The notes below the pieces were generated by a model. It ran no database searches. It saw nothing but the letters and a program-made list of their open reading frames with translations, and was not told the DNA's origin. DNA of 61,028 nucleotides. Origin: a virus. Below, one piece after another: positions 1 to 61,028 of the stretch (the stretch's first letter is position 1; the number at the start of each line of letters is the position of its first letter). The position numbers and the translations under genes were made by a program. The stretch covers positions 1 to 61,028 of the IMG/VR virus record IMGVR_UViG_3300036774_000039; one strand, 5' to 3'.

Positions 1-123
1 CCGCCCCGCACCGTTCAAACCCATGAGGTAGTGCCATGGCTTCGGCTCCAGCACTACGAGTACCAGTACAGGTTTTAATCCCCCCGGCGACTCCAGCCCC
101 GACCCAGACTATCTGGACGGAGA
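1..123. repeat. Direct repeat closing the circular genome (left copy)
   Basis: Bases 1-123 are identical to 60906-61028. An exact overlap at the two ends of a contig is what an assembler leaves when a circular or terminally redundant molecule is closed. It contains the end of the lectin-like fibre gene and the first 88 bases of the repeat-protein gene. It is more likely an assembly overlap than a biological terminal repeat, but a short direct terminal repeat cannot be excluded. Confidence 0.9.
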
Positions 124-2021
124 TTTCTCAGCCTTACGCTTCACGACGCGCTCCCGCCCTTCTTACGGCAATTATGGCGGGGTCACTCTTTATGCCCTTC
201 CCTGTTCAGGCTCCCGTCCCACGGATGGATTCGTGGAATGGACAGAAGCCTGATGTCATTTTTAGGGCCAAAGAAGAACGATACGCCTATCCGTCATTCT
301 TCGCTCCTGAACGTCAGCCTCTTCCCAGAGACAATAGCTGGCAGGGTCAATGGCCGGACTATCTCTTTAAGCCGAAAGAGGAACGGTACGCTTACCCATC
401 ATATTTCGGGATAGAGAATCAGTCTTTCCCCAGAGGGCAGGAATGGTACGGTCAATACCCGGATGCAATCTCCCGGGTACGCGATCTCCGGTATACCTAT
501 GAGAGCTTCTTCTCTCCATTCGTAACGGCCGCTCCGGTTGTTCTTCCTGATAGGTGGCTTCCATCTCTAGAGAAACAAGCCGATAGACTCAAAGATCAGC
601 AATATATCTCTGACTCTGAGTTTTCGCCTGATCCCATACCTATCGTTCTTGCAGATAGATGGCACCCTCTGATTGAAGTCAGGGCCAATGACTTCAAAGA
701 CCAGACGTATATCGTCGATCAAAACTGGTTCTGGGATTCTTCCTATGCCGCAGACTATTCGGGTTCACTATATCCATCCCTAGTAAAACAGGCTGATAGA
801 CTTAAGGATCAGCAATACATTACCGATTCCGAGTTCTCTCCTGATCCTATTCCTATAGTTTTAGCCGATAAGTGGCATCCTCTCATAGAGGTTAAGGCTA
901 ATGATTTTAAGGATCAGACGTATATCGTTGACCAGTCATGGTTCTGGGACTCGACGTACGATGCTGACTATTCGGGAACATGGCAGTATCAGGACGTAAA
1001 TCCCTTTGAGAGACCCGACAATCGCTGGACAGCCCCATGGGAAGCACGCACAGATATAGTCATTGGTGCAGTAATCTATGCGGATAAATGGATAGGATAT
1101 CAACCGGACATACTCTTTAGAGCTAAAGACTTAAGGATTCTCTATCCGTCTCTTTCGTGGCCCGAAATCCAACCAGTTCCAAGGATGGATGGATGGTCGT
1201 CTACTACTCTCCCAAGTTTCTTTAAGGGTAAAGAAGAAAGGTACCTTTACCCTTCGATATTCTGGCCCGAGATCTTACCACCTATATTTGTCGATAGGTG
1301 GATAGGCTTTCAACCTGATATTATTTTTAGAAAGACGGATCCTAGGTTCACTTATCCTAGTCTAGCTTTCTATCCACTCCCACTTCCTTCACCTATTTTC
1401 TTAGATAAGTGGGTCCCGGACTATCCCGACCGGATCGACCGTCTGCAGTCGAGGACGTGGATCACGTACCCGGTTCTCGAGCTCACGCAGAGCCAGCGCC
1501 CGGAGACGATCTACCCTGATAAGTGGCTCTGGGTGTACCCAGATTACTTCAGGGCGAAGGAAGAGCGCTACCTCTATCCGAGCCTCTCCTGGCCCGAGAT
1601 TCAACCCCTGGTGCTGCCTGACCGCTACTACGAGCCAATCGTACAGCCCGTCCAGCGAGTCTTCCGGCAGTACGACCGGCCCGGCGACGTCTTTGTGGTC
1701 GCCCCGGCGTTCAACAAACTGGACTGGATTCCGAGCGTCCCCGATTTCATCAATCGGCTGAAGAACCAGAATTACATCACGATCGGGGATCTCATTCTCA
1801 CGCCGGCCCAGAGGCCGGAGATTATCACGCTCGACAAGTGGTATAACCAGACATCGCTACCATTCCATCTCTTTAACTTACGGCGCTTACAGTATCTCTA
1901 TCCAGACGTTAGCGAGTGGTTTGTAGGAGTTCCTATAAACGCAGGACATAACACACGCCTCATCATAGTCGAGGGACGTCTTGCTTACAAGGTTGGTAAA
2001 ATCGAATATATATGGCTATAA
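36..2021 (+). CDS. Repeat-rich tail-appendage protein (unknown function)
   Basis: A 661-aa protein, probably virion-associated because it follows the lectin-like fibre gene by 4 bases across the circle junction. It has no recognised enzymatic motif. It is built from about 15 degenerate units of roughly 30-40 residues with the pattern W-x-G-x-x-PD-x-x-(F/R)R-x-KE-x-RY-x-YPS or DRW-x-P. Residues 177-243 and 248-314 are an almost identical tandem pair whose codons have diverged, so the duplication is old and the protein sequence conserved. Base composition changes within the gene: about 480-1400 and 1840-2021 are AT-rich, while 1401-1840 is GC-rich, which suggests a mosaic. ATG 36 follows a GAGG box. 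Repeats of aromatic, proline and acidic residues could build a fibrous or shell-like structure; this is inference. Confidence 0.75.
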   Translation: MASAPALRVPVQVLIPPATPAPTQTIWTEISQPYASRRAPALLTAIMAGSLFMPFPVQAPVPRMDSWNGQKPDVIFRAKEERYAYPSFFAPERQPLPRDNSWQGQWPDYLFKPKEERYAYPSYFGIENQSFPRGQEWYGQYPDAISRVRDLRYTYESFFSPFVTAAPVVLPDRWLPSLEKQADRLKDQQYISDSEFSPDPIPIVLADRWHPLIEVRANDFKDQTYIVDQNWFWDSSYAADYSGSLYPSLVKQADRLKDQQYITDSEFSPDPIPIVLADKWHPLIEVKANDFKDQTYIVDQSWFWDSTYDADYSGTWQYQDVNPFERPDNRWTAPWEARTDIVIGAVIYADKWIGYQPDILFRAKDLRILYPSLSWPEIQPVPRMDGWSSTTLPSFFKGKEERYLYPSIFWPEILPPIFVDRWIGFQPDIIFRKTDPRFTYPSLAFYPLPLPSPIFLDKWVPDYPDRIDRLQSRTWITYPVLELTQSQRPETIYPDKWLWVYPDYFRAKEERYLYPSLSWPEIQPLVLPDRYYEPIVQPVQRVFRQYDRPGDVFVVAPAFNKLDWIPSVPDFINRLKNQNYITIGDLILTPAQRPEIITLDKWYNQTSLPFHLFNLRRLQYLYPDVSEWFVGVPINAGHNTRLIIVEGRLAYKVGKIEYIWL

Positions 2022-2034
2022 CTGGGGGAGATTT

Positions 2035-2370
2035 ATGACACCGGAAATGATAAAACGCGGTGGGAGGGGGGTCCTAACTGTGTCCCTGTCCGTCATCGCT
2101 GCGTTCGGAGGGGGGATGGTGGGAGCAGTATACTCTTCCGGGAAGATGTATCAGCAGGTTCAGGACATCCGATTCGACGTCAACTCTTTGCAGAGCGACG
2201 TCAGACGTCTCGACCAGTCCGATCTGAGTCAGAAAGAGAAAATCGAGGCGCATGAGGTACGGATTGACAACCACGACAACCTCCTGAAGGAAATCCACGC
2301 GGAGCATCAGGCGATGATACGTTCTCTGGGGAGGATTGAGGGGAAGCTGAATTTCATGTCTGAGAAGTGA
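2035..2370 (+). CDS. Membrane-anchored coiled-coil protein, spanin- or holin-like
   Basis: A 111-aa protein with a short basic N-terminus, one hydrophobic segment at about residues 12-32 (VLTVSLSVIAAFGGGMVGAVY) interrupted by small residues, and a long heptad-like helix at about 38-105. That layout resembles inner-membrane spanins and phage DUF-type coiled-coil membrane proteins. ATG 2035 is preferred over an upstream in-frame start at 1981 because it follows a GGGGGAG box by 5 bases and avoids overlap with the preceding gene. It is the last gene of the late, tail-side operon. The role is inferred only from topology. Confidence 0.6.
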   Translation: MTPEMIKRGGRGVLTVSLSVIAAFGGGMVGAVYSSGKMYQQVQDIRFDVNSLQSDVRRLDQSDLSQKEKIEAHEVRIDNHDNLLKEIHAEHQAMIRSLGRIEGKLNFMSEK

Positions 2371-2378
2371 GAAAGCGC

Positions 2379-2460
2379 CAGGTCTAGTGAGAAATGCCGG
2401 CGACGTGACCAGGACCGCGCATCCCGGTGTGTCCATCGTTCGGTCAATCTCCTAGACCTG
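2379..2460. other. Structured intergenic element between late and early regions
   Basis: The non-coding stretch 2371-2577 carries a strong inverted repeat: CAGGTCTAG (2379-2387) pairs perfectly with CTAGACCTG (2452-2460). After one bulged T the stem continues as GAGA (2389-2392) with TCTC (2448-2451). Inside, TGACC (2406-2410) can pair with GGTCA (2442-2446) and GGAC (2412-2415) with GTCC (2431-2434). No U-run follows, so it is not a classical terminator. It could be a processing site, an RNA element at the end of late transcription, or an origin/packaging feature. Nothing else is seen up to the promoter at 2578. Confidence 0.5.
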
Positions 2461-2577
2461 TGCCCCTTACCGCAAGCGCAAGATAAGAATCAATCACCGT
2501 TATTGTCAAGTAGAATCACGTAGCAAAGACCGCGCCACAATCCCCGGAAATAGTCTCATCTTTTTATCCATTTCCTA

Positions 2578-2606
2578 TTGACAAGCGCCTTCGGATATGC
2601 TATATT
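2578..2606 (+). promoter_or_regulatory. Early promoter P1
   Basis: TTGACA (2578-2583), a 17-base spacer and TATATT (2601-2606): a near-consensus sigma70 promoter. It shares the upstream extension CCTATTGACA with the promoters at 10870 and 23202, and the downstream TTGTGTG with 10870. Transcription should start near 2613, 33 bases before the first gene. Confidence 0.9.
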
Positions 2607-2645
2607 GTGTGCGTTCAAAGGCACACAAACAATCAGAAGGAAGCC

Positions 2646-2870
2646 ATGCCGAGGAAACCCATTCCCCAGAAAGACCCGAACAGGCTCAGAACGCATCGCG
2701 TACCGGTTCACTTCAATGACGCGGAGCTCTCCCTCCTGGACAAACTCGTCCACCGCTACCACAAGGCAACGATCAACCAACTCCTCACGACACCGCTCGT
2801 CGACCGCTCCAGCCTGATCCGCTACATGGTCGTGAAGGCGGCGCTGGCCCTGCCGAAGGAGGGGAAGTGA
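2646..2870 (+). CDS. Small ribbon-helix-helix-like regulator
   Basis: A 74-aa basic protein, the first gene after promoter P1. Residues about 17-30 (RVPVHFNDAELSLLD) form a predicted beta strand and helix, and DRSSLIRYMVVKAA near the C-terminus is typical of the second helix of CopG/Arc-type regulators. The family binds operator DNA as dimers, so it may control the early promoters. ATG 2646 follows AGGAAG; an upstream in-frame ATG at 2607 lies almost at the transcription start and is unlikely. RHH assignment is from pattern only. Confidence 0.6.
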   Translation: MPRKPIPQKDPNRLRTHRVPVHFNDAELSLLDKLVHRYHKATINQLLTTPLVDRSSLIRYMVVKAALALPKEGK

Positions 2871-2998
2871 AACTCTGGAAACTCGCCGTGATACTCGGCC
2901 TCTTTGCTGCAGGATTCTATGCCGGCATGAGAGCAAAGGAAAAGTACGATAACGCCGATAACAGGCCCGAGGGGGGAGACCTATGGCCCTCCGAATAG
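2867..2998 (+). CDS. 43-aa single-pass membrane protein
   Basis: A GTG start overlaps the stop of the previous gene (GTGA) and follows GGAGGGG. The product begins MKLWKLAVILGLFAAGFYAG, one transmembrane helix or uncleaved signal, followed by a short charged tail. It overlaps the next gene by 16 bases. Translational coupling, a good ribosome-binding site and the hydrophobic segment support a real gene. No function can be assigned. Confidence 0.6.
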   Translation: MKLWKLAVILGLFAAGFYAGMRAKEKYDNADNRPEGGDLWPSE

Positions 2999-3180
2999 AA
3001 GGAAGCCGTGACCTCTGGGACTACTCCTGGAGGCAACGCAAGAGAATGTACCGCATCGTCCTGCAGAGGCCGTATCGGTTCTACCTGTTATTCCTCACCC
3101 TCTGGAGTGTGTTCGTATGCTGGAGGGCGTACGTGATCCCGATGATGAAATCAGCCAACCGAATGAAGGGCGTCGAATGA
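2983..3180 (+). CDS. 65-aa basic membrane protein
   Basis: ATG 2983 follows a GGGGGGAG box. The first 30 residues are very basic and aromatic (WDYSWRQRKRMYRIV), followed by a hydrophobic helix at about 33-52 (FYLLFLTLWSVFVCW). It lies between another membrane peptide and the nuclease gene in the same operon, overlapping both by a few bases. Function unknown. Confidence 0.6.
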   Translation: MALRIEGSRDLWDYSWRQRKRMYRIVLQRPYRFYLLFLTLWSVFVCWRAYVIPMMKSANRMKGVE

Positions 3181-4046
3181 AGATCGAACTGAAAGAAATC
3201 GTCGAAATCAACGGGAAAAAGGTGCTTCGCGTCACAACTGTCGACGAGCGGTGGTACATCGACCTCGAGGTGAAGGACAGGCCGTTCCCCTCTATGACGT
3301 GGATCTCCGGCTACTATCCCAAGGGCAAGGGCTTCTACATCTGGCTCTCGCAACACGGATGGGACGAGGCTCAGGCGATCACACAGGACGCGGCCGACAA
3401 GGGGAGCAGAGTCCATCATGCGATCGACGCTCTCTTCAAGGGCGCGACGCTTCACATGGAAGACCGATTCCCTGACAGCGAGGGAGTCGAGGGGGAATTC
3501 TCTCTCGAGGAGTGGGAGTGCGTCATGGCGGTCAACGACTGGTGGAACGAGATGAAGAAACTCGGCGCAGTCGACATGAACCAGAGCGAGAAGACGGTCT
3601 ACAACCGCACACTCTGGTACGCCGGGACGCAGGACCGGAAGATCAAGATCCCCGCTCAGAAGGTGCCCACCAAAGTGAAGAAGGGCGAGGAGCCGAAATT
3701 CGAGATCATCCCCGAGCAGATATGGATATTCGACTTCAAGACGGGGCAGAATGTGTGGCCCTCTCACGAAATCCAACTCACCGGCTACAAACACTGCGAC
3801 GGGAACGAAGACGTCACCCATCTGGGCATCGTCCAGATCGGCTACCGGGCGAACAAGCGCGGGTGGAAAGTGACCGAAGTGCAGGATCAGCCGGCCCTCC
3901 TGAATGCAGCGTACACGATCTGGAAGAAGGAGAACGACGGGAAGAAGCCGGCCCAGAAAGACTATCCCCTCTCCATCTCGTTCGTCGATGGAGAAACATA
4001 CATCCAACTCGATACGGAGGCGTCGCGTGAAAGTAACCCAGCGTAA
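3177..4046 (+). CDS. PD-(D/E)XK nuclease, RecB/Cas4-like exonuclease
   Basis: A 289-aa protein with the ordered motifs of the RecB-family nuclease fold: GSRVHHAIDALF with the motif-I histidine (H80/H81), GTQD with D153, DFKTG with D186 and K188, and the EIQLTGY box with Q200 and Y204. Such enzymes degrade or process DNA ends with divalent metal and in phages commonly feed recombination or replication. A lysine- and proline-rich stretch at about 157-175 sits between motifs II and III, probably as a surface loop. ATG 3177 is chosen because it overlaps the previous stop (ATGA). It is followed by a coiled-coil partner gene overlapping by 20 bases. Confidence 0.85.
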   Translation: MKIELKEIVEINGKKVLRVTTVDERWYIDLEVKDRPFPSMTWISGYYPKGKGFYIWLSQHGWDEAQAITQDAADKGSRVHHAIDALFKGATLHMEDRFPDSEGVEGEFSLEEWECVMAVNDWWNEMKKLGAVDMNQSEKTVYNRTLWYAGTQDRKIKIPAQKVPTKVKKGEEPKFEIIPEQIWIFDFKTGQNVWPSHEIQLTGYKHCDGNEDVTHLGIVQIGYRANKRGWKVTEVQDQPALLNAAYTIWKKENDGKKPAQKDYPLSISFVDGETYIQLDTEASRESNPA

Positions 4047-4374
4047 TTTGAAGTGCCTGTTCACCGAAGAGGAAATCTCGGAGAAGTCCAAACGACTCGC
4101 CCAGAACTGCAAAGAGCGGTCGGAGTACGAGGAGGCAAAGAAGGCGACGGTGTCCGATTTCAAGTCGAAGATTGACGGGCTTTCGGCGCACATCTCGCTT
4201 CTCTCGAACCATATCAACAACGGTTACGAGTACCGGGACGTCGAGTGCGAGGTGAGGATGAACGTGCCGGCAGTCGGGTCGAAGACGATCATCAGGAAGG
4301 ACACCGGGGAGATCGTCACGATCGAGGCGATGCGCCCGGAAGAGATGCAGGAAGACCTACCGCTGGAGGAGTGA
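4027..4374 (+). CDS. Hypothetical coiled-coil protein
   Basis: A 115-aa protein beginning at GTG 4027, with GGAGG six bases upstream. The first half is a charged alpha helix with heptad character, with heavy K/E content; the second half looks like short strands (VECEVRMNVPAVGSK). It overlaps the end of the nuclease gene and ends in the start of the next. Similar small coiled-coil genes often accompany phage exonucleases, but no homology is recognised. Confidence 0.6.
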   Translation: MKVTQRNLKCLFTEEEISEKSKRLAQNCKERSEYEEAKKATVSDFKSKIDGLSAHISLLSNHINNGYEYRDVECEVRMNVPAVGSKTIIRKDTGEIVTIEAMRPEEMQEDLPLEE

Positions 4375-4499
4375 TGACCGACGAGGAGGCTTCCCCGCCC
4401 GAGATGTTTCTCTTCATCGTGGTCGCTATTTTCGCCATCGCCGTGTTCTGGTATGGCATCTACGAATTCGTAAACTGGATCATTCAAAAGCTGGGGTGA
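4374..4499 (+). CDS. 41-aa membrane protein
   Basis: ATG 4374 overlaps the previous stop codon and lies just downstream of GGAGGAG. The peptide has a short acidic N-terminus (MTDEEASPPE) and then one hydrophobic helix, FLFIVVAIFAIAVFWYGIY, ending in a few polar residues. It is one of several tiny membrane proteins in the early operon; role unknown. Confidence 0.55.
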   Translation: MTDEEASPPEMFLFIVVAIFAIAVFWYGIYEFVNWIIQKLG

Positions 4500-4508
4500 C
4501 GGGTCGCT

Positions 4509-5042
4509 ATGAAACTGATGCCGGACGTGGGGTTTAAGAATTACTATGCTGGAGACGATGGCTTTATATACAGCATGAAAGTGAAGGGCAATACAACCCG
4601 AACCCTTGACCATCCAAAACGTATTTACTCCTACCTAGCAAAGAATGGCTATCTTATGGTCAGGCTTTACCGTGGCGGGAGGGGGACCGGGAAGACGGTG
4701 TCTGTGCATTCTCTCGTCTGTGAAGCATTCTATGGGCCACGACCGGAGGGGAAAGAGGTGTGCCACGGTGGAGTAAACAGACAAGACAATAGACCCGAGA
4801 ACCTGTCTTGGGGGACACACACGAAGAACCTCGGGGATGATTGCCTCCGGGATGGGACTCATAGGCGGGGCGAGAGGCAGGGCTCCCATAAATTAACCGA
4901 GCGAGACGTGGTGAATATCTTTAGAAAGACTAGAAGCCAGAGCCAAAAATCTGTTGCCGATGAATACAAGGTAAGCCAATCAACCGTGAGCAATATCGTG
5001 CGACGAAAAAGATGGTCGTGGTTAAACATGGAGACCGTATGA
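4509..5042 (+). CDS. HNH homing endonuclease with C-terminal HTH
   Basis: A 177-aa protein. Residues 1-60 resemble a NUMOD4-type DNA-binding module (GFKNYYAGDDGFIYS). The centre has the HNH_3-type core: SVHSLVCEAFYG, then VCHGGVNRQDNRPENLSWGT with its H, N and N residues. The C-terminus has a resolvase-like helix-turn-helix (KSVADEYKVSQSTVSNIVRRK). Free-standing genes of this class cut near their own site and spread between phages. Base composition is more AT-rich than in the neighbours, as expected for a mobile insertion. It sits between a membrane peptide and the RDF-like gene, whose start overlaps its stop. Confidence 0.85.
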   Translation: MKLMPDVGFKNYYAGDDGFIYSMKVKGNTTRTLDHPKRIYSYLAKNGYLMVRLYRGGRGTGKTVSVHSLVCEAFYGPRPEGKEVCHGGVNRQDNRPENLSWGTHTKNLGDDCLRDGTHRRGERQGSHKLTERDVVNIFRKTRSQSQKSVADEYKVSQSTVSNIVRRKRWSWLNMETV

Positions 5043-5890
5043 TTAAGAATTTGGGCAGAAGAATATCGACAGACCCCAGAAAAATAAAAACTGGGATGAA
5101 GAGACCTGGGACAGATTTACCGATGGCTACAGATTTTTTCGTGATCGACAAGATCCCCGAACTGGTCAAGATGTACGGAGAGAAGCCACAGAGCCTCCTG
5201 GTCATCATGCCCAGCGACAACATCAGCGAAGTCTTCACCGCCCGGTATGTCCTCTACGGTGGGAAAACGGCGAATAAGGCCGGCTCCGTCATCCGGCATT
5301 GCGATGGAGAGACATGCTTCCACCGGATCGCCGAGAACGTCGGAGGGGAGCAATTCGGTCAGGGGGAGATCACCGGCTGTATCTGCAAGAGCCTACAACT
5401 CGCGGAGAACGAGAACAAGGACATTCGCTCGAAAGCCTGTAAGGTGGAGTGCCAACTCCGGGCGTGGGTCGCCGATCCGAAGACCGGGAAGGCCGACCTG
5501 ATGTCGCCGTTCCTCTTCGAGAGCCATTCGATCAACACAGCGCGGGAGATCAGCACCGCCCTGGAGAGCGTCGCCGGCATCACCTCCATGCTCACCGGGG
5601 GGGCGGTAAAACTGCACATGCAGCCTTTCGTTTTGACGGTGAAAATGGTAGATTCTCCCAGTGACCCGAGGGCGAAATTCCCTGTCTGGAAGATGCGCTC
5701 GGCGCTCAACTCGGTCACGCAGATGCGCGACAAACTGATGAAACTCTCCCATGCGCTCGGATGGGATGAGGAGATCAAAAAGAATCTTCTCGCTGGCGCG
5801 CAAAAGGAGATCGGTGGAGCGGCGGTCGCAATGATCGAGGAACAGAAACCGACGAGCACGATCGACGAACTTTTCCCGGAGAATCCATGA
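5039..5890 (+). CDS. RDF/Gp3-like protein
   Basis: A 283-aa protein. The opening segment (MIKNLGRRI, GMKRPGTDLPMATDFF) followed by YGEKPQSLLVIMPSD and CDGETC, with a later cysteine cluster (CICKS, CKVEC) that could bind zinc, matches my memory of the family called recombination-directionality-factor-like or Gp3-like. In the prototype, Gp3 of phiC31, it reverses serine-integrase recombination. No integrase is present here, so the protein may instead work in replication or recombination. ATG 5039 overlaps the stop of the HNH gene; an in-frame start at 5012 would overlap it more deeply. Confidence 0.6.
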   Translation: MIKNLGRRISTDPRKIKTGMKRPGTDLPMATDFFVIDKIPELVKMYGEKPQSLLVIMPSDNISEVFTARYVLYGGKTANKAGSVIRHCDGETCFHRIAENVGGEQFGQGEITGCICKSLQLAENENKDIRSKACKVECQLRAWVADPKTGKADLMSPFLFESHSINTAREISTALESVAGITSMLTGGAVKLHMQPFVLTVKMVDSPSDPRAKFPVWKMRSALNSVTQMRDKLMKLSHALGWDEEIKKNLLAGAQKEIGGAAVAMIEEQKPTSTIDELFPENP

Positions 5891-7245
5891 CACTCTACAC
5901 GCTTGCAGGACCCGTTCTGTCTCTCACGCAGAACGGGTTCACTTCAGTCGTTCTCGGTTGGACAAACATATCCGTAGGAGAATACGCTCAAGCGGCTCCG
6001 ATTGTCGCGTACAGGCTCTATCGCGGTCTCGGGGTGAACCCCCAGTCCTTTACGCTTATTGCTTCTCTGGGCAACGTTCTCACCTACACAGACAATACCG
6101 TTTCCTCTGGGACGGTGTATACCTACTACGTCCAGGGGATCTACGAGACGGGGACGACAACCGCATGGTCGAATCTCCTCACGTTCCAGACGCTCGCTCT
6201 ACAGTACGTCTATACCCTTCGGACATCAGGCGGTCAGCTTGATATCTACGATGTGAGCAACGTCAACTCGCCCACGTTTGTCCAGACGAGAAACCCCGGG
6301 GTGAGCAATTCAATCCCGTGGATTTCTTTTTCTCAAGCGGACTATATGTGGATCGACGGGAATGGGCAGATTTTCCTTTTCCAGTGGGGCGGCTCTCCCC
6401 TGAATCCGACATTCGTTGGCGGTGGCGCGTGGCTCAATGTGGGGACGGGACAGGCGATCATGCGTAGAGGGACGGCAACACGGAACAACCTCTTCTTCGC
6501 TGCCAACGGTGGTGCGAATATCAAGAGCTACGACATTTCAACCGTCACAACTCCCGTCCTAAAATCAACGGTAAGCTGGACTGTCGCGGCATCAGCTACG
6601 CGAGCGATGGCCTTCGATGCAGTAAACAATCACCTTATTCTCTGGGAAAGAAACGGATCGACAGAGGGTGGGATGGAATTGTGGGATGTCGCTGCAGACG
6701 GGACTCTTTCCCAGAACGGCACAACGACAAAGTATTTCCATCTGGACAATGGCGGGCGAGATTTTGCAAACTGTTTCATGTATAATGGGTTCTACTATAT
6801 CGTCTCTTCGTATCCCGATGGTCTCAGTTCCAATCTGCAGAGGTTCAGGGTGGATGGCTCGGGGCAGGACAACAGCTACGGGTCGGCCCATATGAGCGGG
6901 GGAAGCGCGACGGTCAACGCTTGTTCCGCGCGCGTTCAGGGTCACTATGCGTATTTCGGGAAGAACAACAACGGTCTCGAATCTCACAAATCTGTGTTCA
7001 TCGTCGACCTGAACAATTCGGCATCCGTAACAGAGCTCGGGACGGTGAATGCAACGTGCAATGGTCTCATGCTCAGCGGGAACTATCTCCTGTTTACCGA
7101 AGGGAGCACGCTGTTCATCTACGATGTCACTACGCCCACCAATCCCCAGTTTCTCGGCTCCTGCAACAACGGCCCGGCGGTCTTTAACGGCATCACGGGA
7201 TATCTGGGGGATGGGTGGGGCAATAACGGTCTGTGCTCGCTATGA
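5887..7245 (+). CDS. FN3 plus LVIVD-type beta-propeller protein
   Basis: A 452-aa protein. Residues about 5-100 look like a fibronectin type III domain (VVLGWTNIS, YRLYRGLG, YTDNTVSSGTVYTYYVQGIY). The rest contains repeats of the form LDIYDVSNVNSPTFVQT, IKSYDISTVTTPVLKST and LFIYDVTTPTNPQFLGS, which are LVIVD propeller blades. No signal peptide is seen. Such folds bind proteins or glycans and are normal in virion or surface proteins, so the position inside the early nuclease/RDF operon is unusual. It overlaps both neighbours by 4 bases. Gene transfer from a structural module is possible but the reading frame is intact. Confidence 0.7.
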   Translation: MTLYTLAGPVLSLTQNGFTSVVLGWTNISVGEYAQAAPIVAYRLYRGLGVNPQSFTLIASLGNVLTYTDNTVSSGTVYTYYVQGIYETGTTTAWSNLLTFQTLALQYVYTLRTSGGQLDIYDVSNVNSPTFVQTRNPGVSNSIPWISFSQADYMWIDGNGQIFLFQWGGSPLNPTFVGGGAWLNVGTGQAIMRRGTATRNNLFFAANGGANIKSYDISTVTTPVLKSTVSWTVAASATRAMAFDAVNNHLILWERNGSTEGGMELWDVAADGTLSQNGTTTKYFHLDNGGRDFANCFMYNGFYYIVSSYPDGLSSNLQRFRVDGSGQDNSYGSAHMSGGSATVNACSARVQGHYAYFGKNNNGLESHKSVFIVDLNNSASVTELGTVNATCNGLMLSGNYLLFTEGSTLFIYDVTTPTNPQFLGSCNNGPAVFNGITGYLGDGWGNNGLCSL

Positions 7246-7619
7246 TCGAAGACGCGGTGTTGATAGCCGAACGGATCGGGCAACTGATGAAGGTTTTGAA
7301 GGAGCCTCTCGACCGGTCGGATGTACGTCGCCTGATGGATGAGCTCGATTTCAGGCAACAGTGGCTCATAGAGAGCGCGGAGATGGTCGCCCAGACACAA
7401 TTCATCCTGGACGAAGCGAGTGAGAAGGCAAAGAACGAGCTCCTCAAGGATACGGTCGATGTGCCGGCAACGCAGTTCAAGGTGGCTCTCGCTGCCGCTA
7501 CGAAGCATGAACGCCGGCTGTCCAAGCTCGCAGAACAACTCCACGCAGACCTGGGGAAGCAGATCGGGGGGATCATCACTCTCCTCTCGACGGAGAAACA
7601 GCTTATGATGATCCGCTGA
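7242..7619 (+). CDS. Helical hypothetical protein
   Basis: A 125-aa protein, almost entirely alpha-helical by composition, starting at ATG 7242 inside the previous stop codon. Heptads at about 40-60 and 75-110 suggest a coiled coil. It sits directly before a DUF1364-like gene. No domain recognised. Confidence 0.6.
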   Translation: MIEDAVLIAERIGQLMKVLKEPLDRSDVRRLMDELDFRQQWLIESAEMVAQTQFILDEASEKAKNELLKDTVDVPATQFKVALAAATKHERRLSKLAEQLHADLGKQIGGIITLLSTEKQLMMIR

Positions 7620-7909
7620 TGCCGGCCGTCCCAAAGTATAAACCGTATCGCAATAAGAAGATCCTCGAATTCGCCAAAGGCAAACCGTGTCAGAACTGCG
7701 GGAAACAAGACGGTACTGTTGTAGCGGCGCACTCAAACCTTATGTCGGACGGCAAGGGGACCGGGAAGAAGTCGGACGATTGCTTCACGGCGTATCTCTG
7801 CGCCGAATGTCACGGCCTCTACGACAGGGGTATGATGACGCAAATCTCATTCGACCAGGCGATGAAGAAAACATGGAAACTCCTCCTCGAGAACGGAGTC
7901 CTCAAATGA
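7619..7909 (+). CDS. DUF1364-like zinc/HNH-type protein
   Basis: A 96-aa protein with CQNCG, VVAAHSN, GKGTGKKSDD and LCAECHGLYDRG in order, the arrangement I associate with DUF1364. These proteins have an HNH-like zinc fold and sit among phage recombination genes. The two CxxC pairs and the AAHSN histidine would bind metal. ATG 7619 overlaps the previous stop. A nuclease or DNA-binding role in recombination is inferred from the fold and neighbours. Confidence 0.7.
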   Translation: MPAVPKYKPYRNKKILEFAKGKPCQNCGKQDGTVVAAHSNLMSDGKGTGKKSDDCFTAYLCAECHGLYDRGMMTQISFDQAMKKTWKLLLENGVLK

Positions 7910-8073
7910 GAGTCTACCGCATATTCGCCGGCATACCGTGGCCCTACAAGGCCAAGAAGAAAGGGCTCCAGGTATTCATCGGGAGTATATTCCGACAGCC
8001 GGATCGCCCTGCGTCGTTTGACGGTGAGAAGTGGTGGGTGCAGGGTGATGATGGAAGGTGGTACATCTATTGA
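7906..8073 (+). CDS. 55-aa hypothetical protein
   Basis: ATG 7906 overlaps the stop of the DUF1364-like gene (ATGA). The product is basic and aromatic with a WW/SH3-like strand pattern at the end (EKWWVQGDDGRWYIY). Its stop overlaps the next start. Coupling to both neighbours and in-operon location support it. Function unknown. Confidence 0.55.
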   Translation: MRVYRIFAGIPWPYKAKKKGLQVFIGSIFRQPDRPASFDGEKWWVQGDDGRWYIY

Positions 8074-8378
8074 ACCAGACCGACGCAACAACCCGTCAGA
8101 TCCTCGAGTGGCTCGAGTGGAATCATCACTACGCCCGGAGACACAACCAGATACCGGTCAGAGGCAGGAAACTCCCCGAGGAGAATCTCGGCATCGGCGA
8201 CATTGTGGGATGCACTCAGGATGGTCGCTACTTTGAAATCGAGGTAAAGACCGACCGCGACAGGCTCTCGGAGGCCCAGAAGAAGCACTCGATGGTTGTG
8301 CTGAAGCATCGCGGGGCGTATATCGTGGCAAAGACGTTCGACGATTTCCTGAAGCAGTCAAACCAACTGGAGGAATAA
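8070..8378 (+). CDS. VRR-NUC-like endonuclease
   Basis: A 102-aa protein with GIGDIVGCTQDGRYFEIEVK: D44 followed by E58-x-K60 is the PD-(D/E)XK signature of small VRR-NUC enzymes, and SEAQKKH follows as in that family. The fold cuts structured or flap DNA and often replaces Holliday-junction resolvases in phages. TTG 8070 overlaps the previous stop and is preceded by GGAAGGTGG; an in-frame GTG at 8058 would also work. Confidence 0.75.
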   Translation: MNQTDATTRQILEWLEWNHHYARRHNQIPVRGRKLPEENLGIGDIVGCTQDGRYFEIEVKTDRDRLSEAQKKHSMVVLKHRGAYIVAKTFDDFLKQSNQLEE

Positions 8379-8650
8379 TGCCCCACCGAATAACCGAGCG
8401 GGACGATACTCAGAACGGACGCATTCTTTTGAACCTGAAGGGCTATCTCCATTCGACCCGCGAGGGATGGGTCCCGATGCCTACCCTTGCGAAATCGGGA
8501 TCAGACAGCGATGACGGATTCTGTATGGTCCACTCCCGCATCGCCGATCTCCGGGCAGACGGATATGTCATCGAACAAAAGTCGGAGAGAGAGGGTCGGA
8601 AGACGAAGTCGTTTTACCGTCTCGTCGAGCGGGAAGAGGTGCCGGCGTGA
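8378..8650 (+). CDS. Winged-helix-like small protein
   Basis: A 90-aa protein. The order helix (RILLNLKGYL), WVPMPTLAK, helix (MVHSRIADLRADGYVIEQ) and a basic hairpin (REGRKTKSFYRL) is that of small winged-helix DNA-binding proteins found beside phage replication genes. It shares its first base with the last base of the VRR-NUC stop. The GTG start of the next gene overlaps its stop. Confidence 0.55.
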   Translation: MPHRITERDDTQNGRILLNLKGYLHSTREGWVPMPTLAKSGSDSDDGFCMVHSRIADLRADGYVIEQKSEREGRKTKSFYRLVEREEVPA

Positions 8651-8979
8651 AGAAGAAAGACGCCCCACGGTCGATCTGTAAGCATCCCAGGGCAAACGAG
8701 ATAGGGTTCCGGGCTTCAGACCGGTCGATCATCTGGTTCTGCCCCGACTGCCCAGAGGGTGTCCTTGCGAGAGAAGCGGTAGTCCGTGTTAAAACTGGGG
8801 AGACGTCTCCAGGTCGCCGCGTCGACGCGGTCGAAACACGGCTACCCATATTTAACGAGAGGCTGAATGCGACCACTGAGATCAGTGGATCAGGGGAAAG
8901 CGCCACCGGGACAAGCTCCCCGGCGAAGGTCTCGCTCCCCCAGTCTCTCGAGTTCAACGCCGACGAATTGCCGTTTTAG
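8647..8979 (+). CDS. Zinc-ribbon-containing hypothetical protein
   Basis: A 110-aa protein from GTG 8647. A CKHP (about residue 11) and a WFCPDCPEG (about residue 30) could bind one zinc ion. The remainder is low-complexity serine/threonine-rich. It ends 5 bases before promoter P2, closing the first early operon. Function unknown. Confidence 0.55.
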   Translation: MKKKDAPRSICKHPRANEIGFRASDRSIIWFCPDCPEGVLAREAVVRVKTGETSPGRRVDAVETRLPIFNERLNATTEISGSGESATGTSSPAKVSLPQSLEFNADELPF

Positions 8980-8983
8980 GCTA

Positions 8984-9012
8984 TTGACTTTTTGTTGTAC
9001 GGGAGGTATATT
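8984..9012 (+). promoter_or_regulatory. Early promoter P2 (replication gene)
   Basis: TTGACT (8984-8989), 17-base spacer, TATATT (9007-9012). The CTATTGAC extension is shared with the other early promoters. Transcription should begin near 9018-9020, giving a leader of about 145 bases before the replication gene. Confidence 0.85.
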
Positions 9013-9017
9013 CGCAA

Positions 9018-9145
9018 TGTCGAAGTCGTGTGTGTGGCGTTTCCATCTAATCGTTAAAGATGGCCCGAATTCGGGAATCTAGGCGCGGTGGGAAACCACC
9101 AAAGTCTCCACACAGACTTTCGACACGCTTAGGTTTCCGAATTCG
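9018..9145 (+). ncRNA. Highly structured RNA leader with a three-way junction
   Basis: Between promoter P2 and the replication gene the transcript can form a 20-bp helix, 9066-9085 with 9126-9145. Three of its pairs are G-U wobbles, a pattern expected of RNA selected for structure. It encloses two perfect hairpins: GGTGG-GAAA-CCACC (9087-9100, a GNRA tetraloop) and AAAGTCT-CCACAC-AGACTTT (9101-9120). The 5' segment 9018-9037 is complementary to 9108-9125, so GTGTGG (9032-9037) can pair with the second loop as a pseudoknot or drive an alternative fold. The element ends 6 bases before the AAGGA ribosome-binding site. It could be a cis-regulator, a stable RNA, or part of a replication origin. 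A 21-codon reading frame at 9017 begins at the transcription start and is probably not translated. Confidence 0.75.
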
Positions 9146-9162
9146 TGCTTTAAGGACCCTCA

Positions 9163-9900
9163 ATGAAATGGTTTAAGCATATGGCAGACGCAAATCGAGA
9201 CGATAAAATCGTATCCATCCGGTCGAAATTCGGGATGTGGGGGATCGGGGTCTACTGGACCCTAGTGGAGAAGGCCGCCGAGCAGATGAAGGGAAAGATG
9301 CCGACGCCGGTCGCCGTTCTTTCGGTGAACGAAACGGTTTCGTTATGCAAATGTAAGCGGAACAAACTCGTTTCATTCCTGTTTGCTTTGCAGAAGCAAC
9401 GCGGAATCAAATACGAACTGAATGGGGACATACTGAAGATCGAAATCAAAAAACTATTGGAAATAAAGGATAACTATCTATCTGACTTGGAAGAAACTTC
9501 CAAGCGACTTCCAATCAAAGAAGTAGAAGAAGAAGTAGAAGTAGATAAAGAAAGAGATAGGGAGGTTTCAGAGGCCATAATCATCCCCCTGCAGATGCCA
9601 CCCACCCTTACCGCAGTCGATGGATTCCAGGAGGTCTGGATGGAGTGGGAAGCCGAGAGGAGGCTGAAGAAGAAACCCCTCACCGACCGGGCCCGGAAGA
9701 TGCAATGGAAATTCCTGATGACAACCCCGAACCCGAAAGCAGTAGTCGAGGCATCAATCCAAAACGGCTGGCAAGGATTATTTCCCCTGAAGGAGCAAAA
9801 TGGAAAAGGTAACGGAGCGGTTAATCGTCAAAACGCTCGAGAAGTCTTCGATGCCGATACACTCAAACGACTCATTGAGCGTACTCCCCCCTCCTCCTAA
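9163..9900 (+). CDS. Phage replication initiator-like protein (DUF4373/DnaD-type)
   Basis: A 245-aa protein. The N-terminus (MKWFKHMADANRDDKI, FGMWGIGVYWTLVEKAAEQM) is the winged-helix domain of the Lin1244/DUF4373 family found in phage replication initiators and DnaD-like loaders. An acidic linker lies at about 118-138 (VEEEVEVDKERDREV), and the C-terminal part (FQEVWMEWEAERR, KKKPLTDRARKMQWKFL) resembles the region that contacts helicase or origin DNA. ATG 9163 has AAGGA at 9152-9156. In many phages the origin lies within or beside this gene. It is expressed from P2 through the structured leader. Confidence 0.8.
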   Translation: MKWFKHMADANRDDKIVSIRSKFGMWGIGVYWTLVEKAAEQMKGKMPTPVAVLSVNETVSLCKCKRNKLVSFLFALQKQRGIKYELNGDILKIEIKKLLEIKDNYLSDLEETSKRLPIKEVEEEVEVDKERDREVSEAIIIPLQMPPTLTAVDGFQEVWMEWEAERRLKKKPLTDRARKMQWKFLMTTPNPKAVVEASIQNGWQGLFPLKEQNGKGNGAVNRQNAREVFDADTLKRLIERTPPSS

Positions 9901-10249
9901 CCAAGAGAAAGCGCTTGCGATCTATCGGGTCATCCTCGAGGTGGAGGCGACGAAACAGATAACGCCACCGCTAACCGATCAGCAACGGGAGGTTCTGATG
10001 CGCCTCCTGAATGACACCGGATTGCCAGTCGCAGAGATCGCCAAGATTGGACGCAAGGTTATCGAGAAAACGACCTACGGGAACATCGCATGGGAACACT
10101 GGAGAGTGGAGATCGAGGCGAGGCCGAAGGACAGGATGCCGGCGAGGGAGCCCGACCGCTTCTGCCTGGACTGCGACAAGAACCACAAGTGGGACGAGCT
10201 CTGCCCGATCGTCGAGGCCGAGGTGAAAGCGCTGCCGAAGGGCAGATGA
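9800..10249 (+). CDS. Hypothetical protein overlapping the replication gene
   Basis: A 149-aa protein that begins 101 bases before the end of the replication gene, in another frame. AAGGAG lies 4 bases before ATG 9800, which argues for this start rather than the in-frame ATG at 9851. A central helical region (TPPLTDQQREVLMRLLNDTG) is followed by a C-terminal CLDCDKNHKWDELC cluster that could bind zinc. The position suggests a replication accessory role such as a helicase-loader partner, but no homology is recognised. Confidence 0.6.
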   Translation: MEKVTERLIVKTLEKSSMPIHSNDSLSVLPPPPNQEKALAIYRVILEVEATKQITPPLTDQQREVLMRLLNDTGLPVAEIAKIGRKVIEKTTYGNIAWEHWRVEIEARPKDRMPAREPDRFCLDCDKNHKWDELCPIVEAEVKALPKGR

Positions 10250-10335
10250 ACCTATTCGACCAGAAGATGCCAGCGAAACCAGGAGATCCGTATGGACCAG
10301 AATTCCCAGAATACTACAACCAACTCCCCTTTTGA
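10246..10335 (+). CDS. 29-aa peptide
   Basis: The ATG overlaps the previous stop (ATGA) and encodes MNLFDQKMPAKPGDPYGPEF and ten further residues. Its last 44 bases overlap the next gene in another frame. Coupling and context support translation, but the peptide is short and rich in proline; it may only carry ribosomes to the next gene. Confidence 0.4.
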   Translation: MNLFDQKMPAKPGDPYGPEFPEYYNQLPF

Positions 10336-10480
10336 AACACTCTCAGTTTTCGACCTAGCGATTCTACGCAAGATGTGTGTTGATTCAGGAACGCCGAGCG
10401 ATATAGAGTTTATCAAGAGGATCGACCTTGAACTCCGGTATCGAGAGAGCCCAGAACGAAGGCCCAAGGTGAAACCATGA
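10292..10480 (+). CDS. 62-aa hypothetical protein
   Basis: ATG 10292 has AGGAG six bases upstream. The first 12 residues are rich in N, Q, S and T, then come two predicted helices (VFDLAILRKMCVDSG, IEFIKRIDLELRYRE). The stop overlaps the next start. Function unknown. Confidence 0.55.
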   Translation: MDQNSQNTTTNSPFETLSVFDLAILRKMCVDSGTPSDIEFIKRIDLELRYRESPERRPKVKP

Positions 10481-10845
10481 TAACAGCGATCGCCATTTTC
10501 CTTGTCATTGTTCTCGTCCACGGATTTTATCGCGTCGGGTGGAAATCCGGCTTCAGGGCAACATACAGAGTCAGGGTTCCAGTGATCGTGAGGATGGAGA
10601 GAGCCGAGAGGCATGTTAAGGTGTGCGCGGAGGTACGGATGGCGTCAGAGAATTTTGCCCGGTTCGCCAAACCAGAGGAGCGATATGAGTGGATTGAACG
10701 CGAGCTTCTCCGTCATATAATGATTCAGGCAAAAGATTTTGTGCTTGTGGAGGAGAAGCCCAACACCCGAGAGCAGGAATACCGCAGTGGGCTTGAAAGG
10801 GTATACAGGGGGACGTTACGAGTGATCCCGCCTATTAAAACATGA
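10477..10845 (+). CDS. Membrane-anchored hypothetical protein
   Basis: A 122-aa protein with an N-terminal hydrophobic helix (MITAIAIFLVIVLVHGFY) followed by a basic, mainly soluble domain. It ends the P2 operon, 24 bases before promoter P3. No domain recognised. Confidence 0.6.
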   Translation: MITAIAIFLVIVLVHGFYRVGWKSGFRATYRVRVPVIVRMERAERHVKVCAEVRMASENFARFAKPEERYEWIERELLRHIMIQAKDFVLVEEKPNTREQEYRSGLERVYRGTLRVIPPIKT

Positions 10846-10869
10846 CTCGAAATATATTTCTCTCCCCTA

Positions 10870-10898
10870 TTGACAAAGGCGTCTGAGTGTGTTATCTT
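10870..10898 (+). promoter_or_regulatory. Early promoter P3
   Basis: TTGACA (10870-10875), 17-base spacer, TATCTT (10893-10898). It shares CCCTATTGACAA with the leftward promoter and TTGTGTG after the -10 box with P1. Confidence 0.88.
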
Positions 10899-10927
10899 GT
10901 GTGTGCCGATAAAAGAAAGGGAAAACC

Positions 10928-11215
10928 GTGAGCAAACTCACCGATTACCTGAAGTTGAAATTCTCCCCCGATGGGAACAATCCCACCAAGGCAAAGCAAC
11001 GCCGGAAGCAGTCCCGGTTCGACCGTCTCCTCCACAAAGACTCCGTCGCCGGGAAGATGTACCCCGCGCATCTCCATCACATCGTTGCCGAGGTGAAGCC
11101 CTGTCCGGAGCGCACCGAGTTTATCACCCGGAAAAAGAAGGAAGATCCTTATCGTCCAGGATGGGCAAAGAAGCGCGATCGCCGGCGTCTCGAGAGACTG
11201 GGAGGTGTGCGATGA
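10928..11215 (+). CDS. Basic hypothetical protein
   Basis: A 95-aa, strongly basic protein from GTG 10928 (AAAGGGAAA upstream), first gene after P3. About a third of the residues are K, R or H, with clusters such as KAKQRRKQSRFDR and KKRDRRRLERLGG, suggesting nucleic-acid binding. The next gene overlaps its stop. Confidence 0.6.
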   Translation: MSKLTDYLKLKFSPDGNNPTKAKQRRKQSRFDRLLHKDSVAGKMYPAHLHHIVAEVKPCPERTEFITRKKKEDPYRPGWAKKRDRRRLERLGGVR

Positions 11216-11571
11216 GTGATATTACATATCGAGAGGATTTCCCAAGTGGCCCCGATTTGGCATTTCGGGTTGCGGTGGAAGAATTCAAAGACGCGATCAA
11301 CAACTGCGCCCAGCCGACCCTTTGCACCGGCAGCGACCAACTGCAGGGCCTCTCGCCCGAAGACATCATCGAAGTCGTTCACCGTCACGTCCAGGGCCTC
11401 CTCAAAGGCCAACTGCAGTTATTCGCCGAGGCGAACCAACAAATGATGCGCGAAGCGTGGGACGCGGCCGTAATCTGGATGCACCAGAACGGCGGGATGA
11501 TCCTCACCCCCGAGCATACCCAGAGAGCCTTTCTGGAATTCCTGAAGTCGAAGATAGGAGCGAGAGCATGA
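11212..11571 (+). CDS. Hypothetical helical protein
   Basis: A 119-aa protein; ATG 11212 overlaps the previous stop. It appears mostly helical and amphipathic, with LSPEDIIEVVHRHVQGLLKG in the middle. No motif recognised. Coupled to a small zinc-ribbon gene downstream. Confidence 0.6.
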   Translation: MSDITYREDFPSGPDLAFRVAVEEFKDAINNCAQPTLCTGSDQLQGLSPEDIIEVVHRHVQGLLKGQLQLFAEANQQMMREAWDAAVIWMHQNGGMILTPEHTQRAFLEFLKSKIGARA

Positions 11572-11789
11572 GAGTATCCGACTGCTGTAACGCGCCACCC
11601 CGCATGATTGGGAACTGGGACAACGACACCGAGACGTTCGGCATCTGCGGCGAATGTGGCGATCACTGTGAGTATATCGAGCAAGACGAGCCCGAGGAGG
11701 AGCCGAAGGGAAGAGACGAGGATCTGAAGCGCATATCCATCGGAGAGGAAATCTCCGCAATCAACAATTCCCCATTCATCAGGAGGTAG
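11568..11789 (+). CDS. Small zinc-ribbon protein
   Basis: A 73-aa protein beginning MRVSDCCNAPPRMIG, then GICGECGDHCEYIE: the CC...CxxCxxxC arrangement is a one-zinc ribbon widespread in phages. The C-terminal half is acidic. ATG 11568 overlaps the previous stop. Confidence 0.6.
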   Translation: MRVSDCCNAPPRMIGNWDNDTETFGICGECGDHCEYIEQDEPEEEPKGRDEDLKRISIGEEISAINNSPFIRR

Positions 11790-11791
11790 AT

Positions 11792-12349
11792 ATGAAGTCC
11801 ATCGTGGAAGAACTGGAACTGGTTCCCGTTGTGAGCGAAACGAAGACTCTCCGGGAAACCGCTGGCCCCTCATACCTGGAGAGGGCGAGGGCGCTCGGCT
11901 TTACCGCCGTTGCGACGATCCTCGGCGACAAGGAAGACAAGCGCCACCCCCTGCCGTACCCCGAGATAACGAAGGACGCGATCGGCAAACTCCTCTCGAA
12001 GAGGCTGAACGAGATGCTTCAGGAGGAGGTCGGGAAATTCCACAGCAACTATTTCTACGAGCCGAAGGATGGGAGTGCGCCGGCGAAATTCCATTGCTCG
12101 GGGCCCTATCCGAACGTCGACTGGATCGAGACGCCGACTGAGAAATATCAGGGCATACCCCCGAGCCACGTCCTCTCGGCGTTTGAACGCGCCAAGGAGA
12201 CCGGGATCTTCGAGAAGTTTGCGATCGTGACGGTCGAGAAGGTTCAGGACCCGCTTCTTATCGGCATCACCAAGGATGACCGGCGCGGTCTCATCGACCA
12301 CTGGGATTCAGACATCGACCTGGACGAAGTCATCGGCCTCACGGAGTAG
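11792..12349 (+). CDS. Hypothetical protein
   Basis: A 185-aa protein with AGGAGG upstream of ATG 11792. No recognised domain. The middle (EMLQEEVGKFHSNYFYEPKDG) looks helical and the C-terminus is acidic (HWDSDIDLDEVIGL). Second-to-last gene of the P3 operon. Confidence 0.6.
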   Translation: MKSIVEELELVPVVSETKTLRETAGPSYLERARALGFTAVATILGDKEDKRHPLPYPEITKDAIGKLLSKRLNEMLQEEVGKFHSNYFYEPKDGSAPAKFHCSGPYPNVDWIETPTEKYQGIPPSHVLSAFERAKETGIFEKFAIVTVEKVQDPLLIGITKDDRRGLIDHWDSDIDLDEVIGLTE

Positions 12350-12351
12350 CC

Positions 12352-12639
12352 ATGCGATCACACCTCCCAGCACCTTATTACCATCCGAACCCTCTCGAGA
12401 AGCCGGCGAACTACTTTACGACATGGGATCTCCAGACCCCGGACGGGAAAATTACCACCGTCTACACGGAAAAGTACATTCTCGTCGGCGAACCGATCAG
12501 GACTCGCGGGACGCGCTACACGGTTATCTACGTGGGGAAGCATCCCGGCAGGAAGTCGAACATCGTCATCCTGAAGCACACTCTCCGGGATAAGGTGATG
12601 ACGTGGTGGTGGTCGGTCAAACAACGACTCAATAACTGA
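12352..12639 (+). CDS. Hypothetical protein
   Basis: A 95-aa protein rich in beta-strand-forming residues (ITTVYTEKYILVG, TRYTVIYVGKHPG), ending MTWWWSVKQRLNN. Last gene before the terminator at 12690. Unknown function. Confidence 0.6.
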   Translation: MRSHLPAPYYHPNPLEKPANYFTTWDLQTPDGKITTVYTEKYILVGEPIRTRGTRYTVIYVGKHPGRKSNIVILKHTLRDKVMTWWWSVKQRLNN

Positions 12640-12689
12640 AAGCGAGGTGGTGCTATCTAAGCGACGCACTCTGCATTGGAGAGAGCAAG

Positions 12690-12730
12690 CCCCGCCCGAG
12701 ACCCCTTCCAAGCGGTCGGGCGGGGTTTTT
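12690..12730 (+). terminator. Intrinsic terminator of the P3 operon
   Basis: A 10-bp GC stem, CCCCGCCCGA (12690-12699) with TCGGGCGGGG (12716-12725), followed at once by TTTTT (12726-12730). The 16-base loop can itself pair GACC with GGTC. A classical rho-independent terminator. Confidence 0.92.
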
Positions 12731-12747
12731 ACCCACAAAGGAAACCG

Positions 12748-13200
12748 ATGAACATCCGAAACTATACGTCGACCGTCTCCGTTGACCGGAGCATCTCTCT
12801 GATCGAGCGATGCCTTGTGTCTGCAGGGGCCTCTCATATCGCCAAGGCATACGACCAGGCGGGACACACCAAGGCGATCCTCTTCCAGATGGAGGTCAAC
12901 GGTCAGCAACTCACCTTCAAACTCCCGGCCCGATGGGAAAAAGTCTTCGAGAAGATGTGGAAACAGGTGAAGCGACCGCGCCGGGAGACAAAAGACAAGC
13001 TCACCGAACAGGCGCAGAAGACCGCCTGGAAACTCCTCTACGATCAGATTTCCGTCCAGACGTCGAATATCCTGATCGAGCAGCAGGACGCGGTCGAGGC
13101 GTTCTTCCCGTATCTCTACGATGGGAGGCGCGACAAGACCGTCTACGAGATCGCCAAGGGCAATGGATTCAAGCAACTGACCGCAGGGGCAAAGGAATGA
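12748..13200 (+). CDS. Hypothetical protein
   Basis: A 150-aa protein. ATG 12748 (AAAGGAA upstream) is used rather than an in-frame ATG at 12676 that would lie before the terminator. A strand-rich N-terminus (MNIRNYTSTVSVDRSISLIE) precedes a basic helical region (VKRPRRETKDKLTEQAQ). It resembles small phage proteins seen near DNA-modification genes, without a known function. Confidence 0.6.
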   Translation: MNIRNYTSTVSVDRSISLIERCLVSAGASHIAKAYDQAGHTKAILFQMEVNGQQLTFKLPARWEKVFEKMWKQVKRPRRETKDKLTEQAQKTAWKLLYDQISVQTSNILIEQQDAVEAFFPYLYDGRRDKTVYEIAKGNGFKQLTAGAKE

Positions 13201-13466
13201 TCTGGCAAGCGTCGGTCTATTTCTCGTTCGACGATACCGAGCGGGACTGCGAGGTGGAATTCACCCCCGTCAAGGCTACCCGCGATACGTGGGGTTATGC
13301 CGGTGGGGAACCTGGTGAGCCGGCGCACGTAGAAGACATCCACGTTCTCGTCAGCGGGAAAGACGTGACCAATCTCCTCACCCAGCCAGAACTCAACGCC
13401 CTCGAGGATCGGTGCATCAATTACGCAGAGGGATACGGTGAGCCCGATCCAGACGTTGAAGGATGA
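13197..13466 (+). CDS. Hypothetical beta-rich protein
   Basis: An 89-aa protein; ATG 13197 sits in the previous stop, with AAAGGA just upstream. The pattern ASVYFSFDDTERDCEVEFTP with DIHVLVSGKDVTNLL suggests a small beta domain. Acidic overall. It overlaps the methyltransferase start by 4 bases. Confidence 0.6.
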   Translation: MIWQASVYFSFDDTERDCEVEFTPVKATRDTWGYAGGEPGEPAHVEDIHVLVSGKDVTNLLTQPELNALEDRCINYAEGYGEPDPDVEG

Positions 13467-14806
13467 ACCATCTCGATCTCTTCAGCGGTATCGGAGGCTT
13501 CTCTCTCGCTGCCGATTGGGTGTGGGGTGAAGAACACAAGATTGTCGCGTTCGTCGAATGGGACGAGTTTTGTCAGAAGGTTCTACGCAAGCACTGGCCT
13601 GGAGTCCCGATCTATGGCGACATAGGAGGAATAGAGTGGAACGGATTTGCCCTTGTTGCAAGAGAAGACCAAAGGTCGCAGGAATCGCCTACTGCCGAGA
13701 ATGCGCGACCCTCCAATCTACGCGATGGCGTCAAGAAAATAGAGAGCGACATCGGAAGTCCCAGCGCGAATGGTGCAGACGAAAGAAAGACGAAATCATC
13801 TCCCACTATGGGGGAAAGTGTGCCTGTTGTGGAGAGACAACAAGAGAATTTCTCACCATTGACCACAAGCACAATAACGGAAACGCCGAACGGAGAGCGT
13901 ATAAATCGCAAACATGGAAACTCGCCCTCCGACGAGGGTTGCCGAACGACTACCAAATCCTCTGCTATAACTGCAACAACGCAAGATCGCACCGGGGAAT
14001 ATGCCCACACGAAAACAAAAATTGACCTCCTTACAGGGGGATTTCCTTGCCAGCCTTTCAGTGTCGCAGGGAAAAAACTTGGGAGAGACGATCACCGCTG
14101 GCTCTGGCCGGAGATGCTACGAGTTATTCACGAATCTCGGCCCCGCTGGGTCCTGGCAGAGAACGTTCCTGGAATCCTTAACATCGAACAAGGCGTGGTA
14201 TTCGAGACTGTGTACTCCGATCTGGCGAGTGAAGGCTACGAAGTTTTCCCGCCGCTTGTACTTCCAGCTTGTGCCGTTGGTGCGCCGCACAGAAGGGACA
14301 GGGTGTGGATCGTTGCTCACCACACCCAACACGCAGGACTTTCGGGACACACCGGACGAACTGCGCCCCTCGAGAATAGCGACGGGCAGGAAAACCGACT
14401 ATCTCAGCCGGCAGATCGGGATGCTCAGAACACCCGACGCGCATATGGAGAGAGGCCCGAGATCCCCGGAGAACCTCCACGACCGGTACGTGGTGAGGAA
14501 GATGCCCCTCTGCCTGAACGACCAGTTAGCGATGCTCCCGACTCCCAAGGGGAGGGACTGGAAGGGGGAGACTCGGCGGGGCCCAGAGAATCCAGGCGAC
14601 GGTCTGCAGAACACCCTCTCAGCGGTGAGCGGGATCTCGAAGCAGGACCGTGGCGAGAAGAATGGATTGAGGTTGCAACCGAATTTTGTCGAGTGGATGC
14701 AAGGATTCCCGATAGGGTGGACCGACTTAAAAGCCTAGGGAACGCGATCGTTCCCCAGGTCGCCGAGGCGATTCTCCGGGCGATAAAAACCGCCGATGAA
14801 GTCTGA
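13463..14806 (+). CDS. DNA (cytosine-5) methyltransferase with internal insertion
   Basis: A 447-aa Dcm-type enzyme that methylates cytosine in host or phage DNA. Motif I is LDLFSGIGGFSLAA (4-17), motif IV GGFPCQPFS with catalytic C196, motif VI ENVPG (E233), motif VIII APHRRDRVWIVA (275-285) and motif X LKSLGNAIVPQVAEAIL (422-438). Motifs II/III and IV are normally close, but here about 125 residues of low-complexity S/T/E/K-rich sequence (about 60-186) intervene. That stretch is the out-of-frame reading of an inserted HNH gene. The target-recognition part (about 286-400) overlaps a third gene in another frame. The frame is open throughout and all motifs survive, so activity is possible but not assured. 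Confidence 0.85.
   Translation: MNHLDLFSGIGGFSLAADWVWGEEHKIVAFVEWDEFCQKVLRKHWPGVPIYGDIGGIEWNGFALVAREDQRSQESPTAENARPSNLRDGVKKIESDIGSPSANGADERKTKSSPTMGESVPVVERQQENFSPLTTSTITETPNGERINRKHGNSPSDEGCRTTTKSSAITATTQDRTGEYAHTKTKIDLLTGGFPCQPFSVAGKKLGRDDHRWLWPEMLRVIHESRPRWVLAENVPGILNIEQGVVFETVYSDLASEGYEVFPPLVLPACAVGAPHRRDRVWIVAHHTQHAGLSGHTGRTAPLENSDGQENRLSQPADRDAQNTRRAYGERPEIPGEPPRPVRGEEDAPLPERPVSDAPDSQGEGLEGGDSAGPRESRRRSAEHPLSGERDLEAGPWREEWIEVATEFCRVDARIPDRVDRLKSLGNAIVPQVAEAILRAIKTADEV
13636..14025 (+). CDS. HNH endonuclease nested inside the methyltransferase gene
   Basis: A 129-aa protein in a different frame from the methyltransferase that surrounds it. It has its own start signal: GGAGGA at 13625-13630 and GTG at 13636. 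An N-terminal zinc finger (CPCCKRRPKVAG, YCRECAT) is followed by a basic linker and the core KCACCGET, FLTIDHKHNNGN, YQILCYNCNNARSHRGICPH, a form common in free-standing phage HNH proteins. The stop lies at the junction with IDLLTGGFPCQ of the methyltransferase. The gene looks like a mobile endonuclease that entered without breaking the host frame. Confidence 0.8.
   Translation: MERICPCCKRRPKVAGIAYCRECATLQSTRWRQENRERHRKSQREWCRRKKDEIISHYGGKCACCGETTREFLTIDHKHNNGNAERRAYKSQTWKLALRRGLPNDYQILCYNCNNARSHRGICPHENKN
14001..14738 (+). CDS. Overprinted protein nested in the methyltransferase C-terminal half
   Basis: A 245-aa protein in the third frame, starting in the tail of the nested HNH gene and ending inside the methyltransferase. 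Conserved-looking pieces are SGRRCYELFTNLGPAGSW, RLYFQLVPLVRRTEGTG, LLTTPNTQDF, LPTPKGRDWKGE and FVEWMQGFPIGWTDL. I recall many phage and bacterial proteins with these signatures (YFQLVP, LPTP, FVEWxMGFPxGWT) overlapping dcm-like genes and labelled methylase or hypothetical; this is memory, not a search. It may act with the methyltransferase, for example in target recognition. GGGGA precedes ATG 14001. Confidence 0.65.
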   Translation: MPTRKQKLTSLQGDFLASLSVSQGKNLGETITAGSGRRCYELFTNLGPAGSWQRTFLESLTSNKAWYSRLCTPIWRVKATKFSRRLYFQLVPLVRRTEGTGCGSLLTTPNTQDFRDTPDELRPSRIATGRKTDYLSRQIGMLRTPDAHMERGPRSPENLHDRYVVRKMPLCLNDQLAMLPTPKGRDWKGETRRGPENPGDGLQNTLSAVSGISKQDRGEKNGLRLQPNFVEWMQGFPIGWTDLKA

Positions 14807-14863
14807 TCCGTCTCACTTTCCTGGCGGGGAGTATGAAGTCAAGGTAATCACAAGGAGGCAACA

Positions 14864-15808
14864 GTGAAAATCGAAATCAGACACAGATACGAGAATAGAG
14901 TCTTGTTTGAGGGGGAATTCGGCTCTCTGAAAATCGCAGTTGAGGCGGGGGTTAAATCATGCGCAAACCTCAGGGGCGCATTCCTCAGGGGCGCATACCT
15001 CGGGGGCGCAAACCTCGGGGGCGCAAACCTCGGGGGCGCAGACCTCGGGGGCGCAAACCTCGGGGGCGCAAACCTCGGGGGCGCAGACCTCACGGTCGCA
15101 GACCTCGGGGGCGCAAACCTCGGGGGCGCAAACCTCAGGGGCGCAGACCTCACGAGCGCAGACCTCACGAGCGCATACCTCAGGGGCGCAGACCTCACGC
15201 GCGCAGACCTCAGGGGCGCAGACCTCAGTGGCGCAGACCTCAGTGGCGCAGACCTCACGAGCGCAGACCTCACGGGCGCAGACCTCAGTGGCGCAGACCT
15301 CACGAGCGCAGACCTCACGAGCGCATACCTCGGGGGCGCAGACCTCGGGGGCGCAGACCTCAGGGGCGCAGACCTCACGCGCGCATACCTCACGGGCGCA
15401 GACCTCAGGGGCGCAGACCTCACGCGCGCAGACCTCACGCGCGCACACCTCATGGGCGCATACCTCACGGGCGCAAAAGGCATCGAGAAGCAACCGCCCC
15501 AAACGATCATTACCCCGCAGGGGTCAATCATCGGTTGGAAAAAGTGCAACGACGGAGTGTTGGTGAAGCTGATAATCCCCGAGGGAGCCAAGCGGTCAAA
15601 CGCATCAGGAAGGAAGTGCAGAGCAGAGTACGCGACGGTTCTTGAAGTCATTGGGGCGGAAGTTGGCATCACCACCGAACGCGGCCCAAGGACGGAGTAC
15701 CGCGTTCTCCAGACGGTGAAGCCCGACAAGTGGGACGATGACTGGCGAAACGAATGTTCCAACGGGATTCACTTCTTTTTGACCAGAGAGGAAGCTGAAC
15801 AGTTTTAG
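14864..15808 (+). CDS. Pentapeptide-repeat protein with DUF5758-like C-terminus
   Basis: A 314-aa protein from GTG 14864 (AGGAGG upstream). After about 35 residues come some 34 tandem A(N/D)LxG units, which fold as a right-handed square beta helix that can mimic DNA duplex. The C-terminal 100 residues (GSIIGWKKCNDGVLVKLII, CRAEYATVLEVIG) match what I know as DUF5758. Known relatives protect gyrase or bind unknown partners; here the target is not visible. The coding repeats are nearly identical at DNA level. The leader contains CCGTCTCACTTTC, repeated before the next gene. Confidence 0.85.
   Translation: MKIEIRHRYENRVLFEGEFGSLKIAVEAGVKSCANLRGAFLRGAYLGGANLGGANLGGADLGGANLGGANLGGADLTVADLGGANLGGANLRGADLTSADLTSAYLRGADLTRADLRGADLSGADLSGADLTSADLTGADLSGADLTSADLTSAYLGGADLGGADLRGADLTRAYLTGADLRGADLTRADLTRAHLMGAYLTGAKGIEKQPPQTIITPQGSIIGWKKCNDGVLVKLIIPEGAKRSNASGRKCRAEYATVLEVIGAEVGITTERGPRTEYRVLQTVKPDKWDDDWRNECSNGIHFFLTREEAEQF
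14970..15475 (+). repeat. 15-base tandem repeat array coding the pentapeptides
   Basis: About 34 copies of a 15-base unit close to CCTC(a/g)(g/c)GGGCGCA(a/g)A, with differences mainly at two or three positions. Because the unit is a multiple of three and lacks stops, every frame on both strands stays open across it. The low divergence points to recent expansion, and copy number may vary between phages or be misassembled. Confidence 0.9.
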
Positions 15809-15840
15809 CCGTCTCACTTTCACGGATAAGGGAGGACAAG

Positions 15841-16116
15841 ATGAGGATATATGGAGAGAGAACAGTTCCCGCAAGGGTTGAACGATTCGTTAAGTGCGCG
15901 ACCTGCGATATTTGCCATGAGGAAATCCCCCGCGTAAAGGACACCTACGAGACGAGTGAGGTTGAGGTAAGGCTCAAGGAGGGTCGGGATTATCCCGAGG
16001 GGGGAAGTGGCGAGGAAACAGAAATTGACGTTTGTCCCGATTGTTTCAAGACGAAGCTCATACCTTTTATCGAGTCCTTCGGCTCGACAATCAAACCTAC
16101 TGAATACGATTGGTGA
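15841..16116 (+). CDS. Zinc-binding small protein
   Basis: A 91-aa protein with CATCDICHEEI (about residues 20-30) and VCPDCFKTKL (about 71-80): a split two-CxxC zinc site. GGGAGG lies 6 bases before ATG. It begins a run of very small genes, each with a strong ribosome-binding site. A hairpin follows it (CTCCCCT 16126-16132 with AGGGGAG 16140-16146). Function unknown. Confidence 0.6.
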   Translation: MRIYGERTVPARVERFVKCATCDICHEEIPRVKDTYETSEVEVRLKEGRDYPEGGSGEETEIDVCPDCFKTKLIPFIESFGSTIKPTEYDW

Positions 16117-16171
16117 GTAGTCTCTCTCCCCTCACATGAAGGGGAGTCTCACGAAAATAAAGGAGGAAAGA

Positions 16172-16348
16172 ATGAAGATCGAAGACTACAAGAAAATGAC
16201 GCAACTGGCGATTGCGAACGTCGCGCCAGTATTTAAGCCCAAGGAATTGCTTGTGTTATACGATTTCGCAAGGACGGTGACACAGGAGGACATTGACGGG
16301 CCGAATCCTCCCGCGAAAGTAAATCCTAGCCCCTCTCCCCCCAGATGA
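16172..16348 (+). CDS. 58-aa hypothetical protein
   Basis: ATG 16172 follows AAAGGAGG; an in-frame ATG at 16136 lies inside the upstream hairpin and is unlikely. The peptide starts MKIEDYKKMTQLAIANVAPV, helical, and ends in a proline/serine tail. Unknown function. Confidence 0.5.
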   Translation: MKIEDYKKMTQLAIANVAPVFKPKELLVLYDFARTVTQEDIDGPNPPAKVNPSPSPPR

Positions 16349-16380
16349 TAGCGGGACAGAAATGAGACAGGAGGAAGAAA

Positions 16381-16701
16381 ATGAAAAGTCCACGGCAGGA
16401 ATTGGGTCTGTCGGATTATCGCAAAGAATTTTCGGACGCAACTGGAATAGATTGGGCCGATTATCATACCCTATTTGTTTCGTGGCTTGAGCGGGAACTA
16501 GACAGAACAAGGGAAGAGGTCGAAAGACGGAGAGAGCAACTTCGTGAAGCTCACGATGCGGGCTTTGTCAGCGGTCGACGCCAGGGACAGGTCGATGAGG
16601 AGGGTGCATGGGAGATTGACGAGGATGAATCGTTTAAAGACTTCATCAGGACTATGCAATCTCTCGCGCCCAAGGGGAAAGAATCTCTCCCCCCTCCGTA
16701 A
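16381..16701 (+). CDS. Coiled-coil protein of the small paralog family
   Basis: A 106-aa protein. YRKEFSDATGIDWADYHTLF and SWLERELDRTREEVERR correspond to segments in the proteins at 18023 and 18598 (RKQFEAETGKDW, WLESRLIEAE), so it is a shorter paralog. A charged coiled coil covers about 30-60. GGAGG precedes the ATG. Function unknown. Confidence 0.6.
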   Translation: MKSPRQELGLSDYRKEFSDATGIDWADYHTLFVSWLERELDRTREEVERRREQLREAHDAGFVSGRRQGQVDEEGAWEIDEDESFKDFIRTMQSLAPKGKESLPPP

Positions 16702-16728
16702 GAGGACAATGCAGACAAGGAGGAAGTG

Positions 16729-17238
16729 ATGAACTCAAGAGATATTCTTTGCGGTGGGGGATATAAGTGTTCTGTCTGTGGTAGATACATTAGAACAACT
16801 ATCCCGTGTCCTTATTGCGAAGAGGAACGCTTAAAAAAGGAGGGAGGGATAATGGAAGCACCAGAGATTCCCGCAGACCGAGAAGTGACCGGAGAGGTAT
16901 TTCTTGGTAAGGCGTGGCTACACATCAAATCCAACATGATAATGGTGACTACGGCCCATCCAGATGAGGAACATAACTGCGACCAAATGGGATGTTCGAG
17001 TCTGGGAGAGCACGTTATCGCCTGGGCGTATCCTCCTGCGAGATTTCCCCGATGGGTCAGCGTGAAGGAGAGATTGCCGGAGAAGGAGGGGATGTACCTT
17101 GTTATCCTCGAAAGCGACATGAAAGACCGCGATTACTCTCTCGCGTACTTCGATCAGGGATGGGTCAAAGAGAGGAACTGGAAACTCACTCACTGGCTCT
17201 CCAACGTCCTCGAACTCCCAAAGGAGGATAGGCCATGA
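16729..17238 (+). CDS. Zinc ribbon plus DUF551-like protein
   Basis: A 169-aa protein with a zinc ribbon at about 13-31 (CSVCGRYIRTTIPCPYC) and a C-terminal DUF551-like segment (RWVSVKERLPEKEGMYLV, NWKLTHWLSNVLELP). AGGAGG precedes ATG 16729. A second strong start lies inside: AAGGAGGGAGG before ATG 16852, in frame, giving a DUF551-only product of 128 aa. DUF551 proteins are common in phage accessory regions and have no known activity. Confidence 0.65.
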   Translation: MNSRDILCGGGYKCSVCGRYIRTTIPCPYCEEERLKKEGGIMEAPEIPADREVTGEVFLGKAWLHIKSNMIMVTTAHPDEEHNCDQMGCSSLGEHVIAWAYPPARFPRWVSVKERLPEKEGMYLVILESDMKDRDYSLAYFDQGWVKERNWKLTHWLSNVLELPKEDRP

Positions 17239-17411
17239 ACGAGCTACCAAATTGGATTTGCGAGAAGTCCCCGGTGGGATTACATACTCTCGAACGTCGG
17301 GGGATAAAGATTCAACAGATTGACCCGAACTCATCTGCGCTGAAATACATAACCGTATCGGAGCGTTTCGTCTATCGCTGTGTACTTTGCGGAAAGGAAT
17401 TCGAGCCATGA
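17235..17411 (+). CDS. 58-aa hypothetical protein with CxxC
   Basis: The ATG overlaps the previous stop and follows AAGGAGG. The product begins MNELPNWICEKSPVGLHTLE and ends FVYRCVLCGKEFEP, with one CxxC that resembles the second knuckle of a zinc ribbon. Its stop overlaps the next start. Read directly from the sequence. Confidence 0.5.
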   Translation: MNELPNWICEKSPVGLHTLERRGIKIQQIDPNSSALKYITVSERFVYRCVLCGKEFEP

Positions 17412-17548
17412 ACACCCCCGACAAAATCTACTGCTCATTCGGAGAGAAAGACGGTGTTCAGGTCATCCACGCCTACGACAGACCCGCCAATGAATATCCG
17501 GGAGCATTGGTTGAATACGTCCTCCCATTCCCGGAGAGTGACCAATGA
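17408..17548 (+). CDS. 46-aa hypothetical protein
   Basis: The ATG overlaps the preceding stop (ATGA), and its stop overlaps the next ATG. The peptide reads MNTPDKIYCSFGEKDGVQVI and continues with a strand-like pattern to FPESDQ. No motif recognised; support is the unbroken chain of coupled genes. Confidence 0.45.
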   Translation: MNTPDKIYCSFGEKDGVQVIHAYDRPANEYPGALVEYVLPFPESDQ

Positions 17549-17793
17549 ACAAACCAGAACGCGCGTTGACGCTAACTCTCGCAATCCAGGGCGATACTCT
17601 CGAAGAGATTGAGAGTGCGCTCGACCATATACTCTTCGAGGCGCGAACGGGAGAGTACACCAAGCAGACAATTAGCGGTGGCGTAGGATGGGGCGGATGG
17701 TGGGAGTGGAAAACGAAGGAAATCACGCACGAACAATATGTAGCCGAACTCAATGATTATTTGATGAAAGAAAAATCCACGGAGCTACCATGA
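17545..17793 (+). CDS. Hypothetical protein
   Basis: An 82-aa protein, coupled to both neighbours by ATGA overlaps. The pattern LTLTLAIQGDTLEEIESALDHIL (strand then helix), a glycine/tryptophan loop (GVGWGGWWEW) and a C-terminal helix suggest a small alpha/beta domain. Unknown function. Confidence 0.55.
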   Translation: MNKPERALTLTLAIQGDTLEEIESALDHILFEARTGEYTKQTISGGVGWGGWWEWKTKEITHEQYVAELNDYLMKEKSTELP

Positions 17794-18026
17794 CCCCCAA
17801 GACAAAAGGGAAGGTGAGGACGTTCAAAGGATTTTCGGCTACTCTGGATGTGCTATGCTGGGACGATAACGATATTAACTGCCTGACAACAGGGCATCCC
17901 GCCGAGTTTGGCTCATCCTGTACCTGTCCAACGGACTTCATCACCGACAAACCTTACGACGCGACGAAGTACCGCATCACCGTCACCGTCGTCTCTGAAC
18001 GCATCGAAAAAAGGAGGACAAAGTGA
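17790..18026 (+). CDS. Hypothetical protein
   Basis: A 78-aa protein with a strand-rich body and a CWDDNDINCLTTGH...CTCP cysteine set that could bind metal. The next gene starts with GTG inside its stop. Unknown function. Confidence 0.5.
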   Translation: MTPKTKGKVRTFKGFSATLDVLCWDDNDINCLTTGHPAEFGSSCTCPTDFITDKPYDATKYRITVTVVSERIEKRRTK

Positions 18027-18601
18027 ACGCAGACGAACTTAGGAAACAGTTTGAGGCGGAAACGGGGAAAGACTGGCGAACTTGTGGAGTTGATTATTGG
18101 CATTGGCTCGAATCCCGCCTCATTGAAGCAGAGGGAAAGTACAACGAGCAATTTTCGCGGCGAGTTGGTGAGATAACAAAAATGTATGATGATGCAGAAG
18201 CACAGAGGAAAATTGGAGTTAAAGAGGGGAAGGAACTCCGCTCCGAACTGTCTTCACTCCGAGAGGGGAGAGAGAAGGAGTATGAGGTATTTGTGTTCTG
18301 GCTTGGAGTGAACGGCTACCTTACAGCACGACCATTGCCCAAGAAGATTGTGTCTGATTTTCTCCACCGCCAATCAGAAGAAGAGACCAAGTATGATGCC
18401 CTGAAAAGGGATTCTGACAAATGGATAGCCAAAGACGGGGAAACGATCAGGATGCTCGCCGTGGACAGATTCGAGGAATTGAGGGAGGCATTTGAGGCAG
18501 GAAGTCGCGGATGGTTCACAATATCGCCGAACGAAACAGTTTACACGGATTCGTCAGGTGATTATCTCGCCGCCTTTCTCAAGAGCAAGAAGGAGAAATG
18601 A
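18023..18601 (+). CDS. Long coiled-coil protein of the small paralog family
   Basis: A 192-aa protein from GTG 18023 with AGGAGG 5 bases upstream. It starts NADELRKQFEAETGKDW and has WHWLESRLIEAEGKYNEQ; a coiled coil covers about 35-95. The last residues DYLAAFLKSKKEK match those of the next gene (EVFAAFLKTKEGK). Tandem duplication is clear. Unknown function. Confidence 0.6.
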   Translation: MNADELRKQFEAETGKDWRTCGVDYWHWLESRLIEAEGKYNEQFSRRVGEITKMYDDAEAQRKIGVKEGKELRSELSSLREGREKEYEVFVFWLGVNGYLTARPLPKKIVSDFLHRQSEEETKYDALKRDSDKWIAKDGETIRMLAVDRFEELREAFEAGSRGWFTISPNETVYTDSSGDYLAAFLKSKKEK

Positions 18602-19029
18602 CCATGGATGCGAACGAACTGAGGAAACAATACGAGCAAGACACACTGTTGAATGTCACGGGTGGGCCGCCAACCTCCCAAGAATGGCTCGAATCCCGCC
18701 TCCTCTCTCTCGAATCAAAGCACGCCGAGGAGATGAGGAACGAAATCGACCAAGCCAAGGATGAGCTTAACTGGACGCTCTGCAAATGCGTGGACGCTTT
18801 CTATGGTGTCCCGAAAAGTAGCATCACAGGAAAGGATTTCCGCGACCTTCCCGAACAAATTGCCAGTCTCCGTTCCCGCCTCACCGCCCTTGAATCAGAG
18901 AGGGAGAAGGAGTTGAGGGAAGCGATTGCGTTCGGACGAGATTGGGAGATATACGCACCGCACGATAGAATAGCGGATACCGACGAAGAAGTGTTCGCCG
19001 CCTTCCTCAAGACCAAGGAGGGAAAGTGA
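18598..19029 (+). CDS. Coiled-coil protein, paralog of the upstream gene
   Basis: A 143-aa protein whose start (DANELRKQYEQDT), WLESRLLSLESKHAEE and C-terminal AAFLKTKEGK mirror the preceding gene, with the central part shortened. ATG 18598 overlaps the previous stop; ATG 18604 has better spacing from AAGGAG and could be the true start. Unknown function. Confidence 0.6.
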   Translation: MTMDANELRKQYEQDTLLNVTGGPPTSQEWLESRLLSLESKHAEEMRNEIDQAKDELNWTLCKCVDAFYGVPKSSITGKDFRDLPEQIASLRSRLTALESEREKELREAIAFGRDWEIYAPHDRIADTDEEVFAAFLKTKEGK

Positions 19030-19358
19030 CGTATCGGGCGATCGACACCACCCCCAAGTCGAGGGAAAAATACGACCACGAACGCTATCGTCGGCAACAT
19101 CCAGAGCCGGCTAAGAACCAGATTGGAATTCCGACCGGCACCGTGAAAGACTACGTCTTCAGCCGGCTACATATCGGAGGCACCGCCCTGGAGATTGCCG
19201 GTGAGATCGTCCAGAAATTCCCCAAGAAGAACCTCGATACCGAGTCGATGCGTTCCAGGGTAATGCAGTACGTCAGCGAATTTCGCGTCAAATACTCCCT
19301 GCCGATCCTCTCTATCGGCTCAGGGAAAAACACCATCTACAAACTGAGGAAGCCATGA
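19026..19358 (+). CDS. Hypothetical basic protein, possible DNA-binding
   Basis: A 110-aa protein from GTG 19026 overlapping the previous stop. The C-terminal half (GTALEIAGEIVQKFPKKN, SRVMQYVSEFRVKYSLPI) has a winged-helix-like helix-helix-strand pattern. N-terminus basic. Unknown function. Confidence 0.55.
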   Translation: MTYRAIDTTPKSREKYDHERYRRQHPEPAKNQIGIPTGTVKDYVFSRLHIGGTALEIAGEIVQKFPKKNLDTESMRSRVMQYVSEFRVKYSLPILSIGSGKNTIYKLRKP

Positions 19359-19609
19359 AATGTAAGTATTGCCCCCAGGAGATCGACTGGAAGCCCACGG
19401 TACGAGGGAAGAATATGTGTGTCGAGGCCCATCCCTACATCCGAGACGGATCAGAACCGCCCCGCAAAGGGACGTACATCGACGAGACTGGCGTGACGTA
19501 TCGGGAGACGCAAGTCCCCTGCAAGGTAAACGTCTGGCGCTGCCACTGGTCCGACTGTCCCGGTTCTGAGGAGGCGAGGAAGCAAAAAGCCCCGCCGAAG
19601 CGGGGCTAG
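19355..19609 (+). CDS. Zinc-ribbon protein at the end of the rightward accessory operon
   Basis: An 84-aa protein starting MKCKYCPQEIDW with a later WRCHWSDCPG; two CxxC-type knuckles can hold zinc. Its stop TAG (19607-19609) overlaps the stop of the convergent leftward gene in the palindrome CTAG, and its last codons lie within the terminator stem. Unknown function. Confidence 0.6.
   Translation: MKCKYCPQEIDWKPTVRGKNMCVEAHPYIRDGSEPPRKGTYIDETGVTYRETQVPCKVNVWRCHWSDCPGSEEARKQKAPPKRG
19583..19607 (-). terminator. Terminator of the leftward operon
   Basis: On the minus strand an 8-bp stem AGCCCCGC/GCGGGGCT with a TTCG tetraloop (19588-19607) is followed by TTTTT (19583-19587). UUCG loops with a U-run are a strong intrinsic terminator. 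On the plus strand no U-run follows the stem, so rightward termination would be weak. Confidence 0.88.
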
Positions 19610-19704
19610 TTAAACAGCCTATGTAGGAGTCGGAGGAGAATCAGGAGCCCTGCGAGTAGTGCAACCCAGACTACTGCAGGGCTCCGGCGCTTTCGTCGCC
19701 TCAA
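19606..19704 (-). CDS. 32-aa basic membrane peptide
   Basis: A TTG start overlaps the stop of the upstream gene (TTGA) and follows TGGAGG by 5 bases. The product opens with RRRKRRSP, then one transmembrane helix, VVWVALLAGLLILLRLL, then HRLFN. Its stop TAG shares CTAG with the convergent rightward gene, and the terminator stem begins in the stop. A long hairpin, GGAGCCCTGC with GCAGGGCTCC plus AGTAGT with ACTACT (19644-19685), lies in the coding sequence. Too short for routine calling; topology suggests a holin-like or membrane-signalling peptide, which is inference. Confidence 0.6.
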   Translation of the reverse strand: MRRRKRRSPAVVWVALLAGLLILLRLLHRLFN

Positions 19705-19916
19705 TCGGCCTCCAGGGTAAAAGATTCCAGAGGATCGGTCATTTCATCGCCATTGATGAAAGCCTCGACTGAGACATTCCCTCGATCATCCTTCAGGATA
19801 TAGATAACGAAGTCCCCCGCTTCGATCCAACATGAGGTCCCGTTGAGGATGAAGTCGCTCCCCGAGTCGTTGTCGGCCTCTTCGAGAACCGGCAGGTCTG
19901 CAGTATGCCGTAGCAT
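19701..19916 (-). CDS. Hypothetical conserved phage protein
   Basis: A 71-aa acidic protein with LNGTSCWIEAGDFVIYILKD and SVEAFINGDE; I recall the LNGTSCWI...GxFxVYI pattern from many small phage proteins. ATG 19916 has AGGAG seven bases upstream. An in-frame ATG at 19955 has GGAGGAGG too close to it, and its extra residues read like the CA-repeat leaders of the other genes here. Confidence 0.6.
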   Translation of the reverse strand: MLRHTADLPVLEEADNDSGSDFILNGTSCWIEAGDFVIYILKDDRGNVSVEAFINGDEMTDPLESFTLEAD

Positions 19917-19964
19917 CGTCATTCTCCTTTCGCTTTGGTGTGTGTGTGGATTCATAGCCTCCTC

Positions 19965-20408
19965 CTACCTTGATTTGTAAAGAGCCCGAACGGATTTGTA
20001 CTGCCTCTCAGCGCCACCGCCCCCTGAAGAGTCCCGGCGAGCTATCTCCAGGTGGATGGGCATCCACCCCGTCGACTTGCCGACGATAAACCGCCGCGTC
20101 TCCCCGTATGTTGTCACAACCTCAACCCTCCACCCTTCCAGGCTGACTAGATAGGGGGAGAGGCCGACCGCACTCCTCCACCCCGTCTCGACGTTCTTTT
20201 GCCTCCCGAAAACGTGCAAGTCCTCATTGAAGTTATACGCCTTCATCGTCCCCTTGCGGATTCCCCGAGGGATTGGTTTCCCGAGCTCGGCAGCGAGCCC
20301 CCGCATTTCTCTGTCCAGATTATCGAAGCCATAGCAGGACCACCCCGAGCCGGTCGGAATCACGAAGAGTCGATCCTTTCGGTTTATCTTCACGCCGTTG
20401 TTTTTCAT
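19965..20408 (-). CDS. Conserved phage hypothetical protein
   Basis: A 147-aa protein: RKDRLFVIPTGSGWSCYGFD at the start, then GWRVEVVTTYGETRRFIVGKS and TGWMPIHLEI. I recall this arrangement from small proteins in phages of many hosts, with no known function. ATG 20408 overlaps the stop of the upstream gene; an in-frame ATG at 20456 would overlap it by 52 bases. Confidence 0.65.
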   Translation of the reverse strand: MKNNGVKINRKDRLFVIPTGSGWSCYGFDNLDREMRGLAAELGKPIPRGIRKGTMKAYNFNEDLHVFGRQKNVETGWRSAVGLSPYLVSLEGWRVEVVTTYGETRRFIVGKSTGWMPIHLEIARRDSSGGGGAERQYKSVRALYKSR

Positions 20409-20650
20409 ATCATCCCCGCAAGACAAAGAACGCTGGCGACCGAATGCGTCCCGCAAGCCTCACAGAGACCCCGAGACTGATCGGGCTCGACTTCCTGGGT
20501 ATAGTCACAGTCAGGGTTGATGCAGATACCGAGTACCACCGAGTCGAATACCGCCGCCTCGATTAACTCGTCTCGGGTTTGCCCCTCTATCTCCGCGAGT
20601 CGTTCGAGTTTCGACTGTTCCAGAGTGAAGACACCGCAGACGTTGAACAT
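20405..20650 (-). CDS. Small zinc-ribbon phage protein
   Basis: An 81-aa protein: MFNVCGVFTLEQSKLERLAE, then CINPDCDYTQEVEPDQ and CEACGT, a two-knuckle zinc ribbon. GGGAGG lies 5 bases upstream of ATG 20650, itself 48 bases after the predicted cleavage site of the hammerhead at 20670-20728. Function unknown. Confidence 0.7.
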   Translation of the reverse strand: MFNVCGVFTLEQSKLERLAEIEGQTRDELIEAAVFDSVVLGICINPDCDYTQEVEPDQSRGLCEACGTHSVASVLCLAGMI

Positions 20651-20669
20651 ATTACCTCCCGTAATTATG

Positions 20670-20728
20670 AGCCTCATCAGTACCGGCATCTACCGGCAGA
20701 CCGGAGCCCCGAGGCCCCGGTTTCGGCT
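20670..20728 (-). ncRNA. Type II hammerhead ribozyme (second in operon)
   Basis: Read on the minus strand 5' to 3': AGCC (stem II), GAA, a 9-bp stem III with TCGG loop (20700-20721) closed by the required A15.1-U16.1 pair, C17 at 20699, a 6-bp stem I with TAGATG loop (20681-20698), the core CTGATGA (20674-20680) and GGCT closing stem II. All invariant core positions are present in the circular order of type II motifs, open at stem II. Predicted cleavage is 3' of C17, between 20699 and 20698. The motif starts in the last base of the upstream stop and ends 5 bases before nothing but a short leader and GGGAGG. Confidence 0.93.
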
Positions 20729-20904
20729 TAGGGCCGTATGTAGGCGTTGACACCGACCGTAACGGGTTTACCGTTGATTTGCGCGGTTGTCTCCTGGTTC
20801 CCATGACTGGAAGCCACGACGAGGGTTTTCCTCGAGGCGCTCGGCGCTGGGCTCTGCAGGTCCAGAACGATTGTCAGGCGCTTTCCATCGCTTGTAACAG
20901 TCAT
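20728..20904 (-). CDS. 58-aa conserved phage protein
   Basis: MTVTSDGKRLTIVLDLQSPA followed by SASRKTLVVASSHGNQET and GKPVTVGVNAYI; I recall the SASGKTLVVASTxGNQxT...GVNAYI pattern from small proteins of many phages, function unknown. ATG 20904 follows AGGGAGG. It is flanked by two hammerhead ribozymes, so cleavage would yield a short message carrying only this gene. Confidence 0.7.
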   Translation of the reverse strand: MTVTSDGKRLTIVLDLQSPAPSASRKTLVVASSHGNQETTAQINGKPVTVGVNAYIRP

Positions 20905-20926
20905 AACTACCTCCCTTGTGTGTGTG

Positions 20927-20982
20927 AGTCTCATCAGTCCAAGCGTTCACTTGGAGACGGGGCAGAGCGCCCCGTTTCGACT
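20927..20982 (-). ncRNA. Type II hammerhead ribozyme (first in operon)
   Basis: Minus strand 5' to 3': AGTC (stem II, 20979-20982), GAA (20976-20978), stem III ACGGGGC/GCCCCGT with GCTCT loop (20957-20975), C17 at 20956, stem I TCCAAG/CTTGGA with TGAACG loop (20938-20955), core CTGATGA (20931-20937) and GACT (20927-20930). Every stem is perfectly paired and every invariant core base is present. Cleavage is expected between 20956 and 20955, leaving a 51-base leader before ATG 20904. It begins immediately after the TAA at 20983-20985. Confidence 0.95.
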
Positions 20983-21414
20983 TTATGCCTCTAGCAATTC
21001 GAGACGATGATCCACCCGAGGAAGACGAGCCCCAGGAAGAGTGCGAAAGACAGAAAGCCTAGTATTTCCTTTCGAGTGAGCGGTTCCACGGTGCCTCCTT
21101 TCAATCGGGATGTCTTTTGTCCACCCAGCATCGACGCAGAAAAGTAAAATCCAGTCAGCCACAAGGGAGCGCCTCCCGTCCCGTAACGAGCGAACAACCG
21201 CCAAATGACCCCCAGCCATACGGCCTAGAAACCCCTCGCGGTTCGTCCACGCCTCGACGATCCACGGTTCCCTGAATATCGCTGGCCCCCGGAAGCCTCC
21301 GAGCGGGCGTATTCCGTCCTGAATATAGACCACCTCACCGACCGGCACAGTCCCGCGCCGGTGAGGGGAGCCCGCAGCAAACCTCTGGGCGTAATATTGG
21401 TGTATCATATCCAC
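20983..21414 (-). CDS. Hypothetical protein (C-terminal half uncertain)
   Basis: A 143-aa frame beginning MDMIHQYYAQRF. The first about 105 residues, with PVGEVVYIQDGIRPLGGF and WIVEAWTNREGFLG, look like a real small domain. The last about 35 overlap a tiny membrane-protein gene with its own strong start and read like an unselected frame. ATG 21414 overlaps the upstream stop by 10 bases. The stop lies at the edge of the first hammerhead. Confidence 0.55.
   Translation of the reverse strand: MDMIHQYYAQRFAAGSPHRRGTVPVGEVVYIQDGIRPLGGFRGPAIFREPWIVEAWTNREGFLGRMAGGHLAVVRSLRDGRRSLVADWILLFCVDAGWTKDIPIERRHRGTAHSKGNTRLSVFRTLPGARLPRVDHRLELLEA
20991..21089 (-). CDS. 32-aa membrane peptide
   Basis: GTG 21089 has AAAGGAGG five bases upstream. 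The product is MEPLTRKEILGFLSFALFLG followed by LVFLGWIIVSNC: a short charged N-terminus and one transmembrane helix. It overlaps the tail of the 143-aa frame in another frame and is followed by the first hammerhead. Function unknown. Confidence 0.6.
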   Translation of the reverse strand: MEPLTRKEILGFLSFALFLGLVFLGWIIVSNC

Positions 21415-21827
21415 GCCTGACGGAGTGCATACCCACCGTCCGAGTGCCGGCGACGCCGGTAGTCTGTCCCGTTGCTGTGGTCATTCGAGGGGCAGGAAGA
21501 GTGACGCGATCCATCACCGCGACCGGTGCAAATATGACCCTTAGGGAACATCCTGTAGGCAAGGTGATAAACGAGCTCGAAACCCATATCCGAGCCACAA
21601 CCGTGGATTACGATCCCATCCCCCTTGCAAATGTACCCGAGAACCCGCGAGGCATACCCCGAGAGATAGAGCGGGCCATCTGCGGTGAGTTTGTAAAGGT
21701 CGATCCTCCGAGACATCCCCGAGGCCGAGACGTGACGCAGTACCGTGTATACCGTATCGCCCGGTTTTAGGAACTTGTGGAGCATTTCCAGGGCGTGTGC
21801 GGTTTCCTCTTTCGTGGATCGTGGCAT
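21405..21827 (-). CDS. Conserved phage hypothetical protein
   Basis: A 140-aa protein: MPRSTKEETAHALEMLHKFL, then LKPGDTVYTVLRHVSASGMS, RRIDLYKL, GCGSDMGFELVYHLAYRMF and a C-terminal DGGYALRQAWI. I recall this from phages of many hosts with the same order (VLRHVSRSGMSR ... MDMGFxLVYxL ... DGGYALxxxWL); no activity is established. GGAGG precedes ATG 21827. Confidence 0.7.
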   Translation of the reverse strand: MPRSTKEETAHALEMLHKFLKPGDTVYTVLRHVSASGMSRRIDLYKLTADGPLYLSGYASRVLGYICKGDGIVIHGCGSDMGFELVYHLAYRMFPKGHICTGRGDGSRHSSCPSNDHSNGTDYRRRRHSDGGYALRQAWI

Positions 21828-21835
21828 ATTACCTC

Positions 21836-22246
21836 CTATTGGTTAGAATATTTCGGATCGGTGGTAAGATGAAAAGTCTGTTTACGGTAACTCTCCAGCA
21901 TCCAAAGGCAACGCTTAACCGCCTCGCTCGCCTTATCGGTTTGAAAAAGTAGTGTGACGCTGTGGGAGGTGTCGGGGTCGATTTCAAAATTGATGCAGAA
22001 GCGCGGGAACGTCTCCCCCATTTCACGTTGATAGGCGTTCGGATGCTCGACCCACAGAGTCAGGACTGCAGAGTGCGCGGGGTCTGAAAACGTGGGAACG
22101 CTCGCCGAGAAACTCGGACAGGCGTTATTGTGCCAAGATTCGTCCTGCAGGACTCCATCAGAGACGAGACGGAGAATTGAGGAGGGAACGCGGTACGCTT
22201 TCCCGAATTCGCGTACCCAGAGAGGTTCAACAGTTCCGGTTGTCAT
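21836..22246 (-). CDS. Hypothetical protein
   Basis: A 136-aa protein starting MTTGTVEPLWVREFGKAYRV at ATG 22246, which overlaps the upstream stop. The centre is strand-rich (HSAVLTLWVEHPNAYQ, RFCINFEIDPD, SVTLLFQTD) and the end helical. An in-frame ATG at 22303 would overlap the upstream gene by 60 bases. Unknown function. Confidence 0.6.
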   Translation of the reverse strand: MTTGTVEPLWVREFGKAYRVPSSILRLVSDGVLQDESWHNNACPSFSASVPTFSDPAHSAVLTLWVEHPNAYQREMGETFPRFCINFEIDPDTSHSVTLLFQTDKASEAVKRCLWMLESYRKQTFHLTTDPKYSNQ

Positions 22247-22533
22247 ACGCGCCCCCCGTCTTCGTCGGAATCGCTGAGGATCAGCACCGCGCCATTTTCG
22301 CACGTTGTAGGAAGGCCGAACGCGGGGGAGGAGGAGAAGAAAGAGAACGCGCCCCCGTCCGTCTCGACATAGACTGTTCCGTCTAACCGCTCCGCGATTT
22401 CATCGAAGGTACGGAGCCACCGCGAGACCGTGAGAACGTCTACAGGTTCCAGTCCCGAGGGATCGCCGTTGATAAGGTACGGAAGCGCCCATTCAGGGAT
22501 GTTGAGATCGTCGAAGCGCTGAGAGATTTTCAC
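22243..22533 (-). CDS. DUF6926-like small phage protein
   Basis: A 96-aa protein from GTG 22533: IPEWALPYLINGDPSGLEPVD, then AFSFFSSSPAFGLPTTCENG and an acidic end. The IPxWALPYLxxGDxSGL...PAFGLP pattern is one I associate with DUF6926, found in many phages and host genomes, function unknown. Upstream, 82 bases separate it from the preceding gene and contain the T-arm-like hairpin. Confidence 0.65.
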   Translation of the reverse strand: MKISQRFDDLNIPEWALPYLINGDPSGLEPVDVLTVSRWLRTFDEIAERLDGTVYVETDGGAFSFFSSSPAFGLPTTCENGAVLILSDSDEDGGRV

Positions 22534-22574
22534 CGTGAAGCCCTTTCTTGTTGTGGTTGAGGTTGAGGAGGGAG

Positions 22575-22593
22575 GAGGGGAGTCGAACCCCTC
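22575..22593 (-). other. tRNA T-arm-like hairpin, no complete tRNA
   Basis: On the minus strand GAGGGG-TTCGACT-CCCCTC has the exact loop of a tRNA T-arm, followed by CCTCCCTC that could serve as a 3' acceptor strand. No 5' acceptor, D-arm or anticodon arm fits upstream. It might be a tRNA 3'-end remnant of the kind used as phage attachment sites, or simply an intergenic hairpin. Confidence 0.3.
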
Positions 22594-22615
22594 AGAGACC
22601 ACGCTCCCCCGAGAA

Positions 22616-22954
22616 TCAATTAGCGCTGCAAGGAGTCCCGCGTTCCTGCGCTTCAATCGCCCGAACACGCTGAAGAACTTCGGCCTTAAATTCCTGTTTC
22701 TTGTACGCCAATTCGTGCGCGACGTTGACCGGAGCATGATAATTGACCCTGACATATACGGCAACGCGCCGAGCATCAGCGAGACGGAGAGAACCGCCCC
22801 AGCCGTAGGACTTCCCCGCCTTGGGTTTCCGTCCCTTGAAATCCAGATGGACAGTACGCTTAGAATTGTGGTTGACGATCCACCGAAGAAGACGAGCGAC
22901 CGGAAGGGGATAGACCCCGAGGCAATAGGCCGACCAATCACGAGAATGTGTCAT
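22616..22954 (-). CDS. Hypothetical protein
   Basis: A 112-aa basic protein starting MTHSRDWSAYCLGVYPLPVA with GTGGAGGA eight bases upstream. It has RLLRWIVNHNSKRTVHLDF, a glycine/lysine turn, then a strand (RRVAVYVRVNY) and a helix (AHELAYKKQEFKAEV). The single AHEL does not make a convincing metalloprotease site. Unknown function. Confidence 0.6.
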   Translation of the reverse strand: MTHSRDWSAYCLGVYPLPVARLLRWIVNHNSKRTVHLDFKGRKPKAGKSYGWGGSLRLADARRVAVYVRVNYHAPVNVAHELAYKKQEFKAEVLQRVRAIEAQERGTPCSAN

Positions 22955-22956
22955 TG

Positions 22957-23134
22957 TTATTCCTCCACGGTTAGAGTATAAGAGCCCACCTTGTTTCCGT
23001 TGCTATCAACAATCTTTCCCCGAGGTTTGGCCCTCGGAGACTTTCACCGCGACAATGTGGAGAAGATGCGCGACCTCGGAGAACGGCTCAGGCTGGAACG
23101 CATCATTGTCAATCTTGAACGCGAGTGTGAACAT
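22957..23134 (-). CDS. Small phage protein with a frame interruption
   Basis: First gene of the leftward operon. From ATG 23134 (AGGGAGG upstream) the frame reads MFTLAFKIDNDAFQPEPFSE and on to SEGQTSGKDC, stopping at 23006. Moving +1 at GGGGAAA (23015-23021) gives an uninterrupted continuation, KIVDSNGNKVGSYTLTVEE, ending at 22957. The fused sequence matches a small family I recall (FTLxFKTDNAAF ... GxTSGxxxDxNGNxVG). Either a one-base indel (mutation or sequencing error in the homopolymers) or a +1 recoding site explains this. Confidence 0.6.
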
Positions 23135-23173
23135 ATAACCCTCCCTGTGGTTGTGTGCTTCCTTGTGTGCCTG

Positions 23174-23202
23174 TAATATATAGGGAGGTATGCCCGTTGT
23201 CA
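23174..23202 (-). promoter_or_regulatory. Leftward promoter PL
   Basis: On the minus strand TTGACA (23197-23202), a 17-base spacer and TATATT (23174-23179). It has the same CCCTATTGACAA context as P3. It drives all leftward genes from 23134 to 19606. The leader has CACACA stretches before the ribosome-binding site, as do other genes of this operon. Confidence 0.9.
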
Positions 23203-23398
23203 ATAGGGAAGAGAAGAAAAAAGCGCCGAAGATAGAGCGGAAAGGCAAGATTGCTGCCGAACGCGCAACGCTGGAAAAGCAAGGAAAGACGCGGGAGAAA
23301 TGGAGAGATTCAACCCTCGAAATTGAGCGGGAAACACAAACCAGGTTACCCGAGAAAAACCCCTTGACATTGAACGGAATTCCCCGCAAATTCGACGC
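23203..23398. other. Divergent intergenic region
   Basis: The stretch between PL and the small-terminase gene holds no clear gene. A rightward frame from ATG 23190 to 23471 (93 aa, very lysine/arginine-rich) starts inside PL and overlaps the terminase gene, so it is doubtful. TTGACA at 23364-23369 has no good -10 partner (CAAATT at 17 bases). Confidence 0.4.
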
Positions 23399-24067
23399 AT
23401 GGACGCCAAGAATCCACCCCTTGAAAACCCCGAGAAACCCCCCCGAGCTCTCCCCTACGCTCTGCCCTTAGAAGCCCCCGACAAATCAGGAAAGGGAAAA
23501 AAAGGAGGGAGACCTCGGAACCTCCTCCCCGAAGCGCCAGATGTCCGAACACTTGAACGCTACGCCTCTGCAGGATTAAGCGAAGAGCAACTGTGTTATA
23601 TGCTGGACATCGACAAGAAAACCCTGCAACGGTGGAAGAGGTTAGCGAGTGTCAAGAAGGCCCTTCGAGAAGGGAAGGCTAACGCGGTGACACACGTCGA
23701 GTCAAGCCTGTATTTATGCTGTGTTGGCTACTGGCACGAGGGGCAACGCATAGACCGCGCCGGGAATGTTGTCAGCATTAAGCAATACGAGCCCCCAGAC
23801 GTTCCCGCCATTCAGTTTTACCTTGCAAACCGCGACCCTGAAAACTGGAAACTGAAGACGAGCCTTGAAGCCTCGGGCACGTCCCGCGTTGAATTCGTGG
23901 GCATCCCCGAGGGACACAAGGAACGAAAGGCCCTTGCAGACGAGATCCGCAAGCGCCTTCTGCAGAACGCTGGGACGGACGGGGCTTCCTTGGCTCTGGA
24001 CGGTGGACGAATAGCACCGGCAGAAGGGGCGAAAATGGGCCCGAACGGGGAAGAGGTGAAAGAGTGA
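23399..24067 (+). CDS. Terminase small subunit-like protein
   Basis: A 222-aa protein. A basic, proline-rich N-terminus (about 1-45) precedes a helix-turn-helix, RYASAGLSEEQLCYMLDIDK with KTLQRWKRL, then the family hallmark VESSLYLCCVGYWHEGQ ... YEPPDVPAIQFYLANRDPENW. Small terminases of this kind bind pac/cos DNA and direct the large subunit. The C-terminus is variable. The large subunit lies 4.9 kb downstream, separated by lysis genes. No good ribosome-binding site is seen before ATG 23399. The frame stays open for 89 codons beyond the stop. Confidence 0.75.
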   Translation: MDAKNPPLENPEKPPRALPYALPLEAPDKSGKGKKGGRPRNLLPEAPDVRTLERYASAGLSEEQLCYMLDIDKKTLQRWKRLASVKKALREGKANAVTHVESSLYLCCVGYWHEGQRIDRAGNVVSIKQYEPPDVPAIQFYLANRDPENWKLKTSLEASGTSRVEFVGIPEGHKERKALADEIRKRLLQNAGTDGASLALDGGRIAPAEGAKMGPNGEEVKE

Positions 24068-24393
24068 AACCGCGAATCCAGAGCGCCAATAGCGAAAAAG
24101 ACGGGAAAACAGTTTCGACGCGCAGACCCCTATCACCTCACCACCCTGCAGATCCTTCAGGCTCCCGAGGCCCAGCCGGTCGACGGACGGACGCGCGGAA
24201 CCGGCGCGGGGCGCTCCCGGCCCCGAGGGGGGGCCCCAAAGGGAAACGCGAAAGCCGTTTCGCGCCGAGGTCTCCCCTTCAGAATCAGGAGTCCCTTCCG
24301 GTGTCAGTCTCCCGGGATGGGTATTCCCGAGGGGTAGTGATTTCTGACCGCAAAAAAAATCTGGGACAAAATCTGCGGGGTGAGAGATGCTGA
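24064..24393 (+). CDS. Doubtful basic low-complexity protein
   Basis: A 109-aa frame whose GTG overlaps the terminase stop. It is rich in R, P, S and G (RRPLSPHHPADPSGSRGP) with no domain. The terminase frame, read past its stop, gives a more protein-like sequence with GRSRPRGGAPKGNAKA up to 24337. One of the two may be the real product; composition alone does not decide. Confidence 0.3.
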   Translation: MKPRIQSANSEKDGKTVSTRRPLSPHHPADPSGSRGPAGRRTDARNRRGALPAPRGGPKGKRESRFAPRSPLQNQESLPVSVSRDGYSRGVVISDRKKNLGQNLRGERC

Positions 24394-24620
24394 TAACGGG
24401 GGGTGATTTGGAGGAGTTGAAGAAGATTGCTGAGGAGGTAGATTGGGGGAAGAGGAGGGAGAGATTGGAGCGTTGGATGGAGGCAAAAAAATCGGAGCAA
24501 AAGCCGGAGGTGGGATACGCAGGGGACCCGGCGCGGAACAGGATCAAGGTGTTCCCGGAGGGGGTTCAGGTGATGAAGACGAAGGCCCCAGTCTGGGATG
24601 AAAGGGATGGGATGGACTGA
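24387..24620 (+). CDS. Hypothetical charged protein
   Basis: A 77-aa protein; its ATG lies a few bases before the end of the previous frame. Two charged helices (LEELKKIAEEVDWGKRRERL) are followed by a basic, glycine-containing tail. Unknown function. Confidence 0.5.
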   Translation: MLITGGDLEELKKIAEEVDWGKRRERLERWMEAKKSEQKPEVGYAGDPARNRIKVFPEGVQVMKTKAPVWDERDGMD

Positions 24621-24947
24621 ATGCGTGGACAGAACCAGAAATTGAAGGACCCGACGAAGCCGGCAGACACGATGGGTCACGTTCGCAAGACGCTCCTGAA
24701 CACATGGCGCCTGAAGAGGCCGGGGTGGACGCCGAAGAAATTCCGGGATATGAGAAAGGCCCTGGGGATGACACAGGCCGAGTTTGCCGAGGCCGCTGGC
24801 ATTTCGCCGAGGAAGGTGTTATCTTGGGAGAGCCCGAGTAGCAGTCAGGGGAGGCTCCCGAAGGAGGCGATGGTCGTGATCGAGTTTGTCCAGGATCAGG
24901 TCGTAAAAAAGGCGGGCGAGACTCTGACCAACGCGAAGGCCGAATAA
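24621..24947 (+). CDS. XRE/Cro-type helix-turn-helix regulator
   Basis: A 108-aa protein. Residues about 40-70, FRDMRKALGMTQAEFAEAAG followed by ISPRKVLSWES, form the classic Cro/CI helix-turn-helix. The basic N-terminus may add DNA contacts. Placed between the terminase and lysis genes, it could control late transcription or the leftward promoter; this is inference. Confidence 0.7.
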   Translation: MRGQNQKLKDPTKPADTMGHVRKTLLNTWRLKRPGWTPKKFRDMRKALGMTQAEFAEAAGISPRKVLSWESPSSSQGRLPKEAMVVIEFVQDQVVKKAGETLTNAKAE

Positions 24948-24972
24948 ATCATAAACCAACAGGAGGTGTGCG

Positions 24973-25173
24973 ATGGCAGACAAGACGAAGGGCTCCAAGA
25001 CCACGATCAAACAGGGAACGGCGACGAAGCCGGCAGACTACACGCCGAAGTCGTACGGCGTGGCCCATCAGCATCCCCATCCCCCGCAGTTCGAGGTTAA
25101 CGGTCCGGGCGGGCTGACTGGCAAGGACGCCAAGGGTCTCTCCACCCTGACGGGCGGCAACAAGAAAAAGTGA
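24973..25173 (+). CDS. 66-aa hypothetical protein
   Basis: AGGAGG precedes ATG 24973. Basic and probably disordered: MADKTKGSKTTIKQGTATKP, then YTPKSYGVAHQHPHPPQF and a glycine/lysine tail. No function recognised. Confidence 0.55.
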   Translation: MADKTKGSKTTIKQGTATKPADYTPKSYGVAHQHPHPPQFEVNGPGGLTGKDAKGLSTLTGGNKKK

Positions 25174-25191
25174 CGCTCACGGTCATCCATC

Positions 25192-25231
25192 TGGGGCAGC
25201 GATATTGGGAGACATCCCTCAGTCTGCCCCA
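25192..25231 (+). other. Nested hairpin before the holin-like gene
   Basis: TGGGGCAG (25192-25199) pairs with CTGCCCCA (25224-25231), enclosing a second hairpin GGGA-GACA-TCCC (25207-25218). No U-run follows. It lies in the 85-base gap before the lysis genes and could limit or time their expression. Confidence 0.5.
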
Positions 25232-25258
25232 CGTCACCCACCAATGGAGGCCCGAGCA

Positions 25259-25549
25259 ATGGCAAAGTATAATTGGGATGTGACGCAGTTCCTCAAAGAG
25301 GACAACGGCTCGTTTTCCGGTATGAGGTTGATGGCGATCGTCATCATTGTCTCAGCCTGTTACGTCGCCCTCATCAATGGCGTCGCTATCGCCACAGCGA
25401 TCTCGTCGGGCAAGGCGATCGAGCCAGCAGTGATCGGGAATGTCGCGGGCTTGGTCGGTTCGATGATTACCGCTGCGCTCGGCATGAAGGCGTGGCAGAA
25501 GAAGTCCGAGGAGAAAGGGGGGCCCGGTGAACAAACGCCCCTTAAGTGA
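25259..25549 (+). CDS. Holin-like two-helix membrane protein
   Basis: A 96-aa protein. After a soluble N-terminus (MAKYNWDVTQFLKEDNGSFS) come two hydrophobic segments, RLMAIVIIVSACYVALINGV and AVIGNVAGLVGSMITAALGM, and a charged tail. The size and topology fit a class II-type holin and the next genes include cell-wall enzymes. ATG 25259 has GGAGG eight bases upstream; in-frame starts at 25205 and 25244 are weaker. Confidence 0.65.
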   Translation: MAKYNWDVTQFLKEDNGSFSGMRLMAIVIIVSACYVALINGVAIATAISSGKAIEPAVIGNVAGLVGSMITAALGMKAWQKKSEEKGGPGEQTPLK

Positions 25550-25985
25550 CTATGTCATCATGGTTATTGTTATTCTCATCGCGACCTACATCGCGCATGA
25601 GCTCTTTCCGAAGATTGAAATCCACAATAACACCGTCACCGTCTATAAGCGCGACACTATCACCGTCACGCTGAAGGAAGTGAAGTACGTCCACATCCCC
25701 GGTCGCATCGACACGCTCCGGGTCAAGGACGAGCCTCCAGCCGCCTACATGATAGCCGATACCACATTCCCCGACTCGGCACATCTGACAGCGGTGGCGT
25801 TCCTGCCCCCGCTTTCGTTTTTTAATGTTCAGTATCAGCCGGCACCACAGAAAGTCGTAACGCTTGAGAAGATTGTGACCAATACCGTTGTCAAGACTGA
25901 GACTGTGATTGATCTGCCGTGGTTGGTGGGGGCTGCGGCCATTGGCGTTGCTGCAGGGATCTACGTTGAGCGGCAAGCCAAGTAA
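25527..25985 (+). CDS. Membrane protein of the lysis cassette
   Basis: A 152-aa protein from GTG 25527 overlapping the holin-like gene. One helix near the N-terminus (YVIMVIVILIATYIAHELF), an external domain rich in V, T and P, and a second helix at the C-terminus (PWLVGAAAIGVAAGIYV). The layout suggests a spanin- or Rz-like connector or holin partner. No signature residues are recognised. Confidence 0.55.
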   Translation: MNKRPLSDYVIMVIVILIATYIAHELFPKIEIHNNTVTVYKRDTITVTLKEVKYVHIPGRIDTLRVKDEPPAAYMIADTTFPDSAHLTAVAFLPPLSFFNVQYQPAPQKVVTLEKIVTNTVVKTETVIDLPWLVGAAAIGVAAGIYVERQAK

Positions 25986-26184
25986 GCGGGGGCTCAGGGC
26001 TTGGGGGAGGCTCGAGCCCTCGTTATTTCGCGACCAGGCGCACCTCTTTGTGCCGGCACAGAAACGCGACCTCCTGAACCGTCTCCGATGGTTCATCAGA
26101 AAACACACCCGCTTCAGCACGTACCTGAAACTCTCCCGCTGGATCGGATGGCCCCAGTCCACAATGGAAAAGGTGACGGAATGA
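25909..26184 (+). CDS. Basic protein overlapping the membrane gene (start uncertain)
   Basis: From about 25990 to 26184 this frame reads like a real protein: LEPSLFRDQAHLFVPAQKRD, LLNRLRWFIRKHTRFSTYLK, LSRWIGWPQS. The only early start is TTG 25909, which overlaps the previous gene by 77 bases and has no ribosome-binding site; GTG 26052 would give a 44-aa product. The stop overlaps the next start. Basic amphipathic helices suggest membrane or nucleic-acid contact. Confidence 0.45.
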   Translation: MICRGWWGLRPLALLQGSTLSGKPSKRGLRAWGRLEPSLFRDQAHLFVPAQKRDLLNRLRWFIRKHTRFSTYLKLSRWIGWPQSTMEKVTE

Positions 26185-26885
26185 AGATGACTATGCGAGA
26201 AGGTGTTGTCACGATCGACACGCATATCGACTGGCAGACGGTGAAGATGATTTTTGCTATCGCCGTTATTGCATTCGGCCTCACGCTTGCCCTCGAAGCC
26301 TATAAATATCTGCCTGTATTTCATCCTGTCCATGCGGTACCGGGAGAACTTCCGCCTCCATCGCTTCCAACCGTCAGTCCACTCGACTCGACATGGCAGT
26401 CTATACAGGAATTGAAGGCCCAGATCGAAAAGGCTCAGGTCGTGTACGATAACGCCCGACTGAAATTCTATCGAGAACTCGCAATACAGAAAGCTCCCGA
26501 AGGAATGCCCTGGAGGGTCCTCTTTGGGCTCTGGCGTCAGGAATCAGGACTCGATCACACTAGTCATGGAGATGGTCGGAAGAACAAACATGGTGACATG
26601 GTCTGGAGTGCCTTCGGCCTGGGGAACGTGCATGTACGGACAGCGCAACTTCAGTATGGCTCAGAGATTAAAGAGGCCGATCTCCTGAATCCGATCGTCG
26701 GCGGTGCAGTCTCGGGAAAAGTCCTTGATGACTATACCAAGATGTTTCATGGAGACTTAATCTACGGGATCGCCGCTTATCAACAGGGACCGGGAGTTAC
26801 AAGAGCCGCCTTCCGGGATCACCAGATGCCGACGAATCTCTCGTATGTTGTCCGTGTCCTGAAATATGCCGCCCTTGCAGAATGA
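26181..26885 (+). CDS. Membrane-anchored lytic transglycosylase (SLT-like endolysin)
   Basis: A 234-aa protein. An N-terminal helix (KMIFAIAVIAFGLTLALEAY, about 22-41) anchors or exports it. The catalytic domain follows a coiled linker: WRVLFGLWRQESGLD with catalytic E121, SAFGLGNVHVRTAQ corresponding to the SLT GLMQ segment, and GIAAYQQGPGV corresponding to AYNAGPG. Such enzymes cleave the glycan strand to anhydromuropeptides. A signal-anchor form would allow export by the host Sec system. ATG 26181 overlaps the previous stop. Confidence 0.82.
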   Translation: MKMTMREGVVTIDTHIDWQTVKMIFAIAVIAFGLTLALEAYKYLPVFHPVHAVPGELPPPSLPTVSPLDSTWQSIQELKAQIEKAQVVYDNARLKFYRELAIQKAPEGMPWRVLFGLWRQESGLDHTSHGDGRKNKHGDMVWSAFGLGNVHVRTAQLQYGSEIKEADLLNPIVGGAVSGKVLDDYTKMFHGDLIYGIAAYQQGPGVTRAAFRDHQMPTNLSYVVRVLKYAALAE

Positions 26886-27277
26886 GACTCCTCATCCTCA
26901 TACTCTGGGCCGGAGTTTCTTTCGCCGGCGAGAAGTCGGTCGTCTTGGAGCCATCACCCATTGCCACCGACTCTTCCGGCATCGTTCTTTCCCTCTCAGC
27001 CCTTCTTGTGTCCTATGATGTCATGTCGACCATTGATATGTTCCAGACCGATAAGGCTATCCGAGGGAAGTATTTCGTCGAGGCCAACCCGCTTCTCTCC
27101 GGTATTGTACGAGATCGTACAGCGTTCTTTCTTGTCAAGATTGGCGGGATGATGCTCGTTAATCTGACGGTGAAACTCCTCTGGAATCAGTCGAGAACCC
27201 TTGCCTGGTGCGTTGCCGCTTTTGCGCTTATCGTCCAAAGTTACGTCACAATCCACAATGACCGGGTCCTGCGATGA
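26882..27277 (+). CDS. Exported membrane protein
   Basis: A 131-aa protein with a short cleavable-type signal (MRLLILILWAGVSFAG) and two later hydrophobic helices (RTAFFLVKIGGMMLVNLTV, RTLAWCVAAFALIVQSYV). A YFVEANPLLSG segment lies before the second helix. Coupled to the transglycosylase by ATGA. Function unknown. Confidence 0.6.
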   Translation: MRLLILILWAGVSFAGEKSVVLEPSPIATDSSGIVLSLSALLVSYDVMSTIDMFQTDKAIRGKYFVEANPLLSGIVRDRTAFFLVKIGGMMLVNLTVKLLWNQSRTLAWCVAAFALIVQSYVTIHNDRVLR

Positions 27278-27504
27278 GTGATGTGCCGTGGGTCTACTGC
27301 GTGAAATGCAGGACGATGCTCTTCGGAGAGCACGCTTCAAACTATCGGACTTGCCCGATATGCAGGGCCGAATTTTCGCTCTATGGATTTCCGACGCAGG
27401 AGAAGATGCGGGAGTCTGTTCGTCATTATGAATCACTACTTAACGAGGGCCAACATGCTACTTTTCATGGTACTATGGGCGTCACTCATCTTCGCCCTGG
27501 TTGA
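27274..27504 (+). CDS. Zinc-ribbon protein in the lysis cassette
   Basis: A 76-aa protein with YCVKCRTML and YRTCPICRAEF: a complete four-cysteine zinc ribbon at about residues 9-33. The end overlaps the following membrane-protein gene by 50 bases in another frame. Function unknown. Confidence 0.55.
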   Translation: MSDVPWVYCVKCRTMLFGEHASNYRTCPICRAEFSLYGFPTQEKMRESVRHYESLLNEGQHATFHGTMGVTHLRPG

Positions 27505-27940
27505 CTATTTCGGCTACAATACGATCGGCGTCGCCAAGCATCTCGATCTCACCATCTTCAAGAAAGTCATCACATTCGACCTCCAGAAAAAGATTCTTAG
27601 CCTCACGCCGTACCGGTGGTGTCAGATTGTACTGGGGGCAATTCTCGCCTATCTCCTCTACGCAGGACCGGGGCTTCTCTCTGTCGCGCTGTGTCTCGTC
27701 CTGTATTTTACGTTCTTTGATGATCTCCTGTTCTATGGCCTCTCGGAAGCCCTGCAGAAATTTCCCAACGATAAAGGCGTCTTCCAGAGAGAAGTTATGG
27801 GCAATCAGGTTGTCTGGGCGTGGTGGACCGTCTATGGCCTCATCAGAGGCAAGAGAACCGAACCTATCGCCGGCATTATTCTTGTACTCCAGTCGGTAAT
27901 CGGGCTGGCCCTTGTCGTCGCTATCTGCGTGGTGCTATGA
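27455..27940 (+). CDS. Polytopic membrane protein
   Basis: A 161-aa protein with about four helices (MLLFMVLWASLIFALVDYF, CQIVLGAILAYLLYAGPGLL, VALCLVLYFTFFDDLLFY, AGIILVLQSVIGLALVVAI). ATG 27455 follows GAGG; in-frame starts at 27383 and 27428 would overlap the previous gene further. Part of the coupled lysis-region operon; role unknown. Confidence 0.6.
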   Translation: MLLFMVLWASLIFALVDYFGYNTIGVAKHLDLTIFKKVITFDLQKKILSLTPYRWCQIVLGAILAYLLYAGPGLLSVALCLVLYFTFFDDLLFYGLSEALQKFPNDKGVFQREVMGNQVVWAWWTVYGLIRGKRTEPIAGIILVLQSVIGLALVVAICVVL

Positions 27941-28152
27941 TGGAAAAAGTCGATCCCGAGACTGTCGAGACTCCGAACACGGAAATGGGGATGAGGGCGT
28001 TCTTCAAGCTCTCGAAGAAGGACACCGAACTCGCCATCATGTCGTATATCTACAAACTCTACCCCGACCTTGCCGTAGACTGTATGGTCGAGGTGCTGTG
28101 CGCCGCAGAAACGGTCGCGGTCGCATGGAAGAAGAAACCGGAGGCCGAGTGA
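27937..28152 (+). CDS. 71-aa hypothetical protein
   Basis: Starts MMEKVDPETVETPNTEMGMR at ATG 27937 inside the previous stop. Helical, with LYPDLAVDCMVEVLCAAETV. The next gene starts within its stop. Function unknown. Confidence 0.5.
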   Translation: MMEKVDPETVETPNTEMGMRAFFKLSKKDTELAIMSYIYKLYPDLAVDCMVEVLCAAETVAVAWKKKPEAE

Positions 28153-28757
28153 TCCCCTACGATGACCAGTACGTGCCAATCCGTGTTGGGGTGATCCTTA
28201 ATGATATGCTCGAGGCCGGCATCACTCGGGTAAGGCTGAATTTCGCGGTTCATCAGACATACGCTGAAATCTCTTCCGGCGTCCGTGACCCGGAGGCCCA
28301 GGTCTACGACGCGATCCTGCCCAATGCGCGGAAAGCCGGGATTGAAAATCTATTCCCCGAGTTTGTCAATGGGCGCACATCACACGCTGCGTCCGATGGC
28401 CTCATAGTAGCCCCGGACGAGATTTTTACCGCATTCGGGCTTCATCAAATCTTCTGGTGGCAGAGGACGTGGTCGAAACTTCTAGGCGAGAACTACATCG
28501 TCAATCCGGCCTACGACGCGGTCTGTCTGGAGAATTCCATCAGGCCGGACGGGACGAATCGCAAAGGGACGGTGATCCATCAGTCGCCTCATACCAGAGG
28601 GACTGCGGTCGACTACACAACCTCTTCCATCGGAAATAATTCCATCAACGATGTCCATGCGGTTTTGATCGACGCCGCCAAAGACCCGCTCTGCAAGATC
28701 AAGGCGCTGACATTTGAACTGCAGAATCACTGTGTCCACTCAGACATACTCCCATGA
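28149..28757 (+). CDS. M15-like peptidoglycan peptidase
   Basis: A 202-aa protein from GTG 28149. SPHTRGTAVDY gives the HxxxxxxD zinc motif of M15 (D-Ala-D-Ala carboxypeptidase/VanY or L-Ala-D-Glu endopeptidase), H148 and D155, and NHCVHSDI near the end gives H197, matching the second HxH segment. The N-terminal half differs from usual members. It probably cuts the peptide part of the wall, complementing the transglycosylase three genes upstream, or works from the virion. Confidence 0.72.
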   Translation: MIPYDDQYVPIRVGVILNDMLEAGITRVRLNFAVHQTYAEISSGVRDPEAQVYDAILPNARKAGIENLFPEFVNGRTSHAASDGLIVAPDEIFTAFGLHQIFWWQRTWSKLLGENYIVNPAYDAVCLENSIRPDGTNRKGTVIHQSPHTRGTAVDYTTSSIGNNSINDVHAVLIDAAKDPLCKIKALTFELQNHCVHSDILP

Positions 28758-28969
28758 CACCAGAACAGGCATATCTGAAGCGCAAGGTTCGAGAGAGGGT
28801 GAAGTGGGATAGTTTCTTGAAAGACTGTAAGATCATTGCCCAGACGCATCCCAAGATCGTCCTTGTGATGATTGTCGCCGAAGTCTGGGGGAGCGTTGTC
28901 ATCGCCCGACACATGCTCGAGACGATGAGCATTATCGACATCGTTAAAAAACTGATCTTCCTGGATTGA
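28754..28969 (+). CDS. 71-aa protein before the large terminase
   Basis: MTPEQAYLKRKVRERVKWDS followed by a hydrophobic helix, KIVLVMIVAEVWGSVVIA, and a short amphipathic end. ATG overlaps the previous stop; the terminase start overlaps its stop. Probably a membrane-associated peptide. Function unknown. Confidence 0.55.
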   Translation: MTPEQAYLKRKVRERVKWDSFLKDCKIIAQTHPKIVLVMIVAEVWGSVVIARHMLETMSIIDIVKKLIFLD

Positions 28970-30603
28970 AAGAGACCGCTCACATAGACCTCGACAAGAT
29001 GACGCCGGAGGAGATGGCATCGTATCTGCCGTTCCTCGACGCCGCAGTTTCTCAGGACGAGAGATTGAATCCGCTTCTTACGTTCGTTCCCAACGGCAAA
29101 ATCGAAGAGGTGGTCAATGCAGTCGGAGAAGACCAGGACAAGTGGATTTTCATACTGGCCTCAGCCAATTCCGTGGGGAAAACAGCCGGGACTATCAACA
29201 TTCTCGGCAACATCATCTGGGGTCCTCAGAACGAGTGGTTCCACGGTCCTCGCTATACTGCGTGGAATTCTCCGAAGAAAATCTGGTACATCTCCGAGCA
29301 GTCATCCCTCAAAGACTTCATCGTCGGGACAGACCTTAACGGCCCCTCAGAATTCCACAAGTGGTTCCCAGCCGGCCGCTTCACATGCGTCAAATCCGGC
29401 TACGATTACATATCACGCATATCAACTGATAATGGATGGACGATCACCTTTAAGACATTTGACATGGACGCCTCGAAATTTGAGTCGGACAAGGTCGGAG
29501 TGATCGTCTTCGATGAACCGCCACCGGAGTCGATCTTCAATGCCGCCCTCTCCCGGCTTACGCTGGGCGGGATCGTCATCATGCCGATGACGCCTCTCTT
29601 CCAGTCTGCCTGGGTGAAGAATCGGCTCGTCGATTCCAGTCTCCCGCACGTCTTCCTCCTTACGGCTCACATGCACGCGAACTGCAAACAGTGTAGTGAG
29701 CAGGGGAAGCCGGGGAGCAAGCGGGGGAGACTTGACCACGACTGGCTCCTGGAGTGGGCATCCCAGTTTGACCCTGAAGAAAGGGAGGCAAGGGAAAATG
29801 GCACGTTCGCGCATCTCGTCGGGCTTGTTTATCAAAACATTCATCCCACGTACCATCGACACAATTACCCTGCCGATCACTTCAATCAGGAAGAATATCG
29901 GATCTATTGCGCTATCGACCCCCATGACCGGAAACCTCCCGCGATTGGATGGTTCGCTGTTGACCGTTATGAGAACGGTTTCGCGATCGACGAATTCCCA
30001 TTCTGTCCCGACTTCAAGCCCTTCAACGACATCAAAGCCTGGCCGCTGAAGACTGAGGAGAACTGCGAGTGGATCAGAAAGAAGGAGCTCGCGAATGGAT
30101 GGGAACCACAGAAGATCGTCCGGGTAATGGACCCGAACTGGGGGAGGAAGCCCGATCAGACCATCGGCCTGACAACGCAGGAAATCTATGCGAAAATTGG
30201 CAGGAAGATGAACTACCCCCTCAATTTCAGCCTGAATGTCAATGATGACCTGAAGGCAGGACACCGGCTCGTTCGGGATTCGTTTGCATTAAATCCTGAT
30301 AATCAGACCCGGTTCAAGATAGGAATGATGCTTCACAATACCTGGCATGCCCTTACAAACTATGCCTATGTTGAACGGCAGGGGAAGGCGCTGGACGCCA
30401 AAGGGATCTCCGAAAACGTGGGAGAGAAGTTTAAGGACTTCACTGACCCGTCCCGGTATTTCTGGATGTTCTTCAAGAAGCCCTCCGTCCCGAAGAAGGA
30501 GCAGGAGGAGATCCATACGCTCGACGATCTGGTCTACAAAAAGATACTCCCTCGAGTGAGAGCTAAGGCTAACAAGACACGAAGAAACTGGTCACAAATC
30601 TGA
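28966..30603 (+). CDS. terL: Terminase large subunit
   Basis: A 545-aa packaging motor from TTG 28966, overlapping the upstream stop. ATPase: Walker A ASANSVGKT (65-73), Walker B VIVFDE (179-184), coupling segment around MPMTPLFQSAW (206-216). Nuclease: D318 in CAIDPHDRK, D389 in MDPNWGRK, and acidic residues toward the C-terminus, the RNase-H-like site that cuts concatemers. A CKQC pair at about 240-243 is not usual. Upstream separation from the small subunit by lysis genes is uncommon but known. Promoter P5 follows directly. Confidence 0.88.
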   Translation: MKETAHIDLDKMTPEEMASYLPFLDAAVSQDERLNPLLTFVPNGKIEEVVNAVGEDQDKWIFILASANSVGKTAGTINILGNIIWGPQNEWFHGPRYTAWNSPKKIWYISEQSSLKDFIVGTDLNGPSEFHKWFPAGRFTCVKSGYDYISRISTDNGWTITFKTFDMDASKFESDKVGVIVFDEPPPESIFNAALSRLTLGGIVIMPMTPLFQSAWVKNRLVDSSLPHVFLLTAHMHANCKQCSEQGKPGSKRGRLDHDWLLEWASQFDPEEREARENGTFAHLVGLVYQNIHPTYHRHNYPADHFNQEEYRIYCAIDPHDRKPPAIGWFAVDRYENGFAIDEFPFCPDFKPFNDIKAWPLKTEENCEWIRKKELANGWEPQKIVRVMDPNWGRKPDQTIGLTTQEIYAKIGRKMNYPLNFSLNVNDDLKAGHRLVRDSFALNPDNQTRFKIGMMLHNTWHALTNYAYVERQGKALDAKGISENVGEKFKDFTDPSRYFWMFFKKPSVPKKEQEEIHTLDDLVYKKILPRVRAKANKTRRNWSQI

Positions 30604-30611
30604 CAAAGCAC

Positions 30612-30640
30612 TTGCGTTAAGTCTTCCAAGGCTCTATATT
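30612..30640 (+). promoter_or_regulatory. Putative late promoter before the portal gene
   Basis: TTGCGT (30612-30617), 17 bases, TATATT (30635-30640), in the 53-base gap between terminase and portal. The -10 box is good, the -35 poor, and the CTATTGAC extension of the early promoters is absent, which fits a separately regulated promoter. Confidence 0.55.
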
Positions 30641-30656
30641 TGCATCGGGGGTTAGA

Positions 30657-32819
30657 ATGTCGCGGGAACGCGCAAAACAGATTCGCATAACAGCAGACGC
30701 ATGGTTCGCATCCATTTATGGATACGCCCCCGGACCTATCCCCGCCGAAGGTGACTCCACCGTACCAAACTACGTCGATGCACTCTGGAAAGACTCGAAG
30801 GACTGGCGCATACGGTCGTTCGATAACCGGATGGAGTACAACGATCCTTTTGAATTCTGGAGAGATGCCAGACGTCTCGAGACGGGACTCCACTGGGAAG
30901 TCTGGGGCAAGCGCAACGCCGGCGACGAAGACAAGTGGAAACAGGAAATCGTCGACGATGAAATCTCGAACCAGATTCGTGTTCGGAAATCCTACCTCAC
31001 CGCAAACTGGCACGACATCTCTGTTCTCCCGAACCTGAAGAACTTCACTACGATCCTCGACCAGGAGCGCGGGAAGACGAAGTGGGGAGACAAGATGATC
31101 CAGACCGTTCACCGGGGACTCAATGAGGGTATGGCCTGTCTGAAGACCATCCTCGACAGGACGGTTGACCCCGATGGACTCGCCAACGAAATCCTCATCG
31201 ACAACGCCGGCATATTCCCGACCCCGTATTCGTACGGGATCAACAAACTTGACGGGACGTGGTATCTGATCCATGCCGAGCTCCAGAGCGTTCAACAGAT
31301 CAAAAACGAATTCCCCCATGCCGACGATATTCAATTCGATCAGGTGCAGGAGGAAATCGCGAAGTATCTGAGGATCGACCTCGACACGACCACGCCTCAG
31401 ACGTACGTTCATACGAAACTCGTCCCCGTCATGCGCCTGTATATGGATGATCCGAAATCCGTCCGGGCTCCGCATGACCAGGAACAGATCGACCTCGAGC
31501 ATCAGGCTCTCCAGAACGGTCACGACCCACAGGTCGACGATGTTGATAACCACGTCGAGCATGTCAAGCAGCACCTCGACTGGCTGGATGCGATGCACCA
31601 GACCGAGCCACAGGATTCCAAGGAAGCCGAACTCCGCGATGCTCAGACGGAGTTAATGGCGATGCACGTCGAGGATCATCACAAGGCGGTTCAGAAAAAG
31701 AGAATGCTCGGCCTCTCCCCCGGCGTCTACCAGAAATACCCGCTCGGTAGAATCATCACGGTTGCCGGTGGCGTCCTGATGGATGACCGACCGAATCCTT
31801 TCCCGATGGACTGGAGAAAACTCTTCCATTTCTGGTACTGCGAGAAACTCCCGAATTCGTGGTGGGGTCGCGGGGTGCCGGAGATCCTCTGGAATACGAA
31901 TCGGGTCGAAGATACGATGCTCTCGAGGACCGCCGACATCGCCCTTACGGTTGGGATGCCAAAGCAGTATTTCGACATCCAGGATAAGGACAACGTCGAA
32001 ACTCAGGGTATCAACAATGATCCTCTGCAGCCCGGTTTCGTTTCAAAGCCTCCTGTATTTCGTACGGGACAGGCTCCGCGAGAGAACATGGAGATTTACC
32101 AGGCCATGAAGACCAACGCCCAGAAGACTCAGGCGGTCTCAGGCGTGAACTACGGTCAGGCGCAGAACGCACAGCAAAGCGGAAAACTCGTCGAGACTCT
32201 CCTCCAGCAAAGTCAGGTCATCATTTCGGGAGAAGCCAATCAGCGGTTGAACGAGACGATCGAGGAGATCATTGAAGCGAGGATCGAGCTCTATAAGGTC
32301 GCCTACAAGGAGCCGAGATTCTATTTCATCAACGGTCAGCCACAGGCGATCGTGCTATCCGATCTTCTCTCGAAATGGAATGTTGTGACTCCCGGAGGGG
32401 AGATGAAGGAACAGGAGATACCGGCATTTTCAATCACGGTGCGCCCGAACTCCAATTTCCCACAACGGTTCGAGTATCAGCTTGCCTTCTTACTGCAACT
32501 TGCTCAGACACCCAGCCCCGATGGAACGCCGCTTGTTCCGCGAGAAGCGATTCTCGACATCGTCGCCAACCTCTACCCGCAACTCGGCAGAGACGGAGAG
32601 TATTACAAGATGTCCGAGGCTCTCAAAATCGGTATGCAAGTCATCGCCCAGCAGGAGCAGAAGCAGAAAGAAGACCAGAAGACGATGAAGAACATCGCCG
32701 GGAAAATAAGGAATAAGGGCATCAACGAATTACTGAACAAGGGAAACCTTCAGGGAGGCGATAATGGAGGAGCAGAATCAGGAAGTCCCGGTGGCGCAGG
32801 AAGCCCCGGTAACGGGTGA
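30657..32819 (+). CDS. Portal protein
   Basis: A 720-aa protein after the terminase, the right size for podoviral portals. The body includes FWRDARRLETGLHWEVWGKR, WHDISVLPNLKNF, a middle region with FPMDWRKLFHFWYCEKLPNS and GVPEILWNTNRVEDTML, and ends in glutamine-rich helices (QQSQVIISGEANQRLNETIE) and a low-complexity tail (NGGAESGSPGGAGSPGNG). Portals form the dodecameric DNA channel. GGGGTTAG precedes ATG 30657. Its 3' end overlaps the next gene by 56 bases. Confidence 0.82.
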   Translation: MSRERAKQIRITADAWFASIYGYAPGPIPAEGDSTVPNYVDALWKDSKDWRIRSFDNRMEYNDPFEFWRDARRLETGLHWEVWGKRNAGDEDKWKQEIVDDEISNQIRVRKSYLTANWHDISVLPNLKNFTTILDQERGKTKWGDKMIQTVHRGLNEGMACLKTILDRTVDPDGLANEILIDNAGIFPTPYSYGINKLDGTWYLIHAELQSVQQIKNEFPHADDIQFDQVQEEIAKYLRIDLDTTTPQTYVHTKLVPVMRLYMDDPKSVRAPHDQEQIDLEHQALQNGHDPQVDDVDNHVEHVKQHLDWLDAMHQTEPQDSKEAELRDAQTELMAMHVEDHHKAVQKKRMLGLSPGVYQKYPLGRIITVAGGVLMDDRPNPFPMDWRKLFHFWYCEKLPNSWWGRGVPEILWNTNRVEDTMLSRTADIALTVGMPKQYFDIQDKDNVETQGINNDPLQPGFVSKPPVFRTGQAPRENMEIYQAMKTNAQKTQAVSGVNYGQAQNAQQSGKLVETLLQQSQVIISGEANQRLNETIEEIIEARIELYKVAYKEPRFYFINGQPQAIVLSDLLSKWNVVTPGGEMKEQEIPAFSITVRPNSNFPQRFEYQLAFLLQLAQTPSPDGTPLVPREAILDIVANLYPQLGRDGEYYKMSEALKIGMQVIAQQEQKQKEDQKTMKNIAGKIRNKGINELLNKGNLQGGDNGGAESGSPGGAGSPGNG

Positions 32820-33003
32820 CATCAGCGTTGACCGCAAGGCGCTCTACCGGATGCTCAATGCGATGGTCAAAGGGCAGTCTCAGGTCTACGCCGGCTACGG
32901 CGGGATCGTCCATTTCAAGCAACTCTTCGGTTGTATGGACTATCCCGAGTGCGAAGCGAAGTGGCAGGAGATCAAGAACTTTCTCGAGAAGGAGCCCTGG
33001 TGA
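32764..33003 (+). CDS. 79-aa hypothetical protein
   Basis: ATG 32764 has GGGAGG upstream inside the portal tail. The first 18 residues are acidic, then a helix (RKALYRMLNAMVKGQSQVYA) and a C-terminal FKQLFGCMDYPECEAKWQEI. Probably a minor head protein by position. Function unknown. Confidence 0.6.
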   Translation: MEEQNQEVPVAQEAPVTGDISVDRKALYRMLNAMVKGQSQVYAGYGGIVHFKQLFGCMDYPECEAKWQEIKNFLEKEPW

Positions 33004-33365
33004 TGAAGGTAAAACTGAAGTCACTCGCCCGGAAACGGGAGAAAATCTCAGCGAAACCAACGCCGATCGACGCTCCCTCCTATCCCCGCATTGACTTGGA
33101 TAGCCGGGAGATGCCGGAGATCGCCGGCCTGAAATTCGGCGACGAGGTTCATCTACATCTCCACGGCAAGGTCGACTCGCGCTCGATGAGCGACTGGGAC
33201 GGGAAGCCGACGCACCGCGCCAGCATCAAGCTCCTCAAAGGGGCGATCCAGCATCCGAAGGTTCTTCACAATACGACCGAGGCGATCGACAGCGCTTCCA
33301 AGGAAGCGGGTGGCCTCGGCAGGATCGTCAGCGACTTCGAGAGCATGTCCGGGATGAAGGCATGA
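33003..33365 (+). CDS. Capsid-staple-like small head protein
   Basis: A 120-aa protein: MKVKLKSLARKREKISAKPT, YPRIDLDSREMPEIAGLKFG, then DEVHLHLHGKVDSRSMSD. The YPxxLxLxxxxMPEIxGLKxGDExxLxxxGKV arrangement is like that of small phage head proteins called capsid staple. The C-terminus is helical and basic. Position before the scaffold and capsid genes agrees. Start overlaps the previous stop. Confidence 0.55.
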   Translation: MKVKLKSLARKREKISAKPTPIDAPSYPRIDLDSREMPEIAGLKFGDEVHLHLHGKVDSRSMSDWDGKPTHRASIKLLKGAIQHPKVLHNTTEAIDSASKEAGGLGRIVSDFESMSGMKA

Positions 33366-33619
33366 GCAGCCTCGGAAAAGCACTCGAGGGGATAAACGGT
33401 CAGCGTATGCGCGAAGGGAAAATTGCCACGTTTTCTATTCGCCTCATCAATGGTCAGTCATATATGATCCAGATTAAGGATATTGGCGAGGATCATATCT
33501 CTGTCAAGGTCCACAATTCCTGGTCGCGCTATATCGCCATTGATGCGATCGCTGAATTCTGGGATGTCAGCGAATCGGACGCCCATACATTTAAGGACAT
33601 TGAACCGAAGGGAGAATAA
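33362..33619 (+). CDS. Small beta-barrel-like protein
   Basis: An 85-aa protein with KIATFSIRLINGQSYMIQIK, DHISVKVHNSWSRYIAIDAI: the strand-turn-strand pattern of an Sm/Hfq-like fold, though I see no diagnostic residues. Coupled to the previous gene by ATGA. A head-completion role is only positional. Confidence 0.5.
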   Translation: MSSLGKALEGINGQRMREGKIATFSIRLINGQSYMIQIKDIGEDHISVKVHNSWSRYIAIDAIAEFWDVSESDAHTFKDIEPKGE

Positions 33620-33621
33620 CA

Positions 33622-33810
33622 ATGGTTATGGACAAAGACCTCTCGGCAGTCGCGAAGAAATGGTCGAAGCGCCGGAAGAAGGGGAAGGCCGTGGGTGGAA
33701 AACTCCACCGCACGAAGCGCTTCACGACCAACGAAGACAGTCCGATCTACGACGAGAAGAAAGGCCGGATGCAGAGGACGGAGAAGGCGATCGACAAGCC
33801 GTATAACTAG
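33622..33810 (+). CDS. 62-aa highly basic protein
   Basis: KKWSKRRKKGKAVGGKLHRT and KGRMQRTEKAIDKPYN make it strongly basic. Could be packaged with DNA or cover the head interior. ATG 33622 follows GGGAGAATAACA. Function unknown. Confidence 0.5.
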   Translation: MVMDKDLSAVAKKWSKRRKKGKAVGGKLHRTKRFTTNEDSPIYDEKKGRMQRTEKAIDKPYN

Positions 33811-33818
33811 GGGGCCCT

Positions 33819-34010
33819 ATGCCCGTCGCGAAAGAGAACGAACTGAAGCGCGTCGCTGCCAAGTACGCAAAGTCGGGGCGCCTGAAGAAGAAAAAGGGCG
33901 AGTCGACCAAGGAAGCGAAGAATGCGTACGTCTACGGAACGCTCAGAAAGATCGAGAAGCGCCACCGCGCCAAGGGTGGGAAACCCGGAAAATATCTCCA
34001 CAAGGTCTGA
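33819..34010 (+). CDS. 63-aa highly basic protein
   Basis: A second lysine-rich peptide (KRVAAKYAKSGRLKKKKGES, RKIEKRHRAKGGKPGKYLHK), following the first by 8 bases. No obvious sequence duplication of it. Probably nucleic-acid binding. Its stop overlaps the next start. Confidence 0.5.
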   Translation: MPVAKENELKRVAAKYAKSGRLKKKKGESTKEAKNAYVYGTLRKIEKRHRAKGGKPGKYLHKV

Positions 34011-34423
34011 TGGAAATCATCGTCAAGAAATCTCAGCACCGTGTCGACCCGAGACATCCCCAGTCGACCGATCCAAACTGGGGGCGGTCCTTCGAGAAGG
34101 GCCAGGAAATGATCCAGTCCGGGAAACTGAAATTCAACGACCGGGGCGAAGAGGAGCATTACTGGAAGATGGTCAACGGGAACCCGGCAAACGTACCAGG
34201 GCTCCCGCCGTTTGCGCCGCCCCTGGAGATTAAGTCGTACGTGAAGGTTCACTTCAATGACATCCCGTTTTCCGAGAGGATGAAATGGCTTCAGAAGGAA
34301 GCGTCGATCGAGGGAGCGATATACTGTTCGATCTGCGACTCGCTTACCGTCCACGTATTCGGCGACGGATGTTTCTGCAAAAAATGTGGTACATTAAAAC
34401 CAATGTCAGGGAGGCCACTTTGA
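34010..34423 (+). CDS. Hypothetical protein with C-terminal zinc ribbon
   Basis: A 137-aa protein from ATG 34010 inside the previous stop. The C-terminus has YCSICDSLTVHVFGDGCFCK and KCGT, a zinc ribbon. The middle contains proline-rich LPPFAPPLE. Head-gene cluster; function unknown. Confidence 0.55.
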   Translation: MEIIVKKSQHRVDPRHPQSTDPNWGRSFEKGQEMIQSGKLKFNDRGEEEHYWKMVNGNPANVPGLPPFAPPLEIKSYVKVHFNDIPFSERMKWLQKEASIEGAIYCSICDSLTVHVFGDGCFCKKCGTLKPMSGRPL

Positions 34424-34698
34424 ATTTCGTCATCTGCCACGGTTACGCTCATCGCTTGATGGATACAGGAGAGATTCAGTCTGCGCCGGTCGATATGACC
34501 GATGACGGAGACTTTATCGTCTACGGGAAAGAATGGTCGCACAGAACCGCTGAGAGCATGGATCTCTCCGGGGGCGACGAGTTTACGATCCGAGAGACGC
34601 TTCAGCAGTACGCACACATTTTCGTCGACGGGCTCGAGAGAATGCCTCACGCGGTTCCTCTCCAGAACGTCGTGGCAAAGGACAGCAAGGCTGTATAA
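34420..34698 (+). CDS. Hypothetical protein
   Basis: A 92-aa acidic protein. TTG 34420 overlaps the previous stop and has GGGAGG five bases upstream, so it is preferred over an ATG at 34384 without such a box. It starts (M)NFVICHGYAHRLMDTGE and has DDGDFIVYGKEWSHR. Function unknown. Confidence 0.55.
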   Translation: MNFVICHGYAHRLMDTGEIQSAPVDMTDDGDFIVYGKEWSHRTAESMDLSGGDEFTIRETLQQYAHIFVDGLERMPHAVPLQNVVAKDSKAV

Positions 34699-34706
34699 TT
34701 CAAAAC

Positions 34707-34729
34707 CACCGGGGGGGACACCTCCGGTG
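34707..34729 (+). other. Hairpin in the scaffold leader
   Basis: CACCGG (34707-34712) pairs with CCGGTG (34724-34729), and three more pairs bring the stem to 9 bp. A smaller GAAT/ATTC hairpin and TTTTTTT (34751-34757) follow, directly before the scaffold ATG. It could attenuate read-through into the capsid genes or protect their message. Confidence 0.45.
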
Positions 34730-34757
34730 AATCGTTCAATTCAGAGAGGCTTTTTTT

Positions 34758-35789
34758 ATGCCGATCGACCTAGACCAGAGCGTTGCCGGATCTACAACGG
34801 CAACCCCCGAACAACCGGGCAACGACAGCGCAGGGGAGACAACCCGAACTGCCGGTAGCGAAACCACGGACAATTCCTCTGATAACGGTGGAGAGCAGAC
34901 GCGGGAGACAACCGGGTCAACCACTACAGGAGAGGAAGCGACCGTCGACCTGGGCATGGATAACATCACTCAGAACGAAGAGGGTGAGTTTGTCTGGGTA
35001 GTCAAGCCGGGCGATCAGTATTCGCCGATCTACACAGGGAAGACCATGAAGGAACTCCTCTCGAACGTGGCGAAATCCACGCTTGACAAGGATGCCTTCA
35101 TTCGGAAATTGAGGGCTTCCCAGGTGCGCGAAGTCGATCTGCCCGACAGAGTCTCCGGCCCCGAAGCGGAAGAGGAGCAGTTGTCTCTTCCTGACGAGAC
35201 GGAGGTTCTGCGTGATCTCGCAACCAAGTCCGGTGTCGATCTTGCTGCATTCGGCTGGACGGAGGAACAGTGGCGCGAATATGAAACCATCAACGGTACT
35301 CGCGCCGCCCTGAAACTGGAGAACAGGATTCAGGAACTCCGTCGCCAGGCGCAGGATTCGACGCGGGAACAGTCGGTCGCCATCCTCAATGAGAGGACGC
35401 TGAATAAGTCCACCGACGATGTCATGGAATTGATTGCCGACATCGACGTCAAGGACCCGAATTTCAGTTGGAAGGACTGGTACGATGGGATTCTCGCCGG
35501 CGTGATGAAGGACGCGGGGAATTTCGAGAAGACCGGACTCCTGAAGGCATCTGTCATCGTCAAAGTCGCGGCGAAGGAATTGAGGAAACTCAATGCCACG
35601 AAGGTAGCAGAGAGAGCTACTCGAGAGACGGAAGACAAGATTGCGGGTGCGAGGACACGAAGAGAGGCTATCCCCGGTGAAACCGGAGGTCGCGGAGGCG
35701 TCCGTAGGTCAACACCGGTTACACCAAAAACCACGGACGAGGCGCTCGCGCAGATTAGGCGCGAACACCCCGAGATGTTTCCACGATAA
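34758..35789 (+). CDS. Head scaffolding protein
   Basis: A 343-aa acidic protein immediately before the capsid gene. Residues 1-70 are disordered (T, S, G, E, N, Q), then an acidic central part and long helices (AALKLENRIQELRRQAQDST, KVAAKELRKLNATKVAERAT), ending in a basic tail (RREAIPGETGGRGG ... RREHPEMFPR), as in podoviral scaffolds that bind the coat through a basic helix-loop-helix. No protease is recognised nearby. Confidence 0.7.
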   Translation: MPIDLDQSVAGSTTATPEQPGNDSAGETTRTAGSETTDNSSDNGGEQTRETTGSTTTGEEATVDLGMDNITQNEEGEFVWVVKPGDQYSPIYTGKTMKELLSNVAKSTLDKDAFIRKLRASQVREVDLPDRVSGPEAEEEQLSLPDETEVLRDLATKSGVDLAAFGWTEEQWREYETINGTRAALKLENRIQELRRQAQDSTREQSVAILNERTLNKSTDDVMELIADIDVKDPNFSWKDWYDGILAGVMKDAGNFEKTGLLKASVIVKVAAKELRKLNATKVAERATRETEDKIAGARTRREAIPGETGGRGGVRRSTPVTPKTTDEALAQIRREHPEMFPR

Positions 35790-35808
35790 ATCATAGGGGG
35801 AATGCACC

Positions 35809-36795
35809 ATGCCATCAGGACTCGATGTAACATTCCTGAATAACATCACACGGCAAAAGTTTATTCCCGCCCTGAAGAACGTGCTCTATAACCAGAGCCC
35901 GCTTTTCAACCGGCTCTTTGTCAAGGGTCGTGTGCAGAATCTCACAGGGACGGGATTGCAGTGGGATGTCGTTATCAAGAAACACGCCGCAGTCGGACGC
36001 TTCACAGGGTATGATGTCTTCGCGAATCAGCCCATCAACCCGACCGTCCAGGCGACGCTGTCCGAGGGAGCCTATTACGCGGCTCTCGCCATCTCCGGGA
36101 CAGAGAAACGCAAGAACACCGGCAATATGGAGAAGTTGCTGGACGCGGTGAAGACGCAGCACGACAACGCCATCGCCACGCTGAAGGACATGATGTATAC
36201 CGATGCCTACGGCTCCGGCGCACTCGTCGGCGGTCGGCAGGGCCTCATCGGGATGTCGGCGGCGGTTTCGGCGTCGAACGTCTACGCCAACATCGACCGC
36301 TCCGTCACGGCGAACGCCTCCTGGCAGGCGAACGTCAACTCGACATCGCTCACGATCGCGAACCTGAAGGACCCCACGTCGACCCAGTGGATGCCCTCGG
36401 TGATGAGGAATCTCTACACCTCATGCACCCACGATCACGCGCCGGATCTCATCATCCTGAACAAGACGCAGTACAACCTGTATCAGGACATCGCCGGCCT
36501 GATGAACCTCCGGTTCGACAACGATGTTGCGAACCTGGGCTTTGGCGGGGTGCAGTTTGGCCCCGGCGTCACGATCATCTTCGACGATTTCATCTCGAAC
36601 GCGGTGTCGTATTTCATCAACATCTCCGACTGGAGCGTCTTTGTGTATCCGGGCGCGAACTTCGACATGCCGGAAGAGGGATGGATGCGGCCCCAGAATC
36701 AGGATGCGGTCATCACGCAGATCATCTGGCAGGGTCAGATGCGGCTCGACAGCCCGTGGCATCAGGGCGCGTTCACGTCACTCGGGGCGTCCTGA
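35809..36795 (+). CDS. Major capsid protein
   Basis: A 328-aa protein with GGGGGA before ATG 35809. It shows the HK97-type pattern: an N-arm helix (TRQKFIPALKNVLYNQSPLF), a long spine-like helix (KLLDAVKTQHDNAIATLKDM), P-domain strands, and C-terminal PGVTIIFDDFISNAVSYFIN with a GWMRPQNQDAVITQIIWQGQ segment. The size and its place after the scaffold support the assignment. Confidence 0.8.
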   Translation: MPSGLDVTFLNNITRQKFIPALKNVLYNQSPLFNRLFVKGRVQNLTGTGLQWDVVIKKHAAVGRFTGYDVFANQPINPTVQATLSEGAYYAALAISGTEKRKNTGNMEKLLDAVKTQHDNAIATLKDMMYTDAYGSGALVGGRQGLIGMSAAVSASNVYANIDRSVTANASWQANVNSTSLTIANLKDPTSTQWMPSVMRNLYTSCTHDHAPDLIILNKTQYNLYQDIAGLMNLRFDNDVANLGFGGVQFGPGVTIIFDDFISNAVSYFINISDWSVFVYPGANFDMPEEGWMRPQNQDAVITQIIWQGQMRLDSPWHQGAFTSLGAS

Positions 36796-36845
36796 GCGAT
36801 CAGGCGTCGGTCAATTCAACTGTTTCATAAGACAAGGAATATCGT

Positions 36846-37340
36846 ATGCCCAGCAGCGATGTTGAAAATTACCAAGGCTCAGGAACCCCGACAGTCATCC
36901 AGGAGGGGTATGATACGTTCATCGGGATCTTCAACGATGCGGCGTCTTCCCTGGCCAACGGATCGGTCGTTGAGGTGTCGTTCTTCAACAGCACGACAGC
37001 CGGCGTCTATCCGTGGTGCAAACAGCCGGCAACACAGGCGACAGTCGTTCACTTGATCGGCGTTGTGGACAACTCCAAGATGGGTCAGGGTGCCGCTGGC
37101 ATCCCGGCCGCAACGTGGGGTCTGGCCCGAATTCGCGGATATTGTCCCGCGATTCTCGGGGCGGCGGCGATCACCACCGAACACACGCTGACCTCGACGA
37201 ACACGGCCTGGACTGCCACGGACACGGCGGGATCGACTCTCGCGACGAACACCTTCGGGATCGCGAAGTCGACGGGCCTCACAGTATCACCGTACACGGC
37301 GACCGCGTATATCTTCGGATACTACGTGGCAATGCCGTAA
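36846..37340 (+). CDS. Capsid decoration-like protein
   Basis: A 164-aa beta-rich protein directly after the capsid gene. Threonine- and alanine-rich strands (TTEHTLTSTNTAWTATDTAG) and a C-terminal YTATAYIFGYYVAM are typical of small head-surface or decoration proteins. AAGGAATATC precedes ATG. Followed by a terminator-like hairpin. No family recognised. Confidence 0.55.
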   Translation: MPSSDVENYQGSGTPTVIQEGYDTFIGIFNDAASSLANGSVVEVSFFNSTTAGVYPWCKQPATQATVVHLIGVVDNSKMGQGAAGIPAATWGLARIRGYCPAILGAAAITTEHTLTSTNTAWTATDTAGSTLATNTFGIAKSTGLTVSPYTATAYIFGYYVAMP

Positions 37341-37347
37341 ACTGATT

Positions 37348-37382
37348 GGGCGGGGATAGGGCTTGTAACCTTCGCCCCGCCC
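37348..37382 (+). terminator. Terminator-like hairpin after the capsid genes
   Basis: GGGCGGGG (37348-37355) pairs with CCCCGCCC (37375-37382), with inner AGG/CCT pairs. The following bases, TTCACTTTT, form a weak U-run. It may lower transcription of the tail genes relative to the capsid genes. Confidence 0.65.
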
Positions 37383-37407
37383 TTCACTTTTCCCGCGGAG
37401 CTTGAAC

Positions 37408-37680
37408 ATGGATGCGTATTACTTCACTCTGAAGGTCACGACCAACCTCCGGGTTGGTGGGACGGTTGCAGGATCGACCTCATTCACCACAAACGCGACA
37501 TCGATCACGATAACGAATGCAAACGTCACGGCCTCGAGTTTCTGCTATGCTTCACCGGCAGTAGCGCCGGGAGCCGGAGAACAACTCGGTTGCACACCGG
37601 GAGCGGGGTATTTCGTCGTTTTCCGTCAGACGGGAACCACGTCCGGTCTCGCGTTCCAGTGGCTTGCTCTGAATCCATAA
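37408..37680 (+). CDS. Small beta-rich structural protein
   Basis: A 90-aa protein, MDAYYFTLKVTTNLRVGGTV, rich in T, A, G and V with alternating strands. GGAG precedes ATG 37408 by 10 bases. Resembles small virion surface proteins. Function unknown. Confidence 0.5.
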   Translation: MDAYYFTLKVTTNLRVGGTVAGSTSFTTNATSITITNANVTASSFCYASPAVAPGAGEQLGCTPGAGYFVVFRQTGTTSGLAFQWLALNP

Positions 37681-37695
37681 CCAAGGGAGGGTAAC

Positions 37696-38100
37696 ATGAA
37701 GCGCCTCATTCTTCTTGTCGCCCTCCTGATACTTGCCGCGCCTGTCTACTCTCAGGCGCTCCGGGTATTCACGGAGAGCGATTACAATCAGTACAAGCAC
37801 TACTCGGCGGCAACTGCCGCCAACGGCGACACGGTGGTCAATGTCGTAGGAGCCCAGACTGGCTTCCCGACCGGGAATACCGTACTCCCGTATCTCGTCG
37901 CAGTCGTTCTCAATACGATGGCGAATAGCGCATCCTACACGATCCTCGATGGAGGAACGACAGTCGCATCGGTCACTCTGCCGGCGACAGCGCTCACGTC
38001 TCCCGTTGTCATACCGTACAATATCAGGCTCGGGACGTGCCTTGTCATCAAGATCGTCGGGACAAATGATGTAACGCTCGTCTACCGAACATGGCGCTGA
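37696..38100 (+). CDS. Exported beta-rich protein
   Basis: A 134-aa protein with a clear signal peptide, MKRLILLVALLILAAPVYSQ (cleavage after S-Q-A region), then strands such as PYLVAVVLNTMANSASYTIL and VVIPYNIRLGTCLVIKIVG. A secreted protein among virion genes is unusual; it could act at the host envelope. AGGGAGGG precedes ATG. Confidence 0.6.
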   Translation: MKRLILLVALLILAAPVYSQALRVFTESDYNQYKHYSAATAANGDTVVNVVGAQTGFPTGNTVLPYLVAVVLNTMANSASYTILDGGTTVASVTLPATALTSPVVIPYNIRLGTCLVIKIVGTNDVTLVYRTWR

Positions 38101-38112
38101 CCGGGAGGAAAT

Positions 38113-39249
38113 ATGCCGGATGCCTACGGTCACTCGCTCTATTCGGAGCTGATTGATGAGATAGTCGCCGATTCATCGCTGGATGCCGAACTCGCAAACC
38201 TGGGGGATGACCAGTTTAAGGTCTGGATTCTCCGGGCAGAGGAGCGGATCTGCTCGTCCGTCAATGTTATGGACGAGTGGAGTATGCAACTTCTCTCGGG
38301 GTACGATACATACCAGATCACCGAGAACCCGGCGATTACCGGTGCGACTGCCGCCTCACCGATCGTCTTAACCACGAAATCTGCCCACGGCCTCACAGCC
38401 GGGACAATGATTCGCATTGCCCGAGTCAATGGGATAAATGCGAACGGGCAGTTTGTTGTGGCCGCTCCGGTCACGACCAACTCGTTTGCGATCAACTACC
38501 TCTCGATCGTCGGTGGGGCTCTCAATCAGGCCCCCATCGTTATCAACACAACCCAGCCCCACGGATTCTCGACCGGAGACACGGTCACAATCGCCAACGT
38601 CCTTGGCAATACTGCCGCCAACGGGACGTGGACGATTACTCTCGTCGATCAGGCGAACTTCAGCCTGAATGGATCGACGGGGAACGGCACCTATACCGGA
38701 GGCGGGACTGCGACAAAAGTCTCGAGTGGGGTGGGGCAGACATATGTCGGCGGGGGGAGATTCTGGACGCTTCAGCAACTTCCGTCTCATTTCCGCGACG
38801 TCAAGACGATCCGGGCTCTCATCAATAACTTCATCCAGGAGATCGAGATTTCTGATTTTCGGTTCCTGACGCACCTCGAGAGTGAAGACAACATCTTCCT
38901 TCTCGGGGAGGCAGCCACCTATATCTACCCTGTCCAGGTGATGATTAACTCAAAGGACACGCAGGACTACATGAGATTCTATCCTGCGCCGGTGGTACAG
39001 ATGGAAGCCCGATGCTTCGGGAGCATCAGGATCAACCCGAATCTCTACATCGACGATCCGGTGCAGAACGGCATCCATCTTCCGAAGCAGTATGATGACG
39101 CGATCAGGATTTTCGTGCGCTCGAGGATCTATAGTTATCTGAAAGACCGAGAAGAAGAACTCCGGCATCTCCAACTCTTCAAACAGTCGATCGCCGAAGA
39201 GAAGGCCAACAAGAGCCCTCACACGAAGATGAGGATCAGATACACATGA
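38113..39249 (+). CDS. Head-to-tail adaptor with inserted FCCH-like domains
   Basis: A 378-aa protein. The N-terminus (LYSELIDEIVADSSLDAELA) and C-terminal half (FRDVKTIRALINNFIQEIEI, PKQYDDAIRIFVRSRIYSYL) match helical adaptors of the podoviral gp11/gp4 type. Between them, about 80-215, are two beta barrels of the E1 FCCH type: SPIVLTTKSAHGLTAGTMIR and APIVINTTQPHGFSTGDTVT. These domains occur in many phage appendage proteins. GGAGG precedes ATG. Confidence 0.7.
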   Translation: MPDAYGHSLYSELIDEIVADSSLDAELANLGDDQFKVWILRAEERICSSVNVMDEWSMQLLSGYDTYQITENPAITGATAASPIVLTTKSAHGLTAGTMIRIARVNGINANGQFVVAAPVTTNSFAINYLSIVGGALNQAPIVINTTQPHGFSTGDTVTIANVLGNTAANGTWTITLVDQANFSLNGSTGNGTYTGGGTATKVSSGVGQTYVGGGRFWTLQQLPSHFRDVKTIRALINNFIQEIEISDFRFLTHLESEDNIFLLGEAATYIYPVQVMINSKDTQDYMRFYPAPVVQMEARCFGSIRINPNLYIDDPVQNGIHLPKQYDDAIRIFVRSRIYSYLKDREEELRHLQLFKQSIAEEKANKSPHTKMRIRYT

Positions 39250-39884
39250 GTACCGTCCAACTTCAAGTCACGAAACTCTACCAGAGGATCGACCCCAGGG
39301 CAAGCGACGGAAGCGAGATTACGATCGCCACCGTAGGGACGGTTGACGGTGAGAAATTCACGGCCGCCAAAGGTCTTGCGATCTACAACGACGCACGTAC
39401 GGCACTCGCGAACGCAATCTCGGTGCGCATGGACCCGTTCTCCAAACGTCAGGCCATCGCTGATAATACTGTCTGGAATACGACCTTCACCTTTACTGCC
39501 GGCGTCGGGGCCAAGGAGACGGGTTATATCGAACACAAAGAACTCCAGACGTCTGCCGGCGTGAGGATTGCCGTTCTCCCGGCGCATGTGGTCGGGATGA
39601 CCGCATATCTCGACTCAGCGCTCAATCCTCTGGTATACGAACGGGGGACGTCATTCTACTCGGTACATGGGAATCTCTATATCCCGGACGCCGCGACGTA
39701 TCTTCATGTCTACTACGGCATCACGCCATTCGTTATCGGAGACGTGACCGGGGGAGCCACAGTCGAGACGTTCTCGCCGGTCTGGGAGCCGTTGCTACTC
39801 GAACTGGGTGAATCAATAGCGATGGAGATGGCACTCGGCGAGGTGAATAAACTCGCGATGTCACTCGTCGGAGGGGTTCAATAA
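39246..39884 (+). CDS. Virion structural protein, adaptor-like
   Basis: A 212-aa protein coupled to the adaptor by ATGA. The N-terminus has helices (TKLYQRIDPRASDGSEITIA, AIYNDARTALANAISVRMDP) and the C-terminus a strand-rich part ending LGESIAMEMALGEVNKLAMS. Likely a second connector ring or tail-completion protein by position. Confidence 0.6.
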   Translation: MSTVQLQVTKLYQRIDPRASDGSEITIATVGTVDGEKFTAAKGLAIYNDARTALANAISVRMDPFSKRQAIADNTVWNTTFTFTAGVGAKETGYIEHKELQTSAGVRIAVLPAHVVGMTAYLDSALNPLVYERGTSFYSVHGNLYIPDAATYLHVYYGITPFVIGDVTGGATVETFSPVWEPLLLELGESIAMEMALGEVNKLAMSLVGGVQ

Positions 39885-40792
39885 TGGCACTCTCGAGAGT
39901 CTGGCAAGCCGGGAATTTCATGCGTCATGCGATGGCGGCGTTCCCCGCGATCGACGAAGTCGCCTGGACCCAAAGGTTCGAGATCATCAATATGATCCAG
40001 TACAAGGTGGCCTCTGAATTCTATGGCCTGATGTACGGAGCCTATCATACGATGGTCATCCTTCAACAGGATACGGCAGGAAGGGTGGGAACCGGGGGGA
40101 CGTATACCGTTGCTACAACGACTCTCAACGTAACCGGCCTGAGCTCGAATTTCCTTTCCTCTGATGTCGGGAAACTTATCACCTTCACAGATGGGACATT
40201 GACATATTGTGGGTTCATATCGGCATTTCTCTCGTCGACATCCGTCCAGGTTCAGGGCAACGATCTCCCGGTAAGTAATATCGCCGCGCTGACATCGGTC
40301 ATCGTCGTATCTACGGTTGTGAGCTCGGACGCGGTTTCGATTTCCGGTATAGATATGATGCGAACGGGTGAGCAAGTCAACATTGATATGCAGTCTACTC
40401 TGACCTCTTCGATCGAAGCGGTAGGTCTCGAGGCTCTGAGATTCTTCAGGAATATGTCAGCACAGAATAGGAACCGGATCGTGTACTCTCTGATGGGCGA
40501 CCGTATTCTGCTTTCAAATGGTATTAATCTAACGGGATATGGGACGCTCACAATCGCATATCCAAGGTCGCCTATCCCCGTCCAACAGGACGCCGATTAT
40601 ATCGACCTTCTCGATGGGGGGATTATCAACCTTGCGATGCTCCTCCTGAAGAAGCACCTCTCCGAACGATTCTACCATGAGAAGCGAGACTACATGGCAG
40701 AGGCTCAGGTCATTCTCGCTGACATCTATAAGAACCATGATGCGGTTTTGAAGGCGCAGATCGTTCAGGAAAAAGCACTGGTTTTGATGTGA
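39884..40792 (+). CDS. Virion structural protein with inserted beta domain
   Basis: A 302-aa protein. Helical ends (FEIINMIQYKVASEFYGLMY; LLLKKHLSERFYHEKRDYMA) surround a beta segment at about 70-150 (GTGGTYTVATTTLNVTGLSS, LITFTDGTLTYCGFISAFLS). The same plan, helical core with an inserted barrel, is seen in the adaptor two genes upstream, suggesting related architecture. It shares one base with the previous stop. Confidence 0.6.
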   Translation: MALSRVWQAGNFMRHAMAAFPAIDEVAWTQRFEIINMIQYKVASEFYGLMYGAYHTMVILQQDTAGRVGTGGTYTVATTTLNVTGLSSNFLSSDVGKLITFTDGTLTYCGFISAFLSSTSVQVQGNDLPVSNIAALTSVIVVSTVVSSDAVSISGIDMMRTGEQVNIDMQSTLTSSIEAVGLEALRFFRNMSAQNRNRIVYSLMGDRILLSNGINLTGYGTLTIAYPRSPIPVQQDADYIDLLDGGIINLAMLLLKKHLSERFYHEKRDYMAEAQVILADIYKNHDAVLKAQIVQEKALVLM

Positions 40793-43518
40793 AGCCCGAA
40801 GGATACGACACAAAGGATATTAACGATCTCCAAGGATTTGTCACCGCCTATAACCGGGTGGGGATACAGGATAATTACGCGATCGACATGCGGAACGTCC
40901 AGATTTCCACCGAGGGCTTCATGCTTCAGCGCCGGTATGGGACGAAACACCGCTACTCGTCGTACCCGACAACGAACATCGTTGCAAACACCGCGATCAA
41001 TGTAGTGAACGGTTTTACTCTCTTTGACCCGGTAACGTCGACCGACTACGATTTCATCGTCGCGCTCGACTATCTCGGGATCACGCACGTTTACGTCTAT
41101 GACGGGTCGTGGATTGAACTCACGGCATTCTACGCTTGCCAGATCAACGGGGCAACCAGTTATACATTCACCGCCAATCCCCCGGTGAGCGGATTCTCCA
41201 CCGTCACGACGAATAATGAGACGCAGAACGGGCAGTCCCTCGGCTCGGGTTGGCCCACCGGAGGTTTCCCCGGCGATATGTCGTTCTACGTCGCTATCAA
41301 CACGGATGTCTCCAACACAGCGGGGATCGTGGGGACGGGGAACGGAGCGCACAGTCTGACGATTCTCGGAGCAAATACGACAGCCGGTGGTATGAACTGG
41401 GCTTCGGGGAACCACCTGACGCTCTACCGGACGGTCGGCCTCTTCAACGCCTCCTGGACTGGGAGCCTGAGTGCGACGCCGCATATCCGGTTCATGGACA
41501 ATGAGACGCAGCGGAAACTCACGATGTATAATGGGTCAGTCTCCGGGACACAGGTCACTCCAGGGATTCCTCTCCTTTTGATGAAGCGCCCACAGAGGGC
41601 ATATTCCTGGCCCGACACGACCGCTGCAGATGCGTATCTGACAGTCCCGAGTTCTGCAGTCGATTCGTGGTTTACCGAGGCCGGTGGAGGACTGTCAACG
41701 CTCTGGGCGAAATACGGGACGAAGGCGGCGCCTGTTAATATCGCGATCACGTCGAGTTTTGACACAAAGGATGCTGCGCCTACCGGAAGCGTCAATCTCT
41801 TCCCGGCGAATTCGTGGCTCCGCGTCCAGTGTACAGCATCGGGGACTGGAGCGGGACCGGCGAACCTCTATGTCGGTAGTTATCTCTACATGACCCTCCT
41901 CTATGACAATTACGAGGAGAGCGACCCAGTTGTGGAAGCGTTCCTGAATATGTACGGTGCGGGGACGGGAATCCAGACCATCACGAATATGTATATCAAC
42001 CCCGCATCCATGCCGAAGAACGTGACCGGATGCAAGTGGTACAGCGGTCAGTGGGCGATGTACGGAACGGCGAATGACCCGGCAGTCATCAACTTCAGGA
42101 CGATCTTCCCAGACTCGGCCTTCACAACTGTCAAGACGATCTATTTTCAGAAATACAATATCACCGGTCAGCCCGGAGGAGACGTCACAGTAGGATATTC
42201 CGGCTCCGAATCGAAGGGCCGGTGGATGCAGTACGTCTGGACGTATGTGACGGGGAATCCGCAGGAAGGCTCGGACAACATTCTTTCCGATTTGAACCAT
42301 CCGCTCGTCGAGAAGAGGACGCTTATCACGCCTCGGTTCGCTACAAAGGCAAGCCGGAGGCAGTCATCTATCGTCGCGGTCGATACCGATGACAAGACTC
42401 TCCGTGTCTCGCTCTTTGACGGGTACGGCGTCCATCAGGACGATAACACACCCTTCACGTCGAATTGCAGCGATAGTACACCGCTGATCATGAATCTCAC
42501 CGCGCATGGGAAACTACTCGGACTGGGGACATCTCGAGGCTATCTGATTGCCTTGAAGACTGCAGAACTCGAACTTGTGGATCTTCAGGCGTTCAATCAG
42601 GAACTCGTCCCCGCCGATGTAGTCGCAAGCCGGTCGATCCTTTCGACGCCGTACGGCCTCTTCTGGGCGGGCTCCAACAATATCTATATGTTCCCGATCT
42701 CCGGTGGTGGGATCAAGCCGATCTCCGAACTCTGGAAGAATAAGTATGACGGGACACTCTTCACGACTCTGCGAAATCCATCAGCGCAAGTCGCCTTCAT
42801 CAATGCGACCGCCCGGCAGAATATCATCGCCGGCTGGGACCCCACGTACGAAGAAGTGTGGTTCCAGATCAAAGTCGAGATCGACCAGGCAAGTGTCGCA
42901 CAGGAGTATCTTAATTACTGTTATTCTCCGAAGACGGGGAAGTGGCGGGTCGTGAAACTGAATTTCACCGGTGGGCAGTCGACACAACTCCCGGTGGCGT
43001 TCTACTCCCAGCATTCCGACAAGTCGATGAATATCGGCTACGGGAGTCTCTTGAATGCCAGTACCGGGAACGGCGTTCTTCTCTACCCGGCGAGGGATGG
43101 GAACAGGCCCTATCAGGATGATGTGATGATAGTCTCTACTGGTTCTCCGGTAGAGGTCGGCGATGCGAATGGCTTCGAGACGGACATCACCCTGAATATC
43201 GGTTCGATCTACAGCATCACGAATCTCGCGAATGTGTGGGATCATTTTTTTGACTATGTTGGGTCTGCAGTCAACAACACCGACGCTATTAACCTGACGG
43301 TCTATGCGAACCGGGAAACCACGCCGATCGACAGCCTGACAAGGACGCTGACGGTGAATTCCCGCTCGACCCGGAGGATGATGAGGCCGAGAGGCCCGAT
43401 CGAATCTCTGAGGGTAAAACTCCAGTGGCCCACCGGGAGCCTTTTGAACTTCAAGAATTTCGACCTTTCACGGATCAGTTTCGGCTATACGGTAAAGCGC
43501 AGAACCGGTACAAAATAA
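40789..43518 (+). CDS. Tail tube/nozzle-like protein
   Basis: A 909-aa protein from GTG 40789 overlapping the previous stop. It opens KPEGYDTKDINDLQGFVTAY, NRVGIQDNYAIDMRNVQIST, similar in style to podoviral nozzle or stabilisation proteins (gp10/gp12 type), with a long beta-propeller-like body (VVASRSILSTPYGLFWAGSN, WFQIKVEIDQAS). A lectin-like insertion at about 130-220 is possible. It would form the lower tail through which DNA leaves. Confidence 0.65.
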   Translation: MKPEGYDTKDINDLQGFVTAYNRVGIQDNYAIDMRNVQISTEGFMLQRRYGTKHRYSSYPTTNIVANTAINVVNGFTLFDPVTSTDYDFIVALDYLGITHVYVYDGSWIELTAFYACQINGATSYTFTANPPVSGFSTVTTNNETQNGQSLGSGWPTGGFPGDMSFYVAINTDVSNTAGIVGTGNGAHSLTILGANTTAGGMNWASGNHLTLYRTVGLFNASWTGSLSATPHIRFMDNETQRKLTMYNGSVSGTQVTPGIPLLLMKRPQRAYSWPDTTAADAYLTVPSSAVDSWFTEAGGGLSTLWAKYGTKAAPVNIAITSSFDTKDAAPTGSVNLFPANSWLRVQCTASGTGAGPANLYVGSYLYMTLLYDNYEESDPVVEAFLNMYGAGTGIQTITNMYINPASMPKNVTGCKWYSGQWAMYGTANDPAVINFRTIFPDSAFTTVKTIYFQKYNITGQPGGDVTVGYSGSESKGRWMQYVWTYVTGNPQEGSDNILSDLNHPLVEKRTLITPRFATKASRRQSSIVAVDTDDKTLRVSLFDGYGVHQDDNTPFTSNCSDSTPLIMNLTAHGKLLGLGTSRGYLIALKTAELELVDLQAFNQELVPADVVASRSILSTPYGLFWAGSNNIYMFPISGGGIKPISELWKNKYDGTLFTTLRNPSAQVAFINATARQNIIAGWDPTYEEVWFQIKVEIDQASVAQEYLNYCYSPKTGKWRVVKLNFTGGQSTQLPVAFYSQHSDKSMNIGYGSLLNASTGNGVLLYPARDGNRPYQDDVMIVSTGSPVEVGDANGFETDITLNIGSIYSITNLANVWDHFFDYVGSAVNNTDAINLTVYANRETTPIDSLTRTLTVNSRSTRRMMRPRGPIESLRVKLQWPTGSLLNFKNFDLSRISFGYTVKRRTGTK

Positions 43519-43527
43519 GGGGGTAGT

Positions 43528-44301
43528 ATGGGAGACTTTGGGACGTTTGCGGGTGGTGCGCTTGGCGGGGCAGAACTGGGGTCGATGTTTGGCCCGATTG
43601 GTGCCGGAGTCGGAGCAGTCGCGGGTGGCGTTATGGGTCTCCTCGGAGATTCCCCCGAACAGCAAAGACAGAAGCGGAAGAACGATCTCATCGCCGCCAT
43701 CCGTCGCATCCAGCAAGAGAACATCGCATCCGGGTCGAACCTCATCGGTCAGCAGACCCAGAAGAACATCGCATCGGAACGGGCGGCAGCGGCTCGTCGT
43801 GCTGCGGCCGGAGGGTTCTCAGCCGAGCAGAATGTGGGAGGCGCTGAAAGCCGGGCTCTCGAGGCGGGAGGAACCGAACTCCAGCGTTATATCCAGGCGA
43901 CGAATGCTCAGGCATCACAGGCAGAGATCGGCGCAGAACAGGAATTCGCCGAAAGGCCGATGGCCCCCGGTCCCTCCGACTGGCTCCTCTCGCTAGGGGG
44001 GGCGGCGGGTCAGATCAAACATGGGATCGACCTCGCATCCTTAAATGCGTCATCGACAACGCCAACAAGTACGACGCCGGAAGCAACACCAGGGGTGACG
44101 CCGGCATCCGTTCAGACGCCGATGACAATAGGGGGGATGCGACCCTCTTCTTCTCCGAACGAGATGAATTACACAAAGTACCTCCAGAACGCATCGGCCT
44201 CAATGGAGGGTATCCCCGAGCAGACATTCATGCCGGGGTTTGGGAAAAAGAAACTTCCCGGATCGAGCATTGTGGATTTCTATACGAAAGCATATAAATA
44301 A
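43528..44301 (+). CDS. Internal virion protein, glycine-zipper type
   Basis: A 257-aa protein whose N-terminus is a glycine-zipper helix (GGALGGAELGSMFGPIGAGV, GAVAGGVMGLLG), followed by a charged coiled coil (RQKRKNDLIAAIRRIQQENI) and an A/Q-rich helix. Such proteins are ejected with the DNA and insert in the envelope. First of three candidate ejection proteins. Confidence 0.65.
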   Translation: MGDFGTFAGGALGGAELGSMFGPIGAGVGAVAGGVMGLLGDSPEQQRQKRKNDLIAAIRRIQQENIASGSNLIGQQTQKNIASERAAAARRAAAGGFSAEQNVGGAESRALEAGGTELQRYIQATNAQASQAEIGAEQEFAERPMAPGPSDWLLSLGGAAGQIKHGIDLASLNASSTTPTSTTPEATPGVTPASVQTPMTIGGMRPSSSPNEMNYTKYLQNASASMEGIPEQTFMPGFGKKKLPGSSIVDFYTKAYK

Positions 44302-44312
44302 CAGGGGTCATC

Positions 44313-45407
44313 ATGGCAGCGTTCGGGGATCTCGATACATCAACCCTCAACCGGGTACACGACGAGCTCGTTCAGGCCGGTGGAAGATACGTCGATATGC
44401 TGAACGCGAAGACGAATCTCGCGAAACAGCAACAGGCTCAGGCGACTTCCCAGGAGGCACTCAGCGCCCTGATGAACGTCTACAAGAACCCGAAGGCATC
44501 GCCGGAGGAGGTCATGCGCGGGACGCTCGAGGCGCACTCGAAACTCGCGTCTATCGACCATCCGATCGCGACGAAGACAGCCTCGACCGTGGACAAACTC
44601 GCTGAGACGTTCTCGAAATTCCATCCGACCCGCGTGAATGCGCCGAGGGTCTCGCTCCGCGATCCCGAAGGGAAACTCACGATCGTCGATCATGCAGGAT
44701 CACAGTACCAGAAGAAGGAAATCTTCGACCCCGAACACCCGGAGACATCGCTCGGCTATTCATTCGTGCCCCACAACCCACCGGGGAGCAGGACTGGCGG
44801 GGGACGGTCGGCGGCCGAACTGAATGCCCGGAAGCAGACGGTTGAGATTCCGTTCCTCGAGCCCGACCCGAATAAGAGAACACAGGGAGTCATCAAAACG
44901 GAAAAGTATACCGGTCAGCCGGAGGAAATCTCGAAGCGCCTCGTCTATGAGGCGGTGAAACTCGAGAACGAACTGAAGCCCTACACCCAGTTACCGGCAC
45001 AGGCAGGATCAACGGCTCCGGCCCTCGACCTGAATCAGTACGTCGACGGGACAAAGAAGATCGACATCGACAGCCCGGACATCCAGCGGATCACCGATCT
45101 GGACGAGCAGAGGAAGGTCGTGGCGATGGTTCAGGCGTGGCAGAACCTCATCAACCAGGCCCGGCAGTATGCGACCCGAGGAGTAGGAGCCCAGAAAGCC
45201 GATCTCTCGACCTTCCAAGGGGCACAGGCGGCCACCGCCCCGGTCCCGACCGGACAGACAGCACAGGACGAGGGAGGGGGAGAGGAACAGGCACCAGCAA
45301 CGATGAAGACCGATTACTCGGGGATGGATGTTGACGCACTTATCGACGCCGCCGAGAACGACCCGGATGCGTACGCGGAACTGAAAAAACGCGGAGTGAT
45401 TCAATAA
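44313..45407 (+). CDS. Internal virion protein
   Basis: A 364-aa, mainly helical protein with alanine- and glutamine-rich coiled coils (MLNAKTNLAKQQQAQATSQE) and disordered T/P/G-rich stretches near the end. It starts 12 bases after the glycine-zipper gene and overlaps the 2109-aa gene by one base. Likely an ejection protein by composition and order. Confidence 0.6.
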   Translation: MAAFGDLDTSTLNRVHDELVQAGGRYVDMLNAKTNLAKQQQAQATSQEALSALMNVYKNPKASPEEVMRGTLEAHSKLASIDHPIATKTASTVDKLAETFSKFHPTRVNAPRVSLRDPEGKLTIVDHAGSQYQKKEIFDPEHPETSLGYSFVPHNPPGSRTGGGRSAAELNARKQTVEIPFLEPDPNKRTQGVIKTEKYTGQPEEISKRLVYEAVKLENELKPYTQLPAQAGSTAPALDLNQYVDGTKKIDIDSPDIQRITDLDEQRKVVAMVQAWQNLINQARQYATRGVGAQKADLSTFQGAQAATAPVPTGQTAQDEGGGEEQAPATMKTDYSGMDVDALIDAAENDPDAYAELKKRGVIQ

Positions 45408-48400
45408 TGCCTGACGCTGGATGGAGTGGCGGTGGGATGACGAGGGCATCAACCGGAGTCGTAAGTGATGCTCCGGAGTCCCGCGAACAGAAACTCGCTC
45501 GGCTGAAGCAGAAGTACGAACCTGACGTCCGTAACCAGAAACTCATGGCCCTCCAACAGAAGTACGAGGGCTCTGGGGCGTCTGCAAAGACAAGGGCGAC
45601 TACCGTCTTTGGCCCGATGAAAGAAGAGACGGGGGAGGACAAGGGCGCACGATTCATCGAGACCGCGAAGCATCCTTTCCAGAGTCTCATGGATACGGTC
45701 GTACCGAAGACGAAGATGAATCCGAGAGGTGCCGCAGCGTATCAGAGCCTCCACTATCTCGCCAGTCTTCTCGACATCCCTGCAGGAGCCCCGGCAAGAA
45801 TCGTGACCGGAGCTACCGATGCTGCGCCTGACATCGCTCGAGACATCGAAGCGACATACGGAGCGGCAGAATCCGGGAATCTCGCACAGGCAGGATCTTC
45901 TCTCGCACTGGCGGGTGGAAAGTTTCTGAAGGCAACGGGTGAAGCCGCGGTCGGTACTCTGATGGCCGGGACAGGTGGGGGTCTCGCCATCACAGCCGGG
46001 GTTCAGGGGGCAAGCGATCTCGCTCATCAATTCGACCCTGAACAAAAACCCGGACAGCCACCGCCCAAGCCAGGAGTAGCTTCACGCGCTGTTGCAGGAG
46101 CGATGAAATTAATGTCCCCTGCGACTACTCTCATCAAACCGACGAGCCCTCTGGGTCAGGTGGCAACCGGCGTCCTGGATGCCGGATACCAGATGTTCTC
46201 GATGCTCCTCCTCCACGGTATCAAGGGAGAGATCGCCGGCAGAATCGCCGACAAGGTGAGGGCCAAACAACCCCTCACGCCCGACGAAGTGAAGGTCGTG
46301 AAGGACGAGGCCCCGCCACTTGCCGAGAAGATCCAGCCGGACAACACTCTTCAGCCGAGCCCGGATGACTTCACGCCCGAGAAATCCGCCAAGGCAAAGA
46401 GACTCGCCGAAGAACGACGTCTGCAAAAACTCAAAAGTCAGTACGGCGTGGCGACGAGTACGGCAGAACCCGCCCCCGCGGGCCCCGAGAGGCAACTCCG
46501 CCAGGGCCCGGATTTCATCGCCCCAGAATCAGGCCCAGCGTCACGTCCGGCCAATTTCCCGCCGGAGCGCGTGATACCTGAAGGGCCACCTCCTCCCGGA
46601 GACGGAGAACCACCGCCACCGCCGGGAGCACCGGGAGCGCAAGAACCGCCTCCACCCCCCGCGCCAGCGGCAGGGGGAGCCCCACAGATGCCCCCAGAAG
46701 GGCAAACTCCCCCTCCCCCGCCTAGTGGACCGGCCCCGCCCCCACAAGCCCCACCTGCGGCGGAAGGGATGGCAAAGCCCCCGTCTCCTGAAGACATTGT
46801 GAAGAAAAACATTCAGGAACACGGTAATTTGAGGCTCGAGGGGATACGGGATACACCGCAGGGGAAGATGGTCGATTTCACGGATGTCGACCCGAATAGC
46901 CCGAGCGTCAACGGCACTCTGACGAGGCCGATCGAGGAAGTCTCCGACCCGGAGAAACTGAAGAAGGCGGTCGAGGACAAGAGGGAAGTCTTCCGCAAGG
47001 CGGCCGAGACGAATAAGCCGAAGCCCGTCGAGGCCCCGCCTGAAGTGAGGAAAGCCGAAGAGATCAAGGGTGAGGCCGATGCTCAGGCCGGCGGTGGCGT
47101 CGACGCGGCCTTCAAGCGCGGTCATATCACGCAGGAGACGATCGACAAACTCTCCGCGAAAGAGAAGAAGCGCCTCAATGACGTCTACGCCATCATCAAA
47201 CACTCCCCCGAGAAAGGGAATAAGGCGTTCGATGAGCTGGCCCAGGCGCTCCAGAAAAAGTACGGGGCGAAGGGTGATCTACCCGAGGACTACGGGAAGG
47301 CCGAGGCAAAGGGTATCATTGACCGGCATCGGGATCAGTCTGAGAACGATGCAGACTTTCGGGAGAGACTCAATAACGCGATTGCGCTACACGAAGACCG
47401 ATTGAAGCAAGCACAGGAAGCCGTACGACGAGCAACGAAACCGGCTGAAGCGAAATCGGCACAGGCGTCACTCGACAGGACAAAGGCGATTGTCGATGAA
47501 CTGAAAAAGGCTCTGCCGAAAGAACCTCCAAAGCCGAAGGTAGACGTAGAAGGGCTTCAGGGCCAGATTAACAAGAAACTGGAAGCAATCGAACGCTTCA
47601 GAGATGGCATGGATGGGATCGATAAGGATAAGACGATTCCCAAAGAACGAAAGGGGCCTCTGAAGGACCAACTTCAGGAACAAATTAACAGAGTGAAGGA
47701 TGAGATCGAGGAACTGAAGGGGAAAATAACGCATACGAAGACGAAGCCCATGAGGGAGATCCCCATGAGCGAAATCGACGTCGACCCCGCCAGGTTCCAG
47801 CCGAGAGTCCAAAATATCGACGAGCCTCTCCAGCAGAGCAGGGTCAAGGATTTCAATCGCGGTCTGGTCGAAGCCAACCCCGTCAAGGTCTGGAGGGACC
47901 CGAAGGACGGGCGTCTGAAGATTCTCGCCGGACATCACCGGTACGATCTTTTCAACCGCGTCGGAGAGAAGTCAATCCCCGCGATCGAAATAGAGGGGAC
48001 GGAGGCCGAAGCGGTCGATTATGCGATGAACGAACAGCAACAGGCAAAGTCACAGACCTCTCTCGACCGGGCGAACTACTACCGGAAGATGCGCGAGGCC
48101 GGCAAGTCCCAGAAGGAGATCGACGCCGAAGCCGATCGGTACGAGGGAAGGAATAAAAATGCCGTTTTGAGCATGTCCTACCTGAATCCGAAAGGCCGAT
48201 TGGTAGAAGACATCGCATCGCTCGGGGACGAATTCACGGAGTCGGGGAAGATCGCAACCACGATGGCTCAGTGGATCGGTTCAACGCGACGGGCATTCCC
48301 CGAACTTACTGATCTCCACGAAGAAGAACTCTATGACTTCCTCAAGAAGAATTACCGGGGAGAGGGTAAGGACTTCCGTCGCTCCGGTCAATTCCAGGAT

Positions 48401-51400
48401 TTCGTCGAGGCGGTCATCAACAAGAGGACGTCGCTCGACAAGCCGTTCGACCCGAAGGAACCGCTCAATCTCGAGAGCCTCATCCCGAGATCCCCGCAGG
48501 AATTGGAGATCATCGAGGGGGTGAGAAAGGCGAAAAAGGACTTCGATGGGGCCAAGAAAATCTTTGATGAGAAGAAAAAGGAATTCCAGGCGCGTTCTAA
48601 CGACCTCGAGAAAGTGGATGCCGCCCTGAAGCCGTACAGGGACAATCTCGCTATCGCCGAGAGAGACTATCTGAAACTCTCCGGCGGTATGGAGGCGGCC
48701 CTCAATGCTCTGAAGGATCAGCAAGTTTCCCTGTTTGACGAAATCGAACAAGCCGAAAAGGAGGCGCGAGATGCCGGACACCCAGAAGAAAATATCGCCG
48801 CTGGAGGAGGATCAGGCGAACATCGTAGTGACGAGCAGCTTGGACAAATTGCAGACAAGGTTGAACAACCTCCATCGCCTAAACTACCTGACCAGGCTCC
48901 GCAAGGAGGGGGCCCAGTCGCCCCAGCAGGAAACACCCCAGTAGCAGACAACCCTCTCGCAAAAGCGGCCGAGAGCGCGAAGCCGGCGGAGAAATCCGTC
49001 AAGCCGAAGATCGAGGCGATCGCATACATCCGGGCGATAAAGAATCCGACAAAGAGGGCGTACGCCGAAGCCTACCATGACTGGGTCGTGAATGGGAGGA
49101 AGGGCGATCCTCCGGCCCCTGGAAAAGGTACGGGATTTAATGAACAGGCGGCGATTTCGGTACGAACCGCGATGGACGAGAAATTCTATCCCACTGGTTC
49201 GAGTGGTATTGTCACGATGGGCATCAATCCGAAGACGATCGCCGATGCTCTCGGTATCGTCAATCCCGGCTGGGCGGCGATCACGAACTACCTTGCCCGG
49301 TTCGGTCTGGGCCTGAAGGATGTCGAATCGCTCATCAATTCAGTTGGCCCACAGGGTCAGCCGTTCCTCTGGCAGTCTCCGAAATACGGGGAACTCCCGA
49401 CGCGGGATGGATTCCATATCCCCTGGATTGACCCGGACGCCCCGATCGACCCGATGGTCAAAGAGATGAACCCGATGATGCAGAAGATCGCATCCGGCGT
49501 CTCTCCTGGCGTTGTCATCCGGGATGGATTCCGGGGGAACGTCAATAACCCGGTCAACGATGCACTTGCGGCGATCACGTCTAAACTGAAGAACGTCAAG
49601 TGGATGAGGGCGTATGTTAAAAGTACCCTGAGAGGGATAAAAGACGCTACGCCGCTCATCGACAAAGCCTACGAGCCCATAAAGAAGCAGTATTTCCCGC
49701 TCTACAAGGAACTGATGAGCAAAGTCCACTGGGAAGACGGAGACGTCATCCCGCCCGAGCAGGGAGAACTCGAGAGCGTCGCGTTCAAGGGCCCCAAGGG
49801 TCGTGGGCCCGGATACTACATCGACAAGGGAAAAGAGGCCGAGGTAGGGAAAATCTGGGAACAGATGGAACCCCTCCTGCGGCAGCGGGACCAGATGACG
49901 TTTGAACTTGCTCGGAAACACGCCGATGTCAGGATATTCCTCGACGCCGATGGGAAACTCCCGAAGGGCATCAACATCTCGGCAGACGAACACGCCCGAG
50001 CGATGAAACTCCGGGATCTCAATCGGACGTACGTCAAGCCGGCGATGGAGAAAGTCGGCGTCCGTACGCGGGATGATTTCAACATGCCGTACGAATTCGA
50101 CCGCAGTGACGCCGGCAGACTCTCGCTCTTCGACTCCGAGGTGATACCGAAGGAACTGCAATTCAAGCATCGAGACTTTGGGACGAGCTCCTGGATGCCT
50201 TCAGCGCAGGGGTCGATGGCCCGGTATATCCCGAACGTCACCGAGAAGATCGCATTCAACAATTTCTACCGGAAGTGGGAACCGTTCTTCAACAGCAAGG
50301 AATTCCCGCCTGAATTGAGGAACTACATCGGCGGGTGGATCAAGGACGGTATCCACAGCAAGTCGAGGGATTTCCCGAACGAGGTGGTCAATGCCGTTGT
50401 CTCGATGGAATTCCTGCGACTGATGGGGATGGGACTCTCGGCACCGTACAAGCATCTCTTCAAGTACGTGGGGAACGCCAGCGCCGGGCAACTGCCGGCG
50501 ACGTTCCAGGCTTCAGCCCGTACGCTCGGAGGTATCCTGAATATCATCCCGAGGAGACTCGGCCTGACAGACAGAGTGACCCTCCTTGAGAGAGCGGGTC
50601 CCGAATTCACCCCCGGCAGGGCGCTCCTGAATCTGGAAGATGAGATCCCACAGGACATGGCGAACAACCTTGTCTCAAAGATGAGGCTCTACGCCAACAC
50701 GGTTGCGCCGGTTGAGTGGATGGAGAACGCTCAGGAGGTTCTCAGCACACTCTTTGCCGCGGCGGGACATCCGGGAGTCGACCCGATCACCGTACGACAG
50801 GCGATTTTTGACAGGATAAGCCGGTTCAATTTCCGCGCCGGCCCCGATCAGCCCCTTGCGATGCGCCGGAGTGCGGCGGTCAGGGCGCTCTCGATGTTCC
50901 AGATGACACCCTGGAAACTGATGGAGCAGAAACTCGAACTGGCGCACGATGCGATGATGGGGAAGAAGGATGTCTTCGGAGATCCCGCGACGATGAAACT
51001 CCTCAGAATGCTCTTCATCGTCGGGACAACGGAGGCGGTCGCCCGTAGGTATGGCTATTCGGTTCTCGACAAATTCATCCATATACCGTTCATTCAGCAG
51101 GGGACAGGGCCTGTCGAGCCCAGCGACGAGAACAAATTCGGCGTGAAGATCGACATCAAGGGAATGCGCCCCTCTCTCCCGCCGCTGATCCAACTCTATA
51201 ACGAGATGGCGAAAGAGGGCATCGCCAAAGGGATTATGCAACACTACACCGGCGCTGACAAGTCCCTCGGCGACATCTCCCCCTACGGCGGTGGCGTCTA
51301 CGAGAAGATCACGCGGATCAAAAAGGACGAAATCCCGGACATCTACGAGGGGAGTAAACCGGGCTACATGCTCTCTCAGCCGAAGATGGACGCGATCGAG

Positions 51401-51736
51401 GAACAGAAAGACTACGGCGAGATCGTCAACGAGCAACAGCATCTCAGCGGTCAGTTAAAACAATACGCGAAGGCTCAGGCGACGGGAGACCGGGCGGCGG
51501 TCAGGCGCATGGACGAGGACAAGGACTTCCGAATGTCTCGGGATAAACTCGCCATCATCAACGATACGCTCTCACGCATCCATCAGGACAGGAACGACAT
51601 CGCCAAAATAAACCGGAATCCGTACTGGACGGACGAGCAGAAATCGACGAAGACGAAGCAAATCCGTCAGCATATCCGTAAGATCATCCAGAACAAGGAT
51701 GCCCAGATCGAGCGTCTCCAGCAGAGGGGCAAATGA
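45407..51736 (+). CDS. Giant internal virion (polyvalent-type) protein with ParB-like domain
   Basis: A 2109-aa protein, the largest gene. It has an N-terminal helical part with hydrophobic patches (GTLMAGTGGGLAITAGVQGA), a proline-rich segment at about 384-461, long charged coiled coils, a ParB/sulfiredoxin-like domain at about 782-1010 (MREIPMSEIDVDPARFQPRV, then LKILAGHHRYDLFNRVGEKS), and a helical C-terminal third with small membrane-prone helices. Its size, multi-domain order and position match phage polyvalent proteins that are injected with DNA and act early in the host. The ParB fold can bind or cut DNA or hydrolyse CTP; GHHRY is the ParB box-like motif. Confidence 0.7.
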   Translation: MPDAGWSGGGMTRASTGVVSDAPESREQKLARLKQKYEPDVRNQKLMALQQKYEGSGASAKTRATTVFGPMKEETGEDKGARFIETAKHPFQSLMDTVVPKTKMNPRGAAAYQSLHYLASLLDIPAGAPARIVTGATDAAPDIARDIEATYGAAESGNLAQAGSSLALAGGKFLKATGEAAVGTLMAGTGGGLAITAGVQGASDLAHQFDPEQKPGQPPPKPGVASRAVAGAMKLMSPATTLIKPTSPLGQVATGVLDAGYQMFSMLLLHGIKGEIAGRIADKVRAKQPLTPDEVKVVKDEAPPLAEKIQPDNTLQPSPDDFTPEKSAKAKRLAEERRLQKLKSQYGVATSTAEPAPAGPERQLRQGPDFIAPESGPASRPANFPPERVIPEGPPPPGDGEPPPPPGAPGAQEPPPPPAPAAGGAPQMPPEGQTPPPPPSGPAPPPQAPPAAEGMAKPPSPEDIVKKNIQEHGNLRLEGIRDTPQGKMVDFTDVDPNSPSVNGTLTRPIEEVSDPEKLKKAVEDKREVFRKAAETNKPKPVEAPPEVRKAEEIKGEADAQAGGGVDAAFKRGHITQETIDKLSAKEKKRLNDVYAIIKHSPEKGNKAFDELAQALQKKYGAKGDLPEDYGKAEAKGIIDRHRDQSENDADFRERLNNAIALHEDRLKQAQEAVRRATKPAEAKSAQASLDRTKAIVDELKKALPKEPPKPKVDVEGLQGQINKKLEAIERFRDGMDGIDKDKTIPKERKGPLKDQLQEQINRVKDEIEELKGKITHTKTKPMREIPMSEIDVDPARFQPRVQNIDEPLQQSRVKDFNRGLVEANPVKVWRDPKDGRLKILAGHHRYDLFNRVGEKSIPAIEIEGTEAEAVDYAMNEQQQAKSQTSLDRANYYRKMREAGKSQKEIDAEADRYEGRNKNAVLSMSYLNPKGRLVEDIASLGDEFTESGKIATTMAQWIGSTRRAFPELTDLHEEELYDFLKKNYRGEGKDFRRSGQFQDFVEAVINKRTSLDKPFDPKEPLNLESLIPRSPQELEIIEGVRKAKKDFDGAKKIFDEKKKEFQARSNDLEKVDAALKPYRDNLAIAERDYLKLSGGMEAALNALKDQQVSLFDEIEQAEKEARDAGHPEENIAAGGGSGEHRSDEQLGQIADKVEQPPSPKLPDQAPQGGGPVAPAGNTPVADNPLAKAAESAKPAEKSVKPKIEAIAYIRAIKNPTKRAYAEAYHDWVVNGRKGDPPAPGKGTGFNEQAAISVRTAMDEKFYPTGSSGIVTMGINPKTIADALGIVNPGWAAITNYLARFGLGLKDVESLINSVGPQGQPFLWQSPKYGELPTRDGFHIPWIDPDAPIDPMVKEMNPMMQKIASGVSPGVVIRDGFRGNVNNPVNDALAAITSKLKNVKWMRAYVKSTLRGIKDATPLIDKAYEPIKKQYFPLYKELMSKVHWEDGDVIPPEQGELESVAFKGPKGRGPGYYIDKGKEAEVGKIWEQMEPLLRQRDQMTFELARKHADVRIFLDADGKLPKGINISADEHARAMKLRDLNRTYVKPAMEKVGVRTRDDFNMPYEFDRSDAGRLSLFDSEVIPKELQFKHRDFGTSSWMPSAQGSMARYIPNVTEKIAFNNFYRKWEPFFNSKEFPPELRNYIGGWIKDGIHSKSRDFPNEVVNAVVSMEFLRLMGMGLSAPYKHLFKYVGNASAGQLPATFQASARTLGGILNIIPRRLGLTDRVTLLERAGPEFTPGRALLNLEDEIPQDMANNLVSKMRLYANTVAPVEWMENAQEVLSTLFAAAGHPGVDPITVRQAIFDRISRFNFRAGPDQPLAMRRSAAVRALSMFQMTPWKLMEQKLELAHDAMMGKKDVFGDPATMKLLRMLFIVGTTEAVARRYGYSVLDKFIHIPFIQQGTGPVEPSDENKFGVKIDIKGMRPSLPPLIQLYNEMAKEGIAKGIMQHYTGADKSLGDISPYGGGVYEKITRIKKDEIPDIYEGSKPGYMLSQPKMDAIEEQKDYGEIVNEQQHLSGQLKQYAKAQATGDRAAVRRMDEDKDFRMSRDKLAIINDTLSRIHQDRNDIAKINRNPYWTDEQKSTKTKQIRQHIRKIIQNKDAQIERLQQRGK

Positions 51737-53037
51737 AGTTTCTCGTCTTCGATGAGGAAGCGGCGTGGACAGGAGGGGCGTTTCGCCTTCAGGAGATGGA
51801 GGGGCATGACGTCCGTATTTTCTGCACGAAAGAGGAGGGGAAGGAACACCTCCAGGGGATCGTCAAGCAAGTCGGTTCCTGGGGGGAGGGCCTCCGGTGG
51901 GTAGGGAAGGACGGTTATATCATCTGCGGGGACGAGTCGGATATGACATGGGCCCGGAAGATGGGATTCAAGGTTTACGGGGCGAACGGGTTCCTGAAGA
52001 AGATGGAGAATGACCGGATTTTCGAGATGGACACGAATAAGAAAGCCGGCCTCGATGTCCCGAACTACCACCACGTCAAGTCGGTCGACGATGCGATCCG
52101 GTTCATCAAAAGCCACCCGGATCAGTGGGTTCTGAAGCAGATCGGTCACGCTCCGAAGACCTGGTCCTACGTGGGACGCGAGGACGATGGACGCGACATT
52201 ATCGACCAACTCGAGTGGATCAAGAGCCAGCCGGAATTCGGGAAATTCACCACCCTGCCGTTCATCCTGCAGGAATTCATCGAGGGGATCGAATTCGCAG
52301 TCGCCGGGTGGTGGATGGGTCACGACTGGAAGCGGGACGATGACGGGAAAGTCCTTTTGTGTCTCTCGAGGGAACACAAGAAGGAGGGTGACGGGGATCA
52401 GGGGAGAACGACAGGGGAGATGGGGACGGTTGGCCTCATCTCCCCCCTCCATACCAAACTCTTCGAGCAGACCGTCGAAAAACTGACGCCCGTTCTGCGG
52501 AAAGAATGCCCGAACGTCTGTCTTCGCATCGATGCGAATTGCGGTGTCACGGATGAGAAAAAGGCGTATCTGATGGAGATCACCCCGAGGGAAGGGTATC
52601 CCATCTGCGCCCTCGAGCAGTACATGATTACGTCAGGGATAGGCAGATTTTTCGCCGACCTGATTGACGGGAAACAGGGTGGAGTAAAGTACCGGGAGGA
52701 CTGGGGGGTCGTGACGGTTCTCGGGTGCGGGAGGTTCCCAGGGGAGGAAAAGCACCACGAGGGATCCTTCAAGGATCAGCCCGTCGAGATGGACATCGAC
52801 GAGCATGTGGCAGTCGGGTACGTCAAGTGGGACGAGAAAAGAAGCATCTTCAAAGTCGCAGATTGGTATGAAGATATTGCCCAATTTTCGTATCATGGAG
52901 ACATCGTCGAGGCCAACAAAAAATGCGTCGAAGCCATGAAGAAGGTCGTGGTACGAGCCCCGCACTACCGGACGGACATCGGGACAAAATTCGTCGAGAA
53001 GGAACTGCCGGTTCTGAAGAAACGAGGCTACCTATGA
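51733..53037 (+). CDS. ATP-grasp ligase-like protein
   Basis: A 434-aa protein related to PurD-type (GARS) ATP-grasp enzymes: a pre-ATP-grasp domain (MKFLVFDEEAAWTGGAFRLQ), KVYGANGFLKKMENDRIFEM, the lysine-bearing DQWVLKQIGHAPKTWSYVGR, the EFIEGIEFAVAGWWMG strand, and the metal-binding CLRIDANCGV ... YLMEITPREGYP. ATP-grasp enzymes join a carboxylate to an amine via acyl phosphate. Within a virion operon it may modify a structural protein or make a nucleotide precursor; the substrate is unknown. ATGA overlap with the giant gene. Confidence 0.75.
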   Translation: MKFLVFDEEAAWTGGAFRLQEMEGHDVRIFCTKEEGKEHLQGIVKQVGSWGEGLRWVGKDGYIICGDESDMTWARKMGFKVYGANGFLKKMENDRIFEMDTNKKAGLDVPNYHHVKSVDDAIRFIKSHPDQWVLKQIGHAPKTWSYVGREDDGRDIIDQLEWIKSQPEFGKFTTLPFILQEFIEGIEFAVAGWWMGHDWKRDDDGKVLLCLSREHKKEGDGDQGRTTGEMGTVGLISPLHTKLFEQTVEKLTPVLRKECPNVCLRIDANCGVTDEKKAYLMEITPREGYPICALEQYMITSGIGRFFADLIDGKQGGVKYREDWGVVTVLGCGRFPGEEKHHEGSFKDQPVEMDIDEHVAVGYVKWDEKRSIFKVADWYEDIAQFSYHGDIVEANKKCVEAMKKVVVRAPHYRTDIGTKFVEKELPVLKKRGYL

Positions 53038-53429
53038 TGTTCCCTCTCCAGGCAAAGACGATCCCCCACAAAGACCACCGCTATCCCACAGTCGGGGATT
53101 ACTGGACGGATGAGAAGGGCGTCGAGCAATTCCGCGTCTCGAAGATGTCGAACCCAGATTACGAATTCCTTGTCCTCATCCATGAACTCGTCGAGGACTA
53201 TCTCTGCCAGCGTCGCGGGATCAGTGAGCCGAAACAGATCAAGCCGTTCGACGAGTGGTTTGAGAAAGCGCGGGAACTGGGGATGGTCTATGATGATGAC
53301 GAGCCCGGTTGTCACCCGAACGCGCCGTACATGCGAGAGCATATGTTCGCGATGATGATCGAACGACTCGTAGGTCGGGAACTCGGCGTCGACTGGAACA
53401 AATACGCAGAGGAAGTGGAAAGTCTATGA
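53034..53429 (+). CDS. Zincin-like phage protein
   Basis: A 131-aa protein with FLVLIHELVEDYLCQRRGIS and, near the end, HPNAPYMREHMFAMMIE. I recall the HELxExxLCxxxGI ... PYxREHxxA pattern as a widespread small phage protein; HExxE is compatible with a zinc site but activity is unproven. ATG 53034 or 53037. Sits between the ATP-grasp gene and small virion genes. Confidence 0.6.
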   Translation: MMFPLQAKTIPHKDHRYPTVGDYWTDEKGVEQFRVSKMSNPDYEFLVLIHELVEDYLCQRRGISEPKQIKPFDEWFEKARELGMVYDDDEPGCHPNAPYMREHMFAMMIERLVGRELGVDWNKYAEEVESL

Positions 53430-53641
53430 CCTACGTCCCGAAATCACGATTTACGGGCAAAGAGACTCCCGAGGAATTTGCCCGGAAGATGAACGACGAG
53501 CTCATGCACGTCTCGAGGGCTCAGGGGACGGTAACGGTTATCCAGGCGACAAGCGGGGGAGGCTCGGGTGGTAGCGGGGGTGGCGGTAGCACAACCGTCA
53601 CCGCGTCGTGGTCGAGGTACTTTATGACGATGGGAGCCTGA
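53426..53641 (+). CDS. 71-aa protein with glycine-serine linker
   Basis: MTYVPKSRFTGKETPEEFAR with a helix, then SGGGSGGSGGGGSTTV, and a hydrophobic end, TASWSRYFMTMGA. The flexible linker suggests a tethering or appendage-attachment peptide. ATG overlaps the previous stop; function unknown. Confidence 0.5.
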   Translation: MTYVPKSRFTGKETPEEFARKMNDELMHVSRAQGTVTVIQATSGGGSGGSGGGGSTTVTASWSRYFMTMGA

Positions 53642-53642
53642 A

Positions 53643-53966
53643 ATGGCTGACGCTCTCTCGGTACTGGGGCAGTCTGCACCGGCAGCATCGACGCTGACGC
53701 CGGCATATACCGCTCCACAGGCATCGACGATCAGCACGATCAACGTCTGCAATACCGGGGCAGTCACAGATACCTTCAGGATTTCCGTCGCGATTGCCGG
53801 CGCGGCCGACACGATCGCCCAGTACATCGCCTATAATGTCCAGGTCAAGCCGGGGTCGTTCTTCTCGGCAACGATCGGGATCACGATGGCGTCGACTGAT
53901 GTCATCCGTGTCTGGTCCCTGAACGGGACACTATCGTTCAACATCTTCGGCGTCCAGGTGACGTGA
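53643..53966 (+). CDS. Small appendage-like protein
   Basis: A 107-aa beta-rich protein with TINVCNTGAVTDTFRISVAI and PGSFFSATIGITMASTDVIR; this looks like a tail-fibre or decoration domain. Composition rich in A, T, S and G. Coupled to the next gene. Function inferred from context. Confidence 0.55.
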   Translation: MADALSVLGQSAPAASTLTPAYTAPQASTISTINVCNTGAVTDTFRISVAIAGAADTIAQYIAYNVQVKPGSFFSATIGITMASTDVIRVWSLNGTLSFNIFGVQVT

Positions 53967-54226
53967 TGGCAATAGGGGACTCTCTTGTAAAAGCGACTGA
54001 AGCCACCCTTGCCGGCGAGTACGACTCGAAGGGTGATTACGATGGGAGCGGGAACCTGATTTATTACGGACGCGCCGCGATCGGGAGTGCGACGTCATCT
54101 GCAGTCTGGGCGATCAGAAAACTCACCTACGATGTATCGGGGAATTTGCTCACGATCCAGTGGGCAAACGGCAACGCCAACTATGTAAATGTGTGGGACA
54201 ACCGGGCATCCTACTCTTATTCGTAA
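53966..54226 (+). CDS. Small appendage-like protein
   Basis: An 86-aa protein starting MAIGDSLVKATEATLAGEYD at ATG 53966, which overlaps the previous stop. It has DYDGSGNLIYYGRAAIGSAT and LLTIQWANGNANYVNVWDNR, an element seen in phage baseplate or fibre accessory proteins. Function unknown. Confidence 0.55.
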   Translation: MAIGDSLVKATEATLAGEYDSKGDYDGSGNLIYYGRAAIGSATSSAVWAIRKLTYDVSGNLLTIQWANGNANYVNVWDNRASYSYS

Positions 54227-54262
54227 GTAAGCCCGGAAAACAAAACAAGGGGAGATCCCATC

Positions 54263-54727
54263 ATGGCACGCTCATACGGAGTAGCTTTCAATAACACGAA
54301 CACCGCGTCGGCCTCACAGCCACTCGGCGCTCTCACCGGGGCCGCGACGATCCGGGCGAAGATATACGATCTCACGTCCGGGTCTGATGCGACTCCCGCC
54401 GATAACTCCGGGAAGTACGTCTTCCAGCGTCACTCGGCAAGGGGGACGCAGGCGACATCCGTGACGCCACAGGCGCTCGATGCGGCCGATCCCGGGACGC
54501 TCGCGTTCTTCGACACGGCATGGACGGGAACGACCTATCCGACTCTCACGGCGTCCGCGTTCCTGCTCCAGTGGGCGCAGAACCAGAGGGCGACATTCCG
54601 TTGGGTCGCGGCTCCGGCGAAGGAACTCGTCATCCCGGCAACCGCGTCGAACGGCCTGTCGCTGATGTGTACGGTGGTCGGCGGGTCGGCGGTGAATATG
54701 GTTTTTGCAATCGAGTATGAAGAATAG
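54263..54727 (+). CDS. Short appendage protein, family ending in acidic FEE/YEE
   Basis: A 154-aa beta-rich protein. RWVAAPAKELVIPATASNGL and the C-terminal VFAIEYEE correspond to WYAKRGKEF...FSFQFEE and WSARPGKEIQ...TWFFEE in the proteins at 57635 and 58094. It is therefore one of a small family of probable surface proteins. GGGGAGA precedes ATG. Confidence 0.6.
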   Translation: MARSYGVAFNNTNTASASQPLGALTGAATIRAKIYDLTSGSDATPADNSGKYVFQRHSARGTQATSVTPQALDAADPGTLAFFDTAWTGTTYPTLTASAFLLQWAQNQRATFRWVAAPAKELVIPATASNGLSLMCTVVGGSAVNMVFAIEYEE

Positions 54728-54740
54728 CGGAATAATACTC

Positions 54741-54781
54741 TTGACTTTGGATTATAAGAATCGTAGGTTGTAGTAACAACC
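54741..54781 (+). promoter_or_regulatory. Possible promoter and hairpin before the HNH gene
   Basis: TTGACT (54741-54746), 17 bases, TAGGTT (54764-54769), a weak match. GGTTG-TAGTAA-CAACC (54766-54781) forms a hairpin just before the ACGGGGA box. Homing-endonuclease genes are often separately promoted and held back by such hairpins; here it is only a suggestion. Confidence 0.35.
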
Positions 54782-54793
54782 CACGGGGACTAT

Positions 54794-55402
54794 ATGAGGC
54801 CGAGTCAAGAGTGCCGCTTGTGCAAAGAGGGGGTCGGGCATACAAATGCGCAGCATTCGGCAGAACTCACGAAGGTTTGGAAATCGGGAAACCGCTCCAG
54901 ACTACGAGAGTATGCGAAAGAATACTACGCACAGAACGATCAGCAGATTCGTGCAAAGGCTTACGAATGGAGACGCAAAAATGTTCTTCTCTATTCGTTC
55001 TACCGAAAAGCATTTGTCGCGAATCACCGATTCCCCGGTCATATCACGGCACAGGAGCTCCTCGCAATACTCGATAAACAGGGGACGAAGTGTTACTGGT
55101 GCGGGAAAGACAATCTTGTTGGGCACGATCTCACACTAGAGCACTTAAAGCCGTTCAATAGTCCAGAGAACCTTGTTTTTGCGTGTCGTAGTTGTAATTC
55201 ATCCAATATACCACGCAGAGGCGGGAAGAAATTAACGGACGAAGAACGGAATGCCAAATTCTTAGAGGATAAGCGCCAATATCATAAGATACACAAAGAG
55301 AGACAGCGCGAGGCCCATAAGGTTTGGATGCAGAAAAACAAGGTGAAGCGTCGAGCTTACATGAAAGAATATATGAGGCGTCGACGTGGAGCGAAGAAAT
55401 AA
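54794..55402 (+). CDS. HNH endonuclease
   Basis: A 202-aa protein with KCYWCGKDNLVGHDLTLEHL, KPFNSPENLVFACRSCNSSN: two zinc knuckles and the H...H...N core of an HNH nuclease. The flanks are very basic, with a long C-terminal helix (KERQREAHKVWMQKNKVKRR). AT-richer than the surroundings, with a non-coding gap of about 95 bases after it, as for an inserted free-standing homing endonuclease. It interrupts the appendage genes. Confidence 0.85.
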   Translation: MRPSQECRLCKEGVGHTNAQHSAELTKVWKSGNRSRLREYAKEYYAQNDQQIRAKAYEWRRKNVLLYSFYRKAFVANHRFPGHITAQELLAILDKQGTKCYWCGKDNLVGHDLTLEHLKPFNSPENLVFACRSCNSSNIPRRGGKKLTDEERNAKFLEDKRQYHKIHKERQREAHKVWMQKNKVKRRAYMKEYMRRRRGAKK

Positions 55403-55496
55403 TCAGAGGTCGGGGTTTCCGGTAAGGGACGGATACGAGCGGGGGGGACAAGGATTCCGTCTACCCACTGATTTTTCACCAACAACAAAGGAGACT

Positions 55497-56162
55497 ATGG
55501 ACTCATACATCGACCCAGAAGTCGATGCGGTAGACCTTGGACATATCACGGTCCCGCCATTCGGCATCTCAATGGACGGTAATCAGACCTGTATGCTACG
55601 TGCAGCGAAGATCGCCATTGATACCCTGAGCAAGGGCGACGATTTCATCTACGTGGAATTCGGCATCGCCCGAGGAGATACGCTCAATGCGATGGGGAAG
55701 TCAATCCTCCAACTAGGCGTCCTCAAAGAGCGCCTGTATGTTGTGGGGGTCGACATCGAGAACGGGTGGTCGCTGGACCGGGAATGGCTGGGGGGATACA
55801 GTAAGACGTGGACATTCAGGCACGAATTCTCGTTTCTGGGGTCGGTGCCCTGGATGAAACTCTACAAGGGGAAGATCGACTATCTCCTGATTGACGGATG
55901 TCACGAAAAGACGTGCGCGATGGAGGATTTTACGACAGCAGAGCCACTTGTCCGGGTTGGAGGGGTCATCGCATTCCACGATTCCGATGACATCTCGCAG
56001 TCGATTCAGCCCCAGCCTCACCGGGGAGAACCGATCGCGGTGAGAGATGCCATGCGGGAACTCGGCCTCCTCGATAACGCGAGGCCGGGGTGGAAGAAAC
56101 TGGCTGACATTGAAGCCCTGCCCGGAAATCACGGAGTCGCAATTTTCAAGAAGGTGGCCTGA
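55497..56162 (+). CDS. SAM-dependent methyltransferase
   Basis: A 221-aa Rossmann methyltransferase: DDFIYVEFGIARGDTLNAMG is motif I, VVGVDIENGWS motif II, YLLIDGCHEKTCAMEDF motif IV, and GGVIAFHDSDD motif V. It resembles TylF/FkbM-class small-molecule or sugar O-methyltransferases. ATG 55497 has AAAGGAG four bases upstream; an in-frame ATG at 55386 lies in the HNH gene tail. One base shared with the glycosyltransferase gene suggests they act together. Confidence 0.72.
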   Translation: MDSYIDPEVDAVDLGHITVPPFGISMDGNQTCMLRAAKIAIDTLSKGDDFIYVEFGIARGDTLNAMGKSILQLGVLKERLYVVGVDIENGWSLDREWLGGYSKTWTFRHEFSFLGSVPWMKLYKGKIDYLLIDGCHEKTCAMEDFTTAEPLVRVGGVIAFHDSDDISQSIQPQPHRGEPIAVRDAMRELGLLDNARPGWKKLADIEALPGNHGVAIFKKVA

Positions 56163-57634
56163 TGACCATGTATCTTCCTCCTGCAGTAGTCGAGGCGCTG
56201 AAAGAGGCGCAGAAGAACGAGACAACGAATATGGGGTACGCCGCGAAGAAGTACGAGGAAGTGATCGCGGTCGTGCCAGACTATCTCCCGGCGCTCGTCA
56301 ACATCGGGTGCATCAATCACGGTATGGGAAACCTCGAGAAGGCGGCCGAGTGGTTCGAGAAGGCCCTTGCGGTCGACGAGAACGACATCCTCTCTCTCAT
56401 CAATATCGGCGTCATCAAACAGGCCCAGAAGAAATTTGAGGAGGCGATTTCTTATTGCGAACTCGTCCTTCGTCTGGAAAAAAACAATGTGATGATCCGG
56501 TCCTCCGCACTCTTCACGATCGGCACCGCTCTCGAGGAGTCAGGAAACAGGAAGGGCGCGATGAGGAAGTACAAGGAGGCCCTCGAGATCGTCCCCACGT
56601 ACAACCGGATTTACAATAACATCGGATCGCTCTATATGACTCAGGGACGGGTCGACGAGGGGATACCGATGTTCGACCTCTGTCTCCAGGCAGAACCGGA
56701 GAACCTCGAGGCCCGGATCAACCGGGGACTGGCCCTGATGACGCTCGGGCGCTACAAAGAAGGGATGGCTGACTACGAGTGGCGTCTGGTCTCTAAGGAC
56801 TCGACGGTCGGACAGTACATGCGCTCGATCGGCGTCCCGAAGTGGAGAGGGGAGAGCCTCAAAGACAAGACGATCCTTGTGCATTGTGAGCAGGGGATCG
56901 GCGACACGATATTCTCCATGCGCTATATCCGTCAACTGCAGGAGCGCGGAGCCCGAGTGACATTCGCGGCCCAGAAGGAAATCCAGCGCCTCGCCGAGCA
57001 GATGCCGGACGTCAAGGTCGTTTCCTGGCACCAGAAGACCGGATTTGTGGACTACCAGTTATCGCTCCTCAGTATCCCGCACGTCACACAACAGCCGATC
57101 ACCGACGATAAGCCCTACCTGACGATCTCCGACGACCTGGTGAAGGAATGGGCAGAACGTCTGGGCCCGAAGACGAAGCCGAGAATCGCACTCGTCTGGG
57201 CGGGAAATCCGAAATTCAAACACGAAAAGTCTCGAGGCGGGAAACTCGAGGACTTTATACCCATCTTCAGTCAACCGGGATTTGAGTTTTTCTCCGTTCA
57301 GAAAGGCATTGCAGCGTACCAGACCGAGCGCTTCCCCCAGGTCACGCCTCTGCATCCCGAGATACGGGACTACGCCGATACAGGAGCGATCCTGAAGAAC
57401 ATGGATCTCCTCATCAGTACCGATACCTCAGTCCCGCACCTTGCCGGCGCGATCGGCGTCCCGGTGAAACTCCTCGTTCAATTCTCTCCCGAGTGGCGTC
57501 TCTATGGGACGCACACGAACAGCACATGGTACGAGAAGACGAAATTCTACCGACAGGAGAAGCCGGGATCGTGGAGCGACGTGGTTGAGAAGATAGCCGA
57601 AGAATTGAAGATGGCTGAGACGGTGGAGGCTTAA
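56162..57634 (+). CDS. TPR protein with GT9-like glycosyltransferase domain
   Basis: A 490-aa protein. Residues about 1-220 hold five to six tetratricopeptide repeats (PALVNIGCINHGMGNLEKAA, NRIYNNIGSLYMTQGRVDEG). About 230-485 resembles ADP-heptose/GT-B transferases: GIGDTIFSMRYIRQLQERGA, RIALVWAGNPKFKHE, and DLLISTDTSVPHLAGAIGVP, the donor-binding segment. The TPR-GT plan is that of O-GlcNAc-like and many bacterial glycosyltransferases. Among appendage genes it may glycosylate virion proteins or alter host surface sugars. Confidence 0.78.
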   Translation: MTMYLPPAVVEALKEAQKNETTNMGYAAKKYEEVIAVVPDYLPALVNIGCINHGMGNLEKAAEWFEKALAVDENDILSLINIGVIKQAQKKFEEAISYCELVLRLEKNNVMIRSSALFTIGTALEESGNRKGAMRKYKEALEIVPTYNRIYNNIGSLYMTQGRVDEGIPMFDLCLQAEPENLEARINRGLALMTLGRYKEGMADYEWRLVSKDSTVGQYMRSIGVPKWRGESLKDKTILVHCEQGIGDTIFSMRYIRQLQERGARVTFAAQKEIQRLAEQMPDVKVVSWHQKTGFVDYQLSLLSIPHVTQQPITDDKPYLTISDDLVKEWAERLGPKTKPRIALVWAGNPKFKHEKSRGGKLEDFIPIFSQPGFEFFSVQKGIAAYQTERFPQVTPLHPEIRDYADTGAILKNMDLLISTDTSVPHLAGAIGVPVKLLVQFSPEWRLYGTHTNSTWYEKTKFYRQEKPGSWSDVVEKIAEELKMAETVEA

Positions 57635-58093
57635 ATGGCTGGAAGACAATATGCGGTAGCGGGAACTGGCGCGAATAACCAACCCGCTGATGTGGCTAAT
57701 CTCATGGCCCAGAGTGGGTATACTATCCGGTTAAGTGGTATTGAGATTGGATTTACCAATGTAAGTACCCCCTGGACAATTCCGGGGGCAAAATATATCC
57801 TACGGTTAACTTCAGGAGGTGGGACGTTCCCCAATCAGACATTTGGAGTGTGGACTGACGGAGAATTACCTACAACATCCGCTTCCTATCTATTGTGGGG
57901 GTCAAACAGCGTTGCTCCTAGCGTGCAAGGGATTCTACTTTACCTTCCTATATACTATAAGGGGACGGTATCGTGGTACGCAAAAAGAGGGAAAGAATTC
58001 CGACAGCAAAATAGCAACGGGTTCGATCTCCAGTATTACTATAACGGGGGGGCTCTGTTTAACTTTGACTTCTCTTTTCAGTTTGAGGAATAA
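57635..58093 (+). CDS. Short appendage protein, FEE family
   Basis: A 152-aa beta-rich protein beginning MAGRQYAVAGTGANNQPADV and containing TVSWYAKRGKEFRQQNS and a final FSFQFEE, shared in pattern with its neighbour and the gene at 54263. AT-richer than most of the genome. It follows the glycosyltransferase directly, so it could be its substrate. Confidence 0.6.
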   Translation: MAGRQYAVAGTGANNQPADVANLMAQSGYTIRLSGIEIGFTNVSTPWTIPGAKYILRLTSGGGTFPNQTFGVWTDGELPTTSASYLLWGSNSVAPSVQGILLYLPIYYKGTVSWYAKRGKEFRQQNSNGFDLQYYYNGGALFNFDFSFQFEE

Positions 58094-58561
58094 ATGGGAC
58101 AGGGTGGGTCTTTAGGCTCTAAATATGCCATTAGTGCAAATTCCGGCAATAGCGGGGTGAATGAGAAGTTTGGATTATTTAACAACGGGGTTGCTCATAA
58201 TCTTAAACTCTACCAGATGCACATGGATGGGTATGCCCCAAATCCGATTCCCGGTGGTAACTTTGGTTGGACATTAAAGTGGGGGACTGGCGGCACTCCC
58301 CTCGGTACGATTACTCCAGTCCCCCTTGATCCTATTTTTCCCCCCGCGTTAGCGATTGGAGTCCAAAATACATGGTCTCTCGATCCCTCGGGCACATATA
58401 CAATTCTTAGGATCGCGGGACAATCGCCTAGAAAGCCGTGGAACTGGAGTGCTAGGCCGGGGAAAGAGATACAGATATACGGTGCGAGTGATAGTTTAGT
58501 AGTATATCAGGATACCGCATATGGGTTTAATCCGATCTTCACTTGGTTTTTTGAGGAATAA
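58094..58561 (+). CDS. Short appendage protein, FEE family
   Basis: A 155-aa protein starting MGQGGSLGSKYAISANSGNS. WNWSARPGKEIQIYGASDSL and TWFFEE align by eye with the upstream paralog. The two genes abut exactly (58093/58094). Likely tandem-duplicated virion surface proteins. Confidence 0.6.
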   Translation: MGQGGSLGSKYAISANSGNSGVNEKFGLFNNGVAHNLKLYQMHMDGYAPNPIPGGNFGWTLKWGTGGTPLGTITPVPLDPIFPPALAIGVQNTWSLDPSGTYTILRIAGQSPRKPWNWSARPGKEIQIYGASDSLVVYQDTAYGFNPIFTWFFEE

Positions 58562-58562
58562 C

Positions 58563-58892
58563 ATGGGACTTATCCTTAAACCTGAAGAGGACCTGAAGAA
58601 CGCCATGTTTGAGCGTCATGCTCACGGGGCGTTCATCGTCGATGGGATTGAGCTAGGGAATACCCTCCAGTGTCCTCACTGCAACGCGCACTTCCTCAGT
58701 ATCCGTGGGTCGAAGAAAAGGAGAGCATTCTGTCAGAGGTGTGGTGCTGTCACTTGCGGGAAAGAGACTTGTGATGTCTGCATACCCTTTGAACAGAGAA
58801 TAGACCTCTGCGAGAAGATTCCCGGATTAGAGATTGATACTGTGCCACGATACCTTTTCCTTCATCCTGAAATCAAAATCTTCGTCAAATAG
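58563..58892 (+). CDS. Multi-zinc-knuckle protein
   Basis: A 109-aa protein: LQCPHCNAHFLSI, then AFCQRCGAVTCGKETCDVCI, up to eight cysteines for two zinc ions. Start ATG 58563 a few bases after the previous stop; GAGGAA upstream. An unusual protein between fibre genes; function unknown. Confidence 0.6.
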   Translation: MGLILKPEEDLKNAMFERHAHGAFIVDGIELGNTLQCPHCNAHFLSIRGSKKRRAFCQRCGAVTCGKETCDVCIPFEQRIDLCEKIPGLEIDTVPRYLFLHPEIKIFVK

Positions 58893-58900
58893 GAGGAGTT

Positions 58901-59602
58901 ATGAAATTCTCGCCTGATGATATTGCAAAGAAGGAACTGGAGTGCGGAGTCTTTGGCCCGTTCTGTCAGCAAAAATGGTTGAGTAGGGCTCCCGATCATG
59001 TGAAGAGAGAGCTTGAAAAGGGAAGAAGGTTTAAGAATATCAGGGCCATGTCCCGCCAGGGGTTTCTCGGGATGGACGTCAACGACCTCCCTCCGGCATC
59101 CTTCACGGCGGTCACGGCTTCGGCGACGGAGACGAACCTCTGGACACCGAACATCTGGACCCCCATTCCCGCCAATGATATGAGGGCGGGGAAAATATAC
59201 CTCCTGCGCTTCGGTGGCATCTTCACGTCGACGGGTACACAGGGTGTCCTTACGTGGACGCTCCGTTGTGGTCAGTCAGCAACTCCCGCATCGAACGTCT
59301 CCCTGGGAGCATCGAACGCTACAGCACCCCCGGCTTCTCTCACCAATGCCCCGTTCTTTGGAGAGGCATTCATGGGGATTCGCTCTCTGGGGATCGCCGC
59401 TTCGGGAGCGACAGCCGTTGGGCATATGACTGTTAATATCCAGGGTGCCGCTGCGGCAACATCGGTCGACTATATCGCCGGTGGTTCGGTTCCTACAACG
59501 ATTGATAATACTGCGGCAACCGGGCTGATTGCTTCTCTTACGATCAGCGTTGCGTCGCAGTCCTATCAGTGCCAGTGGTGTGCAATTATGAGCCTCAACT
59601 GA
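58901..59602 (+). CDS. Appendage/fibre protein
   Basis: A 233-aa protein. The basic helical N-terminus (about 1-60, WLSRAPDHVKRELEKGRRFK) may attach it to the tail; the rest is beta-rich and A/T/G/S-rich (IYLLRFGGIFTSTGTQGVLT, GLIASLTISVASQSYQCQWC). AGGAGG precedes ATG. It overlaps the lectin-like gene by one base. Confidence 0.6.
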   Translation: MKFSPDDIAKKELECGVFGPFCQQKWLSRAPDHVKRELEKGRRFKNIRAMSRQGFLGMDVNDLPPASFTAVTASATETNLWTPNIWTPIPANDMRAGKIYLLRFGGIFTSTGTQGVLTWTLRCGQSATPASNVSLGASNATAPPASLTNAPFFGEAFMGIRSLGIAASGATAVGHMTVNIQGAAAATSVDYIAGGSVPTTIDNTAATGLIASLTISVASQSYQCQWCAIMSLN

Positions 59603-60936
59603 TGCTCCGTCACCAGTACGGTAAAAGCCTCGTCATCGCAAATAGCGCTTCAGGTATATCCACAAGCGTTATCTGTCCGAACAAGCTCAACATGGGAATG
59701 CTTGTTGCGGTGGGGAGTTCTCCGTCGAGTGTAACCTATAGCGCTATGTCGTATGGCGGGGCAAACCTTACCCTTGTGACAAGCTCTAGTGTGACCAATG
59801 CGAACGGGGCCACCGTAAAGGTTGGATGGTACGGTCTTCAGAATCCAGCACCGGGGTCGAATACCTTCATCCTCACGCCCTCGACTACGGTGGATCTCGT
59901 CTGTCAGATTATATTCGTTGACAATCTCATAGGCACAAGTCCGTTTACCAACGCCACGACGAGTACGGGGAATACGAATACCCCCACCATGAATCCGGCT
60001 GGGACAGACAACGTGGAAGACTACATCTATGACTGTCTCACGTTTCTTACCCCGACCGCCGTTTTGTCAAACGATGGTACAGCACAACAACCTCAGTCGT
60101 GGCTCTCGTCATATATGTCTCGGGCGGGTGGCCCGATATGCCTCAATACCTCGGTTGGGAAGAGTAATAGTAGCGGTACTCTTAACTGGACACTCGACGG
60201 TTCTGCCCATCAGTATGCCTGGAGTTCAGTCTGTGTCTCTGGACTCAAAGGCAACACCCAGATTTACGACATCACGTTCGATAATACAACGGATGCGAAT
60301 AGCGCCTGTGATGCTTCTGTCTTTAACTTCGATGCGTACAACGCCGGGGATGTATGCACGATCAATACGGGAACCACGTTCAACGGGCACCCTAGCGCTG
60401 AAGTAACAATGACTACATCGGGCAATCCTAACCCGCCCAACATAGCGAGAGAGTGGTTCAACGTACCGCAGATATATACATCGGTCTGGGTGATGTTCTC
60501 AGCCTTCCCTCCAACGAATGCTCAGAATTTCATCTGGCAAGCAACGTATTCTGACAACGGTGACATCGAGATCAACATAAACCCGAATGGCACAATGCTT
60601 TTCCGGGTGAATTATTCAACTCAACTTACCACAACATTCGCCGCTTCGCTGAATAAGTGGTTTAAGGTTTCTCTCTTCCATCGGGTAAGCGGCCTCAGTT
60701 CGATCTACGAATTTAAGATCAACGATGGACAGGAAGTACATACGAACACTTCGTATACTGCCGACACTACGAACATCAATCTGGTGCAGTGGGGGCTCGA
60801 TAATAACGACGCTAATTGTCATGTGTTTTTCGCTCAGGCAAAAGCAGATGTAAGTCGCTATCCGTACGATGGCCCCTATCAGGAGGACACCAAAGGGCCG
60901 TATACCCGCCCCGCACCGTTCAAACCCATGAGGTAG
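59602..60936 (+). CDS. Tail fibre with lectin-like C-terminal domain
   Basis: A 444-aa protein from ATG 59602, in the previous stop. The first about 225 residues form one beta domain (SASGISTSVICPNKLNMGML, TVKVGWYGLQNPAPGSNTF). The C-terminal part, about 230-440, looks like a concanavalin/LamG jelly roll: YTSVWVMFSAFPPTNAQNFI, WFKVSLFHRVSGLSSIYEFK. Receptor binding is likely. The extreme end is basic and proline-rich. The repeat-protein gene begins 4 bases later across the circle junction. Confidence 0.65.
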   Translation: MLRHQYGKSLVIANSASGISTSVICPNKLNMGMLVAVGSSPSSVTYSAMSYGGANLTLVTSSSVTNANGATVKVGWYGLQNPAPGSNTFILTPSTTVDLVCQIIFVDNLIGTSPFTNATTSTGNTNTPTMNPAGTDNVEDYIYDCLTFLTPTAVLSNDGTAQQPQSWLSSYMSRAGGPICLNTSVGKSNSSGTLNWTLDGSAHQYAWSSVCVSGLKGNTQIYDITFDNTTDANSACDASVFNFDAYNAGDVCTINTGTTFNGHPSAEVTMTTSGNPNPPNIAREWFNVPQIYTSVWVMFSAFPPTNAQNFIWQATYSDNGDIEININPNGTMLFRVNYSTQLTTTFAASLNKWFKVSLFHRVSGLSSIYEFKINDGQEVHTNTSYTADTTNINLVQWGLDNNDANCHVFFAQAKADVSRYPYDGPYQEDTKGPYTRPAPFKPMR

Positions 60937-61028
60937 TGCCATGGCTTCGGCTCCAGCACTACGAGTACCAGTACAGGTTTTAATCCCCCCGGCGACTCCA
61001 GCCCCGACCCAGACTATCTGGACGGAGA
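60906..61028. repeat. Direct repeat closing the circular genome (right copy)
   Basis: Identical to bases 1-123; see the left copy. The true circular length is therefore about 60,905 bp if the overlap is collapsed. Confidence 0.9.
60941..61028 (+). CDS. Repeat-protein gene, truncated second copy
   Basis: The first 88 bases of the gene that is complete at 36-2021, cut by the window end. It is the same locus seen twice because of the closing overlap, not a second gene. Confidence 0.9.
   Translation, partial: MASAPALRVPVQVLIPPATPAPTQTIWTE

Follow-up and report, generated by a model that had tools for sequence, protein, structure and literature searches.

The untranslated leader of the replication initiator gene of an uncultured phage folds, in prediction, into a branched RNA whose loop and junction are complementary to the expected start of the same transcript, and the initiator is probably restrained by this RNA acting as a C4/CI-like antisense RNA. 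The leader was found in a phage genome record from IMG/VR (61,028 bases), which was analysed over its whole length and is referred to below as the window. Branched leaders of comparable architecture were identified upstream of homologous initiator genes in other viral contigs.

As the earlier note had placed it, the RNA lies between a strong promoter and the replication gene (Table 1). The promoter puts the start of transcription at approximately 9018–9020, as expected from the consensus, and transcripts would therefore begin with the 5′ segment. On the minus strand, a scan of the leader found no promoter at the threshold used. The N-terminus of the encoded initiator matches Lin1244_N (Pfam PF14297, E 1.3e-5) and its C-terminus is O-like (PHROG 678, E 9e-11).

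Table 1. Features of the leader and its surroundings, in window coordinates.
Feature	Position	Strand	Basis or remark
Sigma-70-type promoter, TTGACT-17-TATATT	8984-9012	+	consensus scan, 10/12 matches
5′ segment, TGTCGAAGTCGTGTGTGTGG	9018-9037	+	begins ~7 nt past the -10 box
5′ target part TGTCG	9018-9022	+	complement of junction CGACA; counterpart of P1 a1
5′ target part GTGTGG	9032-9037	+	complement of loop CCACAC; counterpart of P1 b1
Linker hairpin, CCATCT-AATCGTTAA-AGATGG	9043-9063	+	predicted folds
Basal helix P1, 5′ strand	9066-9085 (can extend to 9063)	+	20 pairs with 9126-9145
P2 hairpin, GGTGG-GAAA-CCACC, GNRA tetraloop	9087-9100	+	MFE and centroid fold
P3 hairpin, AAAGTCT-CCACAC-AGACTTT	9101-9120	+	loop 9108-9113 complementary to 5′ target
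3′ junction strand CGACA, 5 nt	9121-9125	+	pairs with TGTCG 9018-9022
Basal helix P1, 3′ strand	9126-9145 (can extend to 9148)	+	pairs with 9066-9085
Ribosome-binding site of initiator gene, AAGGA	9152-9156	+	sequence
Replication initiator gene, 245 aa, presumed regulated gene	9163-9900	+	
Candidate second target inside initiator gene, GTCG-n10-TGTGG	9222-9240	+	element order as in 5′ target

The minimum free energy (MFE) and centroid folds both consist of the basal helix, the GAAA hairpin, the CCACAC hairpin and the CGACA junction. The basal helix has 20 continuous pairs with three G-U pairs and no mismatches, and all coordinates held for the arrangement described in the earlier note, a 20-bp helix enclosing two hairpins of which one is GNRA-capped. 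The region 9000–9170 folds at -60.5 kcal/mol, compared with -45.2 ± 4.0 kcal/mol for dinucleotide shuffles (z -3.8; 0/200 shuffles). After correction for GC content the leader ranks with the strongest 130-nt folds in the genome, and no other inverted repeat detected in the window has arms nearly as long as those of its helix. When the isolated RNA was modelled, the P3 loop had a predicted unpaired probability of 1.0 and the CGACA junction of at least 0.98.

The 5′ segment pairs with 9106–9125, covering the whole CCACAC loop, as had been proposed from inspection of the sequence. The pairing of 9018–9065 with the inner region was calculated at -30.5 kcal/mol, which is significant against shuffled segments (z -3.6, p 0.004). 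When the core of the RNA (9102–9125) was compared with every 30-nt stretch of the genome on both strands, the 5′ segment ranked first of 40,627 for complementarity. Among distinct sites of the genome, 9222–9240 inside the initiator gene comes next (overall rank 5 of 40,627). This site encodes an invariant GMWG protein motif and may be a coincidence. Downstream pairing in the window was not significant (p 0.62), and no second target was detected at its ribosome-binding site.

To place these values, C4 of phage P1 was fetched as a positive control (68.8 bits on the Rfam C4 model). Near its 5′ end the P1 transcript carries target a1 (TTGACAG) followed by b1 (GTTAGTGC), and C4 itself has a basal stem and two hairpins, one capped by TTCG and one with CACTAAC in its loop (pairing with b1), together with a 3′ junction CTGTCAA (pairing with a1). 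Both known P1 targets were recovered, the 5′ target with p 0.008 in the shuffle test and rank 3 in the site scan, the downstream target with p 0.01 and rank 1, indicating that the tests behave correctly on a known case. The window resembles the C4 locus of P1 and P7 (RF01695) in the series of promoter, two-part target near the transcript 5′ end and three-stem RNA. Moreover, the predicted topology is the same as that of P1 C4, with the tetraloop hairpin, the target loop and the unpaired 3′ junction in the same order, and the loop and junction pair with the two-part 5′ target in the same nested order. In contrast to C4, the RNA of the window is not recognised by the RF01695 covariance model, the downstream gene is an O-like initiator rather than the icd-ant (antirepressor) operon, and the second target that P1 has at a ribosome-binding site is absent. 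Processing of C4 by RNase P and the C4 loops have been described (PMC5320573). A GGC at 9062–9064 adjoins the stem base in the window, and the 5′ end of C4 is an RNase P cut at GGW.

Relatives of the RNA were sought by family models and by sequence similarity. Rfam searches at gathering and E-value thresholds returned no relevant family for the window, for 14 homologous loci or for 12 loci of known phages, and the C4 model gave no match to the window stretch or to its relatives even at E values up to 10. Since this model recognises none of these RNAs, the data support the statement that the RNA works like C4, whereas membership in RF01695 is not supported. Comparison with phage and plasmid DNA yielded only chance-like matches of 20–23 nt, and a scan of viral contigs with exact patterns for the hairpin core found none. 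A 23-nt exact match between 9087–9109 and the opposite strand of a single-stranded RNA phage coat gene (E 0.04) probably arose by chance from the hairpin. Two other identities were considered and rejected: an HDV-like ribozyme, suggested by the pseudoknot order, for which there is neither an equivalent of P4/J4-2 nor a transcribed 5′ leader to cleave, and a phi29-type packaging RNA, as the terminase and capsid genes found here are of another type.

The capsid gene of this phage is common to only two viral contigs. The larger of these capsid relatives (a 65.6-kb record containing loci L014–L017, approximately 70% capsid identity) has a different replication module and no match to the leader RNA; by eye, this module encodes DnaB-, primase- and polymerase-like proteins, with an LVIVD-repeat protein in place. 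The two phages thus differ by a module exchange around the same structural genes.

Because the RNA had neither an Rfam match nor a DNA relative and the phage is rare, the initiator gene was taken as the anchor for relatives, and profile searches of viral contigs recovered more than 30 homologues. A scan for single long stems, which did not require 5′ complementarity, was then applied to 226 kb of homologous loci. Six of the 30 long stems detected were located within 200 nt upstream of an initiator gene on the coding strand, where 0.45 would be expected (Poisson P ~8e-6), and the same position is occupied by each of the five strongest coding-strand stems in the complete set of loci. One of the six, in L056, is the 5′ duplex itself and not the basal stem. 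With weaker stems counted, a branched leader was present in 8 of ~34 loci (the window, L025, L027, L047, L051, L053, L056 and L060). Most are preceded by a recognisable promoter, with that of L027 being poor and L047 having only a -10 box; L027 also lacks the tetraloop hairpin. Thus the absence of conservation in relatives, which the earlier note had named as evidence against its reading, was not what was found: the architecture recurs upstream of homologous initiators, without alignable sequence.

Complementarity to the 5′ end varied among these leaders. The 5′ target ranked first within its own locus in L056 and L060 and within the top 0.5% in L027, while L047 and L053 showed little 5′ complementarity; in L025 the best-ranked complement is formed by the ribosome-binding site, which in P1 is where the second target lies. 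Shuffle tests gave p 0.10 for L025 and p 0.07 for L060. These shuffle p-values, like that of the window given above, are not independent of selection, since leader boundaries were set by hand and the descriptor scan that first found L056 and ranked L027 required 5′ complementarity; the stem-only enrichment is independent of selection. With an automatic 5′ test applied to the stem-only set, significance was reached for the window (p 0.005) and for no other locus (L060, p 0.06). A U run follows the basal stem in L053, L060 and L056; in these loci intrinsic termination could produce the 3′ end of the RNA, with the initiator message arising by read-through.

The leaders have no mutual DNA similarity (at most 10 nt in common by BLAST), and the near-duplicate records L051/L052, L034/L035 and L056/L067 are identical across the RNA, making classical covariation analysis impossible. 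Most known isolates with the same initiator domain (from Vibrio, Escherichia, Pantoea and Pseudoalteromonas) had no comparable leader stem, and in these phages the initiator gene mostly overlaps or closely trails an upstream gene, which in several is KilA, Rha or an antirepressor. In four such loci (L079, L084, L086, L087) the Vibrio-phage initiator gene (DUF4373) overlaps or directly follows a Rha/KilA antirepressor gene, and an antirepressor is the kind of gene controlled by C4 in P1. A search of 398 genomes from the phylum of L024 yielded too few homologues.

The same base pairs that would serve an antisense RNA could act in cis only, as a co-transcriptional attenuator that releases no free RNA. 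Here the 5′ pairing would delay the basal helix, and pausing, termination or processing would depend on timing or on the binding of a ligand or protein, the initiator itself being one candidate. Calculated folding of the growing transcript is consistent with such a switch, as the 5′ duplex is the best fold for transcript ends between ~9120 and 9140 and the branched fold appears later; in L056, moreover, no helix of the leader is stronger than the 5′ duplex, which adjoins a terminator-like stem. However, once the last 20 nt of the window leader have been made, the branched fold is favoured by ~14 kcal/mol. The competing folds proposed in the earlier note are therefore borne out for intermediate transcripts, the competition in these calculations being transient only. 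Accessibility of the ribosome-binding site (unpaired probabilities, 9150–9169) was about equal in both forced folds, which goes against the riboswitch-like leader that had also been suggested and makes a translational cis switch unlikely here; action in trans or by termination fits better. No U run follows the basal stem of the window, and a simple attenuator does not need the C4 layout, in which loop and junction match their targets in the same order. Taken together, we regard control purely in cis as rather unlikely.

We consider it improbable that the RNA acts on RNA polymerase or binds a phage protein, as in put-like antitermination or an initiator-binding operator, with the 5′ complementarity arising as a by-product. 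The put sites of phage HK022 are strongly folded RNAs at the start of operon transcripts, and the window RNA is likewise strongly folded and right at an operon transcript start. Yet such a function leaves unexplained that, of all sites in the genome, loop and junction are best matched by the 5′ end of their own transcript, and that the same relation is seen in L027, L056 and L060.

A DNA element, either an extruded hairpin of an origin or a single-strand initiation site, would accord with the adjoining initiator gene and the long inverted repeat, and is nevertheless very improbable. Across the six gap-free basal helices with equal-length arms, wobble positions held 12 G-U and no A-C combinations (14:2 when the unequal, out-of-register arms of L027 and L053 are included), which argues that the plus-strand RNA is under selection. 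The plus-strand fold is also much stronger than that of the minus strand, and a promoter is located immediately upstream. These observations support selection acting on RNA rather than on DNA structure, as the earlier note had argued from the wobble pairs. There is no iteron array, only short two-copy direct repeats, and no sign was found of an origin element or of a primer, both of which had been listed as options. Finally, a chance structure without function, for which one could cite the single genome and the RNA's want of a sequence homologue, is hard to reconcile with the fold z-score, the first-ranked target genome-wide and the enrichment upstream of homologous genes, and we give it very little credence.

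The evidence thus points, among the options listed in the earlier note, to a stable or antisense control RNA. Transcription would begin at ~9018, and the 5′ segment could capture the inner region by pairing immediately upon its emergence. The basal helix would then take over, exposing the CCACAC loop and the CGACA strand. Processing or termination would set free the branched RNA (~9063–9148), whose loop and junction strand could bind the first 20 nt of later transcripts from the same promoter. Through this pairing the initiator message would be cut off, with premature termination as in P4 the most likely mode and a translation block as in P1 the other; P4-like termination is a better guess than a translational cis switch. 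Against this reading, the window's own stem is followed neither by a terminator-like U run nor by a clear RNase P signature, its ribosome-binding site has no second target, the C4 model gives no match, and 5′ complementarity is slight in L047 and L053. The presumed outcome is negative feedback on initiator synthesis, serving either superinfection immunity or the control of timing or copy number. A lysogenic role is unproven, since no integrase, resolvase or ParA was found in the record. A small ORF at 24621–24947 matches HTH_3 (E 2e-7) and is a possible repressor.

The proposed antisense control has a precedent in P4, where CI RNA prevents expression of the replication genes of the phage itself through premature termination, by pairing with sequences both upstream and downstream of itself in the same transcript (PMC4825925). 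As with CI, the window has a structured RNA in the leader of a replication gene or operon, with a complementary site further upstream in that transcript, whereas a downstream partner comparable to seqC is represented by a weak candidate (9222–9240). This likeness concerns the type of regulated gene and the layout. Leaders of plasmid rep genes are known to use pT181-type attenuation or, in IncB/IncI repZ, a pseudoknot, with the antisense RNA made from the opposite strand. The window shares with them an RNA structure ahead of the rep gene and mutually exclusive folds; unlike them, its inhibitor would come from the same strand.

Several other signals were noted in the genome. Runs of (GT)n occur at or near the start of several plus-strand promoters (2600–2612, 9028–9037, 10898–10905), and (CA)n just past minus-strand promoters of minus-strand genes (19938–19949, 20917–20926); TGTGTGTG occurs 6 times against 1.1 expected. 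These repeats may be a shared promoter-proximal signal or further loop targets. The strongest fold of the genome after GC correction is at 19560–19720 on the plus strand, between apparently convergent genes, where a long hairpin, GGAGCCCTGC..GCAGGGCTCC, comes after a terminator-like AAAAAGCCCCGCCGAAGCGGGGCTAG.

For tailed phages, RNA-based control of immunity and replication has been described in a handful of enterobacterial systems (C4 of P1/P7 and CI of P4). If the same layout holds in unrelated uncultured phages that share no sequence, such control is more widespread than family models detect, and a dozen nucleotides might suffice to tell phage compatibility groups apart. A cheap search rule also follows, namely to look for a branched stem whose loop and junction are complementary to the 5′ end of the transcript upstream of it. 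More tentatively, these phages may possess a sequence-independent form of autogenous antisense control, in which a leader-derived RNA, cut or terminated from the initiator message, pairs with the start of sister transcripts and limits its own gene, while the pairing letters drift freely and possibly constitute a code for incompatibility or superinfection exclusion. If so, a C4/CI-like class would, on several occasions, have arisen or become unrecognisably divergent upstream of Lin1244-type initiators.

Follow-up and report, generated by a model that had tools for sequence, protein, structure and literature searches.

A nested +1 reading frame in a phage C5-cytosine methyltransferase gene that probably encodes a recognition subunit

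M.EcoHK31I (YGGCCR) was reportedly described by Lee, Kam and Shaw in 1995 as a two-polypeptide C5-cytosine methyltransferase (C5-MTase), and the gene of its small subunit also lies inside that of the large subunit, in another frame. M.AquI is a second two-polypeptide C5-MTase, with motifs I-VIII on one chain and motifs IX and X on the other. For M.EcoHK31I it has been described that motifs I-VIII and X are on the large subunit and motif IX is on the small one, and the predicted TRD was placed on the large subunit (PMC3404938). TRDs have in addition been associated with a 'TL' motif, P(STCA)PT(ILV) (PMC2413257). Here we analyse a locus carried by a virus (IMG/VR record IMGVR_UViG_3300036774_000039; the window, i.e. 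the whole stretch analysed, has 61,028 nucleotides), in which an MTase frame, called alpha, contains a second frame, called beta, probably the other chain of the same enzyme.

Layout of the locus and of the beta family

The features of the locus, in the coordinates of the window, are the following.

13463..14806, + strand: alpha ORF, C5-cytosine methyltransferase (PF00145, 2.2e-43)
~13472, + strand: motif I, alpha frame
13625..14014, + strand: insertion separating alpha motifs I and IV, ~125-130 codons long, alpha frame kept open, boundaries approximate
13636..14025, + strand: HNH endonuclease, 129 aa, third forward frame, GTG as probable start, AGGAGG 6 nt before it
14001..14738, + strand: beta ORF, nested, +1 frame of alpha, 245 aa, ATG to TAG (phrog_1008, 2.7e-24)
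14001..14300, + strand: beta residues 1-100, overprinted on alpha motifs IV-VIII (AlphaFold2, hhalign, silent-site divergence)
~14042, + strand: motif IV (PCQ), alpha frame
~14159, + strand: motif VI (ENV), alpha frame
~14276-14320, + strand: motif VIII, alpha frame
14316-14423, 14424-14534 and 14535-14669, + strand: three tandem recognition-type units (L-x-T-P...) of beta, from the unit analysis
14321..14650, + strand: alpha reading of the recognition segment, a low-constraint linker from motif VIII to the C-terminal W..EVA...RVDRLKSLGNAIVPQ block
14667..14729, + strand: motif IX (LRLQPNFVEWMQGFPIGWTDL) on beta, in register with M.HhaI 273-297
~14740-14760, + strand: motif X (GNAIVPQ), alpha frame

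The alignment of alpha with M.HhaI ends at residue 171-176 (motif VIII), motif X follows later, and motif IX is absent from the alpha frame over 13463..14806. The first-pass annotation had assigned motifs IV-X to one frame, which is correct for motifs IV, VI, VIII and X (and also for motif I), all of them in alpha, but not for motif IX, which is in the nested frame. The four peptides it had quoted from the other frame, SGRRCYEL, YFQLVP, LPTPKGRDW and FVEWMQGFPIGWT, were all recovered there, at beta residues 34-41, 87-92, 179-187 and 229-241 respectively. Directly downstream of the MTase, at 14864-15808, there is a pentapeptide-repeat protein (PF00805, 6.6e-87) with a DUF5758 C-terminus.

Motifs I and IV are separated by 180 aa in the window, versus 50-69 in 295 of 325 distinct MTases, and among these 325 only the window has an HNH-bearing insertion. 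The longer version of the HNH ORF matches phrog_2255 (2.4e-12), and a match to Endonuclease_7 (4e-4) is below the Pfam cut-off; the protein has relatives among the free-standing HNH proteins of phages (46% to Synechococcus phage S-SRM01) and probably starts at the GTG at 13636, not at 13558. The use of all three forward frames, already proposed for this locus, is true of the locus overall, but the three frames are used simultaneously only at 14001-14025.

The phrog_1008 match covers nearly the whole length of beta, and the label of this family is 'DNA methyltransferase'; searches of Pfam, NCBIfam and PDB with the beta sequence gave no match. The AlphaFold2 model of beta alone has low confidence (mean pLDDT 61.8), and comparing it with PDB by Foldseek returned nothing usable. 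The prediction for residues 1-100 comprises helices at 23-44 and 51-62 and a beta-hairpin at 72-93, and a helix at 227-234, in motif IX, is predicted with good confidence. This motif IX (LRLQPNFVEWMQGFPIGWTDL) aligns in register with M.HhaI RKLHPRECARVMGYPDSYKV, a match that is weak alone (E 0.0015, probability 16%), and it is also in register with the in-frame motif IX of the single-chain relatives. In 172 of 176 loci the nested frame has an ATG close to its beginning, versus 41 and 17 for the other two frames; in the window this ATG is not preceded by a good Shine-Dalgarno sequence.

IMG/VR, annotated phages and GTDB genomes of many phyla together gave 199 beta-encoding loci; in every one beta is in the +1 frame of an MTase, and in none is it free-standing. 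The first-pass annotation, which had linked the pattern to proteins overlapping dcm genes elsewhere, is borne out in this respect. The nested arrangement is present in hundreds of phage and bacterial sequences and is seldom annotated. The nested gene is unannotated, for example, in Salmonella phage S9-5 (L036), Microcystis phage Mel-JY01 (L037) and Bacteroides phage BKO1-TP3 (L029). Several Paenibacillus, Arthrobacter, Streptomyces and Mycobacterium phages (L027, L028, L032-L034, L038) have overlapping or split genes both annotated as 'DNA methyltransferase/methylase', and these doubly annotated pairs are probably the two subunits of one enzyme. Relatives of beta in phrog_1008 and in Paenibacillus larvae phages carry the annotation 'g50 internal gene' or that of a second methyltransferase; these annotations assign no role and make no connection with motif IX or recognition. 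Identical-scoring copies of nested MTases were also observed, five on one Roseovarius chromosome (OX638333.1; L159-L161, L163, L164) and others on three contigs of Lihuaxuella thermophila (L133-L135); in both organisms they are probably multi-copy prophages or mobile elements.

Constraint in the two frames

To guard against circularity, relatives were gathered by alpha alignment alone, ignoring the nested frame, which gave 76 usable loci. The +1 frame is free of stops from motif IV to near motif X in 74 of them (2.3 expected), with 2 stops in total versus 269 expected from synonymous-codon shuffles, while the +2 frame is open in none of the 76. The window itself has 0 stops in the +1 frame versus 4.3 expected, a value as low as this being reached in none of 300 synonymous-codon shuffles. 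Our first count, 0 stops versus 736 in 177 loci, is partly circular because those loci had been picked by beta, and the alpha-picked set therefore replaces it; the count for AT-rich loci (n=23, <45% GC), 0 stops versus 104 expected, is beta-picked and partly circular as well.

Silent sites were evaluated in 159 closely related pairs from 72 loci. Four-fold sites of alpha differ by 0.463 upstream of the overlap, 0.182 over motifs IV-VIII, 0.064 from the recognition segment to motif IX and 0.402 downstream, where it should be noted that the pairs are not independent and that only overlap columns aligned in both frames were used, a condition that may bias the set towards conserved positions. The contrast of one frame with the other uses identical columns and is hence internal: in the last overlap segment the four-fold sites of the nested frame differ by 0.30 versus 0.064 for those of alpha, and protein identity is 0.77 for the nested frame versus 0.64 for alpha. 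The alpha linker at 14321..14650 has these same values, identity 0.64 and silent-site divergence 0.064, the latter meaning that its third positions are held by the beta frame. When the window was compared with 121 relatives, four-fold divergence of alpha was 0.745 on the 5' side, 0.467 and 0.233 inside the overlap and 0.786 on the 3' side. A previous position-rate test on alpha-only alignments was blurred by misalignment of the recognition segment and was redone on dual-aligned columns. The content of order-promoting residues does not distinguish the alpha linker from the beta units (0.272 vs 0.278).

Both the alpha and the nested frame are under selection, and downstream of residue ~100 the nested frame dominates, the alpha reading being largely passive. 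The second frame had been said to look selected, and the stop counts and silent-site constraint agree; the synonymous-rate analysis in both frames over homologs, which the first-pass annotation had suggested as a check, found alpha silent sites constrained inside the overlap, and neither frequent stops in the nested frame nor a lack of dual-frame constraint, the outcomes named there as speaking against the idea, occurred.

Single-chain relatives, other arrangements and tandem units

The relatives include loci (L284, L293, L309, L357 and others) in which a single ORF contains motifs I-VIII, LPTP-type units, a W(G/F)xYxxAIxRWE segment, motif IX and motif X. The predicted L284 model and M.HhaI align over their whole length (Z 23.3, rmsd 3.3, 232 residues), and the LPTP segment of the model, with pLDDT below 50, is unmodelled. 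Using hhalign, we compared the beta profile with the two parts of these proteins: the part after motif VIII matched with probability 99.2% (E 7.5e-20) over residues 101-242 of the window's beta, whereas the I-VIII part gave no match, and beta residues 1-100 found no counterpart in single-chain MTases. Residues 101-242 are accordingly homologous to the recognition-plus-IX region of single-chain MTases. The single-chain genes are also a natural negative control for the +1 constraint: in the 16 loci there are 63 stops in the +1 frame after motif VIII versus 61.9 expected, and 23 versus 32.9 over motifs IV-VIII, which amounts to little depletion. Four arrangements can be listed.

Arrangement 1, nested (the window): alpha with motifs I-VIII and X; beta with the units and motif IX
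Arrangement 2, split (Firecracker gp6/gp5, Juno112 gp41/gp42, Samora 34/35, L112, L157, L175): alpha stops after motif VIII; beta with the units and motifs IX and X
Arrangement 3, 44 loci (L335, L336, L343 and 41 others): alpha with motifs I-VIII, IX and X; units alone in the +1 frame, with exactly one +1 stop just before motif IX in 37 of the 44
Arrangement 4, single chain: 16 loci

Modules therefore move between frames, a behavior that fits pieces of one enzyme and is a poor fit for an unrelated passenger gene.

Between the hairpin and motif IX, 172 of 175 loci have 1-5 units with a median of 40 aa, starting with L/W-P-T-P. Distant pairs of loci sharing a unit have a mean unit identity of 66% versus 45% for the N-terminal domain, a contrast that is partly a selection effect; the selection effect is much smaller for the observation that the following unit is also common to both in only 3 of 157 cases. 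Shared units in distant pairs differ in ordinal position in 157 of 253 cases and, conversely, at least one unit differs in 41 of 43 pairs with near-identical N-terminal domains. The second unit of the window is close to units of L002, L014 and L120, where it is found among different neighbours. In five other loci (L019, L020, L022, L024, L025) the beta N-terminal domains are 97-100% identical and the unit arrays differ, which is recent gain, loss or swap of 40-residue units. Units are thus exchanged between phages. Their function is most likely recognition of the DNA target, a putative role for which the resemblance of their PTPT core to the 'TL' motif of TRDs (PMC2413257) is suggestive only.

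A probable two-polypeptide enzyme and its known counterparts

Taking these results together, we consider it quite probable that the overlapping frames of the locus encode a C5-cytosine methyltransferase made of two polypeptides, alpha being the catalytic chain and beta the chain for recognition and motif IX. Since beta is homologous to the recognition and IX segments of single-chain enzymes, where the +1 frame is not constrained, the nested gene most likely encodes a beta subunit. The original proposal of a separate gene overprinted on the recognition half of the methyltransferase was not supported by this comparison, as after motif VIII the nested frame is the recognition segment and motif IX itself. 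Strictly speaking, overprinting seems to be confined to roughly residues 1-100, which lie over motifs IV-VIII; the rest has its homolog in a segment that single-chain enzymes keep in frame. This truly overprinted part may have a role in subunit docking.

Other explanations have to be weighed against this one. The ribosome might pass from alpha to the +1 frame after motif VIII by programmed frameshifting, making one long methyltransferase of which the nested frame would be the shifted C-terminus. Single-chain versions do exist, and in split loci a +1 shift at the alpha stop would complete the enzyme, a few of these stops being in a TGA C context. However, no shared slippery sequence was found at the 27 alpha stops of split loci where it was looked for, the nested type needs a second shift back to reach motif X, and the first 100 codons of beta, which frameshifting would not need, are nevertheless conserved over motifs IV-VIII together with their ATG; for these reasons we regard frameshifting as improbable. 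Beta could also be an independent overprinted protein with another function (e.g. an inhibitor, a regulator or an anti-restriction factor) that merely lies on the MTase, as might be thought from residues 1-100, with no single-chain counterpart, and from the lack of Pfam, NCBIfam and PDB matches. The homology of the C-terminal 60% of beta to the single-chain recognition-plus-IX segment, the absence of motif IX from alpha and the fact that beta is never seen away from an MTase make such a protein very improbable.

The possibility that openness and conservation of the +1 frame are due only to the alpha protein sequence and to high G+C codon usage deserves mention, given that high-GC genes have fewer stops in other frames and that beta has its strongest motifs where alpha has motif VIII and the stretch preceding motif X. 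Synonymous-codon shuffles predict hundreds of stops, though, and almost none occur; AT-rich loci are open too (beta-picked, hence partly circular); the single-chain relatives have about as many +1 stops after motif VIII as expected; and after motif VIII beta is more conserved than alpha. A by-product of alpha conservation was therefore rejected on the shuffle tests, the silent sites and the single-chain control, and its probability is negligible.

In the two-polypeptide enzyme, alpha would bind AdoMet and contribute the catalytic motifs I-VIII and X, whereas beta would be translated from its own ATG, one base out of the alpha frame, as an N-terminal overprinted segment followed by three recognition-type units in tandem, each of ~40 residues, and by motif IX. 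Together the two chains would form a single HhaI-like enzyme, its small (target-recognition) domain coming mostly from beta, and alpha would cross the recognition stretch as a tolerant linker to motif X. The phage would probably use this methylation to protect its DNA from host restriction, and target sites would be altered or gained when units are exchanged. Separate translation, assembly, recognition by the units and the anti-restriction role are what we infer from the sequence. For the relatives as a group, the chances appear about even that they form a widespread class of phage MTases hiding specificity in the +1 frame, with swappable 40-residue cassettes and a catalytic frame that is kept open, in at least three two-chain motif patterns besides the single-chain form. 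If this holds, one recombination could rewrite specificity and leave the enzyme intact, since cassettes would be swapped while the catalytic frame remains open.

Hundreds of phage and prophage MTase genes seem to contain an essential second subunit that is missing from annotations or wrongly labelled in them; if this is true, an enzyme cloned as alpha alone would be inactive or wrongly characterised. The low-complexity look of the recognition region in the annotated frame would also be explained by the overlap. More generally, this is a very widespread same-strand overlap in dsDNA phages that is supported by selection, it comes with a single-chain control for studying the origin of overlapping genes, and methylation specificities of a modular kind might be obtained from it.

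Precedents exist for two-chain C5 methyltransferases, for tandem TRDs and for hidden HNH insertions. In our literature search, which covered papers available without subscription, we found no paper on a nested recognition subunit, its breadth, its selection or the exchange of its units. The HNH gene is comparable to that of ShiLan, where an out-of-frame HNH is located in a phage methylase with the host frame open and a GTG shortly past the boundary, as in the window (PMC11855218); the methylase context is different, and the likeness is one of arrangement. Multispecific C5-MTases of Bacillus phages (SPR, phi3T, rho11, H2) have tandem exchangeable units between motifs VIII and IX, as here (PMC8936443), but there everything is on one chain and in one frame, whereas in the window the units are in the nested +1 frame. 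The motif division of M.AquI is the one observed in the split relatives (L032-L034, L112, L157, L175 and others), while the window has motif X on alpha and an extensive overlap of the two genes. Searches of plasmids reached no recognisable M.EcoHK31I-like system; the likeness to this enzyme is drawn from its published description. On that basis the motifs are divided in the same way, the large chain having I-VIII and X and the small one having IX; however, M.EcoHK31I is predicted to have its TRD on the large chain, whereas the recognition-like units of the window are in the beta frame, are constrained there and occur in tandem, and the window system is also carried by a phage, where no restriction enzyme was recognised among the flanking ORFs tested. 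Because of the different TRD prediction we do not claim strict membership, but we propose that the window's enzyme would work like M.EcoHK31I.

Follow-up and report, generated by a model that had tools for sequence, protein, structure and literature searches.

Type II hammerhead ribozymes were described by Perreault et al. (2011; PMC3088659), who reported that clusters of them flank genes in prophages. Three tandem sets cleaved in vitro and one in E. coli, message processing was proposed as their role, and 14 of 18 hammerheads matching the consensus were active. In a 2017 hammerhead review (PMC6155905), clusters are likewise said to flank small ORFs, the function of phage hammerheads is treated as an open question, and the tertiary contacts of type II are given as usually Watson-Crick. 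Publications on tandem hammerheads around phage genes date back to 2011, and the kind of element considered here is already known.

The window analyzed here is a whole IMG/VR record of 61,028 bases from a virus of bacteria, whose phage major head protein belongs to PHROG 9953. It holds two elements, HH1 and HH2, that share with the type II hammerheads of Rfam family RF02276 (PMC3088659) the permutation with an open stem II, the core, the phage context and the placement of copies on either side of small genes. However, a pseudoknot between loop I and the tail is part of both the published consensus and RF02276 but is missing from the window copies. Stem II comprises 2 bp in the consensus and in RF02276 and 4 bp in HH1 and HH2, and stem I, which is longer in the former, spans 18 nt in HH1 and HH2 and carries a UNRNNG hexaloop. 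The triple hammerheads around ardA of A. tumefaciens (PMC3088659) resemble them as consecutive hammerheads that separate the genes of one phage transcript. Cleavage of that set has been demonstrated in vitro and in E. coli. The genes differ, a 58-aa gene being enclosed in the window. Arrays of Twister-P5 (locus L145) are similar in that a homolog of the 58-aa gene has self-cleaving ribozymes on both sides, but they belong to an unrelated ribozyme class.

Two hammerheads in a leftward operon

The majority of the genes in the window point rightward, while a block of small genes is oriented leftward and extends from a promoter match to a terminator. The promoter (23175–23203, minus strand) is a consensus match only, of the sigma-70-like form TTGACA-17-TATATT, and the operon ends at a strong intrinsic terminator with an 8-bp stem and a T run (19588–19607, minus strand). 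HH1 (20927–20982) and HH2 (20670–20728) lie on the minus strand inside this block. The ORF upstream of HH1 (20983–21408, minus strand) overlaps the preceding gene at an ATGA and ends in a TAA (20985–20983) that directly precedes HH1, at a distance of 0 nt; it is overlapped in a different frame by a 32-aa membrane-like ORF (20991–21089, minus strand) with a strong ribosome-binding site and a stop 8 nt upstream of HH1. Between the two hammerheads lies the 58-aa gene (20728–20904, minus strand), which belongs to a small conserved phage family and whose TAA contributes its last A as the first base of HH2. A Cys-rich 81-aa gene (20405–20650, minus strand) follows downstream of HH2, with a 48-nt leader after the predicted HH2 cut, and further downstream in the operon a 147-aa gene (19965–20408, minus strand) matches PHROG 10759 (unknown function). 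The 58-aa protein and its neighbours were compared with Pfam, PHROGs, NCBIfam and PADLOC, and only PHROGs of unknown function were found.

Read on the minus strand from 20982 to 20927, HH1 begins with the 5' strand of stem II (AGUC, 20979–20982), which pairs with GACU at 20927–20930. It continues with GAA and the 7-bp stem III hairpin (20957–20975), made up of ACGGGGC, the loop GCUCU and GCCCCGU, with A15.1 at 20975 and U16.1 at 20957. C17 (20956), after which cleavage is predicted, is followed by the 6-bp stem I hairpin (20938–20955; UCCAAG, hexaloop UGAACG, CUUGGA), which is the predicted 5' end of the downstream RNA, and by the core CUGAUGA (20931–20937). Stems II, III and I comprise 4, 7 and 6 bp, with every position paired and the core intact. 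The preliminary description of HH1 as a type II hammerhead with these stems therefore matches the sequence base for base, and it agrees with a covariance model from other phages and with the covariation among relatives presented below. Its placement between genes of the leftward operon, the position of the predicted cut at 20956/20955 and the length of the leader, 51 nt up to the ATG at 20904, were likewise borne out. Two statements needed correction. The cut had been placed right after the upstream stop, but it is the ribozyme that starts there, and the predicted cut is 27 nt past the stop at 20985–20983. In addition, the core had been called sufficient for self-cleavage, which is too strong in view of the activity of 14 of 18 consensus-matching hammerheads (PMC3088659).

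HH2 has stems of 4, 9 and 6 bp, a loop I of UAGAUG, and C17 at 20699, with a predicted cut at 20699/20698. Many stem positions differ between HH1 and HH2 while the pairing is kept, and both contain the complete core CUGANGA ... GAA, the A15.1-U16.1 pair and H17. Three helices surround the core in each, with stems I and III closed by loops and stem II open, as in the type II permutation. The start codons are located 26 nt (HH1) and 23 nt (HH2) past the core, about 20 nt beyond the end of the ribozyme. When folded in isolation, each element adopts the hammerhead as its minimum-energy structure. In a 2D folding model that included the flanks, stem II of HH1 had a probability of 0.4–0.5 while emerging and <0.1 once the start-codon region was present, and stem II of HH2 was outcompeted (probability ∼0). 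For the relatives, the same model gave stem II probabilities of <0.05 in 70% of class A and 30% of class B, the two groups defined in the following section; its output thus weighs neither for nor against activity.

Relatives with a four-base-pair stem II

A pattern scan of IMG/VR on core bases only matched at least 120 stretches, and among the matches listed there were at least 189 complete type II hammerheads in 111 loci, with up to ten per locus. The pattern fixes few of the stem bases, and pairing can therefore serve as a fair test of the fold. Among the matches listed, the halves of one sequence paired in 92% (stem III) and 96% (stem I) of cases, compared with ∼20% for halves mixed between sequences. 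In a hexaloop set (n = 57), which was not selected for pairing and includes the two copies of the window itself (locus L001), own versus mixed halves paired in 96% vs 6% for stem I, 100% vs 13% for stem III and 95% vs 20% for stem II. A1, whose members had been pre-selected for paired stems, contained 213 double-sided changes.

The relatives fall into two classes. Class A has a stem II of 2–3 bp, a stem I of ∼22 nt and usually a pseudoknot between loop I and the 3' tail, an architecture that equals the published consensus (PMC3088659); this pseudoknot reached at least four Watson-Crick pairs in 67 of 99 cases, against 26 expected from shuffled partners. Class B, which we define here as the subgroup with a four-bp stem II, has a stem I of 17–18 nt, a loop UNANG or UNRNNG and, in 68 of 72 members, an A directly 5' of stem II. 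A loop I-tail pseudoknot of at least 4 bp was found in only 2 of 72 class B members versus 4 expected, and a loop-tail AUG:CAU match was at most weakly above shuffles, so this pseudoknot is not supported for the subgroup. HH1 and HH2 have no loop I-tail pseudoknot of at least 4 bp either; HH2 has at most the 3-bp AUG-CAU. Fast hammerhead cleavage requires peripheral contacts. The pseudoknot, which is the usual contact, is lacking in this subgroup. Supplementary figure S5 of Perreault et al. may already cover this subgroup.

Both window copies are hexaloop members of class B, and loop I of HH1 is identical to that of a relative at another locus (L026, UGAACG). They were also matched by a covariance model (R1) built from 44 class B sequences of other phages with the window excluded, with 53.2 bits and E = 2.5e-11 for HH1 and 53.6 bits and E of about 2e-11 for HH2. 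In the Rfam scan, Hammerhead_II (RF02276) ranked first among all families for each of them, with 31.4 bits for HH1 (E = 0.02 against all families) and 28.7 bits for HH2. The refuting outcome named in the preliminary description, a search without a covariance-model hit, therefore did not occur, but both scores fall short of the gathering cut-off of 37 bits. We ascribe this shortfall to the architecture of the subgroup, which departs from the Rfam model in the relatives as well: among the Hammerhead_II matches listed for 11 contigs with class B, scores were 25.6–33.6 bits and none reached 37. Class B is common in IMG/VR and present in bacterial genomes of many phyla, where the copies presumably sit in prophages. 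Because it is widespread yet lies under the Rfam threshold, pipelines that apply Rfam cut-offs would miss it.

The relatives also share the gene context of the window copies. Of 187 relatives among the matches listed, 134 have a stop codon between –3 and +5 nt relative to the start of the ribozyme, compared with 3.6% of random positions; a ribosome-binding site and start codon are found just downstream in 161 of 189, and the start codon is a median of 27 nt past CUGAUGA. The spacing at HH1 and HH2 agrees with these values. No hammerheads were found in the nearest relatives of the phage (G001–G003 and Serratia phage JS26). The nearest one found, G002, with a capsid protein 69% identical, is without the operon genes and without the ribozymes, indicating that the phage lineage can do without these elements.

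Several further observations were made among the relatives. At one locus (L076, 3925–6746, minus strand), ten type II hammerheads are packed into ∼2.8 kb, and almost every gene junction has its own. A 6.7-kb phage contig with a class B hammerhead also contains RNAs resembling RAGATH-24 and twister-P1, both of which score below cut-off (L084, 174–372). The core variant CCGANGA (U4C) with complete stems was detected at L139 (877–930), L219, L008 and L021 (two copies), giving five cases against 326 canonical cores, while A or G at position 4 never occurred; in these cases the first pair of stem I is mostly C-G, not U-A.

Proposed processing of the operon and alternative readings

Taken together, the sequence, the fold, the family membership, the covariation in relatives and the placement at gene junctions argue that HH1 and HH2 are probably genuine cis-acting type II hammerheads that split the leftward polycistronic mRNA after C17. 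Each hammerhead would fold once transcribed and cut after C17, most likely during transcription, leaving a 2',3'-cyclic phosphate on the upstream and a 5'-hydroxyl on the downstream product. The upstream message would then end in the stem III hairpin just past its stop codon, while the stem I hairpin would form the exact beginning of the downstream message, whose start codon follows about 50 nt later. Cleavage would thereby yield single-gene messages, with at least three RNAs from the operon; one of them would be a 257-nt monocistronic RNA (20955–20699) for the 58-aa gene. The hairpin-capped ends are expected to resist end-dependent nucleases, so that neighbouring genes could differ in stability and expression. 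In support of processing, the genome contains exactly two complete cores with complete stems, and these lie in a single operon. A precedent exists in the tandem phage hammerheads that cleave in vitro and, for the A. tumefaciens set, in E. coli as well (PMC3088659). A genome in which two near-perfect ribozymes enclose one small gene within a single operon offers a clean test of the purpose of phage hammerheads.

The Rfam scores under the cut-off could be taken to mean that GC-rich hairpins resemble a hammerhead by chance. We scanned all 61 kb for exact cores with modest stems and used first-order shuffles as controls. HH1 and HH2 were the only exact-core hammerheads in the record, whereas shuffled genomes gave 0.025–0.07 exact-core matches each, none with stems like those of HH1 and HH2. 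When the window was searched for further hammerheads, with types I and III included and one core mismatch allowed, only chance-level matches emerged. Two copies at adjacent gene junctions, against 0.03–0.07 expected per shuffled genome, together with the E of about 2e-11 from the independent model R1, rule out a chance origin, to which we assign a negligible probability.

Two other readings accept the fold and differ in what it does. Active hammerheads could serve regulation, if ribosomes at the abutting stop covered stem II and GAA and cleavage occurred only when the upstream gene was not translated. In HH1 and HH2 alike, the upstream stop codon indeed adjoins stem II or overlaps it, and the same spacing recurs in the 134 of 187 listed relatives mentioned above, against 3.6% of random positions. 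However, such tight spacing may only reflect the compactness of phage genomes, and we consider this reading unlikely. The elements might instead be hammerhead-shaped remnants that cleave inefficiently and are kept as stable hairpins at gene junctions. Core-degenerate versions do adjoin homologs of the 58-aa gene (CCGACA at L136, CCGAUGA at L139), and 4 of 18 tested consensus hammerheads were inactive (Perreault et al., PMC3088659). Yet decay would be expected in the core as often as in the stems, and in HH1 and HH2 both are perfect, which makes this explanation distinctly improbable. On a broader scale, we tentatively suggest that small-gene phage operons might be split gene by gene via interchangeable junction elements, comprising pseudoknot-free type II hammerheads, pseudoknotted hammerheads, twisters and a tRNA-elbow-like minihelix that host RNase P probably cuts, and that class B might fold via a tertiary contact new for type II.

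The 58-aa gene family and other junction elements

The 58-aa family is characterized by the motif PxPSASGKTxVVASSHGN...NGKPVxxGxNAYI and has 21 relatives in IMG/VR. At L145, six Twister-P5 ribozymes are located within 3.3 kb (21–3288), with one on each side of the 58-aa homolog. Hammerhead-like folds with altered cores lie directly past the stop of the homolog at L139 and L136, a class B hammerhead is found near the homolog at L150, and a class A locus (L036) encodes a distant homolog. Most of the 21 homologs are without a nearby ribozyme, and an obligate association of ribozyme and 58-aa gene was therefore rejected; the link is loose.

The tRNA-elbow-like minihelix was traced from a T-arm-like hairpin adjoining 58-aa homologs. 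It consists of a 5-bp outer stem, an 11-nt bulge with GGCA, a 6-bp inner stem and a UUCGANU loop, and it sits at gene junctions in Streptomyces and many other phages, with up to 11 copies per contig. Examples are L218 (8468–10502), L274, L291, L316 and L299, as well as Streptomyces phage Lika (NC_021298, L378), where six copies occur within 6 kb (509, 1580, 2274, 2999, 3564 and 4931) and no annotated feature underlies the listed matches. By blastn, 225 phage records match. Two extra pairs not used in selection, between bulge columns 9 and 15 and between bulge column 16 and the last loop base (column 31), were formed in all 53 sequences, and each of the two was represented by five pair types. 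This suggests a tRNA-elbow-like fold, for which such covarying pairs are expected. In the contigs tested, the minihelix had no Rfam match and ARAGORN reported no tRNA; the element is apparently unannotated and is possibly a host RNase P processing site. Our literature search found no paper on it; the older phiC31 literature lay outside that search, and we presume that such work may have described it.

In the window, a T-arm-like hairpin at 22568–22610 (minus strand) occupies the gap before a 96-aa gene of the same leftward operon. With a 7-bp outer stem, a 10-nt bulge, a 6-bp stem and a UUCGACU loop it looks minihelix-like by eye, but it gave no match to covariance model R2 and was rejected as a member. 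Directly past the stop of a 58-aa homolog at L143 (2186–2225), a position corresponding to that of HH2, lies a minihelix-like hairpin with a partial R2 match only. At L142 (2185–2229), a minihelix (R2, E = 4e-4) directly follows the stop of the 58-aa homolog, the place that HH2 occupies in the window.
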